Below, one piece after another: positions 1-64,000 of a DNA stretch of 64,000 bases (positions are counted from its first letter, which is position 1; each line of letters begins with the position of its first letter). The notes beneath the pieces were generated by a model. It saw nothing but the letters and a program-made list of their open reading frames with translations. It did not search any database and was not told the origin of the DNA. The position numbers and the translations under genes were made by a program. This DNA comes from Falsiroseomonas tokyonensis (GTDB lineage Bacteria > Pseudomonadota > Alphaproteobacteria > Acetobacterales > Acetobacteraceae): the NCBI RefSeq assembly GCF_019024325.1, contig NZ_JAFNJS010000005.1, forward strand, positions 310,001 through 374,000. The letters run 5' to 3'.

Positions 1-866
1 AGGTCCCGGCGCCGGGCGCGCTGGATCGGCCGGGGGTGCATCGTGCGCAAGGGCCGCGCCGGGGCCGGGTCGCGCTGCTGGCTGGCTGCGCCCAGCGCGT
101 GCTGGCGCCCTCGATCAATGACGCCACCATCCGCCTGCTGACGCGGATGGGCCTCGATGTGGTGGTGCGGCAGGAGTCCGGCTGCTGCGGCGCGCTCGAC
201 CACCATATGGGCCACCACGACCCGGCAATGCGCCTGGCGCGGGCCAATATCGCGGCCTGGACGGCGGAGCTCGAGGGGGAGGGGCTGGATGCGGTGGTGG
301 TCAACGCCTCCGGCTGCGGCACCACGGTGAAGGACTACGGCTTCATGTTCCGCACCGAGCCCGAAGCCGCCGCCGCCGCGCGCATCTCCGCGCTCACGCT
401 GGACATCTCCGAGCTTCTACAGAAATTCGACTATGCGCCGAGCCGCGAGAAGCCGGGCCTGACGGTCGCCTACCACGCCGCCTGTTCCCTCCAGCACGGC
501 CAGAAGATCACCGCCGCGCCGAAGGAGCTTTTGAAGCGGGCGGGTTTTGCGGTGAAGGAACCGGCGGAGGGCCATATCTGCTGCGGCAGCGCCGGCACCT
601 ACAACCTGATGCAGCCCGAGATCGCCGGGCAACTGCGCGACCGCAAGCTGGCCAATCTGGACCGCACCCGCGCCGATGTGATCGCGGCCGGCAACATCGG
701 CTGCCTCACCCAGCTTTCGGGCGGCGCCATGCCCACCATCCATACGGTGGAGCTGCTGGACTGGATGGCTGGCGGGCCGGAGCCCGCCGCACTGCGCCCT
801 GTCCTGGCGGAACGGGCGAAGGACCGCGCCCTTCTGCGGGAGGCCGGGCACAACCTGGCGGGCTGA
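1..866 (+). CDS. glcF: Glycolate oxidase iron-sulfur subunit, C-terminal part (cut by window edge)
   Basis: GlcF is the Fe-S electron-transfer subunit of the membrane-associated glycolate dehydrogenase GlcDEF, which oxidises glycolate to glyoxylate. The visible part holds both CCG cysteine-rich domains: ESGCCGALDHHMGH near the left and EGHICCGSAGTYNLMQPE near the right, with intervening NASGCG and YHAACSLQHG motifs typical of GlcF. The reading frame is open to base 3 with no stop, and only about 290 of the usual 400-440 residues are present, so the 4Fe-4S ferredoxin N-terminus lies outside. The GTG at 36 is therefore an internal codon. A TPR gene follows 42 bases after the stop. Glyoxylate metabolism would connect to the glycerate kinase at 6587-7870 (inference). 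Confidence 0.93.
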   Translation, partial: VPAPGALDRPGVHRAQGPRRGRVALLAGCAQRVLAPSINDATIRLLTRMGLDVVVRQESGCCGALDHHMGHHDPAMRLARANIAAWTAELEGEGLDAVVVNASGCGTTVKDYGFMFRTEPEAAAAARISALTLDISELLQKFDYAPSREKPGLTVAYHAACSLQHGQKITAAPKELLKRAGFAVKEPAEGHICCGSAGTYNLMQPEIAGQLRDRKLANLDRTRADVIAAGNIGCLTQLSGGAMPTIHTVELLDWMAGGPEPAALRPVLAERAKDRALLREAGHNLAG

Positions 867-908
867 TTGGCCTTGCATGCGGGCGGGGGGATGCCGGAGG
901 CTGGGCGC

Positions 909-1478
909 ATGATCCGTTCCGCCGCGCTGCTGCTTCTCCTCGCGTTGCCGGTCCAGGCGCAAACGCCGCCGCCGCGGCCCGGCGCCGCGGAGGCGCGCCA
1001 GGCCGAGCTCGACCGGCTGTTCGAGGCGCTGAAGACCGCACCCGACCAGGGCGGCGGCCAGATCGTGGAGGCGCGCATCCGCGCGCTGTGGAGCCAGGCC
1101 GTCTCCCCGGCCGCGGGCCTGCTGCTGCGCCGCGGCCAGCGCAACCTGCAGGCGCAGGAGACGGCGGAGGCGCTGGAGGATTTCGACGCCGCTTTGGTGC
1201 TGGAACCGGGCGCGCCCGATGCCTGGCTGCTGCGCGCCGCCGCCTATGACCGCCTGGGCGACCGCGTCGCCGCGGCGCGGGACCTGCAGCAGGCGCTGCT
1301 GCTGGAACCCCGCCATTTCGGCGCGCTGCTGCAGCTGTCCCAGCTGCAGGAGGAGGCAGGCGACCTGCGCGGCGCGCTGCGCAGCCTGGACGCCGCGCTG
1401 GCGCTGCACCCGCAACTGCCCGGTGGCGCCATGCGGCGGCGCGACCTGCAAAGGCGGGCGGAGGGAGAGGCGCTGTAA
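909..1478 (+). CDS. Periplasmic tetratricopeptide repeat protein
   Basis: A 189-residue protein. It begins with a clear signal peptide (MIRSAALLLLLALPVQA then Q, so cleavage near residue 17). The ATG at 909 is chosen over the in-frame TTG at 867 because it starts the signal peptide directly. After a charged linker there are three TPR units, roughly residues 58-90, 91-125 and 126-160, with the usual W/L-A-x-D/L-G pattern and A-L-x-L-x-P endings. No enzymatic motif is visible. TPR proteins of this kind act as protein-protein scaffolds in the periplasm; the partner cannot be read from the sequence. It follows glcF closely and is closed by an 18-bp perfect hairpin. Confidence 0.8.
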   Translation: MIRSAALLLLLALPVQAQTPPPRPGAAEARQAELDRLFEALKTAPDQGGGQIVEARIRALWSQAVSPAAGLLLRRGQRNLQAQETAEALEDFDAALVLEPGAPDAWLLRAAAYDRLGDRVAAARDLQQALLLEPRHFGALLQLSQLQEEAGDLRGALRSLDAALALHPQLPGGAMRRRDLQRRAEGEAL

Positions 1479-1481
1479 GCG

Positions 1482-1534
1482 GGCTGCGGAAAAAGCCCTT
1501 CCCCCTGCGGGTGGAGAGGGCTTTTTCCGCAGCC
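1482..1534. repeat. Perfect 18-bp inverted repeat, REP-like, possible terminator
   Basis: Arms GGCTGCGGAAAAAGCCCT (1482-1499) and its exact complement (1517-1534) enclose a 17-base loop. The element starts 4 bases after the TPR gene stop and ends about 80 bases before ada. The outer arm carries five A/T pairs, so in either direction the stem ends in a U-run of sorts and could stop transcription. The loop and inner arm (CGGGTGGAG) and right flank (TTTCCGCAGCCTGT) recur at 42086-42150, so this is one copy of a dispersed family rather than a unique terminator. Confidence 0.75.
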
Positions 1535-1613
1535 TGTTTGGCGGGCGCAACCCGCGGATGGCGCAGCCTGCGGCAAGCGCCGATCTTCCGCCCGAGTTCG
1601 AGAGGCCGCCCCG

Positions 1614-2681
1614 ATGCCCGAAGCCCCCCTGTCGATCGATGACCTGCGCTGGCAGGCGGTCCTGGACCGCCAGGCGCAGCCGGAATGTGGCGATTTCCGC
1701 CTGGGCGTGACCAGCCAGGGCATCTACTGCCGCCCCGGCTGCCCGGCCCGCACGCCGCTGCGCCGCAATGTCCGCTTCTTCGCCGATGCCGCCAGCGCCG
1801 AGGCCGCCGGCTTCCGCGCCTGCAAGCGCTGCGACCCGAAGGGAGAGCGCGCCCGCATGCAGGCCGAGGCCGTGGCCGCCGCCTGTGCGCTGATCGAGGC
1901 GGCGGAGACCATCCCGAGCCTGGAGACGCTGGCCGCCCGCGCCGGCTATGCCCGCCACCATTTCCTGCGCCTGTTCCGCGAAATCACCGGCGTCACCCCG
2001 CGCAGCTATGCCGAGGCGGTGCGCGCCCGCCGCCTGCAGGCGGCACTCGCCGCCGGCGACCGGGTGGCGGAGGCGGTGGCTGGCGCCGGCTTCGGCAGCG
2101 AGAGCCGCGTCTATGAGGACACCGCCCGACACCTCGGCATGACGCCCGGCGCGGCCCGGCGCGGCGGCCAGGGGGAGACCATCCGCATCGCCCATGCCGA
2201 AAGCGCCATGGGCCCGCTGCTGGTCGGTGCCACGGAAGCGGGCATCTGCTTCATCGGCTTCGCCGAGCCGCCCGAGGCGCTGGAGGGCGACCTGCGCGCC
2301 CGCTTCCCCAAGGCGCGGCTGGAGGCGGCGCCGGAGGCGCTGGCCGATGCGGTGCGCCAGGTGGCGGCCTTCCTGGCGGAGCCCAGCGCCGCGCTGGCCC
2401 TGCCGCTTGACCTGCGCGGCACCGCCTTCCAGCGCAGGGTCTGGGAAGCGCTGGTGCGGATTCCCCTGGGCGAGACCCGCACCTATTCCGGCCTGGCAGC
2501 GGAGATGGGGATGCCGGCGGCGACTCGCGCCGTGGCGCGGGCCTGCGCCCGCAACCCGGTCTCCCTGATGGTGCCCTGCCATCGCGTGGTGGGCGCCAGC
2601 GGCGACCTCACTGGCTATCGCTGGGGCGTGCCGCGCAAGGCGGCGCTGCTGGCGGGCGAGAAGCGGGCGCGGGGGCGCTGA
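1614..2681 (+). CDS. ada: Bifunctional Ada: methylphosphotriester sensor, AraC regulator and O6-methylguanine methyltransferase
   Basis: A 355-residue Ada protein of full length. The N-terminal zinc/phosphotriester acceptor domain shows the four cysteines Cys39, Cys43, Cys70 and Cys73 (GIYCRPGCPA and ACKRC). An AraC-type helix-turn-helix follows at about residues 85-185 (SLETLAARAGYARHHFLRLF, then GVTPRSYAEAVRARR). The C-terminal suicide methyltransferase domain ends with PCHRVVG, Cys322 being the methyl acceptor. In the family, transfer of a methyl group from DNA phosphate to the N-terminal Cys turns Ada into an activator of its own gene and other alkylation-repair genes. No alkB or alkA neighbour is present. 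A GAGAGG ribosome site precedes the ATG. The TGA stop is the first triplet of a compound hairpin repeat. Confidence 0.95.
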   Translation: MPEAPLSIDDLRWQAVLDRQAQPECGDFRLGVTSQGIYCRPGCPARTPLRRNVRFFADAASAEAAGFRACKRCDPKGERARMQAEAVAAACALIEAAETIPSLETLAARAGYARHHFLRLFREITGVTPRSYAEAVRARRLQAALAAGDRVAEAVAGAGFGSESRVYEDTARHLGMTPGAARRGGQGETIRIAHAESAMGPLLVGATEAGICFIGFAEPPEALEGDLRARFPKARLEAAPEALADAVRQVAAFLAEPSAALALPLDLRGTAFQRRVWEALVRIPLGETRTYSGLAAEMGMPAATRAVARACARNPVSLMVPCHRVVGASGDLTGYRWGVPRKAALLAGEKRARGR

Positions 2682-2784
2682 AGCACGATCGGCTCACGCT
2701 GAATCAGCGCGGGCCGATGTCATGGTTCGGGGACGATCGCGTCTGCAGCACGAGATCTGCCCAGTCGGACAGATCGTGCTGTAG
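2679..2784. repeat. AGAGC-type compound hairpin repeat, diverged copy 1
   Basis: Two consecutive hairpins aligned with the copies at 3380-3485 and 33644-33749. The second hairpin is intact: CTGCAGCAC (2743-2751), GATCTG, then CAGATC and GTGCTGTAG (2776-2784). Compared with the other copies (CTAGAGCAC, GATCCG / CGGATC, GTGCTCTAG) two base pairs have changed on both sides of the stem, preserving pairing. The first hairpin is weaker, with TCGGCTCACGCT against AGCGCGGGCCGA. It lies between the convergent ends of ada and the next gene; the ada stop forms its left edge. Confidence 0.7.
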
Positions 2785-2787
2785 CGG

Positions 2788-3315
2788 CTACCGCGGCGTG
2801 GCAGGCGGCACGGCCGGCGCAGGGGCGGCCGGGGCCGGCGGCACCACGGCGGGCGGCACCACGGCGGGCGGCGGCACGGCGGGTGCGGCCGGGTCGGGTG
2901 CAGCCGGGGCGGGGGCAGCCGGCGCGGCCGCGGCAGCCGGCGGAGCCTCGCGCGGCACCAGGCGTTCCCGCGCATTGGCGGGCGCGCCGACGATGGTCCA
3001 CTCGCCCTCCATGCTGCCATCCGGGTTCAGCGTGTAGATGCCGATGCCCGGCCGCTGCGACAGGCCATAGGCCACCGCCACGGTGCGGCCGGAGGCGAAG
3101 CCCACGCCTTCCACCGATTGGTTGCCGATGCGCCAGAGGATGGCGAAGGAGGCGAGGCCGACGGTGCGGATCTGCGCCACGCCGGTATAGCTGCTGCCAT
3201 CCAGGTTGGTGCCGGTCACGTCATAGAGGCCGGCGCGCTGCGCCGAGGCCGGGGTGGCGGCCAGCGCGGCCAGCGCGGGAATGGCGGCCGCCAGGGCAAG
3301 GCTGCGGATCTTCAT
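2788..3315 (-). CDS. Secreted protein with Pro/Ala-rich C-terminal tail
   Basis: 175 residues from the ATG at 3315; the start is set by the signal peptide MKIRSLALAAAIPALAALAATPASAQ. A compact globular part (about residues 26-115) contains YDVTGTNLDGSSYTG, an aromatic/hydrophobic core and YTLNPDGSMEGEWTIVG, which reads like a small beta-rich domain. Residues beyond about 120 are low-complexity Ala/Pro (PPAVVPPAVVPPAPAA), as in proteins that span the periplasm or cell wall. I do not recognise a named family. It lies downstream of pyruvate kinase on the same strand but is separated from it by a compound hairpin repeat, so it may be transcribed on its own. Confidence 0.7.
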   Translation of the reverse strand: MKIRSLALAAAIPALAALAATPASAQRAGLYDVTGTNLDGSSYTGVAQIRTVGLASFAILWRIGNQSVEGVGFASGRTVAVAYGLSQRPGIGIYTLNPDGSMEGEWTIVGAPANARERLVPREAPPAAAAAPAAPAPAAPDPAAPAVPPPAVVPPAVVPPAPAAPAPAVPPATPR

Positions 3316-3379
3316 CGAGGCTGCTCCGAGAGGTCCGCGCACAAAAGGCGGGTGCGGCGCTCAAGGCAAGAGGCGCCGC

Positions 3380-3485
3380 TAAAGCACTATCCGATAACAC
3401 TCAATCAGTGTTATCGGACTTCGTGCTTTAGAAACAATAACTTCTAGAGCACGAGATCCGTCCGAGAGGACGGATCGTGCTCTAG
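3380..3485. repeat. AGAGC-type compound hairpin repeat, copy 2
   Basis: First hairpin: TAAAGCAC (3380-3387), then TCCGATAACACT, loop, AGTGTTATCGGA and GTGCTTTA (3423-3430). A 13-base spacer GAAACAATAACTT follows. Second hairpin: CTAGAGCAC (3444-3452), GATCCGTCC, loop GAGA, GGACGGATC, GTGCTCTAG (3477-3485). It is nearly identical to the copy at 33644-33749, about 30 kb away. It lies between pyruvate kinase (stop at 3501) and the secreted-protein gene, both on the minus strand. Confidence 0.9.
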
Positions 3486-3500
3486 GGCCGGCGATGGCCG

Positions 3501-5156
3501 TCACTTCACGATGGCGACTCGCAGCGCATTGGTGGTGCCCGGTGTGCCGAAGGGCACGCCGGCGGTCACCACCACCTCGTCGCCCGATTTCGCGAAGCCT
3601 TCCATGCTGGCGGCGCGGATCGCCTTGGCGACCATGTCCGTCATGGAATGCAGCTCCACCGTCGTCATGGGGTGCACGCCCCAGACCACCGCCATGCGCC
3701 GCGCCGTCTGCAGGCTGGCGGTCAGGCCGAGGATCGGGCAGCTCGGCCGTTCCCGCGCCACGCGCAGCATGGTGGATCCGGTGGAGGTGAAGGTGGCGAT
3801 CGCCTCCGCCTCGATGGTCTGCGCCACCTGGCGGGCGGCGGCGGCGATGGCGCTGGCGGAATTGCGCTCCGGCGCCGGGCGGTTCGCATCCGTCAGCTTG
3901 CGCCATTCCGGGTCCTGCTCAACGCGCGCGATGATGCGGTCCATGATGTTCACCGCCTCGAAGGGGAACTGCCCGGCGGCGGTCTCGGCGGACAGCATCA
4001 CGCAATCGGCGCCATCGAAGACCGCCGTCGCCACGTCCTGCGCCTCGGCGCGGGTGGGGGAGGGGGCGGTGATCATGCTCTCCAGCATCTGGGTCGCCAC
4101 CACCACCGGTTTGCCGAGGATGCGGCAGGCGCGGACGATCTGCTTCTGGATCAGCGGCACTTCCTCCGGCGGGCATTCCACGCCGAGGTCGCCGCGCGCC
4201 ACCATGACGCAATCGGCCCCCGCCAGGATGGCGTCGAGATTCTCGACCGCCTGCGGCTTCTCCATCTTCACCATGATCCAGGCGCGGCCGGCGGCGATCT
4301 CCTTCGCCTCGATCACATCCTCCGCCCGCTGCACGAAGGACAGGCCGATATATTCCACGCCCTGTTCCAGCACGAAGTCGAGGTCGGCGCGGTCCTTTTC
4401 CGTCAGCGCCGGGATCGGCAGCACCACGTCGGGCACGTTCACGCCCTTGCGGTCCGACAGCGGGCCGCCGACCACCACCTGGGTCTCCAGGTGATCCTCC
4501 CGCTTATGGGTCACGCGCAGGCGCAGCTTGCCGTCATCCAGCAGCAGCGTGGTGCCGATGCCAGCGGCGGCGATGATCTCGGGGTGTGGCAGCTGCACGC
4601 GGCGCACGTCGCCGGGATTGGGCGAAAGGTCGAGGCGGAAGCTCTGGCCGGTCTGCAACTGCACCCGGCCGGCCTGGAACTTTCCGACGCGCAGCTTGGG
4701 GCCCTGGACGTCGGCCAGGATGCCGATCGGGCGGCCGACCTTCTCCTCCAACGCCCGGATCGTCGCGATCCGTGCCGCGTGATCCTCGTGGCTGCCATGG
4801 CTGAAGTTCAGCCGGAAGACATCGGCGCCGGCGCGGAACAGACGCTCGATGACCTCGGGCGAGGAGGAGGCCGGGCCGAGGGTCGCGATGATCTTGGTGC
4901 GGCGCCGGCGGCGCAGCGGGGGACGGCTCGGCATAGGTCGGATGGTTCCTTCGCGACGGGGCGCTTCCGGTGGCTCCGGCACATCCGGACGGACCGAAGC
5001 GGGCGGCACGCCCAGCGCGCGGGCCACCTCGGCCACGCGATCTTCCGGCACCCGGCGCCATTGGGAGACGGCGGCGGTGGAAATGCCGAGGGCGGTTGCG
5101 ATACGGGTGACGGCGCCGCGCTGGGTCAGCAGGGCTTCGAGGGTGGGGTCGCGCAT
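3501..5156 (-). CDS. pyk: Pyruvate kinase with N-terminal YdaS/Cro-like helix-turn-helix
   Basis: One uninterrupted frame of 551 residues. From about residue 85 (RRTKIIATLGPASSS) it is a complete pyruvate kinase: substrate loop FRLNFSHGSHEDH, the metal/active-site region IMVKMEKPQAVENLD, the MVARGDLGVECP signature and a C-terminal allosteric domain. The enzyme converts phosphoenolpyruvate and ADP to pyruvate and ATP. Residues 1-60 are extra: AVTRIATALGISTAAVSQW followed by VPEDRVAEVARALGV and RPDV matches the layout of YdaS-type phage-repressor HTH domains. Pyruvate kinases are usually 470-480 residues. An internal ATG at 4934 (MPSRPP) would give the plain enzyme and has AAGGA 13 bases upstream, while the ATG at 5156 has no clear ribosome site. 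Both products are possible; the fusion is discussed in the findings. Confidence 0.93.
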   Translation of the reverse strand: MRDPTLEALLTQRGAVTRIATALGISTAAVSQWRRVPEDRVAEVARALGVPPASVRPDVPEPPEAPRREGTIRPMPSRPPLRRRRRTKIIATLGPASSSPEVIERLFRAGADVFRLNFSHGSHEDHAARIATIRALEEKVGRPIGILADVQGPKLRVGKFQAGRVQLQTGQSFRLDLSPNPGDVRRVQLPHPEIIAAAGIGTTLLLDDGKLRLRVTHKREDHLETQVVVGGPLSDRKGVNVPDVVLPIPALTEKDRADLDFVLEQGVEYIGLSFVQRAEDVIEAKEIAAGRAWIMVKMEKPQAVENLDAILAGADCVMVARGDLGVECPPEEVPLIQKQIVRACRILGKPVVVATQMLESMITAPSPTRAEAQDVATAVFDGADCVMLSAETAAGQFPFEAVNIMDRIIARVEQDPEWRKLTDANRPAPERNSASAIAAAARQVAQTIEAEAIATFTSTGSTMLRVARERPSCPILGLTASLQTARRMAVVWGVHPMTTVELHSMTDMVAKAIRAASMEGFAKSGDEVVVTAGVPFGTPGTTNALRVAIVK

Positions 5157-5159
5157 GGC

Positions 5160-5170
5160 GCTAAGTTAGC
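5160..5170. promoter_or_regulatory. Palindrome GCTAAGTTAGC at the start of the HTH-pyruvate kinase
   Basis: A perfect 5+1+5 palindrome beginning 3 bases upstream of the ATG of the HTH-pyruvate kinase, where the ribosome binding site would be. Its position and A/T-rich character in otherwise GC-rich DNA suggest an operator, possibly for the HTH encoded just inside. Binding is inferred, not shown. Confidence 0.4.
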
Positions 5171-5202
5171 ATCAATAAGCGACAGGGGCCAGATGGCGAA
5201 TT

Positions 5203-5219
5203 TTACTTAATATAAGTAA
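5203..5219. promoter_or_regulatory. Palindrome TTACTTA-ATA-TAAGTAA between pyk and the OmpA gene
   Basis: A perfect 7-bp inverted repeat with a 3-base spacer in a short A/T-rich island within the 241-bp divergent intergenic region (5157-5397). It resembles a dimeric repressor operator. It lies 47 bases upstream of the HTH-pyruvate kinase start and about 180 bases upstream of the OmpA start. The rest of the intergenic region shows only the OmpA ribosome site (CCAGGAG near 5383). Confidence 0.45.
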
Positions 5220-5397
5220 GCTATGGGGCGCGCCTTGGGGTCGCCTTCACCCACTGCGTCCTTCCTGCCACACCCCTCCCGGAAATTTTTCGTCCCTGCC
5301 ACCTTTTCCAGGGAACCCGCGTTGGGGTGGCCAGGACGCTGCTGCCGGACCCTCCACCCCCGGCGCGGAATGGCTCGTCCAGCCAGGAGAATAGGTT

Positions 5398-6528
5398 ATG
5401 AATATCCGGAATGCGCTGCTCGCGACGACCATGTTGCTGCTGCCGCTCGGTGCCGCCCAGGCCCAGCAGGTGAGCGGCATTTATATTGGCGCCGGCGCGG
5501 GCGTGAACTGGCTGCAGGACGCGAATATCAACGCGACGGGCACGCTGGCCGATACGCTGCGCGCGCGCGGCAACACCACCGGCGGCGACGTGTCCTTCGA
5601 CATGGGCTGGGTGGGCGTGGTCAGCCTGGGCTACGGCTTCGGCAACGGCCTGCGGACCGAGATCGAGGGCAGCTACCGCGAGAACGAGGTGGACACCATC
5701 AGCGGCTTCCGCGGCGCCGGCCAGGTCCGCGCCTCCGGCACCGCGCGCAGCTACGGCGTGATGGCCAATGCCCTGTATGACTTCGACATCGGCGCCAATT
5801 TCGGCGGCGTGTCCTTCATGCCGTATGTCGGCGTCGGCGCCGGCTATATCTGGCGCGAGTTCGACGGCGTCCGCGCCAATGTTCTCGGCGGCAGCGTGAA
5901 CAGCGACGGCACCGATGGCCGCTTCGCCTACCAGGCGATCGCGGGTGTCTCCATGCCGCTGACGCAGTATGCGCCGGGCCTGGCGCTGACCGCGGAATAC
6001 CGCTTCCTCGGCACGCTGGAGCATGACATCGACACCAGCTCGGGCGGTGGGTCCTTCTCCGTGGCCCGCACCGGCACGAAGTCAGAGAACTACAACCACT
6101 CCATCCTGATCGGTCTGCGCTACGCCTTCGGCCAGACCAGCCCGGCCCCGGTGGTTGCCCCGGCCCCCGCGCCGATGCCCGCCGCCGCCCCGGCGCCGGC
6201 CCGTACCTACCTGGTGTTCTTCGACTTCGATCGCGCCGACCTGACCGACCGTGCCCGCCAGATCATCGGCGATGCGGCGCAGAGCGCGACCAGCCAGCGG
6301 GTGACGCGCATCGAAGTGGCCGGCCACGCCGACCGCTCCGGCTCGCCGCAGTACAACCAGCGCCTGTCTGAGCGCCGCGCCGGCGCCGTGGCCTCCGAGC
6401 TGGAGCGCCGTGGCATCCAGCGCAACCAGATCAGCGTCCAGGCCTTCGGCGAGAGCCGCCCGCTGGTGCCGACCGCCGACGGTGTGCGCGAGCCGCAGAA
6501 CCGCCGCGTGGAAATCGTCCTGCGCTGA
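5398..6528 (+). CDS. OmpA-family outer membrane protein
   Basis: 376 residues. Signal peptide MNIRNALLATTMLLLPLGAAQA, then an eight-strand-type beta barrel (about residues 24-235, starting GIYIGAGAGVNW and ending LIGLRYAFG), a Pro/Ala hinge (APAPAPMPAAAPAPA) and an OmpA-C peptidoglycan-binding domain. The latter shows FFDFDRADLT and the NQRLSERRAGAV motif that contacts diaminopimelate. It anchors the outer membrane to the cell wall and may form a small pore. AGGAG stands a few bases before the ATG. It is divergent from pyruvate kinase and closed by a rho-independent terminator. Confidence 0.93.
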   Translation: MNIRNALLATTMLLLPLGAAQAQQVSGIYIGAGAGVNWLQDANINATGTLADTLRARGNTTGGDVSFDMGWVGVVSLGYGFGNGLRTEIEGSYRENEVDTISGFRGAGQVRASGTARSYGVMANALYDFDIGANFGGVSFMPYVGVGAGYIWREFDGVRANVLGGSVNSDGTDGRFAYQAIAGVSMPLTQYAPGLALTAEYRFLGTLEHDIDTSSGGGSFSVARTGTKSENYNHSILIGLRYAFGQTSPAPVVAPAPAPMPAAAPAPARTYLVFFDFDRADLTDRARQIIGDAAQSATSQRVTRIEVAGHADRSGSPQYNQRLSERRAGAVASELERRGIQRNQISVQAFGESRPLVPTADGVREPQNRRVEIVLR

Positions 6529-6552
6529 GCAGGACCTTCGTCCAGGCGACCG

Positions 6553-6590
6553 GGCCGGGGGAGCAATCCCCCGGCCTTTCTTCGTTTCAG
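6553..6590 (+). terminator. Rho-independent terminator of the OmpA gene
   Basis: Stem GGCCGGGGGA (6553-6562) and TCCCCCGGCC (6567-6576) with loop GCAA, followed by TTTCTTCGTTT. It sits between the convergent OmpA and glycerate kinase genes; the T-rich tail overlaps the last codons of the latter. Confidence 0.85.
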
Positions 6591-7870
6591 GCCACCAGCA
6601 CGGCCCGCAGGTCGTTCACATTGGTCAGGGTTGGGCCCGTGACCAGCAGATCGCCCAGCGACTGGAACAGGGCGTAGCTGTCATGCCGGCCGAGCAGCGC
6701 GCGGGGGTCCAGCCCGGCAGCGCGTGCACGGGCCAGGGTATCGGGCGTGGCGATGGCGCCCGCATTGTCCTCCGACCCGTCGATCCCGTCGGTATCCCCC
6801 ATCAGCGCCCAGATGCCCGGCGCACCAGCCAAGGCCACGGCGCAGCCGAGCAGGGATTCGCCGTTGCGCCCGCCGCGACCGCCACCCTCGGGCCCGATGG
6901 TCACCGTGGTCTCCCCGCCCGAGAGCAGGATGCAGGGGCCGGGCAGGGGGTGGCCATGGGCGCGGGCGGAGAGCGCGATGCCGGCCAGGGCCTTGCCCAG
7001 CTCCCGCGCCTCGCCTTCCAAAGCATCGCCGAGGATCAGGGGCGCGAGGCCCAGTTCGCGGCCCTTGGCGGCCGCGGCTTCCAGCGCCATGCGGGGCGTG
7101 GCGATGAAGCGGTAATCCACCTGGCCCAGGCGCGGATCGCCAGGTTTGGGCGTTTCCTCGGTCGCTGCGGCCAAATGCGCGACCACCGCCGGCGGCAGCT
7201 CCATCCGGTAATGCGCGACGAGCCCGCGCGCCTGTTCGAAGCTGGTCGGGTCCGGCACGGTGGGGCCGGAAGCGATGGCGGCGGGGTCATCCCCCGGCAC
7301 GTCCGAGATCGCCAGCGTCACCACCCGCGCCGGCGCCGCGGCCAGCGCCAACCTTCCGCCGGAAAAGGCGGATAGATGCCGGCGGATGCAGTTCATCTCG
7401 TTGATCGTGGCGCCGGAGGCGAGCAGGGCGCGGTTCACGGCCATCAGCTCGTCCAGCGTCAGCCCCGGCGCCGGCAGGGTGGTCAGCGCCGAGCCGCCGC
7501 CGGAGACCAGGAACAGCACCAGGTCGCGCTCCGTCAGCCCCGCCACCGCGTCCAGCAGGCGTTGCGCCGCTTCGGCGCCGGCGGCATCGGGCACGGGGTG
7601 GGAGGCTTCCAGCACCTCGACCCGGCTTGTGGGGTAGCCATGGCCGTAGCGGGTGACGACCAGGCCGGCCAGCGCCTGGTCGGGCCAGGCCGCCTCCACC
7701 GCCGCCGCCATCACCGCCGCCGACTTGCCGGCCCCCACCACCACCACGCGGCCGTCCCGCGGCGGCTCCGGCAGGTGGCGGGCCAGCACGATGCGCGGGT
7801 CGGCGCTTGCCACGGCGGCGGCGAAAATCTCCTGCAACGCCGCGCGGGCGGTGGCATCGGTCCAGGCCAT
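6587..7870 (-). CDS. Glycerate 2-kinase (GckA/TtuD, MOFRL family)
   Basis: 427 residues from ATG 7870 (MAWTDATARAALQEIF), preceded by GAGGGAG; an upstream in-frame start at 7921 would add an unlikely 17-residue leader. The protein has the N-terminal DUF4147 part with VVVVGAGKSAAVMA and the glycine-rich LVSGGGSAL loop, and the C-terminal MOFRL domain with ILLSGGETTVTI and GGRGGRNGE. It phosphorylates D-glycerate to 2-phosphoglycerate, feeding lower glycolysis. Older databases call this family hydroxypyruvate reductase, which is probably wrong. Together with glcF and pyk in the same 8 kb it fits a glycolate/glyoxylate salvage route (inference). Confidence 0.9.
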   Translation of the reverse strand: MAWTDATARAALQEIFAAAVASADPRIVLARHLPEPPRDGRVVVVGAGKSAAVMAAAVEAAWPDQALAGLVVTRYGHGYPTSRVEVLEASHPVPDAAGAEAAQRLLDAVAGLTERDLVLFLVSGGGSALTTLPAPGLTLDELMAVNRALLASGATINEMNCIRRHLSAFSGGRLALAAAPARVVTLAISDVPGDDPAAIASGPTVPDPTSFEQARGLVAHYRMELPPAVVAHLAAATEETPKPGDPRLGQVDYRFIATPRMALEAAAAKGRELGLAPLILGDALEGEARELGKALAGIALSARAHGHPLPGPCILLSGGETTVTIGPEGGGRGGRNGESLLGCAVALAGAPGIWALMGDTDGIDGSEDNAGAIATPDTLARARAAGLDPRALLGRHDSYALFQSLGDLLVTGPTLTNVNDLRAVLVA

Positions 7871-7948
7871 CTCGGTCTCCCTCTTGCCGCCAGTATGGCG
7901 AAGCGGGGCGGGATGGACCATCTAGCGGGGAAGTTCAGGAGGACCCCG

Positions 7949-8254
7949 ATGCCCGAGATCGACGCCGCCACCCAGACCGAGCTCGAAGCCGCCGCCTTCC
8001 GCCGCCTGGTGCAGCATCTGCGCGAACGCAGCGACGTGCAGAACATCGACATGATGAACCTGGCCGGCTTCTGCCGGAACTGCCTCTCCCGCTGGTACCG
8101 CGAGGAAGCCGCGACCAAGGGCGTGACCATCACGGACCCGGAGGCGCGGGAGATCGTCTATGGCATGCCCTACAAGGAATGGCAGGCGCTGCACCAGAAG
8201 GAGGCGACGGCGGAGCAGAAGGCGAAGTTTGCTGCGGCTAATCCCGGGCATTGA
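7949..8254 (+). CDS. DUF1244 family protein
   Basis: 101 residues from ATG 7949, preceded by a near-perfect AGGAGG. The DUF1244 signature NLAGFCRNCLSRWY is present near residue 35, with the conserved Cys pair, and MPYKEWQALHQ toward the end. The family is small, common in proteobacteria and of unknown biochemical function. The start is fixed by the ribosome site; the frame is also open upstream but that stretch is antisense to the glycerate kinase. A pair of hairpins follows the stop. Confidence 0.9.
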   Translation: MPEIDAATQTELEAAAFRRLVQHLRERSDVQNIDMMNLAGFCRNCLSRWYREEAATKGVTITDPEAREIVYGMPYKEWQALHQKEATAEQKAKFAAANPGH

Positions 8255-8258
8255 GGTC

Positions 8259-8342
8259 GGGGAGGGAAGCATTCCCTCCCCAAGCCTCGCCCCAAAGTCC
8301 CAAAAATAGATGAGGGGTCCGGGGAGAATACCTTCTCCCCGG
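8259..8342. repeat. Twin hairpins between DUF1244 and gapR
   Basis: First: GGGGAGGGAA (8259-8268) and TTCCCTCCCC (8272-8281), 3-base loop. Second: CCGGGGAGAA (8319-8328) and TTCTCCCCGG (8333-8342), 4-base loop. The 37-base spacer includes the only A-rich stretch. Two perfect 10-bp stems in tandem resemble a dispersed palindromic element more than a single terminator, though either could terminate transcription from DUF1244. Confidence 0.65.
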
Positions 8343-8420
8343 CCTTGCTTCCTCCCGTTTGCGCCACCCCCACCCCAGCGCTATACGCCGCGCCTCAACT
8401 TCGTGCCCCGGAGGCCTTCG

Positions 8421-8723
8421 ATGAGTGATTTCGACGCGCAGGAGGCCCAGGCCAGCCGCGACCGCCAGGAGAAGGACCCGGATCCCGAGGTCGGCGGGAT
8501 TGCCGTTGACCGCCTGCGCTCGATCATCGAGCGGGTGGAGCGGCTGGAGGAGGAGCGCAAGGCGCTCGCCGGCGACATCAAGGACATTTTCTCCGAGGCC
8601 AAGTCGGCCGGCTTCGACGTGAAGGTGATCAAGCAGATCATCTCGCTGCGGAAGAAGGAGCCGGCGGAGGTGGAGGAGCAGGAGACGCTGCTCGATCTTT
8701 ACCGCCGCGCGCTGGGCATGTAG
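8421..8723 (+). CDS. gapR: GapR-type nucleoid-associated protein (DUF2312)
   Basis: 100 residues from ATG 8421, preceded by CCGGAGG. The protein has a disordered acidic start, then GGIAVDRLRSIIERVERLEEERKAL as the first coiled coil, IKDIFSEAKSAGFDVKVIKQIISLRKK with the DNA-contacting basic part, and LDLYRRALGM at the end, all typical of DUF2312. In Caulobacter, GapR encircles overtwisted AT-rich DNA and stimulates topoisomerases during replication. Given its size and residue pattern the assignment is firm. An in-frame start at 8310 would add a low-quality leader through the hairpin region and is rejected. Confidence 0.93.
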   Translation: MSDFDAQEAQASRDRQEKDPDPEVGGIAVDRLRSIIERVERLEEERKALAGDIKDIFSEAKSAGFDVKVIKQIISLRKKEPAEVEEQETLLDLYRRALGM

Positions 8724-8756
8724 CGGAAGGCCGTCCAGGGACAGAGGGGCGGCGCG

Positions 8757-9401
8757 ATGTTCTACGAACCGAAGCACGGCAAGCGGGGCCATGGCCTGCC
8801 CTTCGACCCGATCAAGGCCATCGTCGCGCCGCGGCCCATCGGCTGGATCTCCAGCCTGGACGCCAAGGGCCGCCCGAACCTGGCGCCCTACAGCTTCTTC
8901 AACCTGGTGAAGGGGCAGCCGCCGATCGTGGTCTTCGGCAGCGAGGGGCTGAAGCACTCCGCCGCCAATGCCTTCGAGACGCGCGAATTCGTCTTCAACC
9001 TGGTCACCCGGCCGCTGTTCGACGCGATGAATATCTCCTCCGGCGCCCATGCCGAGGGTGAGAACGAGTTCGAGGCCGCGGGCCTGACCATGGCGCCGTG
9101 CAACTTCGTCAAGGCGCCGCGCGTCGCCGAAAGCCCGGCCAGCTTCGAATGCAAGGTGCTGCAGGCGATGGAGCTGCACGACCTGGACGGCAATCCGACC
9201 GACGGCTTCATGGTGCTGGGCCAGGTCGTCGGCATCCATATCGACGAGCGCTACATCGTCGATGGCCGCTTCGATGCGGTCGCCGCCCAGACCATCGCCC
9301 GCTGCGGCTATCGCGACTACAGCCAGGTGACCGAGATGTTCGAGGCGCTGCGCCCGACCGATGGCGGCGCCTTCACGCCCACGACCAGCGACCGCACGTG
9401 A
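8757..9401 (+). CDS. Flavin reductase family protein (FMN-binding split barrel)
   Basis: 214 residues. KAIVAPRPIGWISSLDAKGRPNLAPYSFFN is the flavin-binding strand-loop-strand of the DIM6/NTAB-like flavin reductases, and FVFNLVTRPL plus VKAPRVAESPASFECKV complete the split barrel. Members reduce FMN with NAD(P)H for a partner monooxygenase, or bind FMN as a cofactor. No two-component monooxygenase is adjacent, so the partner is unknown. The stop TGA overlaps the GTG of the following SDR gene, so the two are translationally coupled. Confidence 0.88.
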   Translation: MFYEPKHGKRGHGLPFDPIKAIVAPRPIGWISSLDAKGRPNLAPYSFFNLVKGQPPIVVFGSEGLKHSAANAFETREFVFNLVTRPLFDAMNISSGAHAEGENEFEAAGLTMAPCNFVKAPRVAESPASFECKVLQAMELHDLDGNPTDGFMVLGQVVGIHIDERYIVDGRFDAVAAQTIARCGYRDYSQVTEMFEALRPTDGGAFTPTTSDRT

Positions 9402-10093
9402 AGACCGCGATCATCACCGCGGCCGGCCGGGGCATCGGCGCGGCGGTGGCGCGGCGCCTGTCGGCCGACGGGTTCCGCGTGGCGGTCATGTCGCCCTCCG
9501 GCAATGCGGAGAAGCTGGCGGCGGAGCTGCCGGATGCGCTGGGCGTCACTGGCTCCGTCACGGAACCCGCCGACCTGCAAAGGCTGGTGGACGGCACGCT
9601 GAAAAAATTCGGGCGGATCGACGCGCTGGTGAACAATGCGGGCCACCCGCCCAAGGCGCCGCTCTTCGACCTGACCGATGACCAGTGGCATGCCGGCTTC
9701 GACATGGTGATGCTCTCAGCCATCCGCGCGCTGCGGCTGGTGTTGCCGGGGATGAAGGCGCAGGGCGCGGGGTCCGTCGTGAACCTGTCCTCCTATGCGG
9801 CGCTGGAGCCGGAATCGGATTTCCCGGCGACCACGCTGCGCGCCGCGCTCGGCGCCTGGACCAAGCTGGCGGCGGATGAGCTGGCGCCGGCGGGCATCCG
9901 CGTGAACGCCGTGCTGCCCGGCTTCGTCGACAGCCTGCCGGAGAAGGAAGCCCGCCGCGCCCGCATCCCGCTCGGCCGCTACGCGCGGGCGGAGGAGATC
10001 GCGGCGGCGGTGGCCTGGCTGGTTTCGGACCAGGCCTCCTATGTCACCGGGCAGAGCCTGCGCGTCGATGGCGGGCTGACGCGGCACGTATGA
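9398..10093 (+). CDS. Divergent short-chain dehydrogenase/reductase lacking the YxxxK pair
   Basis: 231 residues from GTG 9398, overlapping the flavin reductase stop (GTGA). The SDR Rossmann fold is clear: TAAGRGIGAAVA for NAD(P) binding, NNAGHPP after the fourth strand, NLSSYAA with the catalytic-position serine, and GIRVNAVLPGFVDS plus YVTGQSLRVDGGL at the end. At the place of the catalytic YxxxK the sequence reads ATTLRAAL, that is Ala and Arg instead of Tyr and Lys. It may be a non-canonical reductase or an inactive partner. Coupling to a flavin reductase suggests one pathway, but the substrate is unknown. Confidence 0.85.
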   Translation: MKTAIITAAGRGIGAAVARRLSADGFRVAVMSPSGNAEKLAAELPDALGVTGSVTEPADLQRLVDGTLKKFGRIDALVNNAGHPPKAPLFDLTDDQWHAGFDMVMLSAIRALRLVLPGMKAQGAGSVVNLSSYAALEPESDFPATTLRAALGAWTKLAADELAPAGIRVNAVLPGFVDSLPEKEARRARIPLGRYARAEEIAAAVAWLVSDQASYVTGQSLRVDGGLTRHV

Positions 10094-10102
10094 CGCGCCG
10101 CC

Positions 10103-11668
10103 CTACAGCACGAAGTCAGCGGCGGTCAGCGTCACTGTCGACATGATCTGGATGGCGAAGTCGGCCTTGCCGTCGCCATTCACATCCGCCTGCACCTGCG
10201 TCGTCGCGCCCATCGCCTCGAACCGCAGCTCTCGCGCATGGTTGCCGAAGGCCGCATCGCCGATGAAGGCGAAGGCCTGGTTGCCCGACACGGTCGTATC
10301 GGCGTCGATCGACCAGAGGTGGAGGCGATCCCCCTCCGCCTGGTTGAAGTCGCGGATGCGGTCGCGTCCTGTGGCGGCCACCGTGCTGTCGCCGATCGAA
10401 AGATAGCGGAAGGTATCGGCCTCGGCGCCGCCGAACAGGAAATCCGCCCCGGCGCCGCCCACCAGCCAGTCCTTCCCCGCTTCGCCATACAACCGGTCGA
10501 TGCCGCCCTGGCCGCTGAGCGTGTCGCCGCCGCCGCCGCCGCTCAGCGTCTCGGTTCCCCCCGTGCCCGTCAGCGCATCGTCGAAGTTGCCGCCGCGCAC
10601 GGCCTCGAAGCCCGAGAAGCTGTCGCCCTCGGCGCCGCCTTCGGCCTGGCCGGTCGCCAGGTCCACCGTGACCGCCACCGACGCATCGGTGTAGGAGAGG
10701 ATGTCGAGGCCGGCGCCGCCCTCCATCAGGTCGGCGCCATCGCCACCGATCACCAGGTCGTCGCCATCCCCGCCCAGCAGCGTGTCCTCGCCGGCATCGC
10801 CGCCCAGCGTATCGTCCCCGCCACCGCCCGTGATCGAATCCAGACCTGCGCGACCGAAGAGCATGTCGGCCGTCGCGCCGCCCAGGATCGTGTCGTCGCC
10901 GTTGCCGCCATCCACTTGGCCGAAGGTCTGGCCGAGCGTGGCATCGAAGACGTCATTGCCGGCGGACAGATAGACATTGCCGTCGATGGTGCCGGTGTTG
11001 ATCACGTGCTCGGCGCCGGCGCCACTGACCAGGGCGGAGTAACCCTCGGTGGCCGAAATCACGCCCGAATTCAACACATCCGAAGCCTGGCCAGCTGCGC
11101 TGCCAATCGTGATCGCGGTGCCCTGGACAGAGGCGATGGTGCCGGTGTTGACGATGCTGGCACCACCGGTGGAGACCTTGACCGTCTCGCCATTCCACCA
11201 GCCCCCGTCATCCGAACCGATGCTCTGGATCAGCCCGCTATTGTTCAGCTCGAGCCTGTTGCTGGACAGGATGCCGCCGCCGGCCGTGATCTCGCCGCTG
11301 TTCAGCACGAGGCCGTAGCCGGTCATGCGGACGCCGTAGTCCTCGGCCTGGATGTACCCGGCATTGGTCACGTGGTGGAAGCTGCCTTGCAGGTAAAGCC
11401 CGTTGGCCCCGCTGATGATGCTGCCATCCGTGGTGACGCGGATATTGGCGCCGCTGCCGGTGTTGATGCCATTGCCCAGCGCCGTGAAGATGTCGCCCGA
11501 CAGCATCACGACCACCTCCTCGGTGCCGTTCACGCCGTGGCTGCCAAGGCCGGTGGTGGCCAGGACGGCATCGGGTCCGACCATGAGCGTGTCGTAGCTG
11601 CCGAGCTGGTAGACCGGCGCATTGGACGCGTTCGTGGTCTGGTCGGCATTGGTGAAGATCGTCGCCAT
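10103..11668 (-). CDS. RTX-type calcium-binding secreted protein
   Basis: 521 residues without a signal peptide. The N-terminal half (about residues 1-225) is a repeat-rich beta-helix-like region (VLNSGEITAG, IVNTGTIAS, VLNSGVISA). About residues 235-400 hold at least eight RTX nonapeptide-type repeats (GGNGDDTILGG, GGGGDDTLGG, GGDGDDLVIGG, GGAGADFLFGG) that bind calcium. The C-terminus resembles the serralysin-type domain (DRIRDFNQAEGDRLHL, then DVNGDGKADFAI) and ends in hydrophobic DFVL, as type I secretion substrates do. No HlyB/HlyD/TolC genes are in this window. It ends 9 bases from the SDR stop, convergent. Confidence 0.88.
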   Translation of the reverse strand: MATIFTNADQTTNASNAPVYQLGSYDTLMVGPDAVLATTGLGSHGVNGTEEVVVMLSGDIFTALGNGINTGSGANIRVTTDGSIISGANGLYLQGSFHHVTNAGYIQAEDYGVRMTGYGLVLNSGEITAGGGILSSNRLELNNSGLIQSIGSDDGGWWNGETVKVSTGGASIVNTGTIASVQGTAITIGSAAGQASDVLNSGVISATEGYSALVSGAGAEHVINTGTIDGNVYLSAGNDVFDATLGQTFGQVDGGNGDDTILGGATADMLFGRAGLDSITGGGGDDTLGGDAGEDTLLGGDGDDLVIGGDGADLMEGGAGLDILSYTDASVAVTVDLATGQAEGGAEGDSFSGFEAVRGGNFDDALTGTGGTETLSGGGGGDTLSGQGGIDRLYGEAGKDWLVGGAGADFLFGGAEADTFRYLSIGDSTVAATGRDRIRDFNQAEGDRLHLWSIDADTTVSGNQAFAFIGDAAFGNHARELRFEAMGATTQVQADVNGDGKADFAIQIMSTVTLTAADFVL

Positions 11669-11830
11669 GCTGGCATTCCCCGTAAGGCTGAGCGGCGGCC
11701 GAGGCCGCGATGCCGCCGTTCTAGGGGTCTTCCATGTCGAACATGTTCCGCCGCCACGTCGCGCCGTGCTGCGGCGGAGGAGATACGGCGCAGCCTATGT
11801 CGCGTCAGGCACGCCCGGTTTCGCCGCGTT

Positions 11831-13564
11831 TCACCGCTTGGTGAGGCTCTCCACCGCCGCCGCATGCTGCTGCAGCACCAGCCGCCGCTTCACCTTCATG
11901 GTCGGCGTCAGCAGGCCGTTCTCCACGGTGAAGGGCTCCACCACCGTGCTGGCGCGGATGCGCTCGATGTTCGAGAGCTTGCCGTTCACCCGGGCGATGG
12001 CGGCCTGCACCTTCTCCGCCGCGCCCTCGGCCGGCACCACCAGCGCCACGATGGCGGGGCGGCCCTCGCCGGCGACCACCGCCTGGGCGATCTCGGGCTC
12101 GGCCATCAGCAGGCCTTCCAGCTTGGCGGGGCTGACCATGTCGCCGCCAAGGGTCTTGATGAAGTCCCGCTTGCGGTCGGTGATGCGGATATAGCCGTCC
12201 GTGATCTCGCCCACGTCGCCGGTGTGCAGCCAGCCGTCGATCAGGGCGCGGGCGGTGCTCTCGGCGTCGTTCCAGTAGCCGTCCATCACCAGGTCGCCGC
12301 GCACACAAAGCTCGCCATCCTCGGCGATGCGCGCCTCCACCCCCGGCAGGGGCGGGCCCACGGTGGTTCGGCGGTTTTCCCAGGGCGGGTTCACGCTGAT
12401 GACCGGGCCGGCCTCGGTCTGGCCATAGCCCTGAATGACGGGCAGGCCGAAGGCGAGGAAGAAGCCCGAGAGGTCCGGGTCCAGCCGCGCCCCGCCCGAG
12501 ACCAGCGCCAGCAGCTTGCCGCCGAAGCGGTCCCGGATTTTTGCCCCGACCAGCCGGTCCAGAACGGCATGCTGCGCGCGTTCGAACAGGGAAAGCCGGC
12601 CGTCCAGCCGCTTCAGCCCCAGCGCCAGGGCGCGCGCAAACAGCTTGGCCTTGAACCCGCCGTCCTTCTCCACCTGCGCCTCGATCCGCCCCCGCAGAAC
12701 CTCGAACAGGCGGGGCACGGCGGTGATGACGGTGGGCTGCACCTCCTTCAGCTCCGCCGCCAGCCGGTCGGCGCCGCGCGAATAGACCACCTCCAGCCCC
12801 GGCGAGGGCAGCAGGAAGCCGCCCACCGTATGCTCGTAGCTGTGCGACAGCGGCAGGAAGGAGAGGTAGGGCGTGCCGTCCAGGTGCAGCCGCGTCGCGA
12901 TCCGGGCCACGCCCTCCCGGTTCGCCAGCATGGCGCGGTGCGGCAGCATCACCCCCTTGGGCAGGCCGCCGGTGCCGCTGGTATAGACGAGGCAGGCCAG
13001 GCGCCCGGGCGGAATCTGCTCCGCCTCCGCCGCCAGCAGGTCGAGGTCGGCGGGGGTGGCCAGCGCCGCGTCCCAGTCCAGGCAGCCCTGCGTGCCGGGC
13101 TCCATGCAGACCAGCTTTTCCAGAGTCACCCCGCGCTGGGCCGCGCCCTGCAGCACGCGCTCGGCCAGCTTGCCGGTCGAGACGATGGCGAAGCTGGCGC
13201 CGCTATCGGCCAGGATGTGGCCATGATCGGCGACGGTATTGGTGGTGTAGGTGGGCACCGTCACGGCGCCGATCGCCATGATCGCGGTATCGGCGATGGG
13301 GAATTCCGGCCGGTTTTCCGAGACCAGCAGCACCCGGTCGCCGGGCGAAACGCCCTGGGCCCGCAGGAAGGCGGCCAGGGCGGCGACGCGCTGGCCGAAT
13401 TCGCCCCAGCTGGTGCGCTGCCACCCGCCCTGCCAATGCCGCAGCATGGGCCGGCCGCGCCAGCCGCGCGCCAGGTCCAGCATCATATGCGGCAGGCTGT
13501 TCCAGCCCCGCGCTCCGGCGCTTTCCATCCCCGACAGGCTCTCCCGGTATTGGGGCGGGATCAT
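11831..13564 (-). CDS. Long-chain acyl-CoA synthetase (AMP-forming)
   Basis: 577 residues from ATG 13564; a TTG at 13588 could extend it by eight residues. The adenylation signature VYTSGTGGLPKGVM, the GYGQTEAGPVIS motif and GWLHTGDVGEITDGYIRITDRKRD place it in the FadD15/FAA1-like long-chain acyl-CoA ligase group. The catalytic lysine of the C-terminal subdomain is in LTPTMKVKRR. It activates fatty acids to acyl-CoA for degradation or lipid synthesis. No beta-oxidation genes are adjacent. The 162-bp gap between its stop and the upstream RTX gene start shows no clear promoter beyond a GGGGAA ribosome site for the RTX gene. Confidence 0.93.
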   Translation of the reverse strand: MIPPQYRESLSGMESAGARGWNSLPHMMLDLARGWRGRPMLRHWQGGWQRTSWGEFGQRVAALAAFLRAQGVSPGDRVLLVSENRPEFPIADTAIMAIGAVTVPTYTTNTVADHGHILADSGASFAIVSTGKLAERVLQGAAQRGVTLEKLVCMEPGTQGCLDWDAALATPADLDLLAAEAEQIPPGRLACLVYTSGTGGLPKGVMLPHRAMLANREGVARIATRLHLDGTPYLSFLPLSHSYEHTVGGFLLPSPGLEVVYSRGADRLAAELKEVQPTVITAVPRLFEVLRGRIEAQVEKDGGFKAKLFARALALGLKRLDGRLSLFERAQHAVLDRLVGAKIRDRFGGKLLALVSGGARLDPDLSGFFLAFGLPVIQGYGQTEAGPVISVNPPWENRRTTVGPPLPGVEARIAEDGELCVRGDLVMDGYWNDAESTARALIDGWLHTGDVGEITDGYIRITDRKRDFIKTLGGDMVSPAKLEGLLMAEPEIAQAVVAGEGRPAIVALVVPAEGAAEKVQAAIARVNGKLSNIERIRASTVVEPFTVENGLLTPTMKVKRRLVLQQHAAAVESLTKR

Positions 13565-13636
13565 GCCATGCGGGCAGGCCTGGGCCAAATCGCCGCGCGG
13601 CTCCGGCGGGCCGCGCGCGGGGCAGGGGCGCCGATA

Positions 13637-15703
13637 TCAGGCCGCGCGCAGCTCCACCATGAAGCGGCCGACCTCCGCCCGCAGCTTCTCCGCCTGGCGC
13701 GACAGCTCGCTGGAGGCGGCACGCACTTCATCCGCCGCATGGCCGGTGCGTTCGGCATCGGCATTCACGCCATTGGCGTGGTCGGCCGCTGCCGCGGTGC
13801 CGCGGGCGGCCTCGGTCACCGCCCGGTTGATCGCCTGGGTCGCCTCGGCCTGCTGGCCGGCGGTTTCCGCCACCTGGCTGGTCGCCTCGCCCACCGCGGC
13901 GATGATGCGGGCGATGTCGGAAATGGCGGCCACGGTGCGGCTGGTCTCGGCCTGCATGGCGTTGATCTGGCCGCTGATCTCGTCGGTGGCCTTGGCGGTC
14001 TGCGCCGCCAGCGCCTTCACCTCCCCCGCCACGACGGCAAAACCCTTGCCGGCCTCCCCGGCACGGGCCGCCTCGATGGTCGCGTTCAGCGCCAGCAGGT
14101 TGGTCTGGCCGGCGATATCCGTGATCATCTGCACCACCGCGCCGATCCGGTCCGCGGCCTCGGACAGGCTGCGCACATTGCGATCGGCCTCCTGCGCCGC
14201 GCCGGTGGCAGCGCGGGCCTGGTCGGCGCCGTGGCGGATCTGCTGGGTGACGGCGTTGAAGGACGCGGCGAGCTCCTCCGCCGCGCCGGCCACCGTCTCC
14301 ACGCTGCCATTGGCGCGGGAGGCGGCATCGGCCACGGCGGCGGCATGGGCGCTGCCATCGGCGGCGATGCCGGCCATGCCATGGGCGGTGGCATCCAGCT
14401 GGGTGGAGGCCGCGGCCACCGCTTCCAGCATGCTGCCGGCCTGTTCCTCGAACTGCCGCAGCAGCGCATCCACCCGTTCCACGCGGGCCAGGCGCTGCGC
14501 CTGTTCGCGCGCCCGCGCCTCGGTTTCTGCCACCCGCTCCAGGGATCCGGCGCGCAGCGTCTCCACCGCCTCCGCCATCTCGCCCAGCTCATCGGTCCGG
14601 CCGCGGCCGGGCACCGCCAGCGTCAGGTCGCCGGCGGCAATGCCGCCGACGCTGGCGGTCAGCGCGCGGATCGGCCCGACCAGCCGGCGCAGCAGCAGCA
14701 CCGCGCCGCCCAGCGCGGCCACGAAGCACAGCGCGGCAAGGCCGATGGCCAGCGCCAGGCCGGTCTGCGCCTCGGCGATGCTGCGATCCGCGATCGCGGC
14801 AGCCTCATCCAGCGCGGCGTCGCGCAGCACCAGGATTTCCGCCTGGGCGGGACGGGACCAACTGCGGAATTCGGCGAAGCTGGTGGTCCAGGGCGTCTCC
14901 GGCGCGGCCAGGCGCTGCCGGGCGGTGGCCACCTGGCGGCGCCAATGCGGCTCGTTCTGCTCAACGAAGCTCTGCTTCTGCGAGGCGAGCGCCGCTTCCA
15001 GCGCGGTGGAGGCGGTGCTGGCCGCCAGCAGGCGCTGCACCGAGGTCCAGGCCTGGTCAACGCCGGCGGTCAGCGCCTCCGCCGTCTGCACCGCCTGCGG
15101 CGTCACCGCCGTGCCGCTGAGCCAGGTGGAGATCAGCGCATTGCGGCGCCCAGCCTGGTCGCGCATGTCCATGACGGTGGAGGAGGCCTCGATCAGCAGC
15201 GCCAGTTCCGGCGCCGTGCGGGCCACGTCCCGCGCCGCGGCGGCGGAAACGCCCAGCAGCGTGGCCACCGCCGCATTGCGCGCGGCGGTCCCGGCGGCGG
15301 GCAGGGCGGCATCGCGGCGGTCCGCCGGCAGGGCCAGGGCCTGGTCGACCCGGGCCCGGAAGGCCGCCAGCTGTTCCGCCACCCGGCGCACCGCGGCCGC
15401 ATCCAGCCCGGCCCGCGCGGCGCTGGCGCTGCTCGCCTCCAGCAGCCGGATGGTGGCGGCGGCATCGCCGGCCACCTGGGTGCGGTTCGGATTGGCCTCC
15501 CGCAGCACGCTGCTGTAGCCGCCGATCTCCACCGCCACGGCGCTGACCGCCCGCTGCGCGTCGCTCGCCGCCTGCAGCGCGGCCACCGCCTGCTCCGTCC
15601 GTCCCATATCCCGCGCCGCGCCCGCCGCCAGCCAGAGCGAGGCGATCAGCCCCGGGATCGCGACCAGGCAGAAGCCCAGGATGAACATGGTTCGGATGCG
15701 CAT
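13637..15703 (-). CDS. Methyl-accepting chemotaxis protein
   Basis: 688 residues from ATG 15703, chosen because AGAAGG stands 8 bases upstream and the first helix ([21 protein letters not shown], split here by its own start) follows at once. The periplasmic sensor region spans about residues 30-290 and is all-helical. A second membrane helix ([18 protein letters not shown]) is followed by HAMP ([18 protein letters not shown]) and the signalling hairpin with [20 protein letters not shown] and [13 protein letters not shown]. It relays ligand binding to CheA/CheW. There is no C-terminal CheR-docking pentapeptide. No che genes are near, so it is an orphan receptor. Confidence 0.95.
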
Positions 15704-15829
15704 GCGGAAACCTTCTGGTAGCCGGCCAAGGCCCGCAGTCTGGGGCCGAATGGTTGCCAATTCCGAAGCATCACGCCCAATTGCCGGCTGCCCGTTGGCC
15801 TCGCGCCGGGGCGGGCTATATGCAGAGGC

Positions 15830-17686
15830 GTGACCCAGAACAGCGCCCCCGCATCCCTTCCCGATTCGTCCCACGCCGCGCCGCTTCCGGCCTGGGACCT
15901 GTCCGACCTCTATGCCTCGCCGGGCGATCCGCGGCTGCAGGCGGATCTCGACCGGGCGGAGGCCGAGGCCAAGGCCTTCCATTCCGCCCATGCAGGCCGC
16001 CTGGCCCATTCCTCAGGCGATGCCCTGGCCGCGGCCATCGCCACCTATGAGCGGATCGAGGAGGTGCTGGGTCGGGCCATGTCCTATGCCCAGCTGTTGT
16101 TCTCCGGCGATGCGCAATCGGCCGAGAATGGCCGCTTCTACCAGACGGTGCAGGAGCGGGTGACGGCGATCAGCAGCCACCTGCTGTTCCTGACGCTGGA
16201 GATCAACCGGCTGGAGGATGCGGCGCTGGAGGCGAAGCTGCGGCAATCCGCGGCGCTCGCCCGCTGGCAGCCCTGGCTGCGCGACCTGCGGGTCTTCCGC
16301 GCCCACCAGCTGTCCGACGAGCTGGAAAAGCTGCTGCATGAGAAGGAGGTCACCGGCCGGTCCGCCTGGAACCGCCTGTTCGATGAGACGGTGGCGGGCA
16401 TGCGCGTGCCGGTGGGGGGCGAGGAGCTGACCGTCTCCGCCGCGCTGAACAATCTTTCGTCCAGCGACCGCGCGGTGCGTGCCGCGGCCGCGCAGGGCGT
16501 CTCGGCGGCCTTTGGCGAGCGGGTGCGGCTGTTCTCGCTGATCACCAATACGCTGGCCAAGGACAAGGAGATCATTGACGGCTGGCGCCGCTACCCGCGC
16601 CCCACCTCCGCCCGCAACCGCGCCAATATGGTGGAGGACGAGGTGGTGGATGCGCTGGTCTCCGCCGTCTGGTCCAGCCTGCCGCGGCTGTCGCACCGCT
16701 ACTACGCCATGAAGGCGAAGTGGCTGGGCCTGCCGAAGCTGCAGCACTGGGACCGCAACGCGCCGCTGCCGGAGGATACCGACAGCACCATCCCCTGGCC
16801 GGAGGCGGTGGACCGCGTGCGCGCCGCCTATCGCGCCTTCAGCCCGGAGCTGGAGCGCGTCGCCGCGCCCTTCTTCGAGAAGCCCTGGATCGACGCCGCG
16901 CTGCGCCCCGGCAAGGCGTCGGGGGCCTTCGCCCATCCGACGGTGCCGAGCGCGCATCCCTATCTGCTGCTGAACTACCACGGCAAGGCGCGGGACGTGA
17001 TGACGCTGGCGCATGAACTGGGCCATGGCGTGCACCAGGTGCTGGCGGCCCGGCAGGGCTACCTGATGTCCTCGACGCCGCTGACGCTGGCCGAGACCGC
17101 CAGCGTCTTCGGCGAGATGCTGACCTTCCGCGCCGTGCTGGATGCCGAGACCGACCCGAAGAAGCGGCGCATGCTGCTGGCCGGCAAGGTGGAGGACATG
17201 CTGAACACGGTGGTCCGCCAGATCGCCTTCTACCGCTTCGAAACGCTGCTGCACGATGAGCGCCGCAAGGGCGAGCTGTCGCATGAGCGGATCGGCGAGA
17301 TCTGGATGCAGGTGCAGACCGAGAGCCTGGGCCCGGCCTTCGACTTCACGCCGGACTACAGCGTCTACTGGGCCTATATCCCGCACTTCGTGCACACGCC
17401 CTTCTACGTCTACGCCTATGCCTTCGGCGATTGCCTGGTGAATGCGCTGTATGGCGTGTTCCGGGAGGGGCATCCGCGCTTCCAGGAGAAGTACCTGGAG
17501 ATGCTGAAGGCCGGCGGGACGAAGCGGCACAAGGATCTGCTGGCGCCCTTCGGCCTCGATGCCTCCGACCCCGCCTTCTGGAACAAGGGGCTGGACGTGA
17601 TCTCGGGCTTCATCGACGAGCTGGAGCGTGCCTCCCAGGACGACCAGGCCGCGCGCCCCGACGCGCCGCTCAAGAGGGCTGGCTGA
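15830..17686 (+). CDS. pepF: M3 family oligoendopeptidase F
   Basis: 618 residues starting at GTG 15830. The zinc site HELGH is at residues 395-399, followed about 25 residues later by the third ligand region ETASVFGEM. The upstream helical domain and C-terminal [17 protein letters not shown] and [15 protein letters not shown] fit PepF-type oligopeptidases, which degrade peptides of about 7-20 residues in the cytoplasm. No signal peptide is visible. It is divergent from the chemotaxis receptor and is followed after 4 bases by an ABC1 kinase gene, suggesting one transcript. Confidence 0.93.
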
Positions 17687-17690
17687 ACCG

Positions 17691-19076
17691 ATGCCCGATA
17701 ACCGGCCGGCCGATCGCAAGGAATCCACTCTCTTCGGGGAGATGCGGCGCATGGTGCGCACCTCCGGCGCCGTGGGCGGCATCGCCGCGCGCGTGGCGGG
17801 GGAGCGGTTCCTCGGCATCAAGACCGACAAGACCGCGCATGCGGAGGATCTGAAGCAGATCCTGGGCGGGCTGAAGGGCCCGCTGATGAAGGTGGCGCAG
17901 TTCCTGTCCACGGTGCCGGAGGCGCTGCCGGAGGAATACGCGCAGGAACTGGCCACGCTGCAATCCAATGCCCCGCCGATGGGCTGGGCCTTCGTGCGCC
18001 GCCGCATGCAAGGCGAACTCGGCCCCGCCTGGCAGTCCCGCTTTACCAGTTTCAGCCAGGAAGCGGTGGCGGCCGCCAGCCTCGGCCAGGTGCATCGCGC
18101 GACGCTGCCGGATGGGCGGGATGTCGCCTGCAAGCTGCAATACCCGGACATGCCGAGCGTGGTGGAGGCCGATCTGCGCCAGCTGAAGATGGCGCTGAAC
18201 CTCTATCGCCGCATGGACAGCACGCTGGACAATGCCGAGGCCTACCAGGAACTTTCGGCCCGGCTGCGGGAGGAACTCGACTACGAGCGCGAGGCCAGCC
18301 ACATGCGGCTGTACGGCGCCATGCTGGCCGGCACGCCCGGCGTCGCCGTGCCCACCGCGGTGCCGGAACTGACCACCAAGCGCCTGCTGACCATGTCCTG
18401 GCTGGAGGGCCGCCCGATCCTGCGCCGGCTGGAGGAAGACCCGCCGGAGGAGGAGCGCAATGCCTATGCCCGCGCCCTGTTCCGCGCCTGGTACGTGCCC
18501 TTCTACCGCTACGGCGTGATCCACGGCGATCCCCACCTCGGCAACTACCAGGTGCGGCCGGATGCCGAGGTGGGGCATGGCGTGAACCTGCTCGACTTCG
18601 GCGTGATCCGCATCTTCCCCGCCAGCTTCGTCACCGGCGTGGTGATGCTGTACGAGGCGGTGCGCGACGACGACCGCGAGAAGGCCGCGCATGCCTATGG
18701 CATCTGGGGTTTCCGGAACCTGTCCAAGGAGACGATGGAGGTTCTGAACCTCTGGGCGCGCTTCCTGTACGAGCCGTTGGTCGAGGACAAGGTCCGCTCC
18801 ATCACGCCGTCCGACGACCCCAGCTATGGCCGCAAGGTCGCCCAGACGGTGCATGAGGGGCTGAAGCGGACCGGCGGGGTGAAGATCCCGCGCGAATTCC
18901 CGCTGATGGACCGCGCGGCGATCGGCCTGGGCAGCGTCTTCTTCCGCCTCAAGGCGCAGGCCAATTGGCACCGGCTGTTCATGGAGCTGGTGCACGACCA
19001 TTCGGAAGCCGCGGTGGCCGAGCGCCAGCGCGCCGCGGTGCTGGCCGCCGGCGTGCCGGACAGCCTGGTAGGCTGA
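17691..19076 (+). CDS. ABC1/AarF (UbiB-like) atypical kinase
   Basis: 461 residues from ATG 17691, four bases after the pepF stop. It has ABC1-family motifs: KGPLMKVAQFLST in place of KxGQ, AAASLGQVHRA as the Ala-rich loop, DVACKLQYP with the catalytic Lys, VIHGDPHLGN and LLDFG. Members include UbiB/COQ8, which supports ubiquinone synthesis and lipid handling at the membrane. It lacks the C-terminal membrane helices of E. coli UbiB, so it is closer to the soluble ADCK-like subgroup. A GCGCGCCCC hairpin closes it against the convergent gene. Confidence 0.9.
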   Translation: MPDNRPADRKESTLFGEMRRMVRTSGAVGGIAARVAGERFLGIKTDKTAHAEDLKQILGGLKGPLMKVAQFLSTVPEALPEEYAQELATLQSNAPPMGWAFVRRRMQGELGPAWQSRFTSFSQEAVAAASLGQVHRATLPDGRDVACKLQYPDMPSVVEADLRQLKMALNLYRRMDSTLDNAEAYQELSARLREELDYEREASHMRLYGAMLAGTPGVAVPTAVPELTTKRLLTMSWLEGRPILRRLEEDPPEEERNAYARALFRAWYVPFYRYGVIHGDPHLGNYQVRPDAEVGHGVNLLDFGVIRIFPASFVTGVVMLYEAVRDDDREKAAHAYGIWGFRNLSKETMEVLNLWARFLYEPLVEDKVRSITPSDDPSYGRKVAQTVHEGLKRTGGVKIPREFPLMDRAAIGLGSVFFRLKAQANWHRLFMELVHDHSEAAVAERQRAAVLAAGVPDSLVG

Positions 19077-19084
19077 CCCGGAAG

Positions 19085-19105
19085 GCGCGCCCCGGCGGGG
19101 CGCGC
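19085..19105. terminator. Bidirectional hairpin between convergent genes
   Basis: GCGCGCCCC (19085-19093) and GGGGCGCGC (19097-19105) with loop GGC lie between the ABC1 kinase stop (19076) and the TctC-type gene stop (19116). There is no U-tract, but position and strength fit a shared terminator. Confidence 0.6.
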
Positions 19106-19115
19106 TCCCCGAGGG

Positions 19116-20117
19116 TCAGTCCAGCGTGGCGCCCGAGGCTTCGACCAGCCCCTTCCAGAACTGCTCCTGCTCCTGCAGGTAGCGGCCATAGGCGGCCGGG
19201 CTCTCGTCCCAGACCGGGGTGAAGCCCAGCGGCTCCATCCGCGCCTTGAAATCATCCGAACGGGCGATCTGCACCAGCGCCTCATGCAGGCGGTTGACGA
19301 TCGGCTCCGGCGTACCGGCCGGCGCGTTCACCGCGTACCAGCTCTGCATGTCGATGCCCTGGTTCGGGAAGAGCTCCTTCATGCTCGGCACCTCGCGCAG
19401 TTCCGGCACATAGGTCACGCGATCGGCGGAGCCCACGGCGAGCGCCCGGAAGCGGCCCTCCCGCACATGCGGCATCAGCGCCGGGATCACGTCGAACATC
19501 ATGTCGATATTGCCAGACAGCAGGTCCGCGATGGCGGGGCCGCCGCCGCGATAGGGCACATGGGTGATCTCCATGCCCGCCGCGGCGTTGATGCGCGCCA
19601 GCGTCAGGTGGCTGACCGTGCCGGCGCCGGAGGAGCCCATGGTGACGGCGCCGCGTTCGCGCTTCGCCGCGGCCACCAGGTCCGCGAAGCTGCGCCAGGG
19701 CTTGTCGGCATTCACCACCAGCAACACCGTTCCCGTGGTCACCCGCGTCACCGGCGTCAGGTCGCGGATCGGGTCGAAGGGCATGGAGCGGCGGAACAGG
19801 AACTTGTTGGCGGCCAGGATGGTCGCCGTGCCGAGCAGCACGGTGTAGCCATCCTTCGGCGCCTTCGCGACCACGTCGCCGCCGATATTGCCGCCAGCGC
19901 CGCCGCGATTGTCCACGGTGATGGTCTGGCCGAGGATCGGCTGCAGGCGCTCTGCCAGCAGGCGGCCGGTGATGTCCACGGCGCCGCCGGGGGCGAAGGG
20001 CACCACGATGCGGATCGGCCGCTGCGGCCAATTGCCCTGGGCGAGGGACGGGGTGGCCAGCGGCAGGGCGGCGGCGGCGCCGAGCAGGGTCCGGCGCGAC
20101 AGGGGGGGAAGTTTCAT
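19116..20117 (-). CDS. Bug/TctC-type periplasmic substrate-binding protein
   Basis: 333 residues from ATG 20117. Twin-arginine-like leader LSRRTLLGAAAALPLATPSLA, then WPQRPIRIVVPFAPGGAVDITGR, VDNRGGAGGNIG and HVPYRGGGPAIADLLSGNID, all hallmarks of the Bug family linked to tripartite tricarboxylate transporters. It binds a small carboxylate in the periplasm. No TctA/TctB membrane genes lie nearby, which is common for this over-expanded family. It is divergent from another orphan binding protein 101 bases away. Confidence 0.92.
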   Translation of the reverse strand: MKLPPLSRRTLLGAAAALPLATPSLAQGNWPQRPIRIVVPFAPGGAVDITGRLLAERLQPILGQTITVDNRGGAGGNIGGDVVAKAPKDGYTVLLGTATILAANKFLFRRSMPFDPIRDLTPVTRVTTGTVLLVVNADKPWRSFADLVAAAKRERGAVTMGSSGAGTVSHLTLARINAAAGMEITHVPYRGGGPAIADLLSGNIDMMFDVIPALMPHVREGRFRALAVGSADRVTYVPELREVPSMKELFPNQGIDMQSWYAVNAPAGTPEPIVNRLHEALVQIARSDDFKARMEPLGFTPVWDESPAAYGRYLQEQEQFWKGLVEASGATLD

Positions 20118-20218
20118 GCAGAGGCTCCGAGGGAAATGATGATCCGGCCAGTCCAACGCCCGGCGCTGGCAAATGTCGATGGCGCGCCGCATGCTGCCTT
20201 TTCCAGAAGGAATCCGCC

Positions 20219-21172
20219 ATGCACCGCCGCACCCTGATGCTCGCTGCCCCCGCCATCGTGGCAGCCTCCGGCGCCCGGGCACAGGCCGCCCCGCTGCCCT
20301 TCTACACCGCCGGGCCGGGCAGTGCATTCCTGCCCTATGGCGAGGCCCTGGCGCGGTTCCTGTCCCCCAGGGGCGTGGCGGTGGAGGTCCGGCGCTCCGC
20401 CGGCAGCCTCGAGAACCTTCGGCGCGTGGAGGATGAGCCGGGCGCCATCGGCACCGCCTTCCTCGGCAGCGTGGTGGATGCCCTGCAGGGCACGCCGGCC
20501 GCCGGCGGGCGGCGGCATCGTGCGGTGCGCGCGCTGTCCCCGATGTATGAGACGGGCTTCATGGCCGCCGCGCCGCGGGCCCGCGGCCTGGTGCGCTTCG
20601 CCGACCTTGCGGGCCGGAAGGTGGGCTGCGGCCCGGCGCGCGGCCCGGCCGAAACCTTCTTCCGCGCCGCAGCCGAGGTCGCTGGCATTTCCGCCGAGAT
20701 CGTCTCCGGCGACAGCGCACCGCTGGCCGAGGCCGTTCTGCGCGGCGAGATCGATGCGCTGTGGCAGGGCGCCGTCTTGCCGATCCCGGCGCTGGTCCGG
20801 GTGGCGGATGGCGTGGACAGCGTCATCATCGGGCCGGGAGAGGAGATTGCCCGCGGCGTCGTCGCGCGCCTGCCCCACCTGGCGCCGCTGACGGTTGCCG
20901 CCGGCACCTATCGCGGGCAGGACGCCCCCGTATTCTCCTTCGCCGCCTGGAATTTCGTCATCGCCAATGCGGCGCTGCCGGAGGAGGTGGCCTATGCCCT
21001 GACCCGCGCGGTCCTGTCGTCCAGCGATCCACGTCGGGAGATTTCCGCGGCCGCTGCCGGAACACGGGCGGAAAATGCCGGAACCAACCGGGTGCTGACC
21101 TTCCACCCCGGTGCCGCGCAGGCGCTGCGGGAGGCGGGCGCGGCGGTGCCGGAGATCGCCGCGCCGGCCTGA
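20219..21172 (+). CDS. TAXI-family TRAP transporter solute-binding protein
   Basis: 317 residues with leader MHRRTLMLAAPAIVAASGARA. The mature part starts with PFYTAGPGSAFLPYGEALARFL, and VEVRRSAGSLENLRRVEDEPG matches the TAXI-family ligand-binding layout. TRAP transporters use such proteins with DctQ/DctM-like membrane subunits, none of which is present here. The sequence is rather divergent and shorter in the C-terminal lobe, so substrate cannot be predicted. The ORF stop at 21172 is close to the convergent DUF3891 stop at 21178. Confidence 0.8.
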   Translation: MHRRTLMLAAPAIVAASGARAQAAPLPFYTAGPGSAFLPYGEALARFLSPRGVAVEVRRSAGSLENLRRVEDEPGAIGTAFLGSVVDALQGTPAAGGRRHRAVRALSPMYETGFMAAAPRARGLVRFADLAGRKVGCGPARGPAETFFRAAAEVAGISAEIVSGDSAPLAEAVLRGEIDALWQGAVLPIPALVRVADGVDSVIIGPGEEIARGVVARLPHLAPLTVAAGTYRGQDAPVFSFAAWNFVIANAALPEEVAYALTRAVLSSSDPRREISAAAAGTRAENAGTNRVLTFHPGAAQALREAGAAVPEIAAPA

Positions 21173-21177
21173 CGACC

Positions 21178-21948
21178 TCAGCCCGGCACGAGGCGGGCCG
21201 AGACCGGTTGCACCGGGGCGGCGGCCAGGTCGGCGCGCATCGCCGCCTCATCGGTCCATTGCGCGCCGGCCGGCAGGCGGCGGGCGCGCCAGGTCAGCGT
21301 CACCTCCGCCAGGCGGAAGGGCCAGGGGGCGATGGCGATGCTGCCATTGCCCTCGCTCAGCGCCAGCTTCACCGAGCTGCCATCCGCCATGGGCGCGGTG
21401 CCGACGCCGCCGATGGTCTCGATGCCCCCGCAGACCGCCAGGCTCAGCGCATCCGTCACCGCGACAAGTGCCGCGGCCGTCTGCACCTGCGCCTCCGTCG
21501 CGCCGAGATGGGCGGCCAGGTCATGCTGCACCACGGCCTGTTCCGTCAGGTAGCGTTCCGCCGCCTCGGCATCCTCCCGGTCCAGCTGGTGGCGGTCGGC
21601 GTAGCTGCCGTAGATCAGGCTGCCATGCCGGCTGACCAGCAGTGCCACCCAGGGGCCCCAGCTGGCCAGCGCCCGGGCCACGCCGGCGGCCCACATTGGC
21701 GCATGGGACCGGGCGCCGACGGCGCGGAAGACATGCGGGCGGCCGGTGGTGGCATCCAGCGTCGGCGCCGCCTCCCAGTCCATCCAGGCGACATCGTGCT
21801 GGGCGCAGGCGGTCGCCACCTCCTCGAAGGGGTCGAGGGCGGCGAAGCCGGGCGCGCCCCAGGCGCGGGCGAGTTGGCCGGAGACCAGCGCATGCATGGG
21901 CTGGCTGATCGCCAGGGTGGAACCGTCGGGCAGGTCGCGGAGGAGCAT
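21178..21948 (-). CDS. DUF3891 family protein
   Basis: 256 residues. It reads as a DUF3891 member: QPMHALVSGQLARAWG near the start, DVAWMDWEAAPTLDATTGRP, and SRHGSLIYGSYA in the middle. The His/Asp-rich pattern (QHDVAWMDW) suggests a metal-binding hydrolase-like fold related to HD proteins, but the function of the family is not known. It converges on the TAXI gene and is divergent from pntAA, with about 165 bases between the starts of the two. Confidence 0.75.
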   Translation of the reverse strand: MLLRDLPDGSTLAISQPMHALVSGQLARAWGAPGFAALDPFEEVATACAQHDVAWMDWEAAPTLDATTGRPHVFRAVGARSHAPMWAAGVARALASWGPWVALLVSRHGSLIYGSYADRHQLDREDAEAAERYLTEQAVVQHDLAAHLGATEAQVQTAAALVAVTDALSLAVCGGIETIGGVGTAPMADGSSVKLALSEGNGSIAIAPWPFRLAEVTLTWRARRLPAGAQWTDEAAMRADLAAAPVQPVSARLVPG

Positions 21949-22028
21949 TCGAGGAGGATGGGCGCCGGCCCGGGGGCCGGCAATCCCCGTTTCGCGGCCG
22001 TTCCGCAGCCCGCCGGAACGTGGCGTCC

Positions 22029-22056
22029 TTGCAAGACTTGCAACACGCCTTCATAT
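22029..22056 (+). promoter_or_regulatory. Possible sigma-70 promoter upstream of pntAA
   Basis: TTGCAA (22029-22034) and TCATAT (22051-22056) are separated by 16 bases, about 60 bases upstream of the pntAA ATG. A second TTGCAA follows at 22039. The match is weak, but it is the only A/T-rich hexamer pair in the gap. Inference only. Confidence 0.3.
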
Positions 22057-22114
22057 GGCGCCGACTTCGGAAGCTAAGCAAACGGGTGCCGGAAGCAGGT
22101 AGGGGGTCGCATTG

Positions 22115-23263
22115 ATGCGCGTTGCGGTATTGCGCGAAAGGCGTGGGGCGGAGACGCGGGTGGCCGCGACGCCGGAGACGGCGAAGAAGCTCATCGCCAT
22201 GGGTTGCACCGTGGCGGTGGAGGCCGGCGCCGGCCTCGCCTCGGGCTTCCCGGACAATCTCTATGCCGAGGCGGGGGCGGAGATCGCCCCGGATGCGGCC
22301 AGCGCCCTGGCCAATGCCGGGCTGGTGCTGAAGGTGCGCGCCCCGCTCGGCACCGGGGAGGGTGAGGTGGACGAGCTCGCCCTGATCCCGCGCGGCGCGA
22401 TCCTGGTCGGCACGCTCGGCGCCAACCGCGCCATGGCCGAAACCTATGCGCAGATGGGCATCGAGGCCTGTTCCATGGAGCTGCTGCCGCGCATCACCCG
22501 CGCGCAGTCGATGGACGTGCTGTCCTCCCAGGCCAACCTGGCAGGGTATCGCGCTGTGATCGAGGCGGCCGACGCCTTCGACCGCGGCTTCCCCATGCTG
22601 ATGACGGCCGCCGGCACCATCCCCGCCGCCAATGTCTTCATCATGGGCGCGGGCGTCGCCGGCCTGCAGGCCATCGCCACCGCGCGCCGCCTGGGCGGCC
22701 GCGTCTCCGCCACCGATGTGCGGCCGGCGGCGAAGGAGGAGATCAAGTCCCTCGGCGCCACCTTCGTCGGCTATGAGGATGAGGAGAGCAAGGCGGCGCA
22801 GACCGCGGGCGGCTATGCCAAGCAGCTCTCGGCCGAATTCTACGCCAAGCAGGCCGAGGTGGTGGCCGCGCATATCGCCAAGCAGGACATCGTGGTCACC
22901 ACGGCCCTGGTGCAGGGCCGCAAGGCGCCGATCCTGGTGAATGAGGCGATGGTCGCCTCGATGAAGCCGGGCAGCGTCATCGTGGACATCGCGGCCGATG
23001 CCGGCGGCAATTGCGCCGCCACCGTGCCGGGCGAGATGACGGTGACCGGCAACGGCGTGAAGATCCTCGGCTACCGCAACTGGCCGGGCCGGATTTCCGG
23101 CGCCTCCTCCGCGCTCTATGCGCGCAACCTGCTGACCTTCCTGACCACCTTCTGGGACAAGGAGGCATCGAAGCCGGTGCTGAAGGAAGACGATGACATC
23201 GTGAAGGGCGTGCAGCTGACCCGCGGCGGGGCCGTGGTGCACGCCTCGCTCCCGGCCGCCTGA
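22115..23263 (+). CDS. pntAA: Proton-translocating NAD(P) transhydrogenase subunit alpha, part 1 (NAD-binding)
   Basis: 382 residues. ATG 22115 is used because AGGGGG stands 8 bases upstream; a TTG directly before it is less likely. This is domain I of the transhydrogenase, holding the NAD(H) site (MGAGVAGLQAIATARRLGG, VSATDVRP) and the RQD-type loop region (ACSMELLPRITRAQSMDVLSSQ, shown here in two halves by meaning). The split PntAA/PntAB/PntB arrangement is typical of alphaproteobacteria. The complex uses the proton gradient to reduce NADP+ with NADH, supplying NADPH. Confidence 0.95.
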   Translation: MRVAVLRERRGAETRVAATPETAKKLIAMGCTVAVEAGAGLASGFPDNLYAEAGAEIAPDAASALANAGLVLKVRAPLGTGEGEVDELALIPRGAILVGTLGANRAMAETYAQMGIEACSMELLPRITRAQSMDVLSSQANLAGYRAVIEAADAFDRGFPMLMTAAGTIPAANVFIMGAGVAGLQAIATARRLGGRVSATDVRPAAKEEIKSLGATFVGYEDEESKAAQTAGGYAKQLSAEFYAKQAEVVAAHIAKQDIVVTTALVQGRKAPILVNEAMVASMKPGSVIVDIAADAGGNCAATVPGEMTVTGNGVKILGYRNWPGRISGASSALYARNLLTFLTTFWDKEASKPVLKEDDDIVKGVQLTRGGAVVHASLPAA

Positions 23264-23275
23264 GGAGATCGCCCG

Positions 23276-23671
23276 ATGAACCCGCAACAGATCGCCAATG
23301 AGGCGGCCTCCCTTTCCGACCGCGCCGCGCAGCTCGCCGAGCATGCCCGCCAGCTGGCGGAGGTCGCCGCCCCCGTCGCCGCCGCCGCCGAGCCCTTCCT
23401 GCTGCTGCTGACCATCTTCCTGATGGCCTGCTTCGTCGGCTACTACGTGGTGTGGAACGTGACCCCGGCGCTGCATTCGCCGCTGATGGGCGTCACCAAC
23501 GCCATCTCCTCCGTCATCGTGGTGGGCGCCATCCTGGCCACCGGCCTTGCCGATAGCTGGGCCGCCAAGGCCTTCGGCTTCATCGCCGTGACCCTCGCCT
23601 CCGTGAACATCTTCGGTGGCTTCATGGTGACGCGACGCATGCTCGCGATGTTCAAGAAGAAGGGCAGCTGA
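23276..23671 (+). CDS. pntAB: NAD(P) transhydrogenase subunit alpha, part 2 (membrane)
   Basis: 131 residues: an N-terminal Ala/Glu-rich helix, then membrane helices ([37 protein letters not shown] and [19 protein letters not shown]). It forms part of proton-channel domain II. GGAGAT precedes the ATG, 12 bases after pntAA, and pntB starts 2 bases after its stop, so the three are one operon. Confidence 0.95.
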
Positions 23672-23673
23672 GC

Positions 23674-25083
23674 ATGGCACAGACCCTTTCGACGCTGGCC
23701 TACCTGGTCGCGTCCGTCCTGTTCATCATGGCGCTGCGGGGCCTTTCGAACCCCGAGACCAGCCGCCAGGGCAACCTGTTCGGCATGGTCGGCATGGGCA
23801 TCGCGATCGTCGCGACCCTGCTGAAGCCGGGCATGGGCGCGGGCGGCATCGTGCTGGTGCTGGCCGGCCTCGCCATCGGCGGCACCATCGGCACGCTGCT
23901 GGCGCAGCGCATCCAGATGACCTCCCTGCCGCAGCTGGTCGCGGCCTTCCACAGCCTGGTCGGCATGGCCGCCGTCTTCGTGGCGGCGGCCGCCTTCTAC
24001 TCGCCCGAGAGCTTCGGCATCGGCTATGCGGGCAACATCAAGGGCGCGTCCCTGGTGGAGATGTCGCTGGGCCTGGCGATCGGCGCCATCACCTTCTCCG
24101 GCTCCGTGATCGCCTTCGCGAAGCTGGACGGGCGCATGTCCGGCTCGCCGATCATCTTCAAGGGCCAGCACATGCTGAACGCGGCGCTGGGCGCGCTGCT
24201 GCTGGTGCTGGTGATCGCCTTCGTCGCGACGGGCTCGCCCTTCCTGTTCTGGCTGATCGCGATCCTGTCCTTCGTGCTCGGCTTCCTGCTGATCATCCCG
24301 ATCGGCGGCGCGGACATGCCCGTGGTTGTCTCCATGCTGAACAGCTATTCCGGCTGGGCGGCGGCGGGCATCGGCTTCACCATCGGCAACCTTCTGCTGA
24401 TCGTCACGGGAGCCCTGGTCGGCGCCTCCGGCGCCATCCTGTCCTACATCATGTGCAAGGGCATGAACCGCAGCATCATCAACGTGCTGCTGGGCGGCTT
24501 TGGCAGTGACTCGGGCGCCGCGGCCGGCCCGGGTGCGGGCGGCGCGGACCGTGCGCCGGTGAAGGCGGGCAGCCCCGAGGACGCCGCCTACATCATGAAG
24601 AACGCCCAGAAGATCATCATCGTGCCGGGCTACGGCATGGCGGTGGCGCAGGCGCAGCAGGTGGTCCGCGAAATGGCCGACCTGCTGAAGAAGGAAGGCG
24701 CCGAGATCTCCTACGCCATCCACCCCGTCGCGGGCCGCATGCCCGGCCATATGAACGTGCTGCTGGCCGAGGCGAACGTGCCCTATGACGAAGTGCATGA
24801 GCTGGAGGAGATCAACGCCGAATTCGCCGAGGCCGATGTGGCCTATGTGATCGGCGCCAACGACGTGACCAACCCGGCGGCGAAGACCGACAAGAGCTCC
24901 GCCATCTACGGCATGCCGATCCTGGACGTGGAGAAGGCGAAGACGGTGTTCTTCGTGAAGCGCGGCATGGCCAGCGGCTATGCCGGCGTGGAGAACGAGC
25001 TGTTCTTCCGCCCCAACACCATGATGCTGTTCGGCGATGCCAAGAAGGTGACGCAGCAGATCGTGCAGAGCCTTCAGAAGTAG
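23674..25083 (+). CDS. pntB: NAD(P) transhydrogenase subunit beta
   Basis: 469 residues. The first 270 or so contain about eight to nine membrane helices of domain II. The C-terminal domain III binds NADP(H): IIIVPGYGMAVAQAQQ, YAIHPVAGRMPGHMNVLLAEA and VIGANDVTNPAA are characteristic. It completes the pntAA-pntAB-pntB operon, with only 2 bases between pntAB and pntB. A strong hairpin follows the stop. Confidence 0.96.
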   Translation: MAQTLSTLAYLVASVLFIMALRGLSNPETSRQGNLFGMVGMGIAIVATLLKPGMGAGGIVLVLAGLAIGGTIGTLLAQRIQMTSLPQLVAAFHSLVGMAAVFVAAAAFYSPESFGIGYAGNIKGASLVEMSLGLAIGAITFSGSVIAFAKLDGRMSGSPIIFKGQHMLNAALGALLLVLVIAFVATGSPFLFWLIAILSFVLGFLLIIPIGGADMPVVVSMLNSYSGWAAAGIGFTIGNLLLIVTGALVGASGAILSYIMCKGMNRSIINVLLGGFGSDSGAAAGPGAGGADRAPVKAGSPEDAAYIMKNAQKIIIVPGYGMAVAQAQQVVREMADLLKKEGAEISYAIHPVAGRMPGHMNVLLAEANVPYDEVHELEEINAEFAEADVAYVIGANDVTNPAAKTDKSSAIYGMPILDVEKAKTVFFVKRGMASGYAGVENELFFRPNTMMLFGDAKKVTQQIVQSLQK

Positions 25084-25092
25084 CCTCGCGCA

Positions 25093-25116
25093 CCCCCGGC
25101 CTCAGCAGGCCGGGGG
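25093..25116 (+). terminator. Terminator-like hairpin after pntB
   Basis: CCCCCGGCCT (25093-25102) and AGGCCGGGGG (25107-25116), loop CAGC, ten perfect pairs 9 bases after the pntB stop. There is no U-run, as is common in this genome. Confidence 0.65.
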
Positions 25117-25135
25117 CTGCAGGTGAGGGGCCCGC

Positions 25136-25870
25136 ATGGACGAGTTCCTGCTTTTCACCGCGGTGGGCTTCCTGGCGCAGATGGTCGATGGCGCCTGCGG
25201 CATGGCCTATGGGCTGACGGCCACCACCGTGCTGGTCTCGCTGGGCACCCATCCGGCGGTGGCCAGCGCCAGCGTGCATGCGGCAGAGGTCTTCACCACC
25301 GGCGCTTCCGGCTTCGCCCATTGGCGGCTTCGCAATGTCGATCCGCGGCTGGTGGCGCGGCTGGCGCTGCCCGGCATGGCGGGCGGCATCGCCGGGGCGC
25401 TGCTGGCCTCCAGCCTGCCCATGCAGGTCATCCGCCCGGTGGTCAGCGCCTATCTGCTCGGCATGGGGGCGCTGATCCTCTGGCGCGCCTGGCGGCCGCC
25501 GGAGGCGCAAGCGGGGCGGCCGGTGACGCTGCTGGGCCTCGGCGGCGGCTTCCTGGATGCGGCGGGCGGCGGCGGCTGGGGACCGATCGTCACCTCCACC
25601 CTGATCGGCCGCGGCGATGTGCCGCGCATCGCCATCGGCTCGACCAATGCGGCCGAGTTCTTCGTCACCCTGGCCATCACGGCCGCCTTCTTCACCGCCA
25701 TCGGGCTGGAGCTGTGGCAGGCGATCCTCGGCCTGGTGGTGGGCGGCGTGCTGGCCGCGCCCCTGGCCGCCCTGGTGGCGCGGCAGGTGCCGGCGCGCGG
25801 GCTGATGCTGCTGGTGGGCCTGGTCATCATGCTGCTGTCGCTGCGCAGCCTGGCCGGGGCGCTGTCCTAG
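25136..25870 (+). CDS. TauE/SafE family membrane permease
   Basis: 244 residues with about seven hydrophobic segments. FLAQMVDGACGMAYGLTATTVLVSLG and GLGGGFLDAAGGGGWGPIVTSTLIGRG are the two internally repeated TauE/SafE motifs. These proteins export sulfite or organosulfonate-derived anions, or act as general anion permeases. The neighbours give no substrate. Its TAG stop overlaps the stop of the convergent aminotransferase within CTAG at 25867-25870. Confidence 0.9.
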   Translation: MDEFLLFTAVGFLAQMVDGACGMAYGLTATTVLVSLGTHPAVASASVHAAEVFTTGASGFAHWRLRNVDPRLVARLALPGMAGGIAGALLASSLPMQVIRPVVSAYLLGMGALILWRAWRPPEAQAGRPVTLLGLGGGFLDAAGGGGWGPIVTSTLIGRGDVPRIAIGSTNAAEFFVTLAITAAFFTAIGLELWQAILGLVVGGVLAAPLAALVARQVPARGLMLLVGLVIMLLSLRSLAGALS

Positions 25871-27150
25871 CGGGAGGGCAGGGTGGCGAGCGCGCGGGCG
25901 AAGGCGGTCAGCGTCTGGTCCACATCCCGCGCCTCATGCGCCGTCGAGACGTAGAACTTGCTCTCGCCCTTCAGGATGCCGTCCTGGCGCAGCACGCGGT
26001 TCACATGCGCCTGCATGGCCCGGTCCGCGCGCAGCGTGGCGCGGTAGTCGCGTACCTCGCCCGTGGCATAGACCACGTCGAAGAGGGTGGGTTCGCCCAC
26101 GACCTGCGCCGGCAGGCCGGCGCGGGCGATCTGCTCGGCCAGGCCCTGCATCAGCGCCCGGCCTGTGGCGAAGACCGCCTCATAGGTGCCGGGGCGGCGC
26201 AGGATCTCCAGCGTCTTGAGGCCGGCCACGGCGGCCACGGGATTGCCGGAGAGCGTGCCCACCTGCATCAGGAAGCCGTCCTCGCCGACCAGCGCCTTGT
26301 CGAAATGCGCCATGATCTCGGCCCGGCCCGCGACGGCGGCCAGCGGAAAGCCGCCGCCGATGGTTTTGCCCAAGGTGCAGAGATCCGGCGTCACCCCGTA
26401 GAATGCCTGGGCGCCGCCATAGGCAAAACGGAAGCCGGTGACGACCTCGTCGAAGATCAGCACCAGCCCATGCTTCGTGCACAGCGCGCGCAGACCTTCG
26501 AGGAATCCCGGTGCAGGGGGGATCAGCCGCTGCAGCGGCTCCACGATGATGCCGGCGATGGTCTCGCCCTCGGCCTCCACCAGCCTGGTCACGGCCTCGA
26601 GGTCGTTGAAGGGGGCGACCAGCACGTCCTCGGCCACCGATTTCGGGATACCTGCCGAATCGGGAACGGGCCGGGGGAAATTGGCCAGGTGGCGCGGCGC
26701 CAGGCTCATCAGCCCGTAGTCGCTCATGCCGTGGTAGCCGCCCTCGAACTTCAGGATCTTGTCGCGGCCGCGGAAGGCGCGGGCCAGGCGCATGGCATAG
26801 AGGTCCGCCTCGGTGCCGGAGCCCACGAAGCGCAGCTGTTCCGCGCAGGGCACGGCATCCACGATCGCCTCGGCCAGCGCAATGCCATGCTCGTTATTGG
26901 CGAAGAAGGTGGTGCCGCGGCTGAGCTGGTCCTGCACCACCTCCGTCACCTCGGGGTGGCAATGGCCGATGAACATCGGCCCGGAGCCCAGCAGGTAATC
27001 CACGTATTCGCGGTCGGCCACGTCCCAGACCCGACCGCCGAGGCCGCGTTCCAGGATCACCTCGGGGGCGAAATTCCCGAATCCGCCGGCCGGCAGCACC
27101 CGCCGCGCCCGCGCCAGCAGCGCCTGTTCCCGATCCCCGAACCCGTCCAT
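25867..27150 (-). CDS. Class III aminotransferase, glutamate-1-semialdehyde 2,1-aminomutase-like
   Basis: 427 residues from ATG 27150 (MDGFGDREQALLARARRVLP). PLP-dependent fold type I with LIFDEVVTGFRFAYGGAQ and the Schiff-base Lys in CTLGKTIGGGFPLAA. Start and core (GSGTEADLYAMRLARAF, FEGGYHGMSDYG) resemble HemL, but genuine HemL has GSEA and TLGKVIGGG; alphaproteobacteria usually make 5-aminolevulinate via HemA of the Shemin route, so this is more likely an aminomutase-like or omega-aminotransferase paralogue. Substrate unknown. It lies downstream of rpsU on the same strand after 197 bases with only a GC-rich hairpin. Confidence 0.88.
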   Translation of the reverse strand: MDGFGDREQALLARARRVLPAGGFGNFAPEVILERGLGGRVWDVADREYVDYLLGSGPMFIGHCHPEVTEVVQDQLSRGTTFFANNEHGIALAEAIVDAVPCAEQLRFVGSGTEADLYAMRLARAFRGRDKILKFEGGYHGMSDYGLMSLAPRHLANFPRPVPDSAGIPKSVAEDVLVAPFNDLEAVTRLVEAEGETIAGIIVEPLQRLIPPAPGFLEGLRALCTKHGLVLIFDEVVTGFRFAYGGAQAFYGVTPDLCTLGKTIGGGFPLAAVAGRAEIMAHFDKALVGEDGFLMQVGTLSGNPVAAVAGLKTLEILRRPGTYEAVFATGRALMQGLAEQIARAGLPAQVVGEPTLFDVVYATGEVRDYRATLRADRAMQAHVNRVLRQDGILKGESKFYVSTAHEARDVDQTLTAFARALATLPSR

Positions 27151-27322
27151 CGCCTGCCCCCATCGCGAGAGCGGCCAGTAGACAGAATGCGGCGCGGCAG
27201 GCAAAGCCCCGGACAGCACAAAGCCGCGGCTGGCGGAGGTGTCTCCGCACCGCGGTGCTTCGGCCTATCGGATGGCTGCCGGGGAGGGCGGCCAGGAAAG
27301 CGGTGGGCGGGGGCGGGTCCGG

Positions 27323-27341
27323 GTCCCGGCGGGGCCGGGAC
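27323..27341 (-). terminator. Hairpin just downstream of rpsU
   Basis: GTCCCGGC (27323-27330) and GCCGGGAC (27334-27341), loop GGG, 7 bases beyond the rpsU stop on the minus strand. No U-tract. Nothing else stands out in the 197-base gap 27151-27347. Confidence 0.5.
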
Positions 27342-27347
27342 GGCGGA

Positions 27348-27551
27348 TTAGAAGCCCTCGCGCTCCAGGCGCTTGCGCTCCACCTTGCGGGCGCGACGAA
27401 CGGCTTCCGCGGCCTCGCGGGCGCGGCGCTCGGACGGCTTCTCGTAATGGCGGCGGAGCTTCATTTCACGGAACACACCCTCACGCTGGAGCTTCTTCTT
27501 CAGCGCCTTCAGGGCCTGGTCGATGTTATTGTCGCGGACGACGACCTGCAC
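27348..27551 (-). CDS. rpsU: 30S ribosomal protein S21
   Basis: 67 residues: [20 protein letters not shown] then a strongly basic tail, the standard bS21. It begins at GTG 27551 with AGGAGG ideally placed 9 bases upstream. S21 sits by the anti-Shine-Dalgarno region of 16S rRNA and aids initiation; a perfect Shine-Dalgarno on its own mRNA is notable. It is divergent from def, with 192 bases between the two starts holding the promoters for both. Confidence 0.97.
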
Positions 27552-27743
27552 GCGGTGGAACCTCCTGGTTCGGATGATTAAGAATCGGGAAAGCGGATGC
27601 GCGCCAGCCGGTCCGGAAGATGGTCCGAACCGTCCAGCGCGAGGGCGGGAGCCTTAGCACAGGATTCGTGTGCGGCGAAAGGCCTCCCGCAGCCCGCCGC
27701 GCGCATTACCTTACAGCGCGAACCGTCGGACATTCCAGCCGCC

Positions 27744-28283
27744 ATGGCTCTGCTCAAGATCGCCCGCATGGGCCACCCGGTCCTGACCCGCCCCGCTCTG
27801 CCGGTGGAGGATCCGACCGCGCCCGAGATCCGCCGCCTGGTGGCCGATATGGCGGAGACCATGGAGGATGCCTCCGGCCTCGGCCTTGCCGCGCCGCAGG
27901 TGCATGTCGGGCTGCGGCTTTTCGTCTGGCGCGGCGGCGCCGGCAATATCCTCGCTTTGATCAACCCCGAGATCGAACCGGTGGGTGAGGAGATGGAGGA
28001 AGGCTGGGAGGGGTGCCTGTCCATCCCCGGCCTGCGCGGCGCCGTGCCGCGCGCCGCCCGCATCCGCTTCCGCGGCTTCGATATCGAGGGGCGTCTGATG
28101 GAGGGCGAGGCGGCGGGGCTGGCGGCCCGCGTCATCCAGCATGAGACGGACCACCTGGACGGCGTGCTCTATCCGATGCGCATGCCGGACCTGTCCCGAT
28201 TCGGTTTCAACGAGGAATTGCATCGCGCCGCCACCCAGGCGGCGCGCGCGGCCAATGACCAACCGCCGCAGGAGAGCACATGA
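27744..28283 (+). CDS. def: Peptide deformylase
   Basis: 179 residues from ATG 27744. All three metal motifs are present: GLGLAAPQ, EGCLSIP and HETDHLDG. It removes the formyl group from nascent proteins. Its TGA overlaps the ATG of the COQ9 gene. The longer in-frame starts upstream (27597 onward) would add sequence without deformylase character and are rejected. Confidence 0.96.
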   Translation: MALLKIARMGHPVLTRPALPVEDPTAPEIRRLVADMAETMEDASGLGLAAPQVHVGLRLFVWRGGAGNILALINPEIEPVGEEMEEGWEGCLSIPGLRGAVPRAARIRFRGFDIEGRLMEGEAAGLAARVIQHETDHLDGVLYPMRMPDLSRFGFNEELHRAATQAARAANDQPPQEST

Positions 28284-28861
28284 TGATCGAGCGCAGCGAG
28301 GAACGCGACCAGGCGCTGAAGGCGGCGCTGCCGCATGTGCCGGCGCTCGGCTGGACCCGCGCCGCCCTCTCCGCGGGCCTGGCCGATCTCGGCCGAGACC
28401 CGCTGGAGCAGGACTGGCTCTTCCCCCGAGGCCCGGTGGAGGCGATCGAGGCCTGGTGCGACCTGGCGGACCGCGAGATGGCGGAGGCCGCCGCCGCGGA
28501 GGATCTCGAATCGCTGCGCATCCCCGCCCGCATCCGCCGTCTGGTGCTGATCCGCCTGGAACAGGCCGCGCCGGCGCGGGAGGCGGTGCGCCGGGCGCTG
28601 GCGCAGCAATCGCTGCCCTGGAACCTCGCCTCCGCCGCGCGGACGGTGGGGCGCACCGCGGATGCCATCTGGGTCGCGGCGGGCGACAGCTCCAACGACA
28701 TCTCCTGGTACACGCGCCGGGCGACGCTGGCCGCCGTCTATGGCGCCACCCTGGCCTTCTGGCTGCAGGACGAATCGCCGGATGCCGAGGAGACCGAGGC
28801 CTTCCTGGACCGCCGCCTGGCCGGACTGGCCCGGTTCCAACGCAGGAAACGAAAGGCCTGA
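28280..28861 (+). CDS. COQ9 family protein
   Basis: 193 residues. WTRAALSAGLADLG then FPRGPVEAIEAWCDLADREM at the start, and SNDISWYTRRATLAAVYGATLAFWLQDES, are the signature of COQ9. In eukaryotes COQ9 is a TetR-fold lipid-binding protein that presents ubiquinone intermediates to COQ7; the alphaproteobacterial members are presumed to act likewise. ATG overlaps the def stop (ATGATGA), so the two are translationally coupled. Confidence 0.9.
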   Translation: MMIERSEERDQALKAALPHVPALGWTRAALSAGLADLGRDPLEQDWLFPRGPVEAIEAWCDLADREMAEAAAAEDLESLRIPARIRRLVLIRLEQAAPAREAVRRALAQQSLPWNLASAARTVGRTADAIWVAAGDSSNDISWYTRRATLAAVYGATLAFWLQDESPDAEETEAFLDRRLAGLARFQRRKRKA

Positions 28862-28899
28862 CGCCGCGTTGACCCTGCCGCAAACCTGCGGAGGGCTTC

Positions 28900-28977
28900 A
28901 TGAAGGGTATCCTGCTTTGGCTGATCGGCTTGCCGATCCCGATTATCATCGTCCTCTACCTGATTGGAATCTTGTGA
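28900..28977 (+). CDS. 25-residue single-helix membrane protein
   Basis: MKGILLWLIGLPIPIIIVLY followed by LIGIL and TGA. A GCGGAGG ribosome site lies 6 bases before the ATG and a 7-bp hairpin with TTTC follows the stop directly. The product is almost wholly one transmembrane helix with a central LPIPIII kink. Very short proteins of this style occur in alphaproteobacteria but have no known role. It may be cotranscribed with COQ9, 38 bases upstream. Confidence 0.7.
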   Translation: MKGILLWLIGLPIPIIIVLYLIGIL

Positions 28978-29007
28978 AGACAGCCCTGCGCTTCGGTGCT
29001 GTCTTTC
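28978..29007 (+). terminator. Terminator after the 25-residue protein gene
   Basis: AGACAGC (28978-28984) and GCTGTCT (28998-29004), 13-base loop, followed by TTC. It starts at the base after the small gene's stop codon. The remaining gap to 29150 shows no further gene. Confidence 0.6.
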
Positions 29008-29150
29008 GGCTGCGGATGCTGTAGAGACGGGCTGTGACGGGACGCCAGGGAGCCGGGGGGCTCGGCCGTGCGGTCGGCTTGCGCAACATTGGTTGCGTTG
29101 GCGCGGCCGATACGGCAGGCAGGGGGTCCCAAGGGGGAGGTTCCCACGCC

Positions 29151-29687
29151 ATGCGCCGCAAGTTTTCCGTTCGTCTTCTGCTCGCCGGCGCCGCCGTGGC
29201 CATCGGCGGCCCCGCCATCGCCCAGTCCTGCGTCCAGTCCAGCGAGCGTACGGCCTTCGAGCTGCGCGCCCTGCAGAGCCAGCTGATGGTCGCCGCCATC
29301 ACCTGCCAGCGGGACAACGACTACAACGCCTTCGTCCGGAAGTTCCAGGGCGATCTCGGCGGCGCCTACAACACCATCCGCACCCATTTCCGACGCACCC
29401 AGGGCGCCCAGGGGCAGCGCGCGCTGGACGGCTACATCACCACGCTGGCGAATGAGCAGTCGCAGGACGGCATCCGCCAGGGCTCGCGCTTCTGCTCGAA
29501 CATCACGCCGCTGTTCCAGGTGGCGCTGGCGCAGCCCAACGCCAGCTCGCTGGTCGATATCTCGCTCGAGCGCAATGTGCTGAACCCGGTCACGGACACC
29601 ATCTGCCCGGAACGCGCGACGCCCGCGACCTCCCCCACCCGTCGCGCCGCCAGCAACCGCTCCGCCGCGGTCTCCCGCAACCGCTGA
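29151..29687 (+). CDS. Periplasmic protein of unknown function
   Basis: 178 residues from ATG 29151 (AGGGGGAGG about 11 bases upstream). Signal peptide MRRKFSVRLLLAGAAVAIGGPAIA, then a helical domain with four cysteines (SCVQSS, ITCQRD, RFCSN, TICPER) that could form two disulfides. The centre (NDYNAFVRKFQGDLGGAYNT) looks amphipathic-helical. The tail from about residue 155 is Ser/Thr/Ala/Arg-rich and probably disordered. No family is recognised. Confidence 0.75.
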   Translation: MRRKFSVRLLLAGAAVAIGGPAIAQSCVQSSERTAFELRALQSQLMVAAITCQRDNDYNAFVRKFQGDLGGAYNTIRTHFRRTQGAQGQRALDGYITTLANEQSQDGIRQGSRFCSNITPLFQVALAQPNASSLVDISLERNVLNPVTDTICPERATPATSPTRRAASNRSAAVSRNR

Positions 29688-29700
29688 TCGCGGCTTCCGG

Positions 29701-30405
29701 GTGAAGCGCTTCTGGGACGAGGCGCGGACCGCCGAGGCCGAGGGCGGCTTCGCCATCCTGCTGGATGGCAAGCCGCTTCGCCTGCCAGGCGGCGGCACGC
29801 TGCGCCTGCCTGGCCTGCGTTTGGCGGAGGCGGTGGCCGCCGAATGGCAGCAGGCCGGCGGCACCAAGGGCGGCGAGATGCGGCCCGAGGAGGTGCCGCT
29901 GACCCGCCTGGTCGGCACCGCGGAGGAACGCATCGCCGCGGCGCGGGACGGCACCGTCACCGCGCTCGCCCGCTATGGCGAGACCGAGCTGCTCTGCTAC
30001 CGCGCGGACCACGGCAAGCTGGCCGCCCGCCAGGCGGAGCTTTGGGACCCCTGGCTGGCCTGGGCGGCCCGGTCGCTGGATGCGCCGCTGCGCGCGACCT
30101 CCGGCATCATGCCCGTCTCCCAGCCGCCCCATGCGCTCGCCGCCCTGCGGCGCGCGGTGGAGCGGCATTCGGTGCTGGGCCTGGCGGCGCTGGGCGTGGC
30201 GGTGCCGGCGCTCGGCAGCCTGGTGCTGGGGCTGGCCGTGACGGGCGGGCATCTCGACCCCGCGGAGGCGCATCGCCTCTCGACGCTGGAGGAGGTGCAC
30301 CAGGAGGCGCTCTGGGGCGCCGACCCTGAGAACCTGGCCAAGCGCGCCGCCGCCGCCGCCGATGTGGCCCTGGCCGCGCGGCTGGTGCAGCTTTCCGCCG
30401 GATGA
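29701..30405 (+). CDS. ATP12 family F1-ATPase assembly chaperone
   Basis: 234 residues from GTG 29701. KRFWDEARTAEAEGGFAILLDGKPLRLP is the typical ATP12 opening, with ERHSVLGLAALGVAVPALGSLVLGLAV and LEEVHQEALWGADPE at the C-terminal side. In mitochondria ATP12 binds F1-alpha before assembly; bacterial members occur mainly in alphaproteobacteria. The stop overlaps the acylphosphatase start (ATGA). Confidence 0.92.
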   Translation: MKRFWDEARTAEAEGGFAILLDGKPLRLPGGGTLRLPGLRLAEAVAAEWQQAGGTKGGEMRPEEVPLTRLVGTAEERIAAARDGTVTALARYGETELLCYRADHGKLAARQAELWDPWLAWAARSLDAPLRATSGIMPVSQPPHALAALRRAVERHSVLGLAALGVAVPALGSLVLGLAVTGGHLDPAEAHRLSTLEEVHQEALWGADPENLAKRAAAAADVALAARLVQLSAG

Positions 30406-30677
30406 TCGCCCGGCTGCTGACCATCGCCGGACGGGTGCAGGGGGTCGGCTATCGCGACTGGGCGGTGAAGCAGGCCCTGCGGCTGGGGCTGCGCGGCTGG
30501 GTGCGCAACCGGCCGGATGGCAGCGTGCAGGCGCTGGTGGCGGGGCAGGGTGCCGCCGTGCAGGCCATGGCCGAGGCCTGCCGCCGCGGCCCGCTCCTCG
30601 CCCGCGTCGCATCCGTCACCGAAGCGCCGGCCGAACCGCCGGCGGAGGAAGGCTTTGCGCGCCGCGCGGATGGCTGA
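30402..30677 (+). CDS. acyP: Acylphosphatase
   Basis: 91 residues. TIAGRVQGVGYRDWAVKQA carries the phosphate-binding loop with the conserved Arg, and GLRGWVRNRPDGSVQALVAG has the catalytic Asn. It hydrolyses acyl phosphates such as 1,3-bisphosphoglycerate and carbamoyl phosphate. It overlaps the ATP12 stop by four bases and is translationally coupled. Confidence 0.94.
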   Translation: MIARLLTIAGRVQGVGYRDWAVKQALRLGLRGWVRNRPDGSVQALVAGQGAAVQAMAEACRRGPLLARVASVTEAPAEPPAEEGFARRADG

Positions 30678-30970
30678 GCGGGATTTATGCTGCACTGCCG
30701 AAAAAACCTTGTCCGAAGGGGCGATCTGGCCTATGGCTCCGTCCGTCGGCGGGTGATTGCCCGCCGCGCCCCGGCCGCGTGAGCGGGCCTGGCGTCGTCA
30801 CTCCGCAAGGCGGGGGACAGGGCGCCTGGAGGCCCGGACCGGGGCGCTGCCGTCGCCCGAAAGGCGTGGCTCTGCGGACAAGATCGGACCGGCCCCGGCA
30901 CGCGGGTTGGCCCACCGCCACCCAACCGCCCGCGCTATCGCCGGGCGGCCTGACCGGATTTTTGCATTTC
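30678..30970 (+). promoter_or_regulatory. Long leader region of the RhlE helicase gene
   Basis: 293 bases without a gene. A candidate promoter is TTGTCC (30709-30714), 17 bases, TATGGC (30732-30737), which would give a leader of more than 220 bases. The final stretch before the ATG (CCGGATTTTTGCATTTC) lacks a clear Shine-Dalgarno. Long structured leaders are common on DEAD-box helicase mRNAs, so post-transcriptional control is possible. The frame is open through it but has no protein-like content. Confidence 0.35.
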
Positions 30971-32455
30971 ATGAGCTTCAGTGAACTCGGCCTCTCTCCG
31001 CGCATCCTCCAGGCGCTGACCGAAGAGGGCTACACCACGCCGACGCCGATCCAGCGCGACGCCATCCCGCATGCCCTGACGGGGCGCGACATCCTGGGCA
31101 TCGCGCAGACCGGCACCGGCAAGACCGCCGCCTTCGGCCTGCCGCTGCTGCATCTGCTGGCCGAATCCAAGGGCCGCCCGCCGCGCGGCGGCTGCCGCGC
31201 CCTGATCCTGTCGCCGACGCGCGAACTGGCCAGCCAGATCGCCGACAGCCTGAAGAATTACGGCCGCCACCTTGGCCTCTCCGTCTCCGTCATCTTCGGC
31301 GGCGTGCCGCATGGCCCGCAGCGCCGCGCGCTGGCCAATGGCATCGATATCCTGGTGGCCACCCCGGGCCGGCTGCAGGACCATATGGATGAGGGTTCCG
31401 CGCGCCTCGACATGGTCAATGCGCTGGTGCTGGATGAGGCCGACCAGATGCTGGACAAGGGCTTCTGGCCCGCCATCCGGCGCATCCTGCCGAAGCTGCC
31501 GTCCAAGCGGCACACCATGTTCTTCTCCGCCACCATGCCGGCGGAAGTGGCCAAGCTGTCCGCGGAAATCCTGAAGGACCCGATCCGCATCGAGGTGGCG
31601 CCCGTCTCCTCGACCGCGGAGCGCGTGACGCAGCGCCTGGTGGTCATCGAGCAGGGCCGCAAGCGCGGCAAGCTGGCCGAGCTGCTGAAGGGTGAGGGCG
31701 TTGGCCGCGCGCTGATCTTCACCCGCACCAAGCACGGTGCCGACCGCGTGGTGAAGAACCTGGAGGCCGACGGCATCGCCGCCAATGCCATCCATGGCAA
31801 CAAGTCCCAGGGCCAGCGGGAACGCGCGCTGGCCGACTTCAAGTCGAACCGCGCCCCGGTGCTGGTCGCCACCGACATCGCCGCCCGCGGCATCGACGTG
31901 GATGGCGTGACGCATGTGATCCAGCACGACATGCCGGACACGCCCGAGGCCTATGTCCACCGCATCGGCCGCACCGCGCGCGCCGGCGCCAGCGGCATCG
32001 CCATTGCCATGTGCGCGCCGGATGAGCGGGAGAAGCTGTGGGCGGTGGAGAAGCTGATCCGCATCTCGATCCCCGCGACGGATGAGCGCCAGGATGTGAG
32101 CGTGCCGATGCATCGCACCGGCGGGCGTCCGGATGCGGTGAAGCCGGCCGGTGGCAATCGCGGGCGCAACAGCCCGTCCCGCGGGCGCAACGGCGGCGGC
32201 GGTGGCGGCCAGGGCCGCAGCGGGCAGGGAGCCCCCCGCGGCGGAGCCGCACCTGCCCCCCGCGGCGGAGCCGCACCGGCCCCCCGCGGCGGAGCCGCAC
32301 CTGCCCCCCGCGGCAATGCCGCGCCGGCGGGCCGCAGCGGCGACCAGCCGGCGCGCCGACCGGCCGCGGCGGCGGCGGGCCAGAAGGACCGCAACTGGCG
32401 CGACGGCGACTTCCGCGACGGCGGCGGCACCCCCGCCTTCATCCGCACCCGCTGA
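30971..32455 (+). CDS. rhlE: DEAD-box RNA helicase, RhlE type
   Basis: 494 residues from ATG 30971 (MSFSELGLSPRIL). Complete helicase core: Q motif PTPIQRDAIP, motif I AQTGTGKT, PTRELA, TPGRLQDH, DEAD, SAT, then ARGIDVDGV and HRIGRTAR. The tail from about residue 390 is Gly/Arg/Pro-rich with three and a half copies of PRGGAAPA, encoded by a 24-bp tandem repeat at 32231-32319, and a terminal FIRTR. RhlE unwinds short RNA duplexes in ribosome maturation and RNA decay. The tail probably binds RNA and can promote condensate formation. Confidence 0.94.
   Translation: MSFSELGLSPRILQALTEEGYTTPTPIQRDAIPHALTGRDILGIAQTGTGKTAAFGLPLLHLLAESKGRPPRGGCRALILSPTRELASQIADSLKNYGRHLGLSVSVIFGGVPHGPQRRALANGIDILVATPGRLQDHMDEGSARLDMVNALVLDEADQMLDKGFWPAIRRILPKLPSKRHTMFFSATMPAEVAKLSAEILKDPIRIEVAPVSSTAERVTQRLVVIEQGRKRGKLAELLKGEGVGRALIFTRTKHGADRVVKNLEADGIAANAIHGNKSQGQRERALADFKSNRAPVLVATDIAARGIDVDGVTHVIQHDMPDTPEAYVHRIGRTARAGASGIAIAMCAPDEREKLWAVEKLIRISIPATDERQDVSVPMHRTGGRPDAVKPAGGNRGRNSPSRGRNGGGGGGQGRSGQGAPRGGAAPAPRGGAAPAPRGGAAPAPRGNAAPAGRSGDQPARRPAAAAAGQKDRNWRDGDFRDGGGTPAFIRTR
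32231..32319. repeat. 24-bp tandem repeat inside rhlE
   Basis: Three full units at 32231-32254, 32255-32278 and 32279-32302 differ by one base (final CCT or CCG), followed by a partial unit. Each encodes PRGGAAPA. Length variation between strains is likely. Confidence 0.85.
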
Positions 32456-32485
32456 GGCGCGGCTGCGGTGCGGGAGACCGTGCTG

Positions 32486-32650
32486 ATGAAGGGTGAGATG
32501 GCCACCAGGGTCATCGTCACCACCGACTCCGGCACCGATGTGCTGGACGAGGAAGACGAGGTGCTGGAGTCCCATCCGGAGGACCAGCACGAGGCCATCC
32601 TGGCGCGCTTCCTGGCGCAGGGATGGGAAATCGAGGAGGACGGGCCCTAA
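32486..32650 (+). CDS. Small acidic protein of unknown function
   Basis: 54 residues from ATG 32486, with GGGAG 9 bases upstream; alternative starts are GTG 32468 and ATG 32498. The sequence (MATRVIVTTDSGTDVLDEED then a helical HPEDQHEAILARFLAQGW) is strongly acidic and ends EIEEDGP. It looks like a beta-hairpin plus a helix. No family recognised. The gene lies 30 bases downstream of rhlE and could share its transcript. Confidence 0.5.
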   Translation: MKGEMATRVIVTTDSGTDVLDEEDEVLESHPEDQHEAILARFLAQGWEIEEDGP

Positions 32651-32730
32651 AGGCCGGTCCTCCTGGCCTTGTCCGCAGCCGCCCGCATGCCAGGATGCGG
32701 CGAGCGGAAAACGTAACAAGGACCCTTCGC

Positions 32731-33543
32731 ATGGCATCGCCGACCCCCATTGCAGCCGGGCAGGCGATGCCGCAGGCGGCGGTGGCACGCGCCAGCCTGG
32801 CGCGGCTTCTGCTGACCGGGCTGGCCGCCATGCTGGCCATCGGCCTGGTCGCGCCGCTGCTGGTGCTGCTGCTGCCCTTTCCCATCGCCATCGCGCTCGG
32901 CGGGCTCGGCGCCTTCATCCTGGGCGTGGTGCTGGCCATCCGGCTGCGCGCCGGCGCCCTTGTTGCGCTCGGCCTGGTCGCGCTGTTCGGCTTCGTCGGC
33001 GTCGCCTCCGAGACCCAGCTCTGGTTCGCCCTGCGCCATGCGCCGGAAGTGGCGCTGCCGAGCATCGCAGAGGCGCCCGACCACCCGGAGGCCACCCGCT
33101 TCACCTTCCCAGAAGCCATGGCCCGCGCGGACCTGCTGGGCGAGGCGCGCAGCACCACGCCGCGCAGCGCCGGCCCGCCGCTGGAACTTTCGGCCTTTGC
33201 CGTGCCGCTCGTGCCGCCGGGCTGGACCGCGGCGGAACCCATCGCCGCCTGGCTGGTCTGCCAGCAGCCTCGTGGCAGGGAAAGCTGCGCCGCCACGCTG
33301 CCGCCGCGCCTGACCCAGGCCTTCCGCGCCACCCCGAGGCCGGAGGCGGCGCAGGCGGCGCTCACGCGGCATAGGCTGACGGCAGTGTCCGCCCCCGCCT
33401 GGCTCAGCGCGACGGATGACATCTCGACCGAGCGTGTGCAGGCCGGATGGATGGCGCTGGCCTGGCCGGTGCTGGCCTGGCTGGCCTGGGCGGTGGGCGT
33501 CGCGGTCTATCGGATGGTGTCGCTGCCGCGGCGGCGGGGTTAG
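32731..33543 (+). CDS. Membrane protein of unknown function
   Basis: 270 residues from ATG 32731, with AAGGA 9 bases upstream. Two or three membrane helices near the start (LLLTGLAAMLAIGLVAPLLV, ALGGLGAFILGVVLAIRL, GALVALGLVALFGFVGVA) are followed by an extracytoplasmic domain (residues about 105-240, with a Cys pair VCQQ and ESCAA) and one C-terminal helix (WMALAWPVLAWLAWAVGVAV). No family recognised. A cluster of four hairpins follows the stop. Confidence 0.75.
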   Translation: MASPTPIAAGQAMPQAAVARASLARLLLTGLAAMLAIGLVAPLLVLLLPFPIAIALGGLGAFILGVVLAIRLRAGALVALGLVALFGFVGVASETQLWFALRHAPEVALPSIAEAPDHPEATRFTFPEAMARADLLGEARSTTPRSAGPPLELSAFAVPLVPPGWTAAEPIAAWLVCQQPRGRESCAATLPPRLTQAFRATPRPEAAQAALTRHRLTAVSAPAWLSATDDISTERVQAGWMALAWPVLAWLAWAVGVAVYRMVSLPRRRG

Positions 33544-33645
33544 AGCGTTTTCAAGCCTCGCGGCTTCGCAAGGCGACTCGGAAAACGCGTCAAGACAATG
33601 AGCTAGAGCTGTTTCACCGTCTTTGCTTTCGGTGAAACAGCTCTA
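33542..33645. repeat. Two AGAGC-initiated hairpins
   Basis: First: GCGTTTTC (33545-33552) with GAAAACGC (33581-33588), preceded by AGA. Second: TAGAGCTGTTTCACC (33604-33618) with its exact complement (33631-33645), 12-base loop. The second runs straight into the compound repeat at 33644. Together they make four consecutive hairpins in the 202-base gap between convergent genes. Confidence 0.85.
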
Positions 33646-33749
33646 AAGCACTATCCGATAATACTGAATCAGTGTTCTCGGATTTCGTGCTTTAGAAACA
33701 ATAACTCCTAGAGCACGAGATCCGTCCGAGAGGACGGATCGTGCTCTAG
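33644..33749. repeat. AGAGC-type compound hairpin repeat, copy 3
   Basis: Near-identical to 3380-3485: TAAAGCAC (33644-33651) with GTGCTTTA (33687-33694), spacer GAAACAATAACTC, then CTAGAGCAC (33708-33716) with GTGCTCTAG (33741-33749). The lipB stop codon (33746-33748) is formed by the right arm, so the repeat overlaps the coding sequence. Confidence 0.9.
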
Positions 33750-34441
33750 CCGAAGACCTCGGTCCAGGCTGCCATCAGCGCCGAATCCGCCTCCTCCATC
33801 GTCGCCAGCACGCCCAGCTTGTGCAGGCTGGTGACGCCGGCATCGGCGATGCCGCAGGGCACGATGCCGGCGAAATGGGTGAGGTCCGGGTCCACGTTCA
33901 GCGCGACCCCATGCCAGGACACCCAGCGGGTGACGCGCACGCCGATGGCGCCGATCTTTTCCTCGGTCCCGCGGGCCTTGTCGGCCACCCAGATGCCGAT
34001 GCGGCCGTCCCGCCGCTCGCCGCGGATATTGAAGCGGTCCAGTGCGCGGATCAGCCATTCCTCCAGGCCCCGCACATAGTCCCGCACGTCGCGCGCGCGC
34101 ACCGTGCCGTGGTCCCGTGTCAGGTCCAGCATGACATAGCCGGTGCGCTGGCCCGGCCCGTGATAGGTCCATTGCCCGCCGCGCCCTGCGGCCACCGCGG
34201 GGAAGCGCGTCTCCAGCAGATCCTCCGGCCGGGCGGAGGTGCCGGCGGTATAGGTGGGCTCATGCTCCACCAGCCAGACCGTCTCCGGCGCCGTGCCGTT
34301 GCGGATGGCGGCGACGCGCGCGGCCATGGTCTCCAGCGCCAGCGCATAGGGCAGGCGCCCCGGCGCGATGGACCATTCGGGAGAGGCGGTGAGGGCCCCT
34401 GTGGGGGCGCCGAGAGGGGGCGTTGTCGGGTGCGTTGTCAT
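33746..34441 (-). CDS. lipB: Lipoyl(octanoyl) transferase
   Basis: 231 residues. The LipB signature [20 protein letters not shown] is present, with the catalytic Lys in [18 protein letters not shown] and Cys in [15 protein letters not shown]. It moves octanoyl from acyl carrier protein to lipoyl domains of 2-oxoacid dehydrogenases and the glycine cleavage H protein. Its TAG is supplied by the palindromic repeat. The start is near the tRNA-Leu gene (28 bases away) on the other strand. The N-terminal [14 protein letters not shown] leader is unusual and may be disordered. Confidence 0.95.
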
Positions 34442-34444
34442 CGG

Positions 34445-35185
34445 CTATAGGCGCGTCCCTACCCGATATGCGGTCGTGGCGGAATGGTAGACGCGCCAGC
34501 TTGAGGTGCTGGTGGGGGCAACCCCGTGGAAGTTCGAATCTTCTCGACCGCACCATCCTCCGGGTCCTGACAAGCCGCGCACAACAGGTGGTCCACGCTC
34601 CGTGCCGATGACGCGCGCGGCATGCGGCCCGGTGCGCGGGCGCAGGCGAAGGCGGCGGCGGGCCGCAGCCGGCTGGCTGGCAATGCGCAGCGCGGGGCAG
34701 GGCGCCGGGCTTTCGGGGCGCAGCGCGCATTCCATCACCAGATCGCCGGTGGCCGGCAGCGTGCCGACCAGTTCGAAGCCCATCCGGCGATACAGCGCCA
34801 GCGCGCCGTCATTGCCCGGCACCACGATCAGCCGGATGCGGCGGCAGCCGGGCACCGCGGCCATGCCTGCCATGATGCGCGCCAGGATGCGGCGGCCGAG
34901 CCCGCGGCCCTGGTGCGATCGGGCCAGGATGAACCAGCCCAGCCACCAGCAGCTGGAATCCCGGGCATCGGGGTGGATGACATGGAAGCCGATCATTCGG
35001 CCCTCGGCCTCAATAGCCGTCAGGGAATGGGCGGCGCCGCGGCGGACGCTGGCGGTGATCTCGGAAAGCGGCCCGAGAAAGTCCTCGACCTGGTCGGCAT
35101 CCAGATCCATGCGATGGATGATGTCCAGTTCAGTCCTGGATATCGTTCTGTAGTGAAGGGCCTGCCGGGCCCGCGGGGGAAGCAT
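34445..35185 (-). CDS. GNAT family N-acetyltransferase, frame running antisense through tRNA-Leu
   Basis: 246 residues from ATG 35185, preceded by CAGGACATC. GNAT core: EAEGRMIGFHVIHP, WLGWFILARSHQGRGLGRRIL with the acetyl-CoA loop QGRGLG, and NDGALALYRRMGFELVGTL. The core ends near residue 160. The remaining frame (PCPALRIASQPAAARRRLRL onward) has no domain character and the last 37 or so codons are antisense to the tRNA-Leu gene (34470-34555), giving the well-known spurious REDSNFHG tail. Either the protein has an unneeded extension or the stop has been lost. Substrate unknown. Confidence 0.75.
   Translation of the reverse strand: MLPPRARQALHYRTISRTELDIIHRMDLDADQVEDFLGPLSEITASVRRGAAHSLTAIEAEGRMIGFHVIHPDARDSSCWWLGWFILARSHQGRGLGRRILARIMAGMAAVPGCRRIRLIVVPGNDGALALYRRMGFELVGTLPATGDLVMECALRPESPAPCPALRIASQPAAARRRLRLRPRTGPHAARVIGTERGPPVVRGLSGPGGWCGREDSNFHGVAPTSTSSWRVYHSATTAYRVGTRL
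34470..34555 (+). tRNA. tRNA-Leu (anticodon GAG)
   Basis: 86 bases including encoded CCA. Acceptor stem GCGGTCG pairs with CGACCGC; anticodon stem CCAGC/GCTGG encloses TTGAGGT, so the anticodon is GAG, reading CUU/CUC Leu codons. A long variable arm (GGTGGGGGCAACCCC) marks a class II tRNA, and GTTCGAATC is the T loop. Discriminator A. Confidence 0.97.
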
Positions 35186-35518
35186 GATGTCCTGCTGTGG
35201 TTGTTGACGCAGGCGCCAGACGCGCATTTCTTCTGCTGGGCGACACCTGTCGTGCTGATTAGATCGTATTGGCCGCGCTGAAATCAAATCGGGCCGGGCG
35301 AGAGCGGATCATGACAGTTGCAATATTTCCCGGCGCCTTGCGCGGTTCCAGGAAATCGGCGGCATCGACTTGCCGCCGCCGGCAAGGTCACGCGACGGTC
35401 CGGCCGCAAAAAATATTTCTTCCGAAAGGCCGGCCGCTGTCGGCCGGGCCCCAGGCTCCGCCGGGCGACGGGTCGCGGCGCCCCGCGATATCGCCTATAG
35501 CGGAGCGCGGAGGTGGCG
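35186..35518. other. Divergent intergenic region between GNAT and maeB
   Basis: 333 bases with no convincing gene. It is less GC-rich than its surroundings in parts. AATATTTC occurs twice as a direct repeat, at 35332-35339 and 35412-35419, in the approach to maeB, and could mark regulator or promoter sites. The maeB ribosome site GGAGG is at 35509-35513. Confidence 0.4.
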
Positions 35519-37798
<2,280 letters not shown>

Positions 37799-38391
37799 CC
37801 ATAGGGGCCAGCGCCGGGTCGTCGGCCCGCACCCGCTGCTCGAAGGTCACGCGGTAGCGGCGGCCGCCCTGCATGGCAATCGCCAGCGGCAGCAGCAGGG
37901 CCAGGCCCAGCACGGCCTGCGCCACCGCCTCGGCCGGCTCCTCCGCGCCGCGGAGCCCGGGGGCGAGGCCCAGCGCGGCGATCTGCAGCAGGCTGTCCGC
38001 CACCAGGAAGACCCAGAAATAGGCGAGGCGGAAATGCCGCCAGCGGCGGAACCACAGCACCGCCGCGGCAAGCGTCAGGGCGACGGAGACCAGCAGGTCC
38101 AGGTTCAGCAGCAGCGCATCCGGCGCGCCGGGCGGGCGCCATTCCCGCAGCAGCAGGATGGGCATGGCCAGCACCGTCAGCGCCAGGAAGAAGGACGGCA
38201 CGCGCAGCCAGCCGCCCATGCCGTGCAGCGCATGGGCCTGCGCCACTTCGGGGCTGACCCGAACCCATTCGGCCATGCCAGGTCCTTCCGCTTCCCTGCG
38301 CCTCCTGTCTAAGGGCGCATGACGCCTGCGTGAAGCGACGGACCTGCGGCGCTCCGCGGCGTTGCCCCCCGGGGATGGCCGGGGGAGACCG

Positions 38392-38952
38392 ATGGCGCTG
38401 CTGACACGTGAGGACCTGCGCCACCAGTCGCGCTTCGCCTGGCTCTGCCTCGCCGCGCTGGCGGCCGCGGCGATCGCCCTGTGGCTGCTGGACAAGCGCG
38501 CCGCTGCCGGCGGCACGCTGGCCGCCATCGCGGGCTGCCTCGGCGTGATGCTGCCGCCGCGGGAACGCATGGCGGCGCTGCCGACGCTGCTGCGGCGCCT
38601 GCCGCGGGACCTGGATGCGACGCCGGTGCTGGCCAGCCTGCTCAGCACGCCCGGCTATGGGCTGAACTGGTTCCACGGCGCGAACCCCTATGACGAGGTG
38701 GTGCACCTGGTCAGCGGATTGTTGGCCGGCGCCGTGCTGGCCGGGTTGGTGCTGGCCGATGGCCGGCCGCGCGGAGCCTGGGCCCTGGCCCGGCACGGCC
38801 TGATCTTCGGCCTGGCCCTCGCCGTGGGGTGGGAGGTTCTGGAATGGGCGCTCGGCATCATCGGCAACACCGTCGACACGATCACCGACATCATACTGAC
38901 CACAATGGGGGCCGCGGTCGGCGCCGTGCTGTGGCAGCGCGGCCGCCGCTAG
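38392..38952 (+). CDS. YjdF/DUF2238-like membrane protein
   Basis: 186 residues from ATG 38392 (GGGGGAGA before it). Two helices near the start, then NPYDEVVHLVSGLLAGAVLAG and FGLALAVGWEVLEWALG followed by DTITDIILTTMGAAVGAVLW. The pattern of His and acidic residues inside helices (DEVVH, WEVLEW, DTITD) is that of DUF2238/YjdF and VanZ-like proteins. Function unknown. It is followed 4 bases later by the next gene, so they are probably cotranscribed. Confidence 0.75.
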   Translation: MALLTREDLRHQSRFAWLCLAALAAAAIALWLLDKRAAAGGTLAAIAGCLGVMLPPRERMAALPTLLRRLPRDLDATPVLASLLSTPGYGLNWFHGANPYDEVVHLVSGLLAGAVLAGLVLADGRPRGAWALARHGLIFGLALAVGWEVLEWALGIIGNTVDTITDIILTTMGAAVGAVLWQRGRR

Positions 38953-38956
38953 CGCC

Positions 38957-39640
38957 ATGCGCATCGCCACTTGGAACATCCATCGCGGCCGCCCCGCCTT
39001 CGGCCGCTTCCGCCCGGACCGCATCCTGGCCGTGCTGGCGGAGCTGCGCCCCGACCTGATCGCGCTGCAGGAGGCGCAGCACTATCTGCGCCGCGTCACG
39101 CCCATGCTGCCCGAGGCCGCGCTCGCCGAGCTCGGCCTGGTGCCGCTGCGGCCGGACCCCGCCCAGCAGGGCTATCGCAGCAACCTGGTGCTGGTCCGCC
39201 GGGACACGGCGCTGCTGGCGCCGCCGCGCGGCCTGCGGCTGGGGGGGTGGGAGCCGCGCGGGGCGATCCTGGCCGATCTCGACCTCGGCACCGGCCCCTT
39301 CCGGCTGCTGGCCGCGCATCTCAGCCTGGGCGCGGCGACGCGGCGGGCGCAGGCCCGGCTGCTGCTGGCGGCGATGCATCCGGAATGGCCCAGCCTGCTG
39401 CTGGGCGACCTGAACGAATGGCGGCCGCAGGGCTCCGCGCTGGGCGTGCTGGCGGCGGCCATGGGCCCGGTGAACCGGCTGCCCACCTTCCCCAGCTTCC
39501 GCCCCCTGCTGCCGCTGGACCATATCCTGGCGCGGCCGGCGGCGGGGGTGGCCGGGCTCGCGGTGCATGACACGCCGGCCGCCCGCCGCGCCTCGGACCA
39601 CCTGCCGCTGGTGGCAAGCCTCGCCTTCCTCTGGCGATAG
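38957..39640 (+). CDS. Endonuclease/exonuclease/phosphatase family protein
   Basis: 227 residues. RIATWNIHRGR, LIALQEAQHYL, LLLGDLNEW and RRASDHLPLVASL are the EEP-fold metal and catalytic motifs (Asn, Glu, Asp-Asn, Asp-His). It lacks a signal peptide. EEP enzymes act on DNA, phosphoinositides or sphingomyelin; this short form is a general bacterial member and the substrate cannot be told. It is linked to the YjdF-like gene. Confidence 0.88.
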   Translation: MRIATWNIHRGRPAFGRFRPDRILAVLAELRPDLIALQEAQHYLRRVTPMLPEAALAELGLVPLRPDPAQQGYRSNLVLVRRDTALLAPPRGLRLGGWEPRGAILADLDLGTGPFRLLAAHLSLGAATRRAQARLLLAAMHPEWPSLLLGDLNEWRPQGSALGVLAAAMGPVNRLPTFPSFRPLLPLDHILARPAAGVAGLAVHDTPAARRASDHLPLVASLAFLWR

Positions 39641-39657
39641 GCGCCGCGCGGGGCCAC

Positions 39658-40377
39658 ATGCCCCGCATGAACAACCTGCCCGAGAAGCCAGGCTCCCAGG
39701 CCGTCGCGGCCTTCCTGCAGAAGGTGGCGTCGATGCCCGCCGTGGCGCCCGCGCCCGGCACGGCGGGGCGGCTGATCTTCGCCATGGATGCGACGGCCAG
39801 CCGCCAACCGAGCTGGGATCGCGCCTGCCACCTGCAGGCGGAGATGTTCGGCGCGGTGGGCGAGGTGGGCCGACTGGCCGTCAGCCTGGCCTATTTCCGC
39901 GGCTTTCGCGAATTCGCCGCCACCCCCTTCCTGACCAATGCCCAGGACCTGGCCCGGCGGATGACCGGCGTGACCTGCCTCGGTGGGCAGACCCAGGTGG
40001 AGCGGCTGCTGCGCCATGCGCTGGAGGAGACGCAGCGCCACAAGGTGAACGCCCTGGTCTTCATCGGCGATGCCTTCGAGGAGGATGTGGACGCCGCCTG
40101 CCACCTCGCCGGCCAGCTTGGCCTGCGCGGCACGCCGGCCTTCTGCTTCCAGGAAGGCGCGGATCCGGTGGCGCGCAATGCGCTGCGGCAGGTGGCGAAG
40201 CTCTCCGGCGGCGCCTGGGCGCCCTTCGATGCCGGCAGCGCCACCGCGCTGCGCGACCTGCTGCGGGCGGTGGCGGTCTTCGCCACCGGCGGCCGGCCCG
40301 CCTTGCTGCGCCTGGGCGGGTCGGTGGCGCAGGGCATTGCCGGGCAGCTTCCGGCCCCCGCCGCACGCGGCGGCTGA
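39658..40377 (+). CDS. VWA-like protein
   Basis: 239 residues. RLIFAMDATASRQPSWDRAC gives a DxTxS-type metal-ion-dependent adhesion motif at the end of the first strand, as in von Willebrand A domains; later strands (LAVSLAYFRGF, ALVFIGDAFEED) fit the Rossmann-like fold. The Cys and Gln after the second strand (TCLGGQTQVERLL) are also typical. It has no signal peptide, so it is cytoplasmic. Four bases separate it from the J-domain gene, and the two are probably partners (inference). Confidence 0.75.
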   Translation: MPRMNNLPEKPGSQAVAAFLQKVASMPAVAPAPGTAGRLIFAMDATASRQPSWDRACHLQAEMFGAVGEVGRLAVSLAYFRGFREFAATPFLTNAQDLARRMTGVTCLGGQTQVERLLRHALEETQRHKVNALVFIGDAFEEDVDAACHLAGQLGLRGTPAFCFQEGADPVARNALRQVAKLSGGAWAPFDAGSATALRDLLRAVAVFATGGRPALLRLGGSVAQGIAGQLPAPAARGG

Positions 40378-40380
40378 GCC

Positions 40381-41070
40381 ATGGCCTGGCTGATCCTGGG
40401 CCTGCTCGGCCTGGTCGGGCTGCTCGGCCTGCTGAAGCTGTTCGTGGCGGCGAAGCCCGCCCAGGTGAAGGCTGCGCTGGCCTTCCTGGCGGCGGGGTTG
40501 GGCCTGGCCTTGCTGGTCGCGCTGCTGGCCAGCGGCCGTGGCGCGCAGGCCATCTGGGCGCTGGTCCTCTTCGGGCCGGTGATCTGGCGCTGGTGGCAGG
40601 GCCGCCGCGCCGCCGGCACCTTTGCCCGCGGCGGCGCGGCCAGCCCGGGCCAGGCCTCGGATGTCGAGACCGCCTGGCTCGCCATGGCGCTGGACCATGA
40701 CAGCGGGCGGATGACCGGGCGGGTGAAGGCCGGGCGCTACGCCGGCGCGGATCTCGCCCAGCTCGACCTGCCGGATCTGCTGGCGCTGATGGCGGAGCTT
40801 GCCGCCCAGGATCCGGAGGGGATGCCGCTGCTGGAAGCCTGGCTCGATCGCAGCCACCCCGACTGGCGCGAAGCCGCCCCGCCGCCGCCGCCCGGCGGGC
40901 CGATGGGCCGGGCGGAGGCACTGGCGGTGCTCGGCCTGGCCGAAGGCGCCTCGCCCGAGGCAATCCGCGCCGCGCATCGCCGCCTGATGCGCAGCGCCCA
41001 TCCGGACCAGGGCGGGTCGGACTGGCTCGCCGCCCGGCTGAATGCGGCGCGGGACGCGCTGCTGCCCTGA
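40381..41070 (+). CDS. Membrane-anchored J-domain protein, TIM14/Pam18-like
   Basis: 229 residues. An N-terminal membrane segment (WLILGLLGLVGLLGLLKLF) and a second (ALAFLAAGLGLALLVALLA), then a cytoplasmic linker and a C-terminal J domain with helix I RAEALAVLGL, helix II AIRAAHRRLMRSAHPD and the HPD tripeptide, ending QGGSDWLAARLNAARDALL. HPDxGGS with a short helix IV region is the TIM14/DNAJC19 form rather than DnaJ, which continues with G/F. It would stimulate DnaK at the membrane. Confidence 0.85.
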   Translation: MAWLILGLLGLVGLLGLLKLFVAAKPAQVKAALAFLAAGLGLALLVALLASGRGAQAIWALVLFGPVIWRWWQGRRAAGTFARGGAASPGQASDVETAWLAMALDHDSGRMTGRVKAGRYAGADLAQLDLPDLLALMAELAAQDPEGMPLLEAWLDRSHPDWREAAPPPPPGGPMGRAEALAVLGLAEGASPEAIRAAHRRLMRSAHPDQGGSDWLAARLNAARDALLP

Positions 41071-41213
41071 TCCGCAACAACCCTGCGAAAGCGTGAAGTA
41101 TTTCAACGCGCGCGGGGCGGGTCATGACAGGTCGCCGCGACGGCGCGTGGTGGACGGCCCGCGGCGGGCGTGGCACTCCTGCGCTGTCAACCTGCCGAGG
41201 GAAATCACCACCC

Positions 41214-42086
41214 GTGCGCAAGCCGCTCCGCAAGGCCGTCCTGCCCGTCGCCGGTCTCGGCACCCGCTTCCTGCCCGCCACCAAGCAGATGGCGAAAGAA
41301 ATGCTGCCGGTGGTCGACAAGCCGCTGATCCAATACGCGGTGGAAGAAGCCCGCGCCGCGGGCATCGAGCAGTTCTGCTTCGTCACTGGCCGCGGCAAGA
41401 CCATGCTGGTGGACCAGTTCGACGTCGCCTACGAGCTGGAGCGCACGCTGACCGAGCGCAACAAGACCAAGGAATTGGCCATGTTGCATGAACAGGCGCT
41501 GCCGCCGGGCTCCGTCGTCTCCACCCGCCAGCAGGTGCCGCTCGGCCTCGGCCACGCCATCTGGTGCGCGCGGGCCTTCGTGGGGGACGAGCCCTTCGCC
41601 ATCCTGCTGCCGGACGACCTGATGCTCTGCGACGTCTCCTGCACCAAGCAGTTGGTGGACGCCTACAACGAGACCGGCGGCAATGTGGTGGCGATCGAGA
41701 CCGTGCCGAAGGAGCGTGTTTCCTCCTACGGCGTGATCGACCCGGGCGCCACCAGCGGCAGGCTGGTGGAGGTGAAGGGCCTGGTGGAGAAGCCGCCGGT
41801 CGAAAAGGCGCCGTCCAACCTGACCGTGATCGGCCGCTATGTGCTGATGCCGGAGGTGATGGGGCATCTGGCGAAGCAGGAGCGGGGCGCGGGCAACGAG
41901 ATCCAGCTGACCGACAGCATGGCCAAGCTGATCGGCAGCCAGCCCTTCCACGGCGTGCTGTATGAGGGCCGCCGCTTCGACTGCGGCGACAAGGCCGGCT
42001 ATCTGGAAGCGCAGGTGGCCTTCGCCCTGGCGCGGCCGGACATGGCGCCCGCCATGCAGGCCATCCTGAAGAAATACGCGCAATAG
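41214..42086 (+). CDS. galU: UTP-glucose-1-phosphate uridylyltransferase
   Basis: 290 residues from GTG 41214 ([20 protein letters not shown]); GAGGG is about 12 bases upstream. [20 protein letters not shown] and LPDDLMLC are the nucleotidyl-transferase hallmarks, with [20 protein letters not shown] further on. It makes UDP-glucose for exopolysaccharides, lipopolysaccharide and osmoregulated glucans. The longer ATG at 41124 would add a non-conserved stretch. It is followed by the phosphomutase gene on the same strand. Confidence 0.95.
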
Positions 42087-42150
42087 GCCACGGAAGGTCG
42101 TCTGGAGTCCTCTCCCCCTTCGGGTGGAGGGGGCCTTTCCGCAGCCTGTC
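42086..42150. repeat. Decayed REP-like palindrome between galU and the phosphomutase gene
   Basis: Outer arms GGCCACGGAAGG (from 42086) and CCTTTCCGCAGCC (42134-42146) pair imperfectly. The inner core CCTCTCCCCC-TTCG-GGTGGAGG forms an imperfect hairpin. CGGGTGGAG and TTTCCGCAGCCTGT are shared with 1482-1534, marking it as a degenerate copy of that family. Confidence 0.6.
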
Positions 42151-42174
42151 GATCCGAAAGGAAAACCGCCGCCG

Positions 42175-43587
42175 ATGACCGCCTTCAACCACCGCTTCGA
42201 CCCGACCTCGCTGCGCGAATACGACATCCGCGGCATCGTCGGTCAGACCCTGCATCCGGAAGACGCCTTCGCCATCGGCCGCTGCTTCGGCTCCATGGTC
42301 TCCCGCGCCGGCGGCACCAAGGTCGCGGTGGGCTATGACGGCCGGCTGTCCTCGCCGGAGCTGGAGGCGCAGCTGGTGGCCGGGCTGCGCGCCTGCGGCC
42401 TGCAGGTGGCCAAGATCGGCTGCGGGCCGACGCCGATGCTGTATTTCGCCTCCTACGCCCTGAAGGCGGATGGCGCGATCATGGTCACCGGCAGCCACAA
42501 CCCGCCAGACTACAACGGCTTCAAGATGATGCTGGGCGGCAAGCCCTTCTACGGCGCGCAGATCCAGGAAATCGGCCGCATGGCGGCGGAGGGCGACGTG
42601 GTGCCCACCGCCGTGGGCAGCGACGAATCGGTGGATGTCTCCGAACGCTACGTCGCCCGCATGATGCAGGACTGGGACGGCGGCGATCGCGCCCTGAAGG
42701 TGGTCTGGGACCCCGGCAACGGCTCCGGCGCCGAGATCGTCAAGCTGCTGACGGCGCAGCTGCCGGGCACCCACTACATCATCAACGGCTCCATCGACGG
42801 CACCTTCCCTGCGCATCACCCGGACCCGACGGTGGCCAAGAACCTGGAGCAGATCATCGCGGAGGTCGCCAAGCAGGGCGCCGATCTCGGCATCGCCTTC
42901 GACGGCGATGCGGACCGCATCGGCGTGGTGGATGGCGAGGGCCATATCCTGTTCGGCGACCAGCTGCTGGTGGTGCTGGCGCGGGACGTGCTGAAGGCCA
43001 AGCCCGGCGGCGTGATTATCGCCGATGTGAAGGCCAGCCAGGTGCTGTTCGACGAGATCGCCAAGGCGGGCGGCACGCCGCTGATGTGGAAGACCGGGCA
43101 CAGCCTGATCAAGTCCAAGATGGCGGAAACGGGCAGCCCGCTGGCCGGCGAGATGTCCGGCCACATCTTCTTCGCCGACAAGTGGTACGGCTTCGACGAC
43201 GCGCCCTATTCCGCCGTCCGCCTGCTGGGCATCATCGCCCGCAGCCAGGACACGCTGGGCCAGATGCGCGCCGGCCTGCCGCAGGTGATCAATACGCCGG
43301 AGCTGCGCTTCGACTGCCCGGATACCCGCAAGTTCGGCGTCATCGCGGAGGTGAAGCAGCGCCTGGCCGCCGAGGGCGCCAAGGTCCAGGACGTGGATGG
43401 CGTCCGCGTGCTGACCGAGGATGGCTGGTGGCTGCTGCGCGCCTCCAATACCCAGGCCGTGCTGGTGGCCCGCGCCGAGGCCTCCTCCGAGGCCGGGCTC
43501 GATCGGCTGAAGGCCGATATCGCCCGCCAGCTGCAGGCCTCCGGCCTGCCGGTGCCGGACTTTTCGGGTGAGAACGCCGGCCACTGA
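42175..43587 (+). CDS. Phosphomannomutase/phosphoglucomutase
   Basis: 470 residues from ATG 42175 (AAAGGAAAA upstream). YDIRGIVGQ start, active-site phosphoserine loop [13 protein letters not shown], metal loop [10 protein letters not shown], sugar-binding loop GEMSGHIFF and C-terminal [16 protein letters not shown]. It interconverts hexose 6- and 1-phosphates of mannose or glucose (ManB/AlgC type), feeding galU and GDP-mannose synthesis. It overlaps the start of the next gene by 20 bases. Confidence 0.94.
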
Positions 43588-43948
43588 CAGGGCGGTCGTC
43601 GAGGCGGGCGAGTTCGAGCTCTTCCTCTACGGTACGCTGCTGGATCCCGCGGTGCTGCGGCTGCGCTCCGGCCGGCGCTTCCCGCGCGGGGCAGCGCGGC
43701 CCGCGGTGCTGCGGGGCTGGCGCCGGGTGGGCCTGCGCGGCGCCCCCTGGCCCACGCTGATCCGCGCCCGCCACCACCTTGTGCCGGGCCTGCTGCTGCC
43801 GCTGTCGGGCGGGCCACTGCGGCGACTGATGGCCTATGAGGGCGCGGCCTATCGCCTGCGGCCGGTCCGCCTGCACCTGGCCCGACCTGCAACTGGCCTT
43901 CGCCGCGGCTTCGCCTGGATCGCGCATCCGATGCTGGCGGGTAATTGA
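43568..43948 (+). CDS. Gamma-glutamylcyclotransferase (AIG2-like) family protein
   Basis: 126 residues from GTG 43568, inside the end of the phosphomutase gene. [14 protein letters not shown] is the family's YGTL substrate loop, and [14 protein letters not shown] contains the catalytic-type Glu with the following Tyr. Such proteins release 5-oxoproline from gamma-glutamyl amines or peptides, but many members have unknown substrates. Translation is coupled to the upstream gene. Confidence 0.8.
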
Positions 43949-44015
43949 TCGCCGTCGATGGGTTCCGGTCGAGTGCCGCTTGCCCAACAGACTTGCATGG
44001 TTGCGTGTGCAAGGT

Positions 44016-44040
44016 GGAACATTAATGCACGCATGGCGTT
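44016..44040 (+). promoter_or_regulatory. EcfG-type general stress promoter
   Basis: GGAAC (44016-44020), 16 bases, CGTT (44037-44040): an exact match to the alphaproteobacterial EcfG consensus GGAAC-N16/17-CGTT. It lies 35 bases upstream of the ATG of a stand-alone receiver protein. No other promoter-like exact match of this kind was noticed at gene starts in the window. Confidence 0.75.
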
Positions 44041-44074
44041 CGGTATGCGGATCCCATGGCGGACGGAGTTGGCT

Positions 44075-44434
44075 ATGTCAGGAGTCATCAGGAAGGTCCT
44101 CGTGGTCGAGGATGAGGCCCTGGTCGCCATGCTCGTGGAGGACGCGCTCCTCGATGCCGGTTTCCAGGTGATCGGGCCGGCCGCGACGGTGGAGGAAGCG
44201 CTGCAGTTCCTGGACGGTGAGCGTCCGGATGCCGTGGTGCTGGACCTCAACCTGGCCGGCGAGACCTCGACCCCCGTCGCGGATCTGCTGGCCTCCCGCG
44301 GGATCCCCTATGTGATCGCCACCGGCTATGGCGCCTCCGGCCTGCCGCCGGGGCATCAGCATGCCATGGTGCTGGCCAAGCCCTATGACCCCGGCGAACT
44401 CACCGCCATGCTGGGGCGCCTCTGCGCCGCCTGA
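44075..44434 (+). CDS. Stand-alone receiver-domain response regulator, FAT-GUY-like
   Basis: 119 residues from ATG 44075 with CGGAG 7 bases upstream. It is a lone receiver: acidic pocket Glu12-Asp13, phosphoacceptor Asp57 (VVLDLNLAG), Thr83 in VIATGYGAS and Lys102 in LAKPYD. There is no output domain. The ATGYG stretch resembles the FATGUY family of single-domain regulators, several of which modulate the general stress response through histidine kinases. The EcfG promoter supports that. A sensor kinase gene ends 12 bases beyond its stop on the opposite strand. Confidence 0.88.
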   Translation: MSGVIRKVLVVEDEALVAMLVEDALLDAGFQVIGPAATVEEALQFLDGERPDAVVLDLNLAGETSTPVADLLASRGIPYVIATGYGASGLPPGHQHAMVLAKPYDPGELTAMLGRLCAA

Positions 44435-44446
44435 CGGCGGTGGGGA

Positions 44447-46414
44447 TCAGGTCGCGGCCGGCCAGCGCGGCGCGGGCGCCGCGGCGCTGCCGTCCGGGCC
44501 GGACGCGGTGGCGGGGGCGGCGCGGCGGAAGACCAGCGTGAACTCCGCGCCCATGCCGCTATCCTCCGGCGCATTGGCCGCGATGATCCGGCCGCCGAGG
44601 CCGCGCATGATGGTGCGGGAGATGGACAGGCCCAGCCCGGTGCCCAGGCCGGGCGGCTTGGTGGTGTAGAAGGGCTCGAAGAGCTTCTCCAGCACCTCCG
44701 GCGCCAGGCCTGGGCCGGTATCCAACACCCGTAGCGTCACCACCTCGGACTCGCCGCGCCCCACCTCGGCCTCGATGCGCAGGCGCCGGCGTTCGGGCGG
44801 GCGTTCCAGCAGGGCGTCGCGCGCATTCAGCACCAGGTTCAGTAGCACCTGCTCCACCAGGATGATCTGCCCGACCACCGGCGGCAGCACATCCGGCAGG
44901 CGCAGCTGCACCTGCACGCCGGCATCGCGCAGCGCCTGGCCGGCCAGCACCATCATCCCCTGCACGGCGGCGCCGAGATCCACCGGCTCCAGCGCCGAGA
45001 CATCGACGCGGGAGAAGGCGCGCAGCTGGGTGACGATGGCCTTGGCACGATCGGCCTGCGCCATGATGCGGCGCAGCCGGACCAGGGCCTCGGCCAGGCC
45101 CTCCTCGCCTTCCTCCAGCGCCTCCGCCGCGTTTTCCGCGGCGAGCGACATGATGGCGATGGGCTGGTTCAGCTCATGCGCCAGCCCCGCCGCCATCTCC
45201 CCCAGCGTGGCGAACTTGGCGGCGGTCGCGGCCTGCAGCGCCAGCTCGCGCTCCGCCGAGATATCCTCCAGCGCACCCGCCACCTCGATCCCCGCCGTGG
45301 TGCGGGCGGTGGCGCGCAGCGTCTCCCGCAGCCACATCCAGGCGCCATCGGCGCGGCGGAAGCGGAATTCGGCGGTGGCGGTGGCCTCCCGCCGCAGCCG
45401 GTCCTCGATCTCGGGGCCCAGCGGCAGGCTGGCGGCATCGATGCCGCGCAGGCGCCAGCCCGGGCGCAGCGCCGCTTCCGGCGTCCAGCCGGTCAGCCGC
45501 TCGATCGCCGGGCCGATCTCGGTCAGGCGCAGTGCGCCGCCCGCATCGATGATGCCGCGATAGCCGACAGCGGGCAGCGCTTCCTCCAACGGCTGCGCGC
45601 CGGGCCGCCCGGCCGGCGGCCGCCGCAGCAAGGCCAGGCTTAGCGCCAGCAGGCTGGCCAGCAGCGCGCCGAGCCAGGCGAGCCAGCCGGCCTCCGCCGC
45701 CGCCTGCGCCAGCGGCCGCGGGTCATAGGCCGCCAGCAGCACCAGCTCCGGCATCACCGGCATGGTCGCGAGCACGAGCGCCGGTAGCCCGCCCCCGGCC
45801 GGGCGCAGCAGCGGCCCTGCCTGGGGCGGCGCCGGCCAGGCGGCGCCCGGCGGCGCGGCGCCACCGCTGGCCAGCGGCATGCCATCCGGCCGCAGCAGCG
45901 CCAGGCCGAGGCCGGGCAGCAGCGCGGAATCACCCAGCGCGGCCTCCAGCCGCCGTGGATCCAGCGCCACCACCGCGATGCCGGCGAAGCTGCCGCGCGC
46001 ATCGGCCAGGGGCTGGCTGGCCAGCAGGCTGCGCGGCCCGCCCGGCAGGTCCAGCAGGGCAGGGGTCAGCAGCAGCTCCGCCCGCCCGGCGCGGTGCCGG
46101 GCGAAGGCCTCGCGCTCCGCCAGGGACCGACCGACCAGCGGCGCGTGGCTGGACCAGGTGACGCGGCCATTGGCGTCTGTGACCGCCGCGAATTGCAGAC
46201 CCTCGCGCCCCAGCCGCCCGGCCCAGCCGGCGGGCAAGCCACGCGGCTCGATCGCCGCGAGCAGTTCCAGCGCGGTCTCGAGCGGCAGCGCCACCTGCCG
46301 CCGAGCGGCCTGCACGGCGCCTTCCGCCACGGCGAGCGCCGCCTGCTCGGCCTGCTCCGTGCGGTCCTGCGCGAACCAGGCGGCCGCGCCCCAGGCCAGC
46401 CCGGAGACGACCAC
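44447..46414 (-). CDS. PAS-containing sensor histidine kinase
   Basis: 655 residues from GTG 46414. N-terminal membrane helix (MVVSGLAWGAAAWFA), extracytoplasmic sensor about residues 20-230, second helix (AWLGALLASLLALSLALL), PAS domain about 260-385, HisKA with His413 in AAGLAHELNQPIAIM, and HATPase with LVLNARDALLE, DTGPGL and GLGTGLGLSI. This is a FixL/DctB-like HPK4 kinase. It converges with the receiver gene and may phosphorylate it. The start is uncertain: the ATG at 46461 is in another frame (see findings). Confidence 0.88.
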   Translation of the reverse strand: MVVSGLAWGAAAWFAQDRTEQAEQAALAVAEGAVQAARRQVALPLETALELLAAIEPRGLPAGWAGRLGREGLQFAAVTDANGRVTWSSHAPLVGRSLAEREAFARHRAGRAELLLTPALLDLPGGPRSLLASQPLADARGSFAGIAVVALDPRRLEAALGDSALLPGLGLALLRPDGMPLASGGAAPPGAAWPAPPQAGPLLRPAGGGLPALVLATMPVMPELVLLAAYDPRPLAQAAAEAGWLAWLGALLASLLALSLALLRRPPAGRPGAQPLEEALPAVGYRGIIDAGGALRLTEIGPAIERLTGWTPEAALRPGWRLRGIDAASLPLGPEIEDRLRREATATAEFRFRRADGAWMWLRETLRATARTTAGIEVAGALEDISAERELALQAATAAKFATLGEMAAGLAHELNQPIAIMSLAAENAAEALEEGEEGLAEALVRLRRIMAQADRAKAIVTQLRAFSRVDVSALEPVDLGAAVQGMMVLAGQALRDAGVQVQLRLPDVLPPVVGQIILVEQVLLNLVLNARDALLERPPERRRLRIEAEVGRGESEVVTLRVLDTGPGLAPEVLEKLFEPFYTTKPPGLGTGLGLSISRTIMRGLGGRIIAANAPEDSGMGAEFTLVFRRAAPATASGPDGSAAAPAPRWPAAT

Positions 46415-46604
46415 GCCCGCCAGAAGGGCCGCGCGGCGCGGGGCGGCGGGGCGGTCTGCATGGGGCAGGTGCTTGCGGGCGATGGGATCAGGCCCCTTTC
46501 ACCGGGCAAAGAGTCGAGCAGCGTTACCGGATTCGGCACCGAGTCGCATCGCAGGATAAGCCATGCTTCGCGAAGCCGCACCCGCAACGGGCTGGCCTTG
46601 TGGG

Positions 46605-46778
46605 GCCTAGGGCCTGCGGAAAGTTGGGGCCGGAATGTGGCCGGCGAGGGGTTTTTCGGGCTGGGAAGGGAGCCAGCGGAGCCGATGGCTTTCCATCGGC
46701 GAGCATGGTGGACAGCACCCAGCGCGGAAAAGCACCGCGCGGACGCGCCCGCAGCTCAACTGTCCGCAGGCCCTAGGC
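46605..46778. repeat. 174-bp element bounded by 22-bp inverted repeats
   Basis: Left arm 46605-46626 begins GCCTAGGGCCTGCGGA and right arm 46757-46778 ends TCCGCAGGCCCTAGGC. The arms pair over 22 bases with one mismatch. The interior (130 bases) carries GCCGATGG/CCATCGGC and no ORF of note. The right arm contains the glycosyltransferase stop codon (46773-46775). It occupies most of the 358-base gap between the kinase start and this gene. It could be a miniature inverted-repeat element or a long structured RNA. Confidence 0.65.
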
Positions 46779-48953
46779 TTCGGCGCGTTCCAGCGCCCCC
46801 AGCCGCGCGGCCAGGTCGTCCTCCCGGCACAGCATCAGCCCGATCAGCCCGGCCCCCACCACGCGGTGAAAGCGGTCGCCCAGCGGCACGCCATCGCCAT
46901 TGTCGAAATCCACCGCCAAGCCGCCCTGGCCGCATTCCGCCTGCAGCACGCAGCGGACCGTCTCGCCCGGCTGCAGATCCAGCCCCCGCCAGGGGCCGGG
47001 CTGCGTCCCACGGGCGCGCAGACGCAGCGCGAGCGGCCGGGGTGGTGCGCGCAATTCCAGCACCAGGCGCATCGGCGTGCCGGCGGGCTGGTCCGTCGGC
47101 AGGGAGAGGGTGGCGATGCCGTCACGCATCCAGACGCCGAACTCCTCCTGCCACCACCAGGCCAGGCCATCACGCACCCGTTCCGCCCAGGCCATGGCGA
47201 GGGAGGGCAGACCCTCGCCGCGCCAGCCCATCGGCAGGTGGCGGCCGAGCGGCAGCAGGCGCGGCGCCTCGGGCGGCTCCTCGGGCTCGGCCAGGGCGGC
47301 CAGCACCTCCCGCGCCGCATCCGGCCAGTCGCGCCGGGCGGCGCCGCGGTCGATGCGGGATTCGAGGGCGGCGCGCTGCGCCGGATCGGTCAGCAGCATC
47401 TCCAGCTTCGCGACCAGGTCCGGCTGGTCCTGCGGGGCGAAGAAGACCGCGCCCGGGGCGCCGGCCTCCAGCAGGCCGGAATGGGCGGGGATCACGGCGA
47501 GCTTGCCGGCGGCCAGGCTCTCGCTGACCGGCAGGCCCCAGCCCTCATGGAAGGAGTTGTAGACGGTGAACAGGCAGCGCCCATAAAGCCCGGCCAAAGC
47601 GAGGTCGGAGACGCCGGACTGCACCGTGACCTTGCGCTTCAGGTCCGGCGAACCCTCCAGCAGCGCCAGCGCCGCATCCGCCCGCCAGCCCGGGCGGCCG
47701 ACGCAGACCAGCCGCGGCACGCGATCCGCCCCCAGCCGGCGGATCAGCGACAGCCAGGCCTGGAAGACCATCAGATGGTTCTTCCGCGATTCCAGCGTCG
47801 CGACGAACAGGACGAAGTCCTCGCCGGGGCGGGGAGTGCGCAGGGCCTCGGCGGCCTGGGCGGCGGCGATGGGGGAAGCGCCGGCCTCGGCGGCCAGGCG
47901 GATCAGCCGCGCCGGCGCCACCGGGCCGAGCGGCGCGGCGAAGCGGGCATGGTCGGCGATGGTGGCCCGCGAATTGGCGAGGATGCCATCCGCATGCAGC
48001 GACAGCGCGGCGAACCAGCGGGCATAGAGCCGCACCGTCAGGTCCAGGCAATGCTCCGGCATGGCCAGCGGCACGCAGTCATGCACGAAGGCGACATAGC
48101 GGATGGGGATGGTCGCGCGCAGCCGGCGCAATCCCCGGAAATACTCCTGCACCCCCCAGGCATTGCCCAGCGAGCAGAGCGTGCAGCCGGCGACGATCGG
48201 CGCATCCGGCCGGGCATCGGCCGTGGCGAGGGCGGCGGTGGCGCTGCGCCAGGCCGGGTCGTCCTCGCGCCCGCCGATGCGGGCCAGCGCCAGCACGCGG
48301 CGGAAGGCCGCTTCCTCGACATGCCACCAGCGCCAGGTGCCGCCATCGAAGGCCACCAGGACCACATTGGCCGGGCGCTGCGGGCTGGCCAGCAGGGCGC
48401 CGAGAATGCCCATCTGCACGCGCTGGATGCCGGTGGGGGTGCGGGCGGCGCGCAGATAGTCCAGCAGGTCCGTCACATCGAAGGCGAGCTGCGTCGGCGG
48501 GCCGGTCGGACGGGGCGGCGGGGCCCGGTAGGGGTCCTCCGGCGGGGGCTCCGTGCGATGGCGCAGCAGGGCGACGACATGGCGCAGGTCGGGGCTGCCC
48601 GGGGCGAGGGCCAGGGCGCGGGCCAGCGCCTCCGCCGCCTCTCGCCCGCGGCCCAGGAAGCGCAGCACGTGGCCGGCCTGCAGCACCGGGTCCGGATCGT
48701 CCGGCGCCAGCATCGCGGCATGCCGGTAATGCGGCAGGGCGCCTTCCGGGTCGCCCTGTTCCTTGCGGGTATGGCCGAGCTGGACGTGGATCTGCCAATG
48801 CCGCGGGCGCTCGGCCAGGTATTCGCGATAGGCCGCCTCCGCCCCCGCCCAGTCCCGCGCGTCGCGCAGCGCATCGGCGCGGGCGCGGATCGCATCCGGG
48901 CTGGGAGGCCCGGTGGGGGGCTCGGGGTGGTCGGGCGCCAGGTCCTCTTCCAT
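46773..48953 (-). CDS. Family 4 glycosyltransferase with N-terminal TPR domain
   Basis: 726 residues. Residues about 15-125 are TPR units (AGAEAAYREYLAERPRHWQI, LPHYRHAAMLAPDDPDPVLQ). A GT-B glycosyltransferase follows: LAFDVTDLLDYL, AFVHDCVPL, ILANSRATIADHA, FVLFVATLESRKNHL, and the nucleotide-sugar-binding SFHEGWGLPVSESLAAGK. About the last 130 residues form a beta-rich domain (MRLVLELRAPPRPLALRLRA) seen in some polysaccharide-related transferases. It transfers a sugar to an acceptor, probably in surface polysaccharide synthesis along with rfb and galU products. Confidence 0.88.
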   Translation of the reverse strand: MEEDLAPDHPEPPTGPPSPDAIRARADALRDARDWAGAEAAYREYLAERPRHWQIHVQLGHTRKEQGDPEGALPHYRHAAMLAPDDPDPVLQAGHVLRFLGRGREAAEALARALALAPGSPDLRHVVALLRHRTEPPPEDPYRAPPPRPTGPPTQLAFDVTDLLDYLRAARTPTGIQRVQMGILGALLASPQRPANVVLVAFDGGTWRWWHVEEAAFRRVLALARIGGREDDPAWRSATAALATADARPDAPIVAGCTLCSLGNAWGVQEYFRGLRRLRATIPIRYVAFVHDCVPLAMPEHCLDLTVRLYARWFAALSLHADGILANSRATIADHARFAAPLGPVAPARLIRLAAEAGASPIAAAQAAEALRTPRPGEDFVLFVATLESRKNHLMVFQAWLSLIRRLGADRVPRLVCVGRPGWRADAALALLEGSPDLKRKVTVQSGVSDLALAGLYGRCLFTVYNSFHEGWGLPVSESLAAGKLAVIPAHSGLLEAGAPGAVFFAPQDQPDLVAKLEMLLTDPAQRAALESRIDRGAARRDWPDAAREVLAALAEPEEPPEAPRLLPLGRHLPMGWRGEGLPSLAMAWAERVRDGLAWWWQEEFGVWMRDGIATLSLPTDQPAGTPMRLVLELRAPPRPLALRLRARGTQPGPWRGLDLQPGETVRCVLQAECGQGGLAVDFDNGDGVPLGDRFHRVVGAGLIGLMLCREDDLAARLGALERAEA

Positions 48954-49014
48954 CCTTCGGGTCGTCTCCGCTGCGCTGCCTGATTAGCTGATCCGGGCGC
49001 CGTGCGGAATCGCC

Positions 49015-50084
<1,070 letters not shown>

Positions 50085-50085
<1 letters not shown>

Positions 50086-51008
50086 TACTTCTCAGTCTCC
50101 GTCAGGCCCTTCACGAACCAGCGCTGCATGAACACCACCACTGCCACGGGCGGCAGCATGGCGAGCACGGCGGTGGCCATGATGATGTTCCATTCGTTCT
50201 GCGCGTCGCCATTGCCGATCATCTTGGTCATGCCGACGACGACCGTCTCGAGGTCCCGGTCGGAGACGATGAGCAGGGGCCAGAGATACTGGTTCCAGCC
50301 ATAGATGAAGAGGATGACGAAGAGCGCCGCGATGTTCGTGACCGACAGCGGCAGCACGACATCCTTGAAGAAGCGCAGCGGCCCGGCGCCGTCTATCTTG
50401 GCCGCTTCCACATATTCGTCCGGGATGGTCAGGAAGAACTGCCGGAACAGCAGCGTGGCGGTGGCCGAGGCGATCAGCGGCACCACCAGCCCGGTCATGG
50501 TGTTGATCAGCCCGAGGTTCACCATCACCTCGAAGGTCGGGATGATCCGCACCTCGACCGGCAGCATGAGGGTGATGAAGATCAGCCAGAAGGCGATCAT
50601 GCGGCCGGGGAAGCTGAAGAAGACCACGGCATAGGCCGAGAGCAGGGAGATCGCGATCTTCCCCACCGCGATCAGCACCGCCATGTTCAGGCTGTTCCAC
50701 AGCATCACCCAGGCGGGGACGGAGCGCGTGGTGCGCGTGGCCTCGCCGCCCGTCATCCAGGCGGAGACGTAGTTGGAGATGCCGAGCGGCCCGAACCACA
50801 GCGGCACGTCGCCGCGGCCGATGGTGGAGGCGTCATGCGTCGAGCCGACCAGCGTCAGCCAGATCGGGAAGGCGAAGATCAGCACGCCCAGCGTCAGCGT
50901 GACATAGGCGATCCAGCGGTTGCGCGCATTGCGGCGCAGCGTGGCGCGGGCGAGGCGGTCTTCATTGCCCTCTCCCCCCTGGAGGAGAGGGTTGAGTGAG
51001 GGGGTCAT
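50085..51008 (-). CDS. ugpE: sn-Glycerol-3-phosphate ABC transporter permease UgpE
   Basis: 307 residues from ATG 51008 (CAAGG about 6 bases upstream); starts at 51050 or 51053 would add up to 15 residues. Six membrane helices and the permease loop EYVEAAKIDGAGPLRFFKDVVLPLS. The first dozen residues (TPSLNPLLQGGEGNE) are encoded by a CCCTCTCC/GGAGAGGG palindrome (50968-50991), so a repeat has become part of the N-terminus. It pairs with UgpA, from which it is separated by the DUF559 gene on the other strand. Confidence 0.93.
50968..51004. repeat. CCCTCTCC/GGAGAGGG palindrome R1 (inside ugpE)
   Basis: CCCTCTCC (50968-50975) with GGAGAGGG (50984-50991), then tail TTGAGTGAGGGGG pointing toward the DUF559 gene. 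It shares core and tail style with R2 and R3 at 51404-51571. Confidence 0.8.
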
Positions 51009-51055
51009 TGCAGCCTTGCCCGAACCAAGATCGTTGCGCGATGCTTTCATCACCG

Positions 51056-51403
51056 ATGCCTATCCCGAACCTGCACGACCGCGCCCGACGCCTGCGTCGG
51101 GATGCGACAGACGCCGAGCTGATCCTCTGGCGCCTGCTGCGAACCCGGCAGGTGGCGCTGAAATTCCGACGTCAGCATCCCGTGCCGCCCTACGTCGCGG
51201 ACTTCGCCTGCGTCGCGTTGCGGCTGGTGGTGGAGTTGGATGGCGGGCAGCACGGCGGCCCGCGCGATGTGGCGCGGGATACGGCGATGCGCGCCAAGGG
51301 TTGGATCGTGCTGCGCTACTGGAACAATGAGGTGCTGGAGAATCCGGACGGTGTGCTTGCGGATATCCTGCGTGTGGCAGCGGAGGTGAAGCCGGCGCCA
51401 TAA
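51056..51403 (+). CDS. DUF559 (Vsr-like) endonuclease inserted in the ugp operon
   Basis: 115 residues from ATG 51056. DUF559 pattern: ATDAELILWRLLRTRQ, FRRQHPVPPYVADFAC with the Asp, LVVELDGGQHGG with the Glu and D/Q, and RAKGWIVLRYWNNEV at the end. This is a PD-(D/E)XK fold related to very-short-patch-repair nucleases; no cognate methylase is near. It lies opposite to ugpB-A-E-C and splits that operon between ugpA and ugpE. Its TAA is directly followed by palindrome R2, and R1 lies 52 bases before its start. Confidence 0.85.
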   Translation: MPIPNLHDRARRLRRDATDAELILWRLLRTRQVALKFRRQHPVPPYVADFACVALRLVVELDGGQHGGPRDVARDTAMRAKGWIVLRYWNNEVLENPDGVLADILRVAAEVKPAP

Positions 51404-51445
51404 GCCCTCTCCACCCAACGGGGGGAGAGGGTTTGGGTGAGGGGG
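51404..51445. repeat. CCCTCTCC/GGAGAGGG palindrome R2
   Basis: CCCTCTCC (51405-51412) and GGAGAGGG (51424-51431) followed by TTTGGGTGAGGGGGG. Begins at the base after the DUF559 stop codon. Same orientation as R1, inverted relative to R3. Confidence 0.85.
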
Positions 51446-51524
51446 GCTGCGCAGGCTGGAAACAGCCCTGCGGCTAGCGCTGTGCTTCCGTCCCTGCCAG
51501 CACGGCTCACGAAGATTGAGGGCA

Positions 51525-51571
51525 AAGCCCCCCTCACCCAACCCTCTCCCCCCGTCGGGGGGAGAGGGCTT
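51525..51571. repeat. CCCTCTCC/GGAGAGGG palindrome R3
   Basis: CCCCCCTCACCCAA followed by CCCTCTCC (51542-51549) and GGAGAGGG (51561-51568). Its tail is the complement of the R2 tail, so R2 and R3 form a head-to-head pair around about 80 bases, much like paired REP units. It ends 15 bases from the ugpA stop. Confidence 0.85.
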
Positions 51572-51585
51572 TCCATGGAAGTCCA

Positions 51586-52467
51586 TCAGTAATGCACCTT
51601 CCGCTCGATGAAGCGGAACTGCACCGCGGTCAGCAGGATCACGATCACCATCAGGATCACGCTCTGCGCGGCGGAGGAGCCGAAGTTCAGGTTCTGCACG
51701 CCGTCGACATAGACCTTGTAGATCAGCGTCGTCGTCGCCTGGCCCGGGCCGCCGCCGGTCAGCGCGTGGATCGTGCCGAAGGTGTCGAAGAAGGCGTAGA
51801 CGATATTGACCACCAGCAGGAAGAAGGAGGTGGGGGCCAGCAGGGGAAAAATGATCGTCCAGAAGCGCCGCATCGGCCGCGCGCCGTCGATCGCCGCCGC
51901 CTCCAGCACCGATTTCGGGATCGACTGCAGGCCCGCCATGAAGAAGATGAAGTTATAGGAGACCTGCTTCCAGGCCGCGGCCAGGATCACCAGCAGCAGC
52001 GCCTGGTCGCCGTTCAGCTTGTAGTCCCAGGGGACGCCGAGGCCGTTCAGCATGCGGCCGAAAAGCCCGATCTGCGGGTGGAACATGAACAGCCACAGCA
52101 CGGCGGCAATCGCCGGCGCCACGGCATAGGGCCAGATCAGCATGGTCTTGTAGGCGTTGGCGCCGCGGATCGCCTTGTCCGCCTGCACCGCGAGATACAG
52201 CGCCGCCGCCAGCGCCAGGAAGGCGACGGAGGTGGAGAAGATCACAGTGGTCCAGCCGGAGGCCAGGTAGTTCGGGTCCGCCAGAACCTCGGTGAAATTC
52301 TCGAGGCCGACGAATTGCCGCGACAGGCCGAAGGCGTCTTCCCGCAGGAAGGATCCATAGATGGCCTGGCCCGCAGGCCAGAAGAAGAAGACCCCGGTGA
52401 TCAGAAGCTGCGGCAGCAGCAGCAGCCATGGCAGGGCGATGCCCTTGAAGATGACCTTCTTCCGCAA
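51586..52467 (-). CDS. ugpA: sn-Glycerol-3-phosphate ABC transporter permease UgpA
   Basis: 293 residues with six membrane helices. The first helix region ([22 protein letters not shown]) and the EAA loop [24 protein letters not shown] are typical of UgpA/MalF-like permeases. In the usual ugpBAEC order ugpE would follow directly; here 577 bases and the DUF559 gene intervene. Confidence 0.93.
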
Positions 52468-52486
52468 CCCCCTGGTCCCCCTTCAA

Positions 52487-52542
52487 ATGCCAAAGGGGCG
52501 GGCGCAAGGCCCACCCCCCGGTTCACCTCAACGCTTTGGCAT
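52487..52542 (-). promoter_or_regulatory. Intercistronic hairpin after ugpB
   Basis: ATGCCAAAG (52487-52495) pairs with CTTTGGCAT (52534-52542), enclosing a second GC-rich stem (GGGGCGGGC with GCCCACCCC). It lies between ugpB and ugpA. Hairpins at this place in ABC operons commonly protect the binding-protein mRNA and lower downstream expression. Confidence 0.55.
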
Positions 52543-53894
52543 CAGCCGCCGCGATTCGCACGCTCGAAGTTGCGCAGCACCGCATTGCCGCGCGTCGTCA
52601 TGTTGGTCAGCGCCTGTTCCGGGGTCTGCTGGCCCTGCAGCGCGCGCTCCATCTCCTCCTGCATGATCACGCGGATCTCGACGAAGCCGCCGAGGCGGAT
52701 GCCGCGGGTATTCTCCGAGGAGGCGCCGCGCAGCATCTGCTCGATCGGCACATCGGCGCCGATATTGGCCGGCTGGTTGTAGAAGCCGGTGGCGCGGGCG
52801 GATTCGAAGCCGCTGCGGGTGATCGGCAGGTAGCCGGTGTCCATGTGCCACTTGCCGGCCACTTCCGGGCGGGCGGTGTAGGCGAAGAACTCGGCGATGC
52901 CGCGCAGCTCAGCCGCGCTGCGCTGGGTGTTCGGGCCGCGGTTCATCACCCAGAGGCTGGCGCCGCCGATGATGGCATTGGCCGGCTGCGTGCCCTCATA
53001 GGTCGGCAGCATGGCCACGCCCCAGTCGAAGCGCGCCTCCCGCTGCACCCGGGCGCGGAAGCCGGAGGAGGTGAGCATGATGGCGCATTCGCCGTTCGGG
53101 AACAGCGCCTCGCCGGCATTGTCGCGGCCGCCCCAGCGGAACAGGCCTTCCTTCTGCCAGTTCACCAGGTTGGTCAGGTGGCGCAGCACCAGCGGGTTGT
53201 TCACCCGCAGCTCCGCATTGGCGCCGCCGAAGCCGTTGCCCTGCGTCGCCAGCGGGATGTTGTGGATGGCGCTGAACTGCTCCAGGTGCAGCCAGGTCGG
53301 CCAGGCGGTCGACATCGGGCAGGCATGGCCGGAGGCCTTGAGCGCCTGCAGCGCCTGGCCGACGCCTTCCCAGGTGGTCGGGAACTGGTCGGCGTTCAGG
53401 TTGGCGCGGCGGAAGGCGTCCTTGTTGTAGTAGACGATGGCGGTGCTGCTGTTGAAGGGCATCGCCATCTGCCGGCCATCGGCGGCGGCATAGTAGCCGC
53501 GCACGCCGGGCAGGAAGTCGTCGAAGTTGATGTTCACGCCGGTCTGCGACAGCAGCTCATGCGTCGGGATGATGGCGCGGCCGGCATTGATCATGGTGCC
53601 GGTGCCGACCTCGAACATCTGCACCAGATGCGGCGCCTGGCCGGCGCGGAAGGCAGCGATGGCGGCGACCATCGTCTCCGGATAGCTGCCGCGGAAGGTC
53701 GGCACGATGCGGTACTGGGTCTGGCTGTCGTTGAAGCCGGCGACCAGGCGCTCCAGAAGCCCGCCCAGCGGCTGAGACAGGCCGTGCCAGAACTGGATCT
53801 CGGTGCGGTCCTGCGCTTGGGCCTGCCCCTGGGCGACAGGCCCGATCAGGCCAGCGAGCGCAACGGCGCCCGCCATCAATGTACGGCGGAACAT
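52542..53894 (-). CDS. ugpB: sn-Glycerol-3-phosphate-binding protein UgpB
   Basis: 450 residues from ATG 53894 (GGGGAGAG 9 bases upstream); the TTG at 53900 is rejected. Signal peptide MFRRTLMAGAVALAGLIGPVAQG, then EIQFWHGLSQPLGGLLERLVAGFN typical of UgpB. GGASLWVMNRGP and AEFFAYTARPEVAGKWHMDTGYLPITR support it. It captures glycerol-3-phosphate or its diesters in the periplasm. First gene of the ugpB-A-E-C cluster; a 98-base gap lies upstream. Confidence 0.95.
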   Translation of the reverse strand: MFRRTLMAGAVALAGLIGPVAQGQAQAQDRTEIQFWHGLSQPLGGLLERLVAGFNDSQTQYRIVPTFRGSYPETMVAAIAAFRAGQAPHLVQMFEVGTGTMINAGRAIIPTHELLSQTGVNINFDDFLPGVRGYYAAADGRQMAMPFNSSTAIVYYNKDAFRRANLNADQFPTTWEGVGQALQALKASGHACPMSTAWPTWLHLEQFSAIHNIPLATQGNGFGGANAELRVNNPLVLRHLTNLVNWQKEGLFRWGGRDNAGEALFPNGECAIMLTSSGFRARVQREARFDWGVAMLPTYEGTQPANAIIGGASLWVMNRGPNTQRSAAELRGIAEFFAYTARPEVAGKWHMDTGYLPITRSGFESARATGFYNQPANIGADVPIEQMLRGASSENTRGIRLGGFVEIRVIMQEEMERALQGQQTPEQALTNMTTRGNAVLRNFERANRGG

Positions 53895-53992
53895 GGGCAA
53901 ATCTCTCCCCGTGAAGGTGACGGCGGGCTCTAGACGGCCTGCGTTGCGGGGATTTTACAGTTTTATGTCAGTTGGGTGAAGGGGATGACTTC

Positions 53993-55204
53993 TCACATGA
54001 TCTGGCTCGCCGCCCGCAACCCGGAGATCATGGAGGAGCGCAGCAGATGCGCCCGCGCTTTCACCGGATCCGCCGCCGTGGCCTGCAGGTCCGCCAGCAG
54101 GGCGGCGCGCTTGGCCGCGTCCGTTTCCCGCATCCGGGCGCGGTTGCGGTCGGCCTGGGCGATGATCTCCTGCGCCGCGATCGGCTGGCGCCGGCGGGTG
54201 TAGCGGTCGAGCAGGCTGGCCTCGGCCTCCCCGCGCCAGACCGGGGCGAGGGTCTCGGCCAGCTCCATCGCGTCCTGGATGCCGCCATTCATGCCCATGC
54301 CGCCGGAGGGCGAGTTCAGATGCGCCGAGTCTCCGGCCAGCAGCAGGCGGCCGATGCGGTAGGTTTCGACGATGCGCTGATGGATGCGGTAGGGGCGCAG
54401 GTCCGGCACTTCGTAGGGTGTGGGTTTCGGGTGGATGGCCTGCAGCTTGCGCTCGATGGCGGCCGGCTCCAGCGCCTGCTCGATCGTCTCGCCGGGCGCG
54501 GGATAGAGGCTGGCGCGCCATTTGCCCGGGACGCGCAGCAGGGAGAAGGTGCCGGAGAAGGCCGGGTGCTCGGTCCAGAAGTAGTTGACGTTGGACAGGC
54601 CCTCGAAGACCTCATGGAAGGGGAAGGGGGTGGTCGCCAGGATGGTGGTCTCGGGATAGGTGTCGCCCGGGAATTCGAGCCCCATGGCGCGGCGGATCAC
54701 GCTGCGCGCGCCGTCGCAGCCCACTGCATAGGGCGCCTCGAAGGCCTCGAAGCCGCTGCCGGACAGCGCGACATGGTCCGTGCCATGCACCACGGTATCC
54801 ACCTTGGCGCCGAAGCGGACCTCCACCGTCCCGGCATGTTCCGCCGCCAGCTTGGCCAGGATGATCCGGGACAATTTCCACTGCTCGGCCTGCAGCCGGT
54901 AGGGATGGGCGGTGTCGTCCTTCAGGACGGACAGGTCGAAGACCGCCCGCGCGCCATCCTCATGCCGGCGGATCTGCCAGGTCGGCGTCACCAGCCCCTG
55001 CGCGATCAGCGGCTGCGCCACGCCCAGGCTGTCCAGCATGTCGAGCGAGGGCGGGTGGAAGGTGGAGGCCCGCAGCGCCTCCGAAATGTCGTCCTCCGCC
55101 TCCAGCACCAGGCTCGGCAGTCCCATGGTCGCCAGCTTCAGGGCCAGCACCAGTCCCACCGGGCCGGCCCCGACAATGGCGATTCGGCGGTCGCTTTCAC
55201 TCAT
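53993..55204 (-). CDS. FAD-dependent aromatic-type monooxygenase
   Basis: 403 residues from ATG 55204 (MSESDRRIAIVGAGPVGLVLALKL). Class A flavoprotein hydroxylase: GxGxxG at IVGAGPVG, the DG-like VGCDGARSVIRRAMG and GRLLLAGDSAHLNSPSGGMGMNGGIQDA. It belongs with PHBH/MhpA/UbiH-type enzymes and probably hydroxylates an aromatic or polyketide-like substrate with NAD(P)H. No degradation genes are adjacent. It is divergent from the TonB receptor gene. Confidence 0.88.
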   Translation of the reverse strand: MSESDRRIAIVGAGPVGLVLALKLATMGLPSLVLEAEDDISEALRASTFHPPSLDMLDSLGVAQPLIAQGLVTPTWQIRRHEDGARAVFDLSVLKDDTAHPYRLQAEQWKLSRIILAKLAAEHAGTVEVRFGAKVDTVVHGTDHVALSGSGFEAFEAPYAVGCDGARSVIRRAMGLEFPGDTYPETTILATTPFPFHEVFEGLSNVNYFWTEHPAFSGTFSLLRVPGKWRASLYPAPGETIEQALEPAAIERKLQAIHPKPTPYEVPDLRPYRIHQRIVETYRIGRLLLAGDSAHLNSPSGGMGMNGGIQDAMELAETLAPVWRGEAEASLLDRYTRRRQPIAAQEIIAQADRNRARMRETDAAKRAALLADLQATAADPVKARAHLLRSSMISGLRAASQIM

Positions 55205-55351
55205 GGGCCTCGGGGTCCTGACGTCGCTGCGGGTTGGCTTGTCCGGACAGGATAGCGGCGACGCGGCGCGCCGTGCAGCCGGGGCGGGTGCGTCCCTTCG
55301 GCAACAGGGCGGGGCGGGCGGTTGAAACCTGCCCTGTGTCGTATTGTTGCT

Positions 55352-55370
55352 GAGAATGACTCGCATTATC
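55352..55370 (+). promoter_or_regulatory. Fur box upstream of the TonB receptor
   Basis: GAGAATGACTCGCATTATC matches the 19-bp Fur consensus GATAATGATAATCATTATC at 14 positions and is an interrupted palindrome (AATG-N5-CATT in its core). It lies 29 bases before the receptor ATG. Iron-dependent repression of the three-gene unit is a strong inference. Confidence 0.75.
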
Positions 55371-55399
55371 AGAGAGGCGAAATCTCAGGGAACCTCCTC

Positions 55400-57631
55400 A
55401 TGTCGTCTGCCAGGCCCCGCGGCCCCGCCCGATTCTCCCCGCTGCTCGCCCTGGCCGGGCTCGCCGCGCTTCCGGCCCTGGCCCAGGCTCCGGCCGAGGG
55501 GGAGGGCGCGCTGCTGCTCGGCGAGGTCTCCGTCACCGCCACCCGCGCGCCGCGCCCGGTGGAGCAGATCCCGCAGACGGTGCAGGTGATCGGGCGAGAG
55601 GAAATCGAGCGCCAGCTCGCCTTCGGCAACAACCCCGCGGCTGCCATCTCCCGCCTGGTCCCCGGCTTCTCCATGACGACGGAGACCATCTCCGGTGCCT
55701 CCGAGACCTTCCGCGGCCGCGACGTGCTGGTGCTGCTGGATGGCGTGCCGCTGAACACGCCGCTGCGCGACGTCTCCCGCATCCTGGCGCTGATCGACCT
55801 CAATGCCATCGAGCGGATCGAGACGGTGGCCGGTGGGTCCTCCCTGTATGGCGCCGGCGCCACCGGCGGCACCATCAACCTGATCACCCGCCGCGGCACG
55901 GAGCCGGGGGTGCGCTTCACGGCCGATGCCTCCGTCCGCGCCTTCACCGCGAATCCGGGCCGCTCGATCCAGCCGCAGCTGTCGCTCGGCGCCAGCGGCC
56001 GCACCGATGGCGGCTTCGACTATGCGCTGACCGCGACGGGCCGGCAGACCAATGTCACCTATGACGGCGCGGGGCGGGAAATGCCCTCGGATGCGCTGCT
56101 CGGCCAGGGCGGCGGCGACCGCACGCGCTTCGGCAACTTCACCGGCCGCATCGGCTACGACATCGACTCGGCGCGCCGCATCGAGCTCAGCGGCACCTTC
56201 ATCAACCTGGAGCAGGACCCGAGCTACCTCACCACCTATACCGCGCCGCGCGCCGCGCCGGATTTCTCCACCGCCTATACCGGCGAGTCGGTCTATGAGC
56301 GCAGCCTCTCCGTCTCCGCCCGCTACACGGACCAGGACTTCGCCCTGGGCCGGCTTGCGGTGACGGGCTTCCACAACGACATCAACAAGCGCTTCAGCTA
56401 TTCGCGCTACGCCTATCCGGCCAACAGCGTCGTCTACTATTCCGGCAATCCGTCCTTGCCGACCGACCCCGCCAACCAGACCACGCTGAACTCCCTGCGC
56501 TCCGGCCTCAATGTCACCGTCGACACACCGCTGACGGCGCTGATGGACGGGCTGCTGCTGACCTGGGGCGGCGATCTGGGGCGGGAGCGGACCTCGCAGG
56601 AACTGCTCGACGGCCGCCAGGTCTTCTCGCCGCTGGAGCAGACCAGCACCGCCGCCTTCGGCCAGCTGCAGGTCCCGGTGGGGGAGCGAATCACGCTGCG
56701 CGGCGGCCTGCGCTATGAGCGCTTCGACCTGGATGTCGAGGACTTCACCCGCCCCACCGCCTATTTCGGCATCAGCCCCAGCGCCGCCTATGTGCTGCCC
56801 GCGCTGAATGTCACCGGCGGCAGCTTCAGCTACGACGCGCTGACCGCCAATCTCGGCGCCACCTTCCGCCTGAGCCCGACGGAGGAGATCTATGGCGGCT
56901 GGAGCCAGGGCTTCGCTCTGCCGGATGTGGGATCCTTCACCCGCCGCGCCGGCCTCTCGCTGACCTATGCCTGCACCGTCGCGCGGCCGAACTGCCTGCC
57001 CTCCGGCACCCGCGTCTCCTACGCCTCCATCGCGCCGGAGGCGCAGCTGGTGGACAGCTACGAATTCGGCATCCGCCACCGCTCGCCGGGCTTCAATGCC
57101 GGGCTGGTCGGCTTCGCCAGCACCTCCGATGAGGGCGTCACCTTCGACCCCGGCACCAACCGCATCTCGCAGCAGAAGGAGCTGATCTATGGCGTGGAGG
57201 CGCATGCGGACTATGCGCTGACGGAGAACTTCCGCCTCGGCGGCATGCTGACCTGGCGCGAGGGGCGCTACGATTCCAACGCCGACGGCAAGCTGGACGC
57301 GGCGCTGCCCAACAACCGTATCCCGAGCCCGATCCGCGGCGCGCTCAGCGGCACCTACAGCTTCGATGGCGGCACCGTGCTGCGCGTCGAAGGCGTGGCC
57401 TTCAGCGGCCGCAACGAGACCATCGACATGCGCGGTACCCGCTACAAGCTGTCCCAGGGCGCCACCATGAACATCAGCGCCGCGACGCCGATCGGCGGCG
57501 GCCAGGGCTATGTGGCGGTGGAGAACCTGTTCGACGCCGCCTACCAGAACCCCACCGCCAGCGCCGTGCGCAACCTGCCGGTGGAGGCGCTGGGCCGCGT
57601 CGTGACGCTCGGCTACCGGATCACCTTCTGA
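55400..57631 (+). CDS. TonB-dependent siderophore receptor
   Basis: 743 residues from ATG 55400. Leader RPRGPARFSPLLALAGLAALPALAQ (given by parts) then a TonB-box-like EVSVTATRAP, plug domain with RGRDVLVLLDGVPLN and ERIETVAGGSSLYGAGATGG, and a 22-strand barrel ending in VVTLGYRITF with the terminal aromatic. The NLITRRG stretch is typical of ferric-siderophore receptors. It imports iron-loaded siderophore across the outer membrane. A Fur box precedes it; the next gene begins 2 bases after its stop. Confidence 0.94.
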   Translation: MSSARPRGPARFSPLLALAGLAALPALAQAPAEGEGALLLGEVSVTATRAPRPVEQIPQTVQVIGREEIERQLAFGNNPAAAISRLVPGFSMTTETISGASETFRGRDVLVLLDGVPLNTPLRDVSRILALIDLNAIERIETVAGGSSLYGAGATGGTINLITRRGTEPGVRFTADASVRAFTANPGRSIQPQLSLGASGRTDGGFDYALTATGRQTNVTYDGAGREMPSDALLGQGGGDRTRFGNFTGRIGYDIDSARRIELSGTFINLEQDPSYLTTYTAPRAAPDFSTAYTGESVYERSLSVSARYTDQDFALGRLAVTGFHNDINKRFSYSRYAYPANSVVYYSGNPSLPTDPANQTTLNSLRSGLNVTVDTPLTALMDGLLLTWGGDLGRERTSQELLDGRQVFSPLEQTSTAAFGQLQVPVGERITLRGGLRYERFDLDVEDFTRPTAYFGISPSAAYVLPALNVTGGSFSYDALTANLGATFRLSPTEEIYGGWSQGFALPDVGSFTRRAGLSLTYACTVARPNCLPSGTRVSYASIAPEAQLVDSYEFGIRHRSPGFNAGLVGFASTSDEGVTFDPGTNRISQQKELIYGVEAHADYALTENFRLGGMLTWREGRYDSNADGKLDAALPNNRIPSPIRGALSGTYSFDGGTVLRVEGVAFSGRNETIDMRGTRYKLSQGATMNISAATPIGGGQGYVAVENLFDAAYQNPTASAVRNLPVEALGRVVTLGYRITF

Positions 57632-57633
57632 CC

Positions 57634-58011
57634 ATGGTCCGGCTCGACACCGAAGCGGGTGGCCTGCTGCGCCTGGCGCTGGACGTGCCGACGATGCCGA
57701 CGGATGAGGCCGACTACCTCGCCGCCCTGCATCGCATCGGCGCGCAGCCGGGGCCCTTCGTGCTGCTGGCCCGCTTTGCCGGCCAGGCGATGCTGTCCCA
57801 GGCCGGGGAGCGTGCGCAGGCGCTGTGGTTCAAGGCGACCCGCGCGCACATGAACGAAACCTGTCGCGCCCTGGCGATGGTCCGCCCCGGCAAGGCGGGC
57901 AGCCGCTCGGCCGAGGTCTTCGGCAAGCTCTGGACCTTTCCCGTCGCGGTCTTCGAGGAGGAGGACGCGGCCCGCGCCTTCCTCCGGCCCTTCATGGAGC
58001 CACCGGGATGA
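57634..58011 (+). CDS. Small protein linked to siderophore uptake
   Basis: 125 residues, beginning 2 bases after the receptor stop and overlapping the MFS gene by four bases. No signal peptide or membrane helix. AGQAMLSQAGERAQALWFKATRAHM and FGKLWTFPVAVFEEEDAARAFL suggest a compact alpha/beta fold of about the size of a SpoIIAA-like or STAS-like domain, but I cannot name a family. Sandwiched in an iron-uptake operon, it may be a cytoplasmic iron-release or regulatory factor (inference). Confidence 0.8.
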   Translation: MVRLDTEAGGLLRLALDVPTMPTDEADYLAALHRIGAQPGPFVLLARFAGQAMLSQAGERAQALWFKATRAHMNETCRALAMVRPGKAGSRSAEVFGKLWTFPVAVFEEEDAARAFLRPFMEPPG

Positions 58012-59240
58012 GCGCGACCACGATGGAGCAGGCCCGCATCGGCCGCATGCGGCTTTTCGTGGTGTTGGCGGCGCTGTACCTGGCGCAGGCGATCCCTAGC
58101 TACCTGCTGGTCGCCGCCCTGCCGCCGATCATGCGCGAGGCCGGCGTTTCCCGCACCGACCTCTCGAACCTCAGCTTGCTGTTCCTGCCGCTGGTGCTGA
58201 AATTCCTCTGGGCGCCGCTGGTCGACCGGCTGCGCCCCTTCGCCCGCGCGCAGCGCGCCGGCTGGGTGGTGCTGACCCAGGTGGGCGTCATCCTCTGCAT
58301 CCTGTCGCTGATCCTGGTCGGGCCGCGCGATGTCTGGAGCATCATCGCCATCGGCTTCATGACCTCGCTGCTGGTCTCGACGCAGGACATCGCGACGGAT
58401 GGCTATGCGGCCAAGTATCTGCCGGTGGCGGATCGCGGCATCGGCAATGCGATCCAGGGCGGCGCGATCGCCATCGGCGTGGTGGTGGGCGGCACGCTGG
58501 GGCTGGTGCTGCACCATCATTTCGGCTGGACCGTGATGCTGCTGACGGTGGCGGCCATCTCCACCCTGCCGCTGGTCGCCGCCTTCGCGATGCGGGAACC
58601 GCCGCCGGGGCCGCTTGAATCGCGCAGCATGCCCTCCCTGCGCGCCTTCCTGCGGCGGCCGGATGCCCGGGCGGTGCTGTGGATCGCGCTGCTGTATCGC
58701 GCCAGCGAGGGGCTGGTGAAGGCGCTGGAGGGGCCGTACCTGGTGGATGCCGGCGTGCCGCTGGACTGGATCGGCTATATCTCCGGCCTCTCGGCGGTCA
58801 CCGCCGGCCTGGCGGGCACCGGCATCGCCGCCTGGATGGTGCAGAAGCGCGGCCTGTCCTTCACCCTGTCGCTGCTCGGCCATGCGCGCACGCTGTGCTT
58901 CCTGCTCTTCGCGCTGCATGCGGCGGGGCTGGTCACGGGCTTCGTGCCGCTGTTCGGCGCCGCGGGCTTCCAGACGCTGATCCGCTACATGGAGATCGTG
59001 GCGCTCTACAGCCTGTTCATGGCGGTGGCCTCGCCGGAGCAGCCGGGCACGGACTTCACCGTGCTCGCCTGCGCCCAGCTCATCGTCTACATGGCCGGAT
59101 CCTTCGTCGCCGGGCGGCTGGCGGATGCGGCGGGCTATGCCGCGGTCTTCGGCCTGGCCACGCTGCTGTCGCTGGTCGCCGTGATCGGCACGCTGGGCCT
59201 GATCCGCCGCGCCAGGACGATGGCGGCGATCCCGGGCTGA
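58008..59240 (+). CDS. RhtX/FptX-type MFS siderophore permease
   Basis: 410 residues with twelve membrane segments. MFS loop FLPLVLKFLWAPLVDRL, then TQDIATDGYAAKYLP, resemble AmpG and the RhtX/FptX siderophore importers, which move rhizobactin or pyochelin across the inner membrane without an ABC system. The TonB receptor two genes upstream and the shared Fur box fit that role better than peptidoglycan recycling. ATG overlaps the previous stop. Confidence 0.85.
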   Translation: MSATTMEQARIGRMRLFVVLAALYLAQAIPSYLLVAALPPIMREAGVSRTDLSNLSLLFLPLVLKFLWAPLVDRLRPFARAQRAGWVVLTQVGVILCILSLILVGPRDVWSIIAIGFMTSLLVSTQDIATDGYAAKYLPVADRGIGNAIQGGAIAIGVVVGGTLGLVLHHHFGWTVMLLTVAAISTLPLVAAFAMREPPPGPLESRSMPSLRAFLRRPDARAVLWIALLYRASEGLVKALEGPYLVDAGVPLDWIGYISGLSAVTAGLAGTGIAAWMVQKRGLSFTLSLLGHARTLCFLLFALHAAGLVTGFVPLFGAAGFQTLIRYMEIVALYSLFMAVASPEQPGTDFTVLACAQLIVYMAGSFVAGRLADAAGYAAVFGLATLLSLVAVIGTLGLIRRARTMAAIPG

Positions 59241-59281
59241 CGCCGTTGGACGACCTGCGAAGCGGCAGGCTCGGAGGTTTT

Positions 59282-61162
59282 CTAGTCCTCCGAGACCATC
59301 GAAAGATCGGCGGCGAATTCCGCCTGCAGGCCGCCGGGATCGAAGCGGAGATCCGCATGGCGCGATCCGCAGATGCCCATGCGGATCAGCCGGGCGCCGA
59401 AGCCGGTTTCCGCCGGCATGCGCACCGGCGGGCCGCCGCTCTCGCGCCAGCGCATCAGGAAGCGCCCGTCCTCGATCCGCCAGTCGATCGCCACCAGGCC
59501 CTGCTCGCGGCTCAATGCGCCGTATTTCACCGCATTGGTCGCCAGCTCATGCAGCAGCAGGGAAAGCGATAGCGCGGCGCGCGAGCCGATGCTGAAGTCG
59601 TTCCCCGCGAGCCGGAATCGCGCGCCCTCCGTCTCCAGCCGCAGCACCGTGTCCAGCAGCCGGTGCAGCGTGGTGGCGGACCAGCTGGTCTGCACCAGCA
59701 CGTCATGCGCGCGGCTGAGCGTCGCCAGACGGCTCTGCAGCGAATGCGAGGCCTCCGGATCGGCATCGCGCAGCGTCTGGATCGCCAGGGCCTGGACCAT
59801 GGCGAAGGTGTTCTTCACCCGGTGCGACAGCTCCTCCATCAGCAGCTGCTTCTGCTCCTCCCGGCTGCGGCGGTCGGTGATGTCCACCGCGGTGCCGGAA
59901 AAGCGCAGCGGCCGGCCCTCCTCGTCCCGCACCAGCCGGCCGCGGCATTCCACCCAGCGCAGCGTCCTGCCGGGCGGGGCCACGCGGTATTCCACGCGGA
60001 AATCGGCCCCTTCCTCGAAGACCGCGCGGATTCTCTCGCGCAGCGGGGCGATGTCCTCGGGGACGACGAATTCCTGGTATTCCTCCATGGTCAGGCCGGA
60101 GGCGGTCCGGTCCAGCGGCAGCCCGTAGAGGCGGGCGAAGCGCGCATCCCCGGTCAGTCGGTTGGTCTCCACCGGCCAGTCCCAGAGCCCGACGCTGCCC
60201 GAGGCATCGAGCGCCATCTGCAGCCTTTCGTCCTTCAGCAGCAGCGCCTGCTCGCTCGCCTTGCGATCGGTGATATCGAGCACGAGGCAGGAGAAGCGGT
60301 CGCCCTGCTCCGGCGCGCTGCGCACCTCGAACCAGCGGTGCCGGTCCGGCAGGCGCCATTCGAAGGCCTGCGGCGCACCGGTCTCCACCGTGCGTACCAG
60401 CTGGCCGAGCAGCGCGGGATCGGCGCCCCAGGGCAGCTCGCGCAGCCGCGTGCCCATGGCGCAAGGCAAGAGGTTGGCCTGTTCGAGGAAGGCGCCATTG
60501 CTTTCCATCAGCCGGGCATCGCAGGCGCGGCCCTCGGCATCGCGCAGCAGCTCCCCCACCAGGAAGCCCTCGCGCATATTCCCGAACAGCGCGCGCCAGC
60601 GCGCCTCGCTGGCCACCAGCCGCTCCAGCGTCGCCTCCAGCATCCGGCGGTTGGCGGCCTCCGCACGGGCGCTGCGGCGGAGCTCGAGCTGCGCCATCAC
60701 CTGCCGCGACAGGGCCAGCAGCGCTTCCGCCTGCTGTTCGGTGAGGCCGCCGGGGCGCGGCGCGGTATCGATGACGCAAAGCGTGCCGAGCGCGTGGCCA
60801 TCCGGCGTTTCCAGCACCGCGCCGGCATAGAAGCGCAGATGCGGCTCCTCGGTCACCAGCGGGTTCGCCCGCGTGCGGTCATCCGCCTCCAGGTCGGTGA
60901 TCTGGAACAGGCTGCGGCCCTGGATGGCATGGGCGCAGACCGATTGGCTGCGCGGCGTGCCCTCGGCGGGCAGGCCGACCCGCGCCTTGAACCACTGCCG
61001 GTCCGCCCCGACCAGGCTGACGATGGCAATCGGTACGTCGCAAATCTGAGATGCGATGCGAACGATATCGTCGAAGGCCTGCTCGGACTCCGTATCGAGG
61101 ATGTCGTAGCGGTCGAGTGCGGAAAGCCGCAGCGCCTCGGCGGAGGGCTCGGTCGAGGTCAT
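59282..61162 (-). CDS. GAF-PAS hybrid HWE/HisKA_2 histidine kinase
   Basis: 626 residues from ATG 61162. Residues about 20-165 form a GAF domain (AFDDIVRIASQICDVPIAIVSLVG), then two PAS domains (about 190-305, 310-430) ending DITDRK and DITDRRSRE. His447 sits in EELSHRVKNTFAMVQALA, the HWE/HisKA_2 dimerisation box, and the ATPase domain has LLLHELATNAVKYGAL. Soluble; no membrane helix. HWE kinases often feed PhyR of the general stress response. No response regulator adjoins it. Confidence 0.9.
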   Translation of the reverse strand: MTSTEPSAEALRLSALDRYDILDTESEQAFDDIVRIASQICDVPIAIVSLVGADRQWFKARVGLPAEGTPRSQSVCAHAIQGRSLFQITDLEADDRTRANPLVTEEPHLRFYAGAVLETPDGHALGTLCVIDTAPRPGGLTEQQAEALLALSRQVMAQLELRRSARAEAANRRMLEATLERLVASEARWRALFGNMREGFLVGELLRDAEGRACDARLMESNGAFLEQANLLPCAMGTRLRELPWGADPALLGQLVRTVETGAPQAFEWRLPDRHRWFEVRSAPEQGDRFSCLVLDITDRKASEQALLLKDERLQMALDASGSVGLWDWPVETNRLTGDARFARLYGLPLDRTASGLTMEEYQEFVVPEDIAPLRERIRAVFEEGADFRVEYRVAPPGRTLRWVECRGRLVRDEEGRPLRFSGTAVDITDRRSREEQKQLLMEELSHRVKNTFAMVQALAIQTLRDADPEASHSLQSRLATLSRAHDVLVQTSWSATTLHRLLDTVLRLETEGARFRLAGNDFSIGSRAALSLSLLLHELATNAVKYGALSREQGLVAIDWRIEDGRFLMRWRESGGPPVRMPAETGFGARLIRMGICGSRHADLRFDPGGLQAEFAADLSMVSED

Positions 61163-61463
61163 CAGGCGAAGGTCAACCCGGGATAGCGGAGGAGGGCGGG
61201 CTTCCTGCGCCCTTGGAGCGGAAAGCACCAGCATCCCTTTGGAGGGGCGCCATGCAGCCGAGGCGTGACTTGCGCCGCAATTCAGTCACGCGGCGCGCGC
61301 CGCAACGAATCCCGGATAGGCAAGCGCCGGAGGCCGGGCACGCGCCCGGAATGGAAAATGCAGGGTGCGAGGCCCTGCGCCCAGCCCCGTGCCGGTCAGT
61401 GGCGGACCGCTTCCGCCCCGGCCTGCGGGTCCAGCCGGGCGGCGTGCTGGCCGCCTTCCGCCA
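61163..61463. other. Intergenic region upstream of the HWE kinase
   Basis: 301 bases between the kinase start and the rfbA stop. GTGACT and AGTCAC form a 6-bp inverted repeat at 61265-61289, spaced 13 bases. No EcfG-type promoter or gene is seen. Confidence 0.4.
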
Positions 61464-62345
61464 TCACTGATCCTCGCGGGCCAGCAGCCCTTCCAGATAG
61501 GTGCCGTAGCCGCTGTTGCGCAGCGGCGCGGCCAGGGCGCGCAGCGCATCGCCATCGATGAAGCCCATCCGCCAGGCCACTTCCTCGGGGGCTGCCACCT
61601 TCTGCCCGGTGCGCTTCTCGATGGCGCGGACGAATTCGCCGGCCTCCAGCAGGCTGTCATGCGTGCCGGTGTCGAGCCAGGCATAGCCGCGGCCGAGCCG
61701 CACCACGCGCAGCGAGCCTTCTTCCAGATAGACGCGGTTGAGGTCGGTGATCTCCAGCTCCCCGCGCGGGGAGGGGACGAGGGCCTTGGCCAGCGCGGCG
61801 GCGCGGCCATCGTAGAAATACAGCCCCGTCACCGCCCAGTCGGAGCGCGGCCGGGTGGGCTTTTCCTCGATGGTCTGGGCGCGGCTTTCGCCATCGAACT
61901 CCACCACGCCGTAGCGGTGCGGGTCGGCCACGCGATAGGCGAAGACGGTGGCGCCCTGGCTGGCCGCATTCTCCTGCGCTTCCCGCAGCCGTGCCTCCAG
62001 GTCGTGGCCATGAAACAGGTTGTCCCCCAGCACCAGGGCGGAGGGTTCGCCTGCGAGAAAATCCTCGGCCAGGACGAAGGCATGGGCGATGCCGCGCGGC
62101 TTGTCCTGCTCGGCGTATTCCAGCTTCAGGCCCCAGCGCGCGCCATCCCCCAGCAGGCGCTGGAACAGCGGCAGGTCGTGCGGGGTGGAGATGATCATGA
62201 TCTCCCGGATCCCGGCCAGCATCAGCACCGAGAGCGGGTAGTAGACCATCGGCTTGTCGAAGACCGGCAGCAGCTGCTTCGAGACGGCGAGTGTCGCCGG
62301 GTGCAGGCGCGTGCCCGATCCGCCAGCCAGCACGATGCCCTTCAT
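61464..62345 (-). CDS. rfbA: Glucose-1-phosphate thymidylyltransferase
   Basis: 293 residues from ATG 62345. MKGIVLAGGSGTRLHPAT and VSKQLLPVFDKPMVYYPLS are the RmlA signature, with LGDNLFHG and VVEFDGESRAQTIEEKP later. It forms dTDP-glucose, first step to dTDP-L-rhamnose. ATG overlaps the rfbD stop (ATGA). Last gene of the rfbC-D-A set on this strand. Confidence 0.96.
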   Translation of the reverse strand: MKGIVLAGGSGTRLHPATLAVSKQLLPVFDKPMVYYPLSVLMLAGIREIMIISTPHDLPLFQRLLGDGARWGLKLEYAEQDKPRGIAHAFVLAEDFLAGEPSALVLGDNLFHGHDLEARLREAQENAASQGATVFAYRVADPHRYGVVEFDGESRAQTIEEKPTRPRSDWAVTGLYFYDGRAAALAKALVPSPRGELEITDLNRVYLEEGSLRVVRLGRGYAWLDTGTHDSLLEAGEFVRAIEKRTGQKVAAPEEVAWRMGFIDGDALRALAAPLRNSGYGTYLEGLLAREDQ

Positions 62346-63238
62346 AGCCCATTCTCCCCAGCTGGTCCGACCAGCGCATCCAGGCACAGCGCCAGAGACC
62401 GACGCCAATCGGCCGGCTGGATGCCATGTACCCGGCGAATGTGGCTGCAATCGAGCCGCCCATCGGCGGGACGGGCGGCGCGTGTCGGGTAGTCCGTCGT
62501 TGCGATGGCGGCAAGTCTCGGCCGCTTGTGCCCGCGTTGCGCCGCCTGGTCCAGGATTTCGGCGGTGAAGCCGTGCCAGGTGGTATGCGGTGCGCCGGTC
62601 AGGTGGAACAGGCCGAAGGCGGCGTCGCCGGCCGGCGCTGCCAGCAGGCGGGGGGCCATGGCGGCCACGGCCTCGGCCAGGTCGGCGGCGAAGGTCGGCG
62701 CGCCGTGCTGGTCCGCCACCACGCGCAGCTCCTCCCGCTCCGCCGCCAGGCGCAGCATGGTCTTGACGAAATTGGCGCCATCCGCGCTGCAGACCCAGGC
62801 GGTGCGCAGCACCACGCTGCGGGGGTTGGCCGCCAGAACCGCGCCTTCCCCTTCCGCCTTGCTGCGGCCATAGACGCCGAGGGGGGAGGGGGCGTCGGTC
62901 TCCAGATAGGGCGCGCCCTTCCGCCCGTCGAAGACATAGTCGGTGGAGAAATGCACGAAGGGCGCGCCGATCGCCGCCGCCGCGGCGGCGAGGCGCGCGG
63001 CGCCGTCCCGGTTCACCGCGAAGGCCAGCGCCTCCTGGTCCTCGGCGCGGTCCACCGCGGTATAGGCGGCGGCATTCACCACCAGCTCCGGCGCCGCCGC
63101 GCGCATCGCGCGGGCGACGGAGGAGTCCTCCGTCAGGTCCAGCTCCGGCGGCTCCAGCGCCACCACCTCATGCCCGGCGAAGCGTCGCAGCAGCGCCTGC
63201 GCCACCTGGCCCTGGCGGCCCGCGACCAGGATGCGCAT
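62342..63238 (-). CDS. rfbD: dTDP-4-dehydrorhamnose reductase
   Basis: 298 residues. LVAGRQGQVAQALLRRF is the NADPH-binding start; VVNAAAYTAVDRAEDQ, FVHFSTDYVFDG and PLGVYGRSKAEGE (YxxxK) are the SDR catalytic features of RmlD. It makes dTDP-L-rhamnose. It overlaps both rfbC and rfbA by ATGA. Confidence 0.95.
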   Translation of the reverse strand: MRILVAGRQGQVAQALLRRFAGHEVVALEPPELDLTEDSSVARAMRAAAPELVVNAAAYTAVDRAEDQEALAFAVNRDGAARLAAAAAAIGAPFVHFSTDYVFDGRKGAPYLETDAPSPLGVYGRSKAEGEGAVLAANPRSVVLRTAWVCSADGANFVKTMLRLAAEREELRVVADQHGAPTFAADLAEAVAAMAPRLLAAPAGDAAFGLFHLTGAPHTTWHGFTAEILDQAAQRGHKRPRLAAIATTDYPTRAARPADGRLDCSHIRRVHGIQPADWRRSLALCLDALVGPAGENGL

Positions 63239-63840
63239 CAGAAGGCCGGCCCGAGATCGGCCAGGCGCGGCGCCCGGCGGTCCTTGTCCGACAGCGTGGC
63301 GGCGACGCCGGCCAGGCCCCAGTCGATGCCGAGCGCCGGGTCGTCCCAGGCCAGCGACCGGTCGCAGTCCGGCGCATAGAGGGCGGTGACCTTGTAGGCG
63401 ACCTCCGTCTCCTCCTCCCGCGTCGCGAAGCCATGGGCGAAGCCGGGCGGCACCCACATCATCCGGCCGTCCGCGGCCGAAAGCTCCACCGCCACATGCC
63501 GGCCGAAGCTGGGCGAGGCGGCGCGGAGGTCCACCGCCACATCGAGGATGCGGCCGCGCAGAACCCGGATGAGCTTGCCTTGCGCATGCGGGTTCACCTG
63601 GAAATGCAGGCCGCGCACCGTGCCGATGGCCACCGAGAGGGACTGGTTGTCCTGGACGAATTCATCGCCGATGCCGATGGCGGCGAAGTCCCGGCGCGAA
63701 TAGGTCTCGACGAAGGCGCCGCGCGCATCGGCGAAGCGGCGCACGGACACCAGAAGCGGGCCCTCGATGGCGAAGGCCGCGGCCTCGACATTGCCGGCGC
63801 GGCGGACCTCGGCGGCTGGCGGCCCGATCCCGTCCGGCAT
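63238..63840 (-). CDS. rfbC: dTDP-4-dehydrorhamnose 3,5-epimerase
   Basis: 200 residues from ATG 63840. RmlC motifs: ARGAFVETYSRRDF, QDNQSLSVAIGTVRGLHFQ (with the catalytic His), VAVDLRAASPSFG and WVPPGFAHGFATRE. Performs the double epimerisation of the 4-keto sugar. rfbB is not in the window and probably lies beyond the right edge. Confidence 0.96.
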   Translation of the reverse strand: MPDGIGPPAAEVRRAGNVEAAAFAIEGPLLVSVRRFADARGAFVETYSRRDFAAIGIGDEFVQDNQSLSVAIGTVRGLHFQVNPHAQGKLIRVLRGRILDVAVDLRAASPSFGRHVAVELSAADGRMMWVPPGFAHGFATREEETEVAYKVTALYAPDCDRSLAWDDPALGIDWGLAGVAATLSDKDRRAPRLADLGPAF

Positions 63841-64000
63841 GGCGACCTCTCCTCTCTGACCATTGGCTCAGGCCTGCGGGTGACCTCGGCGCGCGCTGCG
63901 CGGGTCCCATCATCTCAATCAGGAGCGTTCTGGAACGTCTCCGCCGCAGATACACCTATCGCGAGACAAATCGTTTCATAATACAACCAAGGCCTTGCGG
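63841..64000 (-). other. Region upstream of rfbC to window edge
   Basis: 160 bases with no supportable gene. The outer part (near 63975, TTTCATAATACAACC) is A/T-rich and could carry a promoter for rfbC-D-A, although rfbC may also be internal to a longer operon. Confidence 0.35.

What the first reader, a model, noticed from the sequence alone, without database searches (positions are those of the whole stretch)
3501..5219. Pyruvate kinase fused in frame to a YdaS/Cro-like DNA-binding domain, with palindromes at its own start
Seen: a single frame of 551 residues, of which the first 60 form an HTH (IATALGISTAAVSQW, then VPEDRVAEVARALGV, then RPDV) ahead of a full pyruvate kinase. GCTAAGTTAGC sits 3 bases before the ATG and TTACTTA-ATA-TAAGTAA 47 bases upstream. 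Known: YdaS-type domains are phage-style repressors ending in RPD; pyruvate kinases are normally 470-480 residues. Inference: a glycolytic enzyme that senses its ligand and represses its own gene, or the divergent OmpA gene, through these palindromes.
Basis: partly seen in the sequence, partly recalled or inferred. Interest (0 to 1): 0.75.

Follow-up and report, generated by a model that had tools for sequence, protein, structure and literature searches.

The report
Pyruvate kinase carrying its own repressor
In a group of environmental bacteria the gene for the sugar-burning enzyme pyruvate kinase also encodes a phage-type DNA-binding domain, and conserved DNA sites in its own promoter suggest that the enzyme turns its own gene down, while a second start signal inside the gene probably makes the plain enzyme as well.

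Summary
The 551-aa frame at 3501-5156 (-) is a Cro-type HTH (Pfam P22_Cro, above its cut-off) fused in frame to a complete pyruvate kinase (PK), the only PK match in this genome. The fusion is in 15 of 15 genomes of the genus and in 80 of 80 loci retrieved by HTH peptide; within the genus the HTH is under stronger purifying selection than the PK. Of 116 distinct PK genes, 83 of 85 fused ones carry an exact site upstream and 0 of 31 unfused ones do, congeneric ones included. The proximal site overlies a predicted -10 box of a leaderless promoter, so the best reading is an autorepressing enzyme. Unexpectedly, the variable linker keeps AGGA + 9 or 12 nt + ATG/TTG in 56 of 85 genes, with eight different codons before GGA: an internal ribosome start that should give plain PK. 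The gene thus probably makes two nested products. Enzyme-repressors such as PutA are known (recalled); new are the glycolytic enzyme, this HTH and the nested start. Binding, repression and any ligand are inferred, not shown.

The parts
3501..5156 (-). Gene of HTH-PK, 551 aa (59.4 kDa calculated)
   Evidence: same fusion in 80 of 80 named loci
4983..5156 (-). Cro-type HTH domain, residues 1-58
   Evidence: P22_Cro above cut-off; five-helix model, mean pLDDT 88.9; median dN/dS 0.125 in the genus
4917..4982 (-). Variable linker, residues 59-80
   Evidence: Mean identity 0.47 over 19 sequences, median dN/dS 0.454 in the genus
3504..4904 (-). Pyruvate kinase, residues 85-551
   Evidence: Pfam PK and PK_C, TIGR01064 513 bits against cut-off 306.4
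5206..5220 (-). Distal operator CTTACTTATATTAAG, -64 to -50
   Evidence: Exact CTTA-N7-TAAG
5165..5179 (-). Proximal operator CTTATTGATGCTAAC, -23 to -9, one mismatch
   Evidence: position conserved in relatives
5163..5168 (-). Predicted -10 box TAACTT of a leaderless promoter whose first base would be the A of the ATG
   Evidence: TAAGNT conserved at -12 to -7 in 85 fused genes; no consensus promoter found by the strict scan
5187..5192 (-). Weak -35-like CTGGCC
   Evidence: Modest conservation of TTGG near -35 to -32; weak in the window itself
4947..4951 (-). Internal Shine-Dalgarno word AAGGA, 12 nt before the internal ATG
   Evidence: the spacing is 9 nt in 45 and 12 nt in 11 of the 56 genes with AGGA
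3501..4934 (-). Predicted second product from the internal ATG at 4932-4934: plain PK, 477 aa (51.4 kDa calculated)
   Evidence: a start with a four-base SD word in 66 of 85 fused genes, so not universal

Best explanation
The gene encodes two nested proteins. From a leaderless mRNA starting at the first ATG it makes HTH-PK, a pyruvate kinase with an N-terminal Cro-type DNA-binding domain; from an internal Shine-Dalgarno start it makes plain PK. HTH-PK, as a dimer or through the PK tetramer, binds the two CTTA-N7-TAAG operators, mostly 41 bp (about four helical turns) apart, and covers the -10 region of its own promoter, so that it represses its own gene. Repression would follow the amount, and perhaps the ligand state, of the enzyme. 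Shown by sequence: fusion, selection on the HTH, operators tied to the fusion, conserved internal start signal. Inferred: enzyme activity, binding, repression, leaderless start, use of the internal start, mixed tetramers, ligand control.
For: Fusion in 15 of 15 genus genomes and 80 of 80 loci found by HTH peptide. HTH dN/dS 0.125 against 0.181 for PK and 0.454 for the linker; 24 of 27 invariant HTH residues use more than one codon. Exact operator in 83 of 85 fused and 0 of 31 unfused distinct PK genes; 20 of 20 close unfused relatives have neither the HTH nor a site with up to one mismatch. 25 of 37 exact words in 15 genus genomes lie at pyk, at least one in each. The proximal site sits on the predicted -10 box. 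SD word before the first ATG in 16 of 85 fused against 27 of 31 unfused genes. Internal SD: GGA is 58 of 93 linker glycine codons against 56 of 2920 in PK, behind eight different codons; 66 of 85 against 13.9% of 3732 in-frame start codons inside PK.
Against: No binding, expression or proteomic data. The proximal site in the window has one mismatch and such sites are not rare by chance. A strict scan finds no promoter and the -35 is weak. The right half of the proximal site could be kept by the promoter alone. 2 of 85 fused genes lack an exact site; 17 of 80 named loci show fewer than two sites with up to one mismatch. 19 of 85 lack an internal start with an SD word, 3 of these 85 have no internal start codon at all, and the window's own spacing (12 nt) is longer than the commoner 9 nt. 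The fused/unfused contrast rests on only 2 strongly supported independent pairs. One unfused locus, L024, has only 159 bases before the PK core.
Confidence: 0.7

Rival explanations
1. HTH-PK is an autorepressor as above, but the internal start is a relic of the ancestral pyk start and plain PK is made in negligible amounts.
For: 19 of 85 fused genes lack an internal start with an SD word, so it is dispensable in some; the window's spacing of 12 nt is long.
Against: The AGGA word survives behind eight different codons in an otherwise fast-changing linker, and GGA is a rare glycine codon elsewhere in these genes.
Confidence: 0.15
2. The CTTA-N7-TAAG pair is bound by a different regulator, and the HTH serves another purpose such as tethering PK to the chromosome or holding a partner protein.
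For: Binding by HTH-PK was not tested; two further exact sites exist in the genome.
Against: Sites and HTH occur together (83 of 85) and are absent together (31 of 31), also within genera.
Confidence: 0.07
3. HTH-PK activates rather than represses its own promoter, through the distal site upstream of the -35 region.
For: The distal site lies just upstream of the -35 region, a place used by activators.
Against: The proximal site, better fixed in position, covers the -10 box, where bound protein should exclude RNA polymerase.
Confidence: 0.06
4. The HTH is a decaying passenger, and the real protein starts at 4934.
For: The internal start is well placed and resembles starts of unfused PKs.
Against: Strong purifying selection on the HTH at protein level and an open, conserved frame in 80 of 80 named loci; the ATG at 4934 has no counterpart in, for example, L015 and L017.
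Confidence: 0.02

Closest known systems
Trigger enzymes with a built-in DNA-binding domain, e.g. PutA, BirA, NadR (recalled; the trigger-enzyme review of 2008 was seen only as an entry in the reference list of PMC3602430)
   Same: One polypeptide that is an enzyme and, by its domains, a DNA-binding regulator of its own pathway
   Different: Here the enzyme is pyruvate kinase, the domain is a P22-Cro-type HTH, the predicted target is the gene itself, and a second start probably makes the enzyme without the domain
BzdR (HTH fused to a shikimate-kinase-like domain; PMC3602430, abstract and passages seen)
   Same: N-terminal phage-type HTH, linker, kinase-related C-terminal domain
   Different: By its abstract the kinase domain of BzdR has lost enzymatic activity and binds an effector; here the PK is complete, has its catalytic motifs and is the only PK match in the genome
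AerR long and short isoforms (PMC6199135, abstract seen)
   Same: One bacterial gene, two proteins that differ at the N-terminus and have different regulatory effects
   Different: AerR is a photoreceptor that acts through the transcription factor CrtJ; it is not an enzyme with its own HTH
Phage Cro proteins (P22 Cro 1rzs, Xfaso 1 Cro 3bd1)
   Same: HTH sequence and fold; operators as a small inverted repeat at the regulator's own promoter
   Different: Cro proteins are small and free-standing; here the domain is attached to an enzyme

Membership tests
Pyruvate kinase | PK barrel and PK_C domains above curated cut-offs, TIGR01064 equivalog | tested here: met
   377.2 and 121.5 bits; 513.2 bits against 306.4
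Pyruvate kinase | Catalytic residues kept (R115, N117, D149, K297, E299, D323, T355; roles recalled) | tested here: met
   Invariant in 19 of 19 fused sequences
Pyruvate kinase | Enzyme activity | not testable with these tools
   Needs an assay
P22_Cro HTH (PF14549) | Score above the gathering cut-off of 30.2 | tested here: met
   33.7 bits in the whole protein, 41.9 for residues 1-60; 17 of 17 relatives match the family at E 0.1 or better
YdaS_toxin (PF15943) | Score above the gathering cut-off of 30 | tested here: not met
   20.5 to 25.6 bits; YdaS is third in the fold search, E 0.13
carph-isopro domain (NF046037) | Score above the curated cut-off of 38 | tested here: not met
   17.7 to 25.7 bits
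Trigger enzyme with autorepression | DNA-binding domain and complete enzyme in one protein | tested here: met
   (by sequence)
Trigger enzyme with autorepression | Operator at its own promoter, tied to the domain | tested here: met
   83 of 85 fused, 0 of 31 unfused; by conservation, not by binding
Trigger enzyme with autorepression | DNA binding, repression and response to substrate or product | not testable with these tools
   Needs gel shifts, reporters and ligands
Nested gene with an internal start | SD word and start codon kept at DNA level inside a variable protein stretch | tested here: met
   56 of 85 with AGGA, 66 of 85 with any four-base SD word
Nested gene with an internal start | Short protein present in cells | not testable with these tools
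   Needs N-terminal proteomics or a blot

The most novel reading that the evidence does not exclude
A self-contained flux governor: one gene makes an enzyme and an operator-binding form of the same enzyme; the two mix in PK tetramers, so that the ratio of the two starts and the allosteric state of PK (phosphoenolpyruvate, sugar phosphates, nucleotides) set how well a tetramer bridges the two operators. Glycolytic flux would be read by the enzyme itself and fed back on its own gene without a separate regulator, plain PK acting as the built-in antagonist.
Probability: 0.35. Interest if true: 0.9.

Novelty: new variant of a known kind. Interest (0 to 1): 0.77.

Why it matters
It would be a central glycolytic enzyme that is also its own repressor: a living case of the step that work on BzdR reconstructs, an active enzyme that has recruited a DNA-binding domain, spread over many species and with related genes lacking it as natural controls. 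It makes the question whether an enzyme can report its own flux to its own gene testable with one protein and one promoter.

Tried and rejected
ompA as main target: rejected, because the sites persist in 4 of 4 fused loci of other genera without ompA upstream; not excluded as a side effect in this genus.

A wider regulon: the exact word has two other places in this genome, one just inside the start of a 374-aa TTG-start frame on a contig end piece (C12:1173), one within a 547-aa frame (C45:7623). I claim no regulon. I did not examine the other 10 exact sites off pyk in the 14 further genus genomes.

Origin of the HTH: the closest phage match is in Komagataeibacter phage phiKM1 (47.5% identity), but its 3.2-kb locus has no such operator up to one mismatch.

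Full-length AlphaFold2 model: mean pLDDT 63.5, too poor to place the HTH on the enzyme. Foldseek with the HTH model gave no match at E 0.001 or better.

One clade of fused PKs: rejected on the PK tree (p-AU 0.0057, a quick tree). Repeated joint loss is my reading; gain more than once or transfer is not excluded. The test of correlated change rests on 2 well-supported pairs and cannot reach significance.

Papers: searches for a PK with a DNA-binding domain or in Roseomonas, for the domain name carph-isopro and for internal-start isoforms gave no report of this protein in their listings; one search was noisy because one term also matches 'putative'. Only two papers were opened (abstract, outline and passages of PMC3602430; abstract and outline of PMC6199135).

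The counts were then rechecked, and searches were added (upstream genes, masses, coordinates, exact sites elsewhere in the 80 loci, bases available before unfused PKs).

Full report
Observation. The minus strand holds one open frame, 3501-5156, 551 aa. Its first 60 residues are a Cro-type HTH: P22_Cro (PF14549) is above its cut-off, YdaS below. A profile of 17 relatives matches P22 Cro and Xfaso 1 Cro in the PDB (E about 4e-6). An AlphaFold2 model of residues 1-62 has mean pLDDT 88.9 and five helices; its best Foldseek match is Xfaso 1 Cro (TM 0.63-0.68, E 0.04-0.06), YdaS is third, and no match reaches E 0.001. The rest is a whole pyruvate kinase; motifs that I recall as catalytic are invariant in 19 of 19 fused sequences. 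It is the only PK match in the genome at E 0.001.

The fusion is real and selected. It is in the window's genome and 14 of 14 other genus members, and in 4 of 20 genomes of other genera of the family in the first set. Among 397 family genomes, 67 of the listed matches begin at residue 1, in 13 genera, by my count from the listing; lower-scoring matches were not listed. A scan of the GTDB species collection by HTH peptides gave 88 relatives, of which 80 were kept; their records are titled Roseomonas, Falsiroseomonas, Neoroseomonas, Plastoroseomonas, Pararoseomonas, Belnapia, Siccirubricoccus, Humitalea, Roseococcus, Rubritepida and a few other names, several of them metagenome bins with less certain names. 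In 80 of 80 the HTH runs in frame into PK. Some of these are the same genomes as in the first set. Within the genus, median dN/dS is 0.125 for the HTH, 0.454 for the linker and 0.181 for PK; 24 of 27 HTH residues that never vary in 19 sequences use more than one codon.

Operators. Upstream of the first 19 fused genes a pair of inverted repeats stands out, CTTA-N7-TAAG, near -64 and -23; 19 of 19 have at least one exact copy. Of the 80 named loci, found by peptide and not by operator, 79 have an exact copy between -120 and +12, and 63 have at least two windows with up to one mismatch (overlapping windows included); no locus has an exact copy anywhere else in its 3.5-5.2 kb. With identical PKs and two short ones removed, 83 of 85 fused genes have an exact copy within 400 bp before the PK core and 0 of 31 unfused ones do; one of these, L024, has only 159 bases there. 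The two fused exceptions are L088, with two one-mismatch sites, and L176, with altered sites. I looked closely at 20 near unfused relatives, from group codes g4, g69, g17, g72, g113 and g46, of which g4 and g69 also hold fused genes: 20 of 20 have no HTH in front and no site with up to one mismatch within 400 bp; weak tblastn hits in three of them lie on the opposite strand. In 15 genus genomes the exact word occurs 37 times, 25 of them at pyk, at least once in each genome. In the window it occurs once, with 0 expected; the proximal site there has one mismatch.

Target. ompA lies upstream in 15 of 15 loci of the genus, but in L016, L017 and L019 it is the DUF4147/MOFRL gene (a glycerate kinase family by recall), and in L018 neither; the operators are there all the same. 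In this window that gene is at 6587-7921, beyond ompA.

Promoter. Aligned on the ATG, 85 fused genes show a modest TTGG at -35 to -32, CTTA at -23 to -20 (87-95% per base) and TAAGNT at -12 to -7 (79-99% at the five fixed bases). This is the spacing of a sigma-70 promoter whose first base is the A of the ATG. An SD word precedes this ATG in 16 of 85, against 27 of 31 at unfused PK starts, where any in-frame start within 25 codons was accepted. A leaderless mRNA is therefore likely. The proximal operator overlies the -10 box and the spacer, as expected of a repressor. The right half-site could also be kept by the promoter itself, but the left half and the distal site could not. A strict consensus scan found no promoter in the window, so this step rests on conservation.

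A second start. The linker diverges in protein but keeps one DNA feature: AGGA, then 9 nt (45 genes) or 12 nt (11 genes), then ATG (46) or TTG (10), in 56 of 85 genes. Eight different codons, each ending in A, precede a GGA glycine codon; GGA makes up 58 of 93 glycine codons of linkers and 56 of 2920 of PK (sequences are related, so the p-value there is not a true probability). With any four-base SD word the count is 66 of 85, against 13.9% of 3732 in-frame start codons inside PK; with five bases 57 of 85 against 3.0% (the linker figure counts genes with at least one such start, the control counts single starts). The simplest meaning is that the old pyk start is still in use and the gene yields plain PK besides HTH-PK. 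In the window AAGGA is at 4947-4951 and the ATG at 4932-4934, with the longer spacing; in the genus 11 of 15 genes have such a site.

Evolution. On a quick PK tree of 116 genes the fused ones do not form one clade (p-AU 0.0057); fused and unfused lineages need at least six changes within one group that has support 100, with unfused genes outside it. HTH and operator change together, but only two contrasts rest on well-supported branches, so I claim no significance for that test. Joint loss is my reading; transfer or repeated gain could also give this pattern. The HTH resembles phage regulators; the nearest found is an unannotated stretch of Komagataeibacter phage phiKM1.

Mechanism. HTH-PK made from the first ATG would bind as dimers to two operators, mostly 41 bp apart and so on about the same face of the helix; a PK tetramer (general knowledge) could supply both dimers. 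It would block its own -10 region, so that pyk output falls as the protein, or its DNA-binding state, rises. Plain PK would dilute the HTH in tetramers. Which ligand matters, if any, cannot be read from sequence.

Known and new. It works like enzyme-repressors with a built-in DNA-binding domain (PutA, BirA; recalled) and has the layout of BzdR, whose kinase-like domain is no longer an enzyme (PMC3602430, abstract and passages). Two proteins from one regulatory gene have a precedent in AerR (PMC6199135, abstract). The searches named under Tried and rejected showed no report of a PK of this kind; most subscription papers are outside that library.

Noticed in passing
L031:979-1737 and L032:2600-3382: A related N-terminal HTH (43-44% identity to that of HTH-PK over about 60 residues) is fused to a protein that in L031 matches TorD-type chaperone models weakly (44.1 bits against a cut-off of 132): the same kind of domain on another non-regulator.
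   Followed up: partly
L035:820-2547 (-): A related HTH in frame ahead of NAD(P)H-hydrate epimerase/dehydratase, 575 aa; another enzyme with a possible built-in regulator. Not checked for conservation or operators.
   Followed up: no
L033:2147-2617 (-): A 156-aa protein with a related HTH in G013, beside the fused PK elsewhere in that genome; a similar one matched in G012.
   Followed up: no
L181:1501-1677: Komagataeibacter phage phiKM1 has, in a stretch with no annotated gene next to an XRE regulator, an HTH 47.5% identical to that of HTH-PK: a possible overlooked cro-like gene.
   Followed up: partly
window 3390-3485: Just downstream of pyk lie several strong inverted repeats (for example 12/12 and 11/11 complementary arms), perhaps a terminator or a repeat element.
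   Followed up: no
window 5398-6528: An OmpA-type gene on the opposite strand stands between pyk and the DUF4147/MOFRL gene in this genus, whereas the latter directly precedes pyk in L016, L017, L019 and L020: an insertion specific to this genus or a loss elsewhere.
   Followed up: partly
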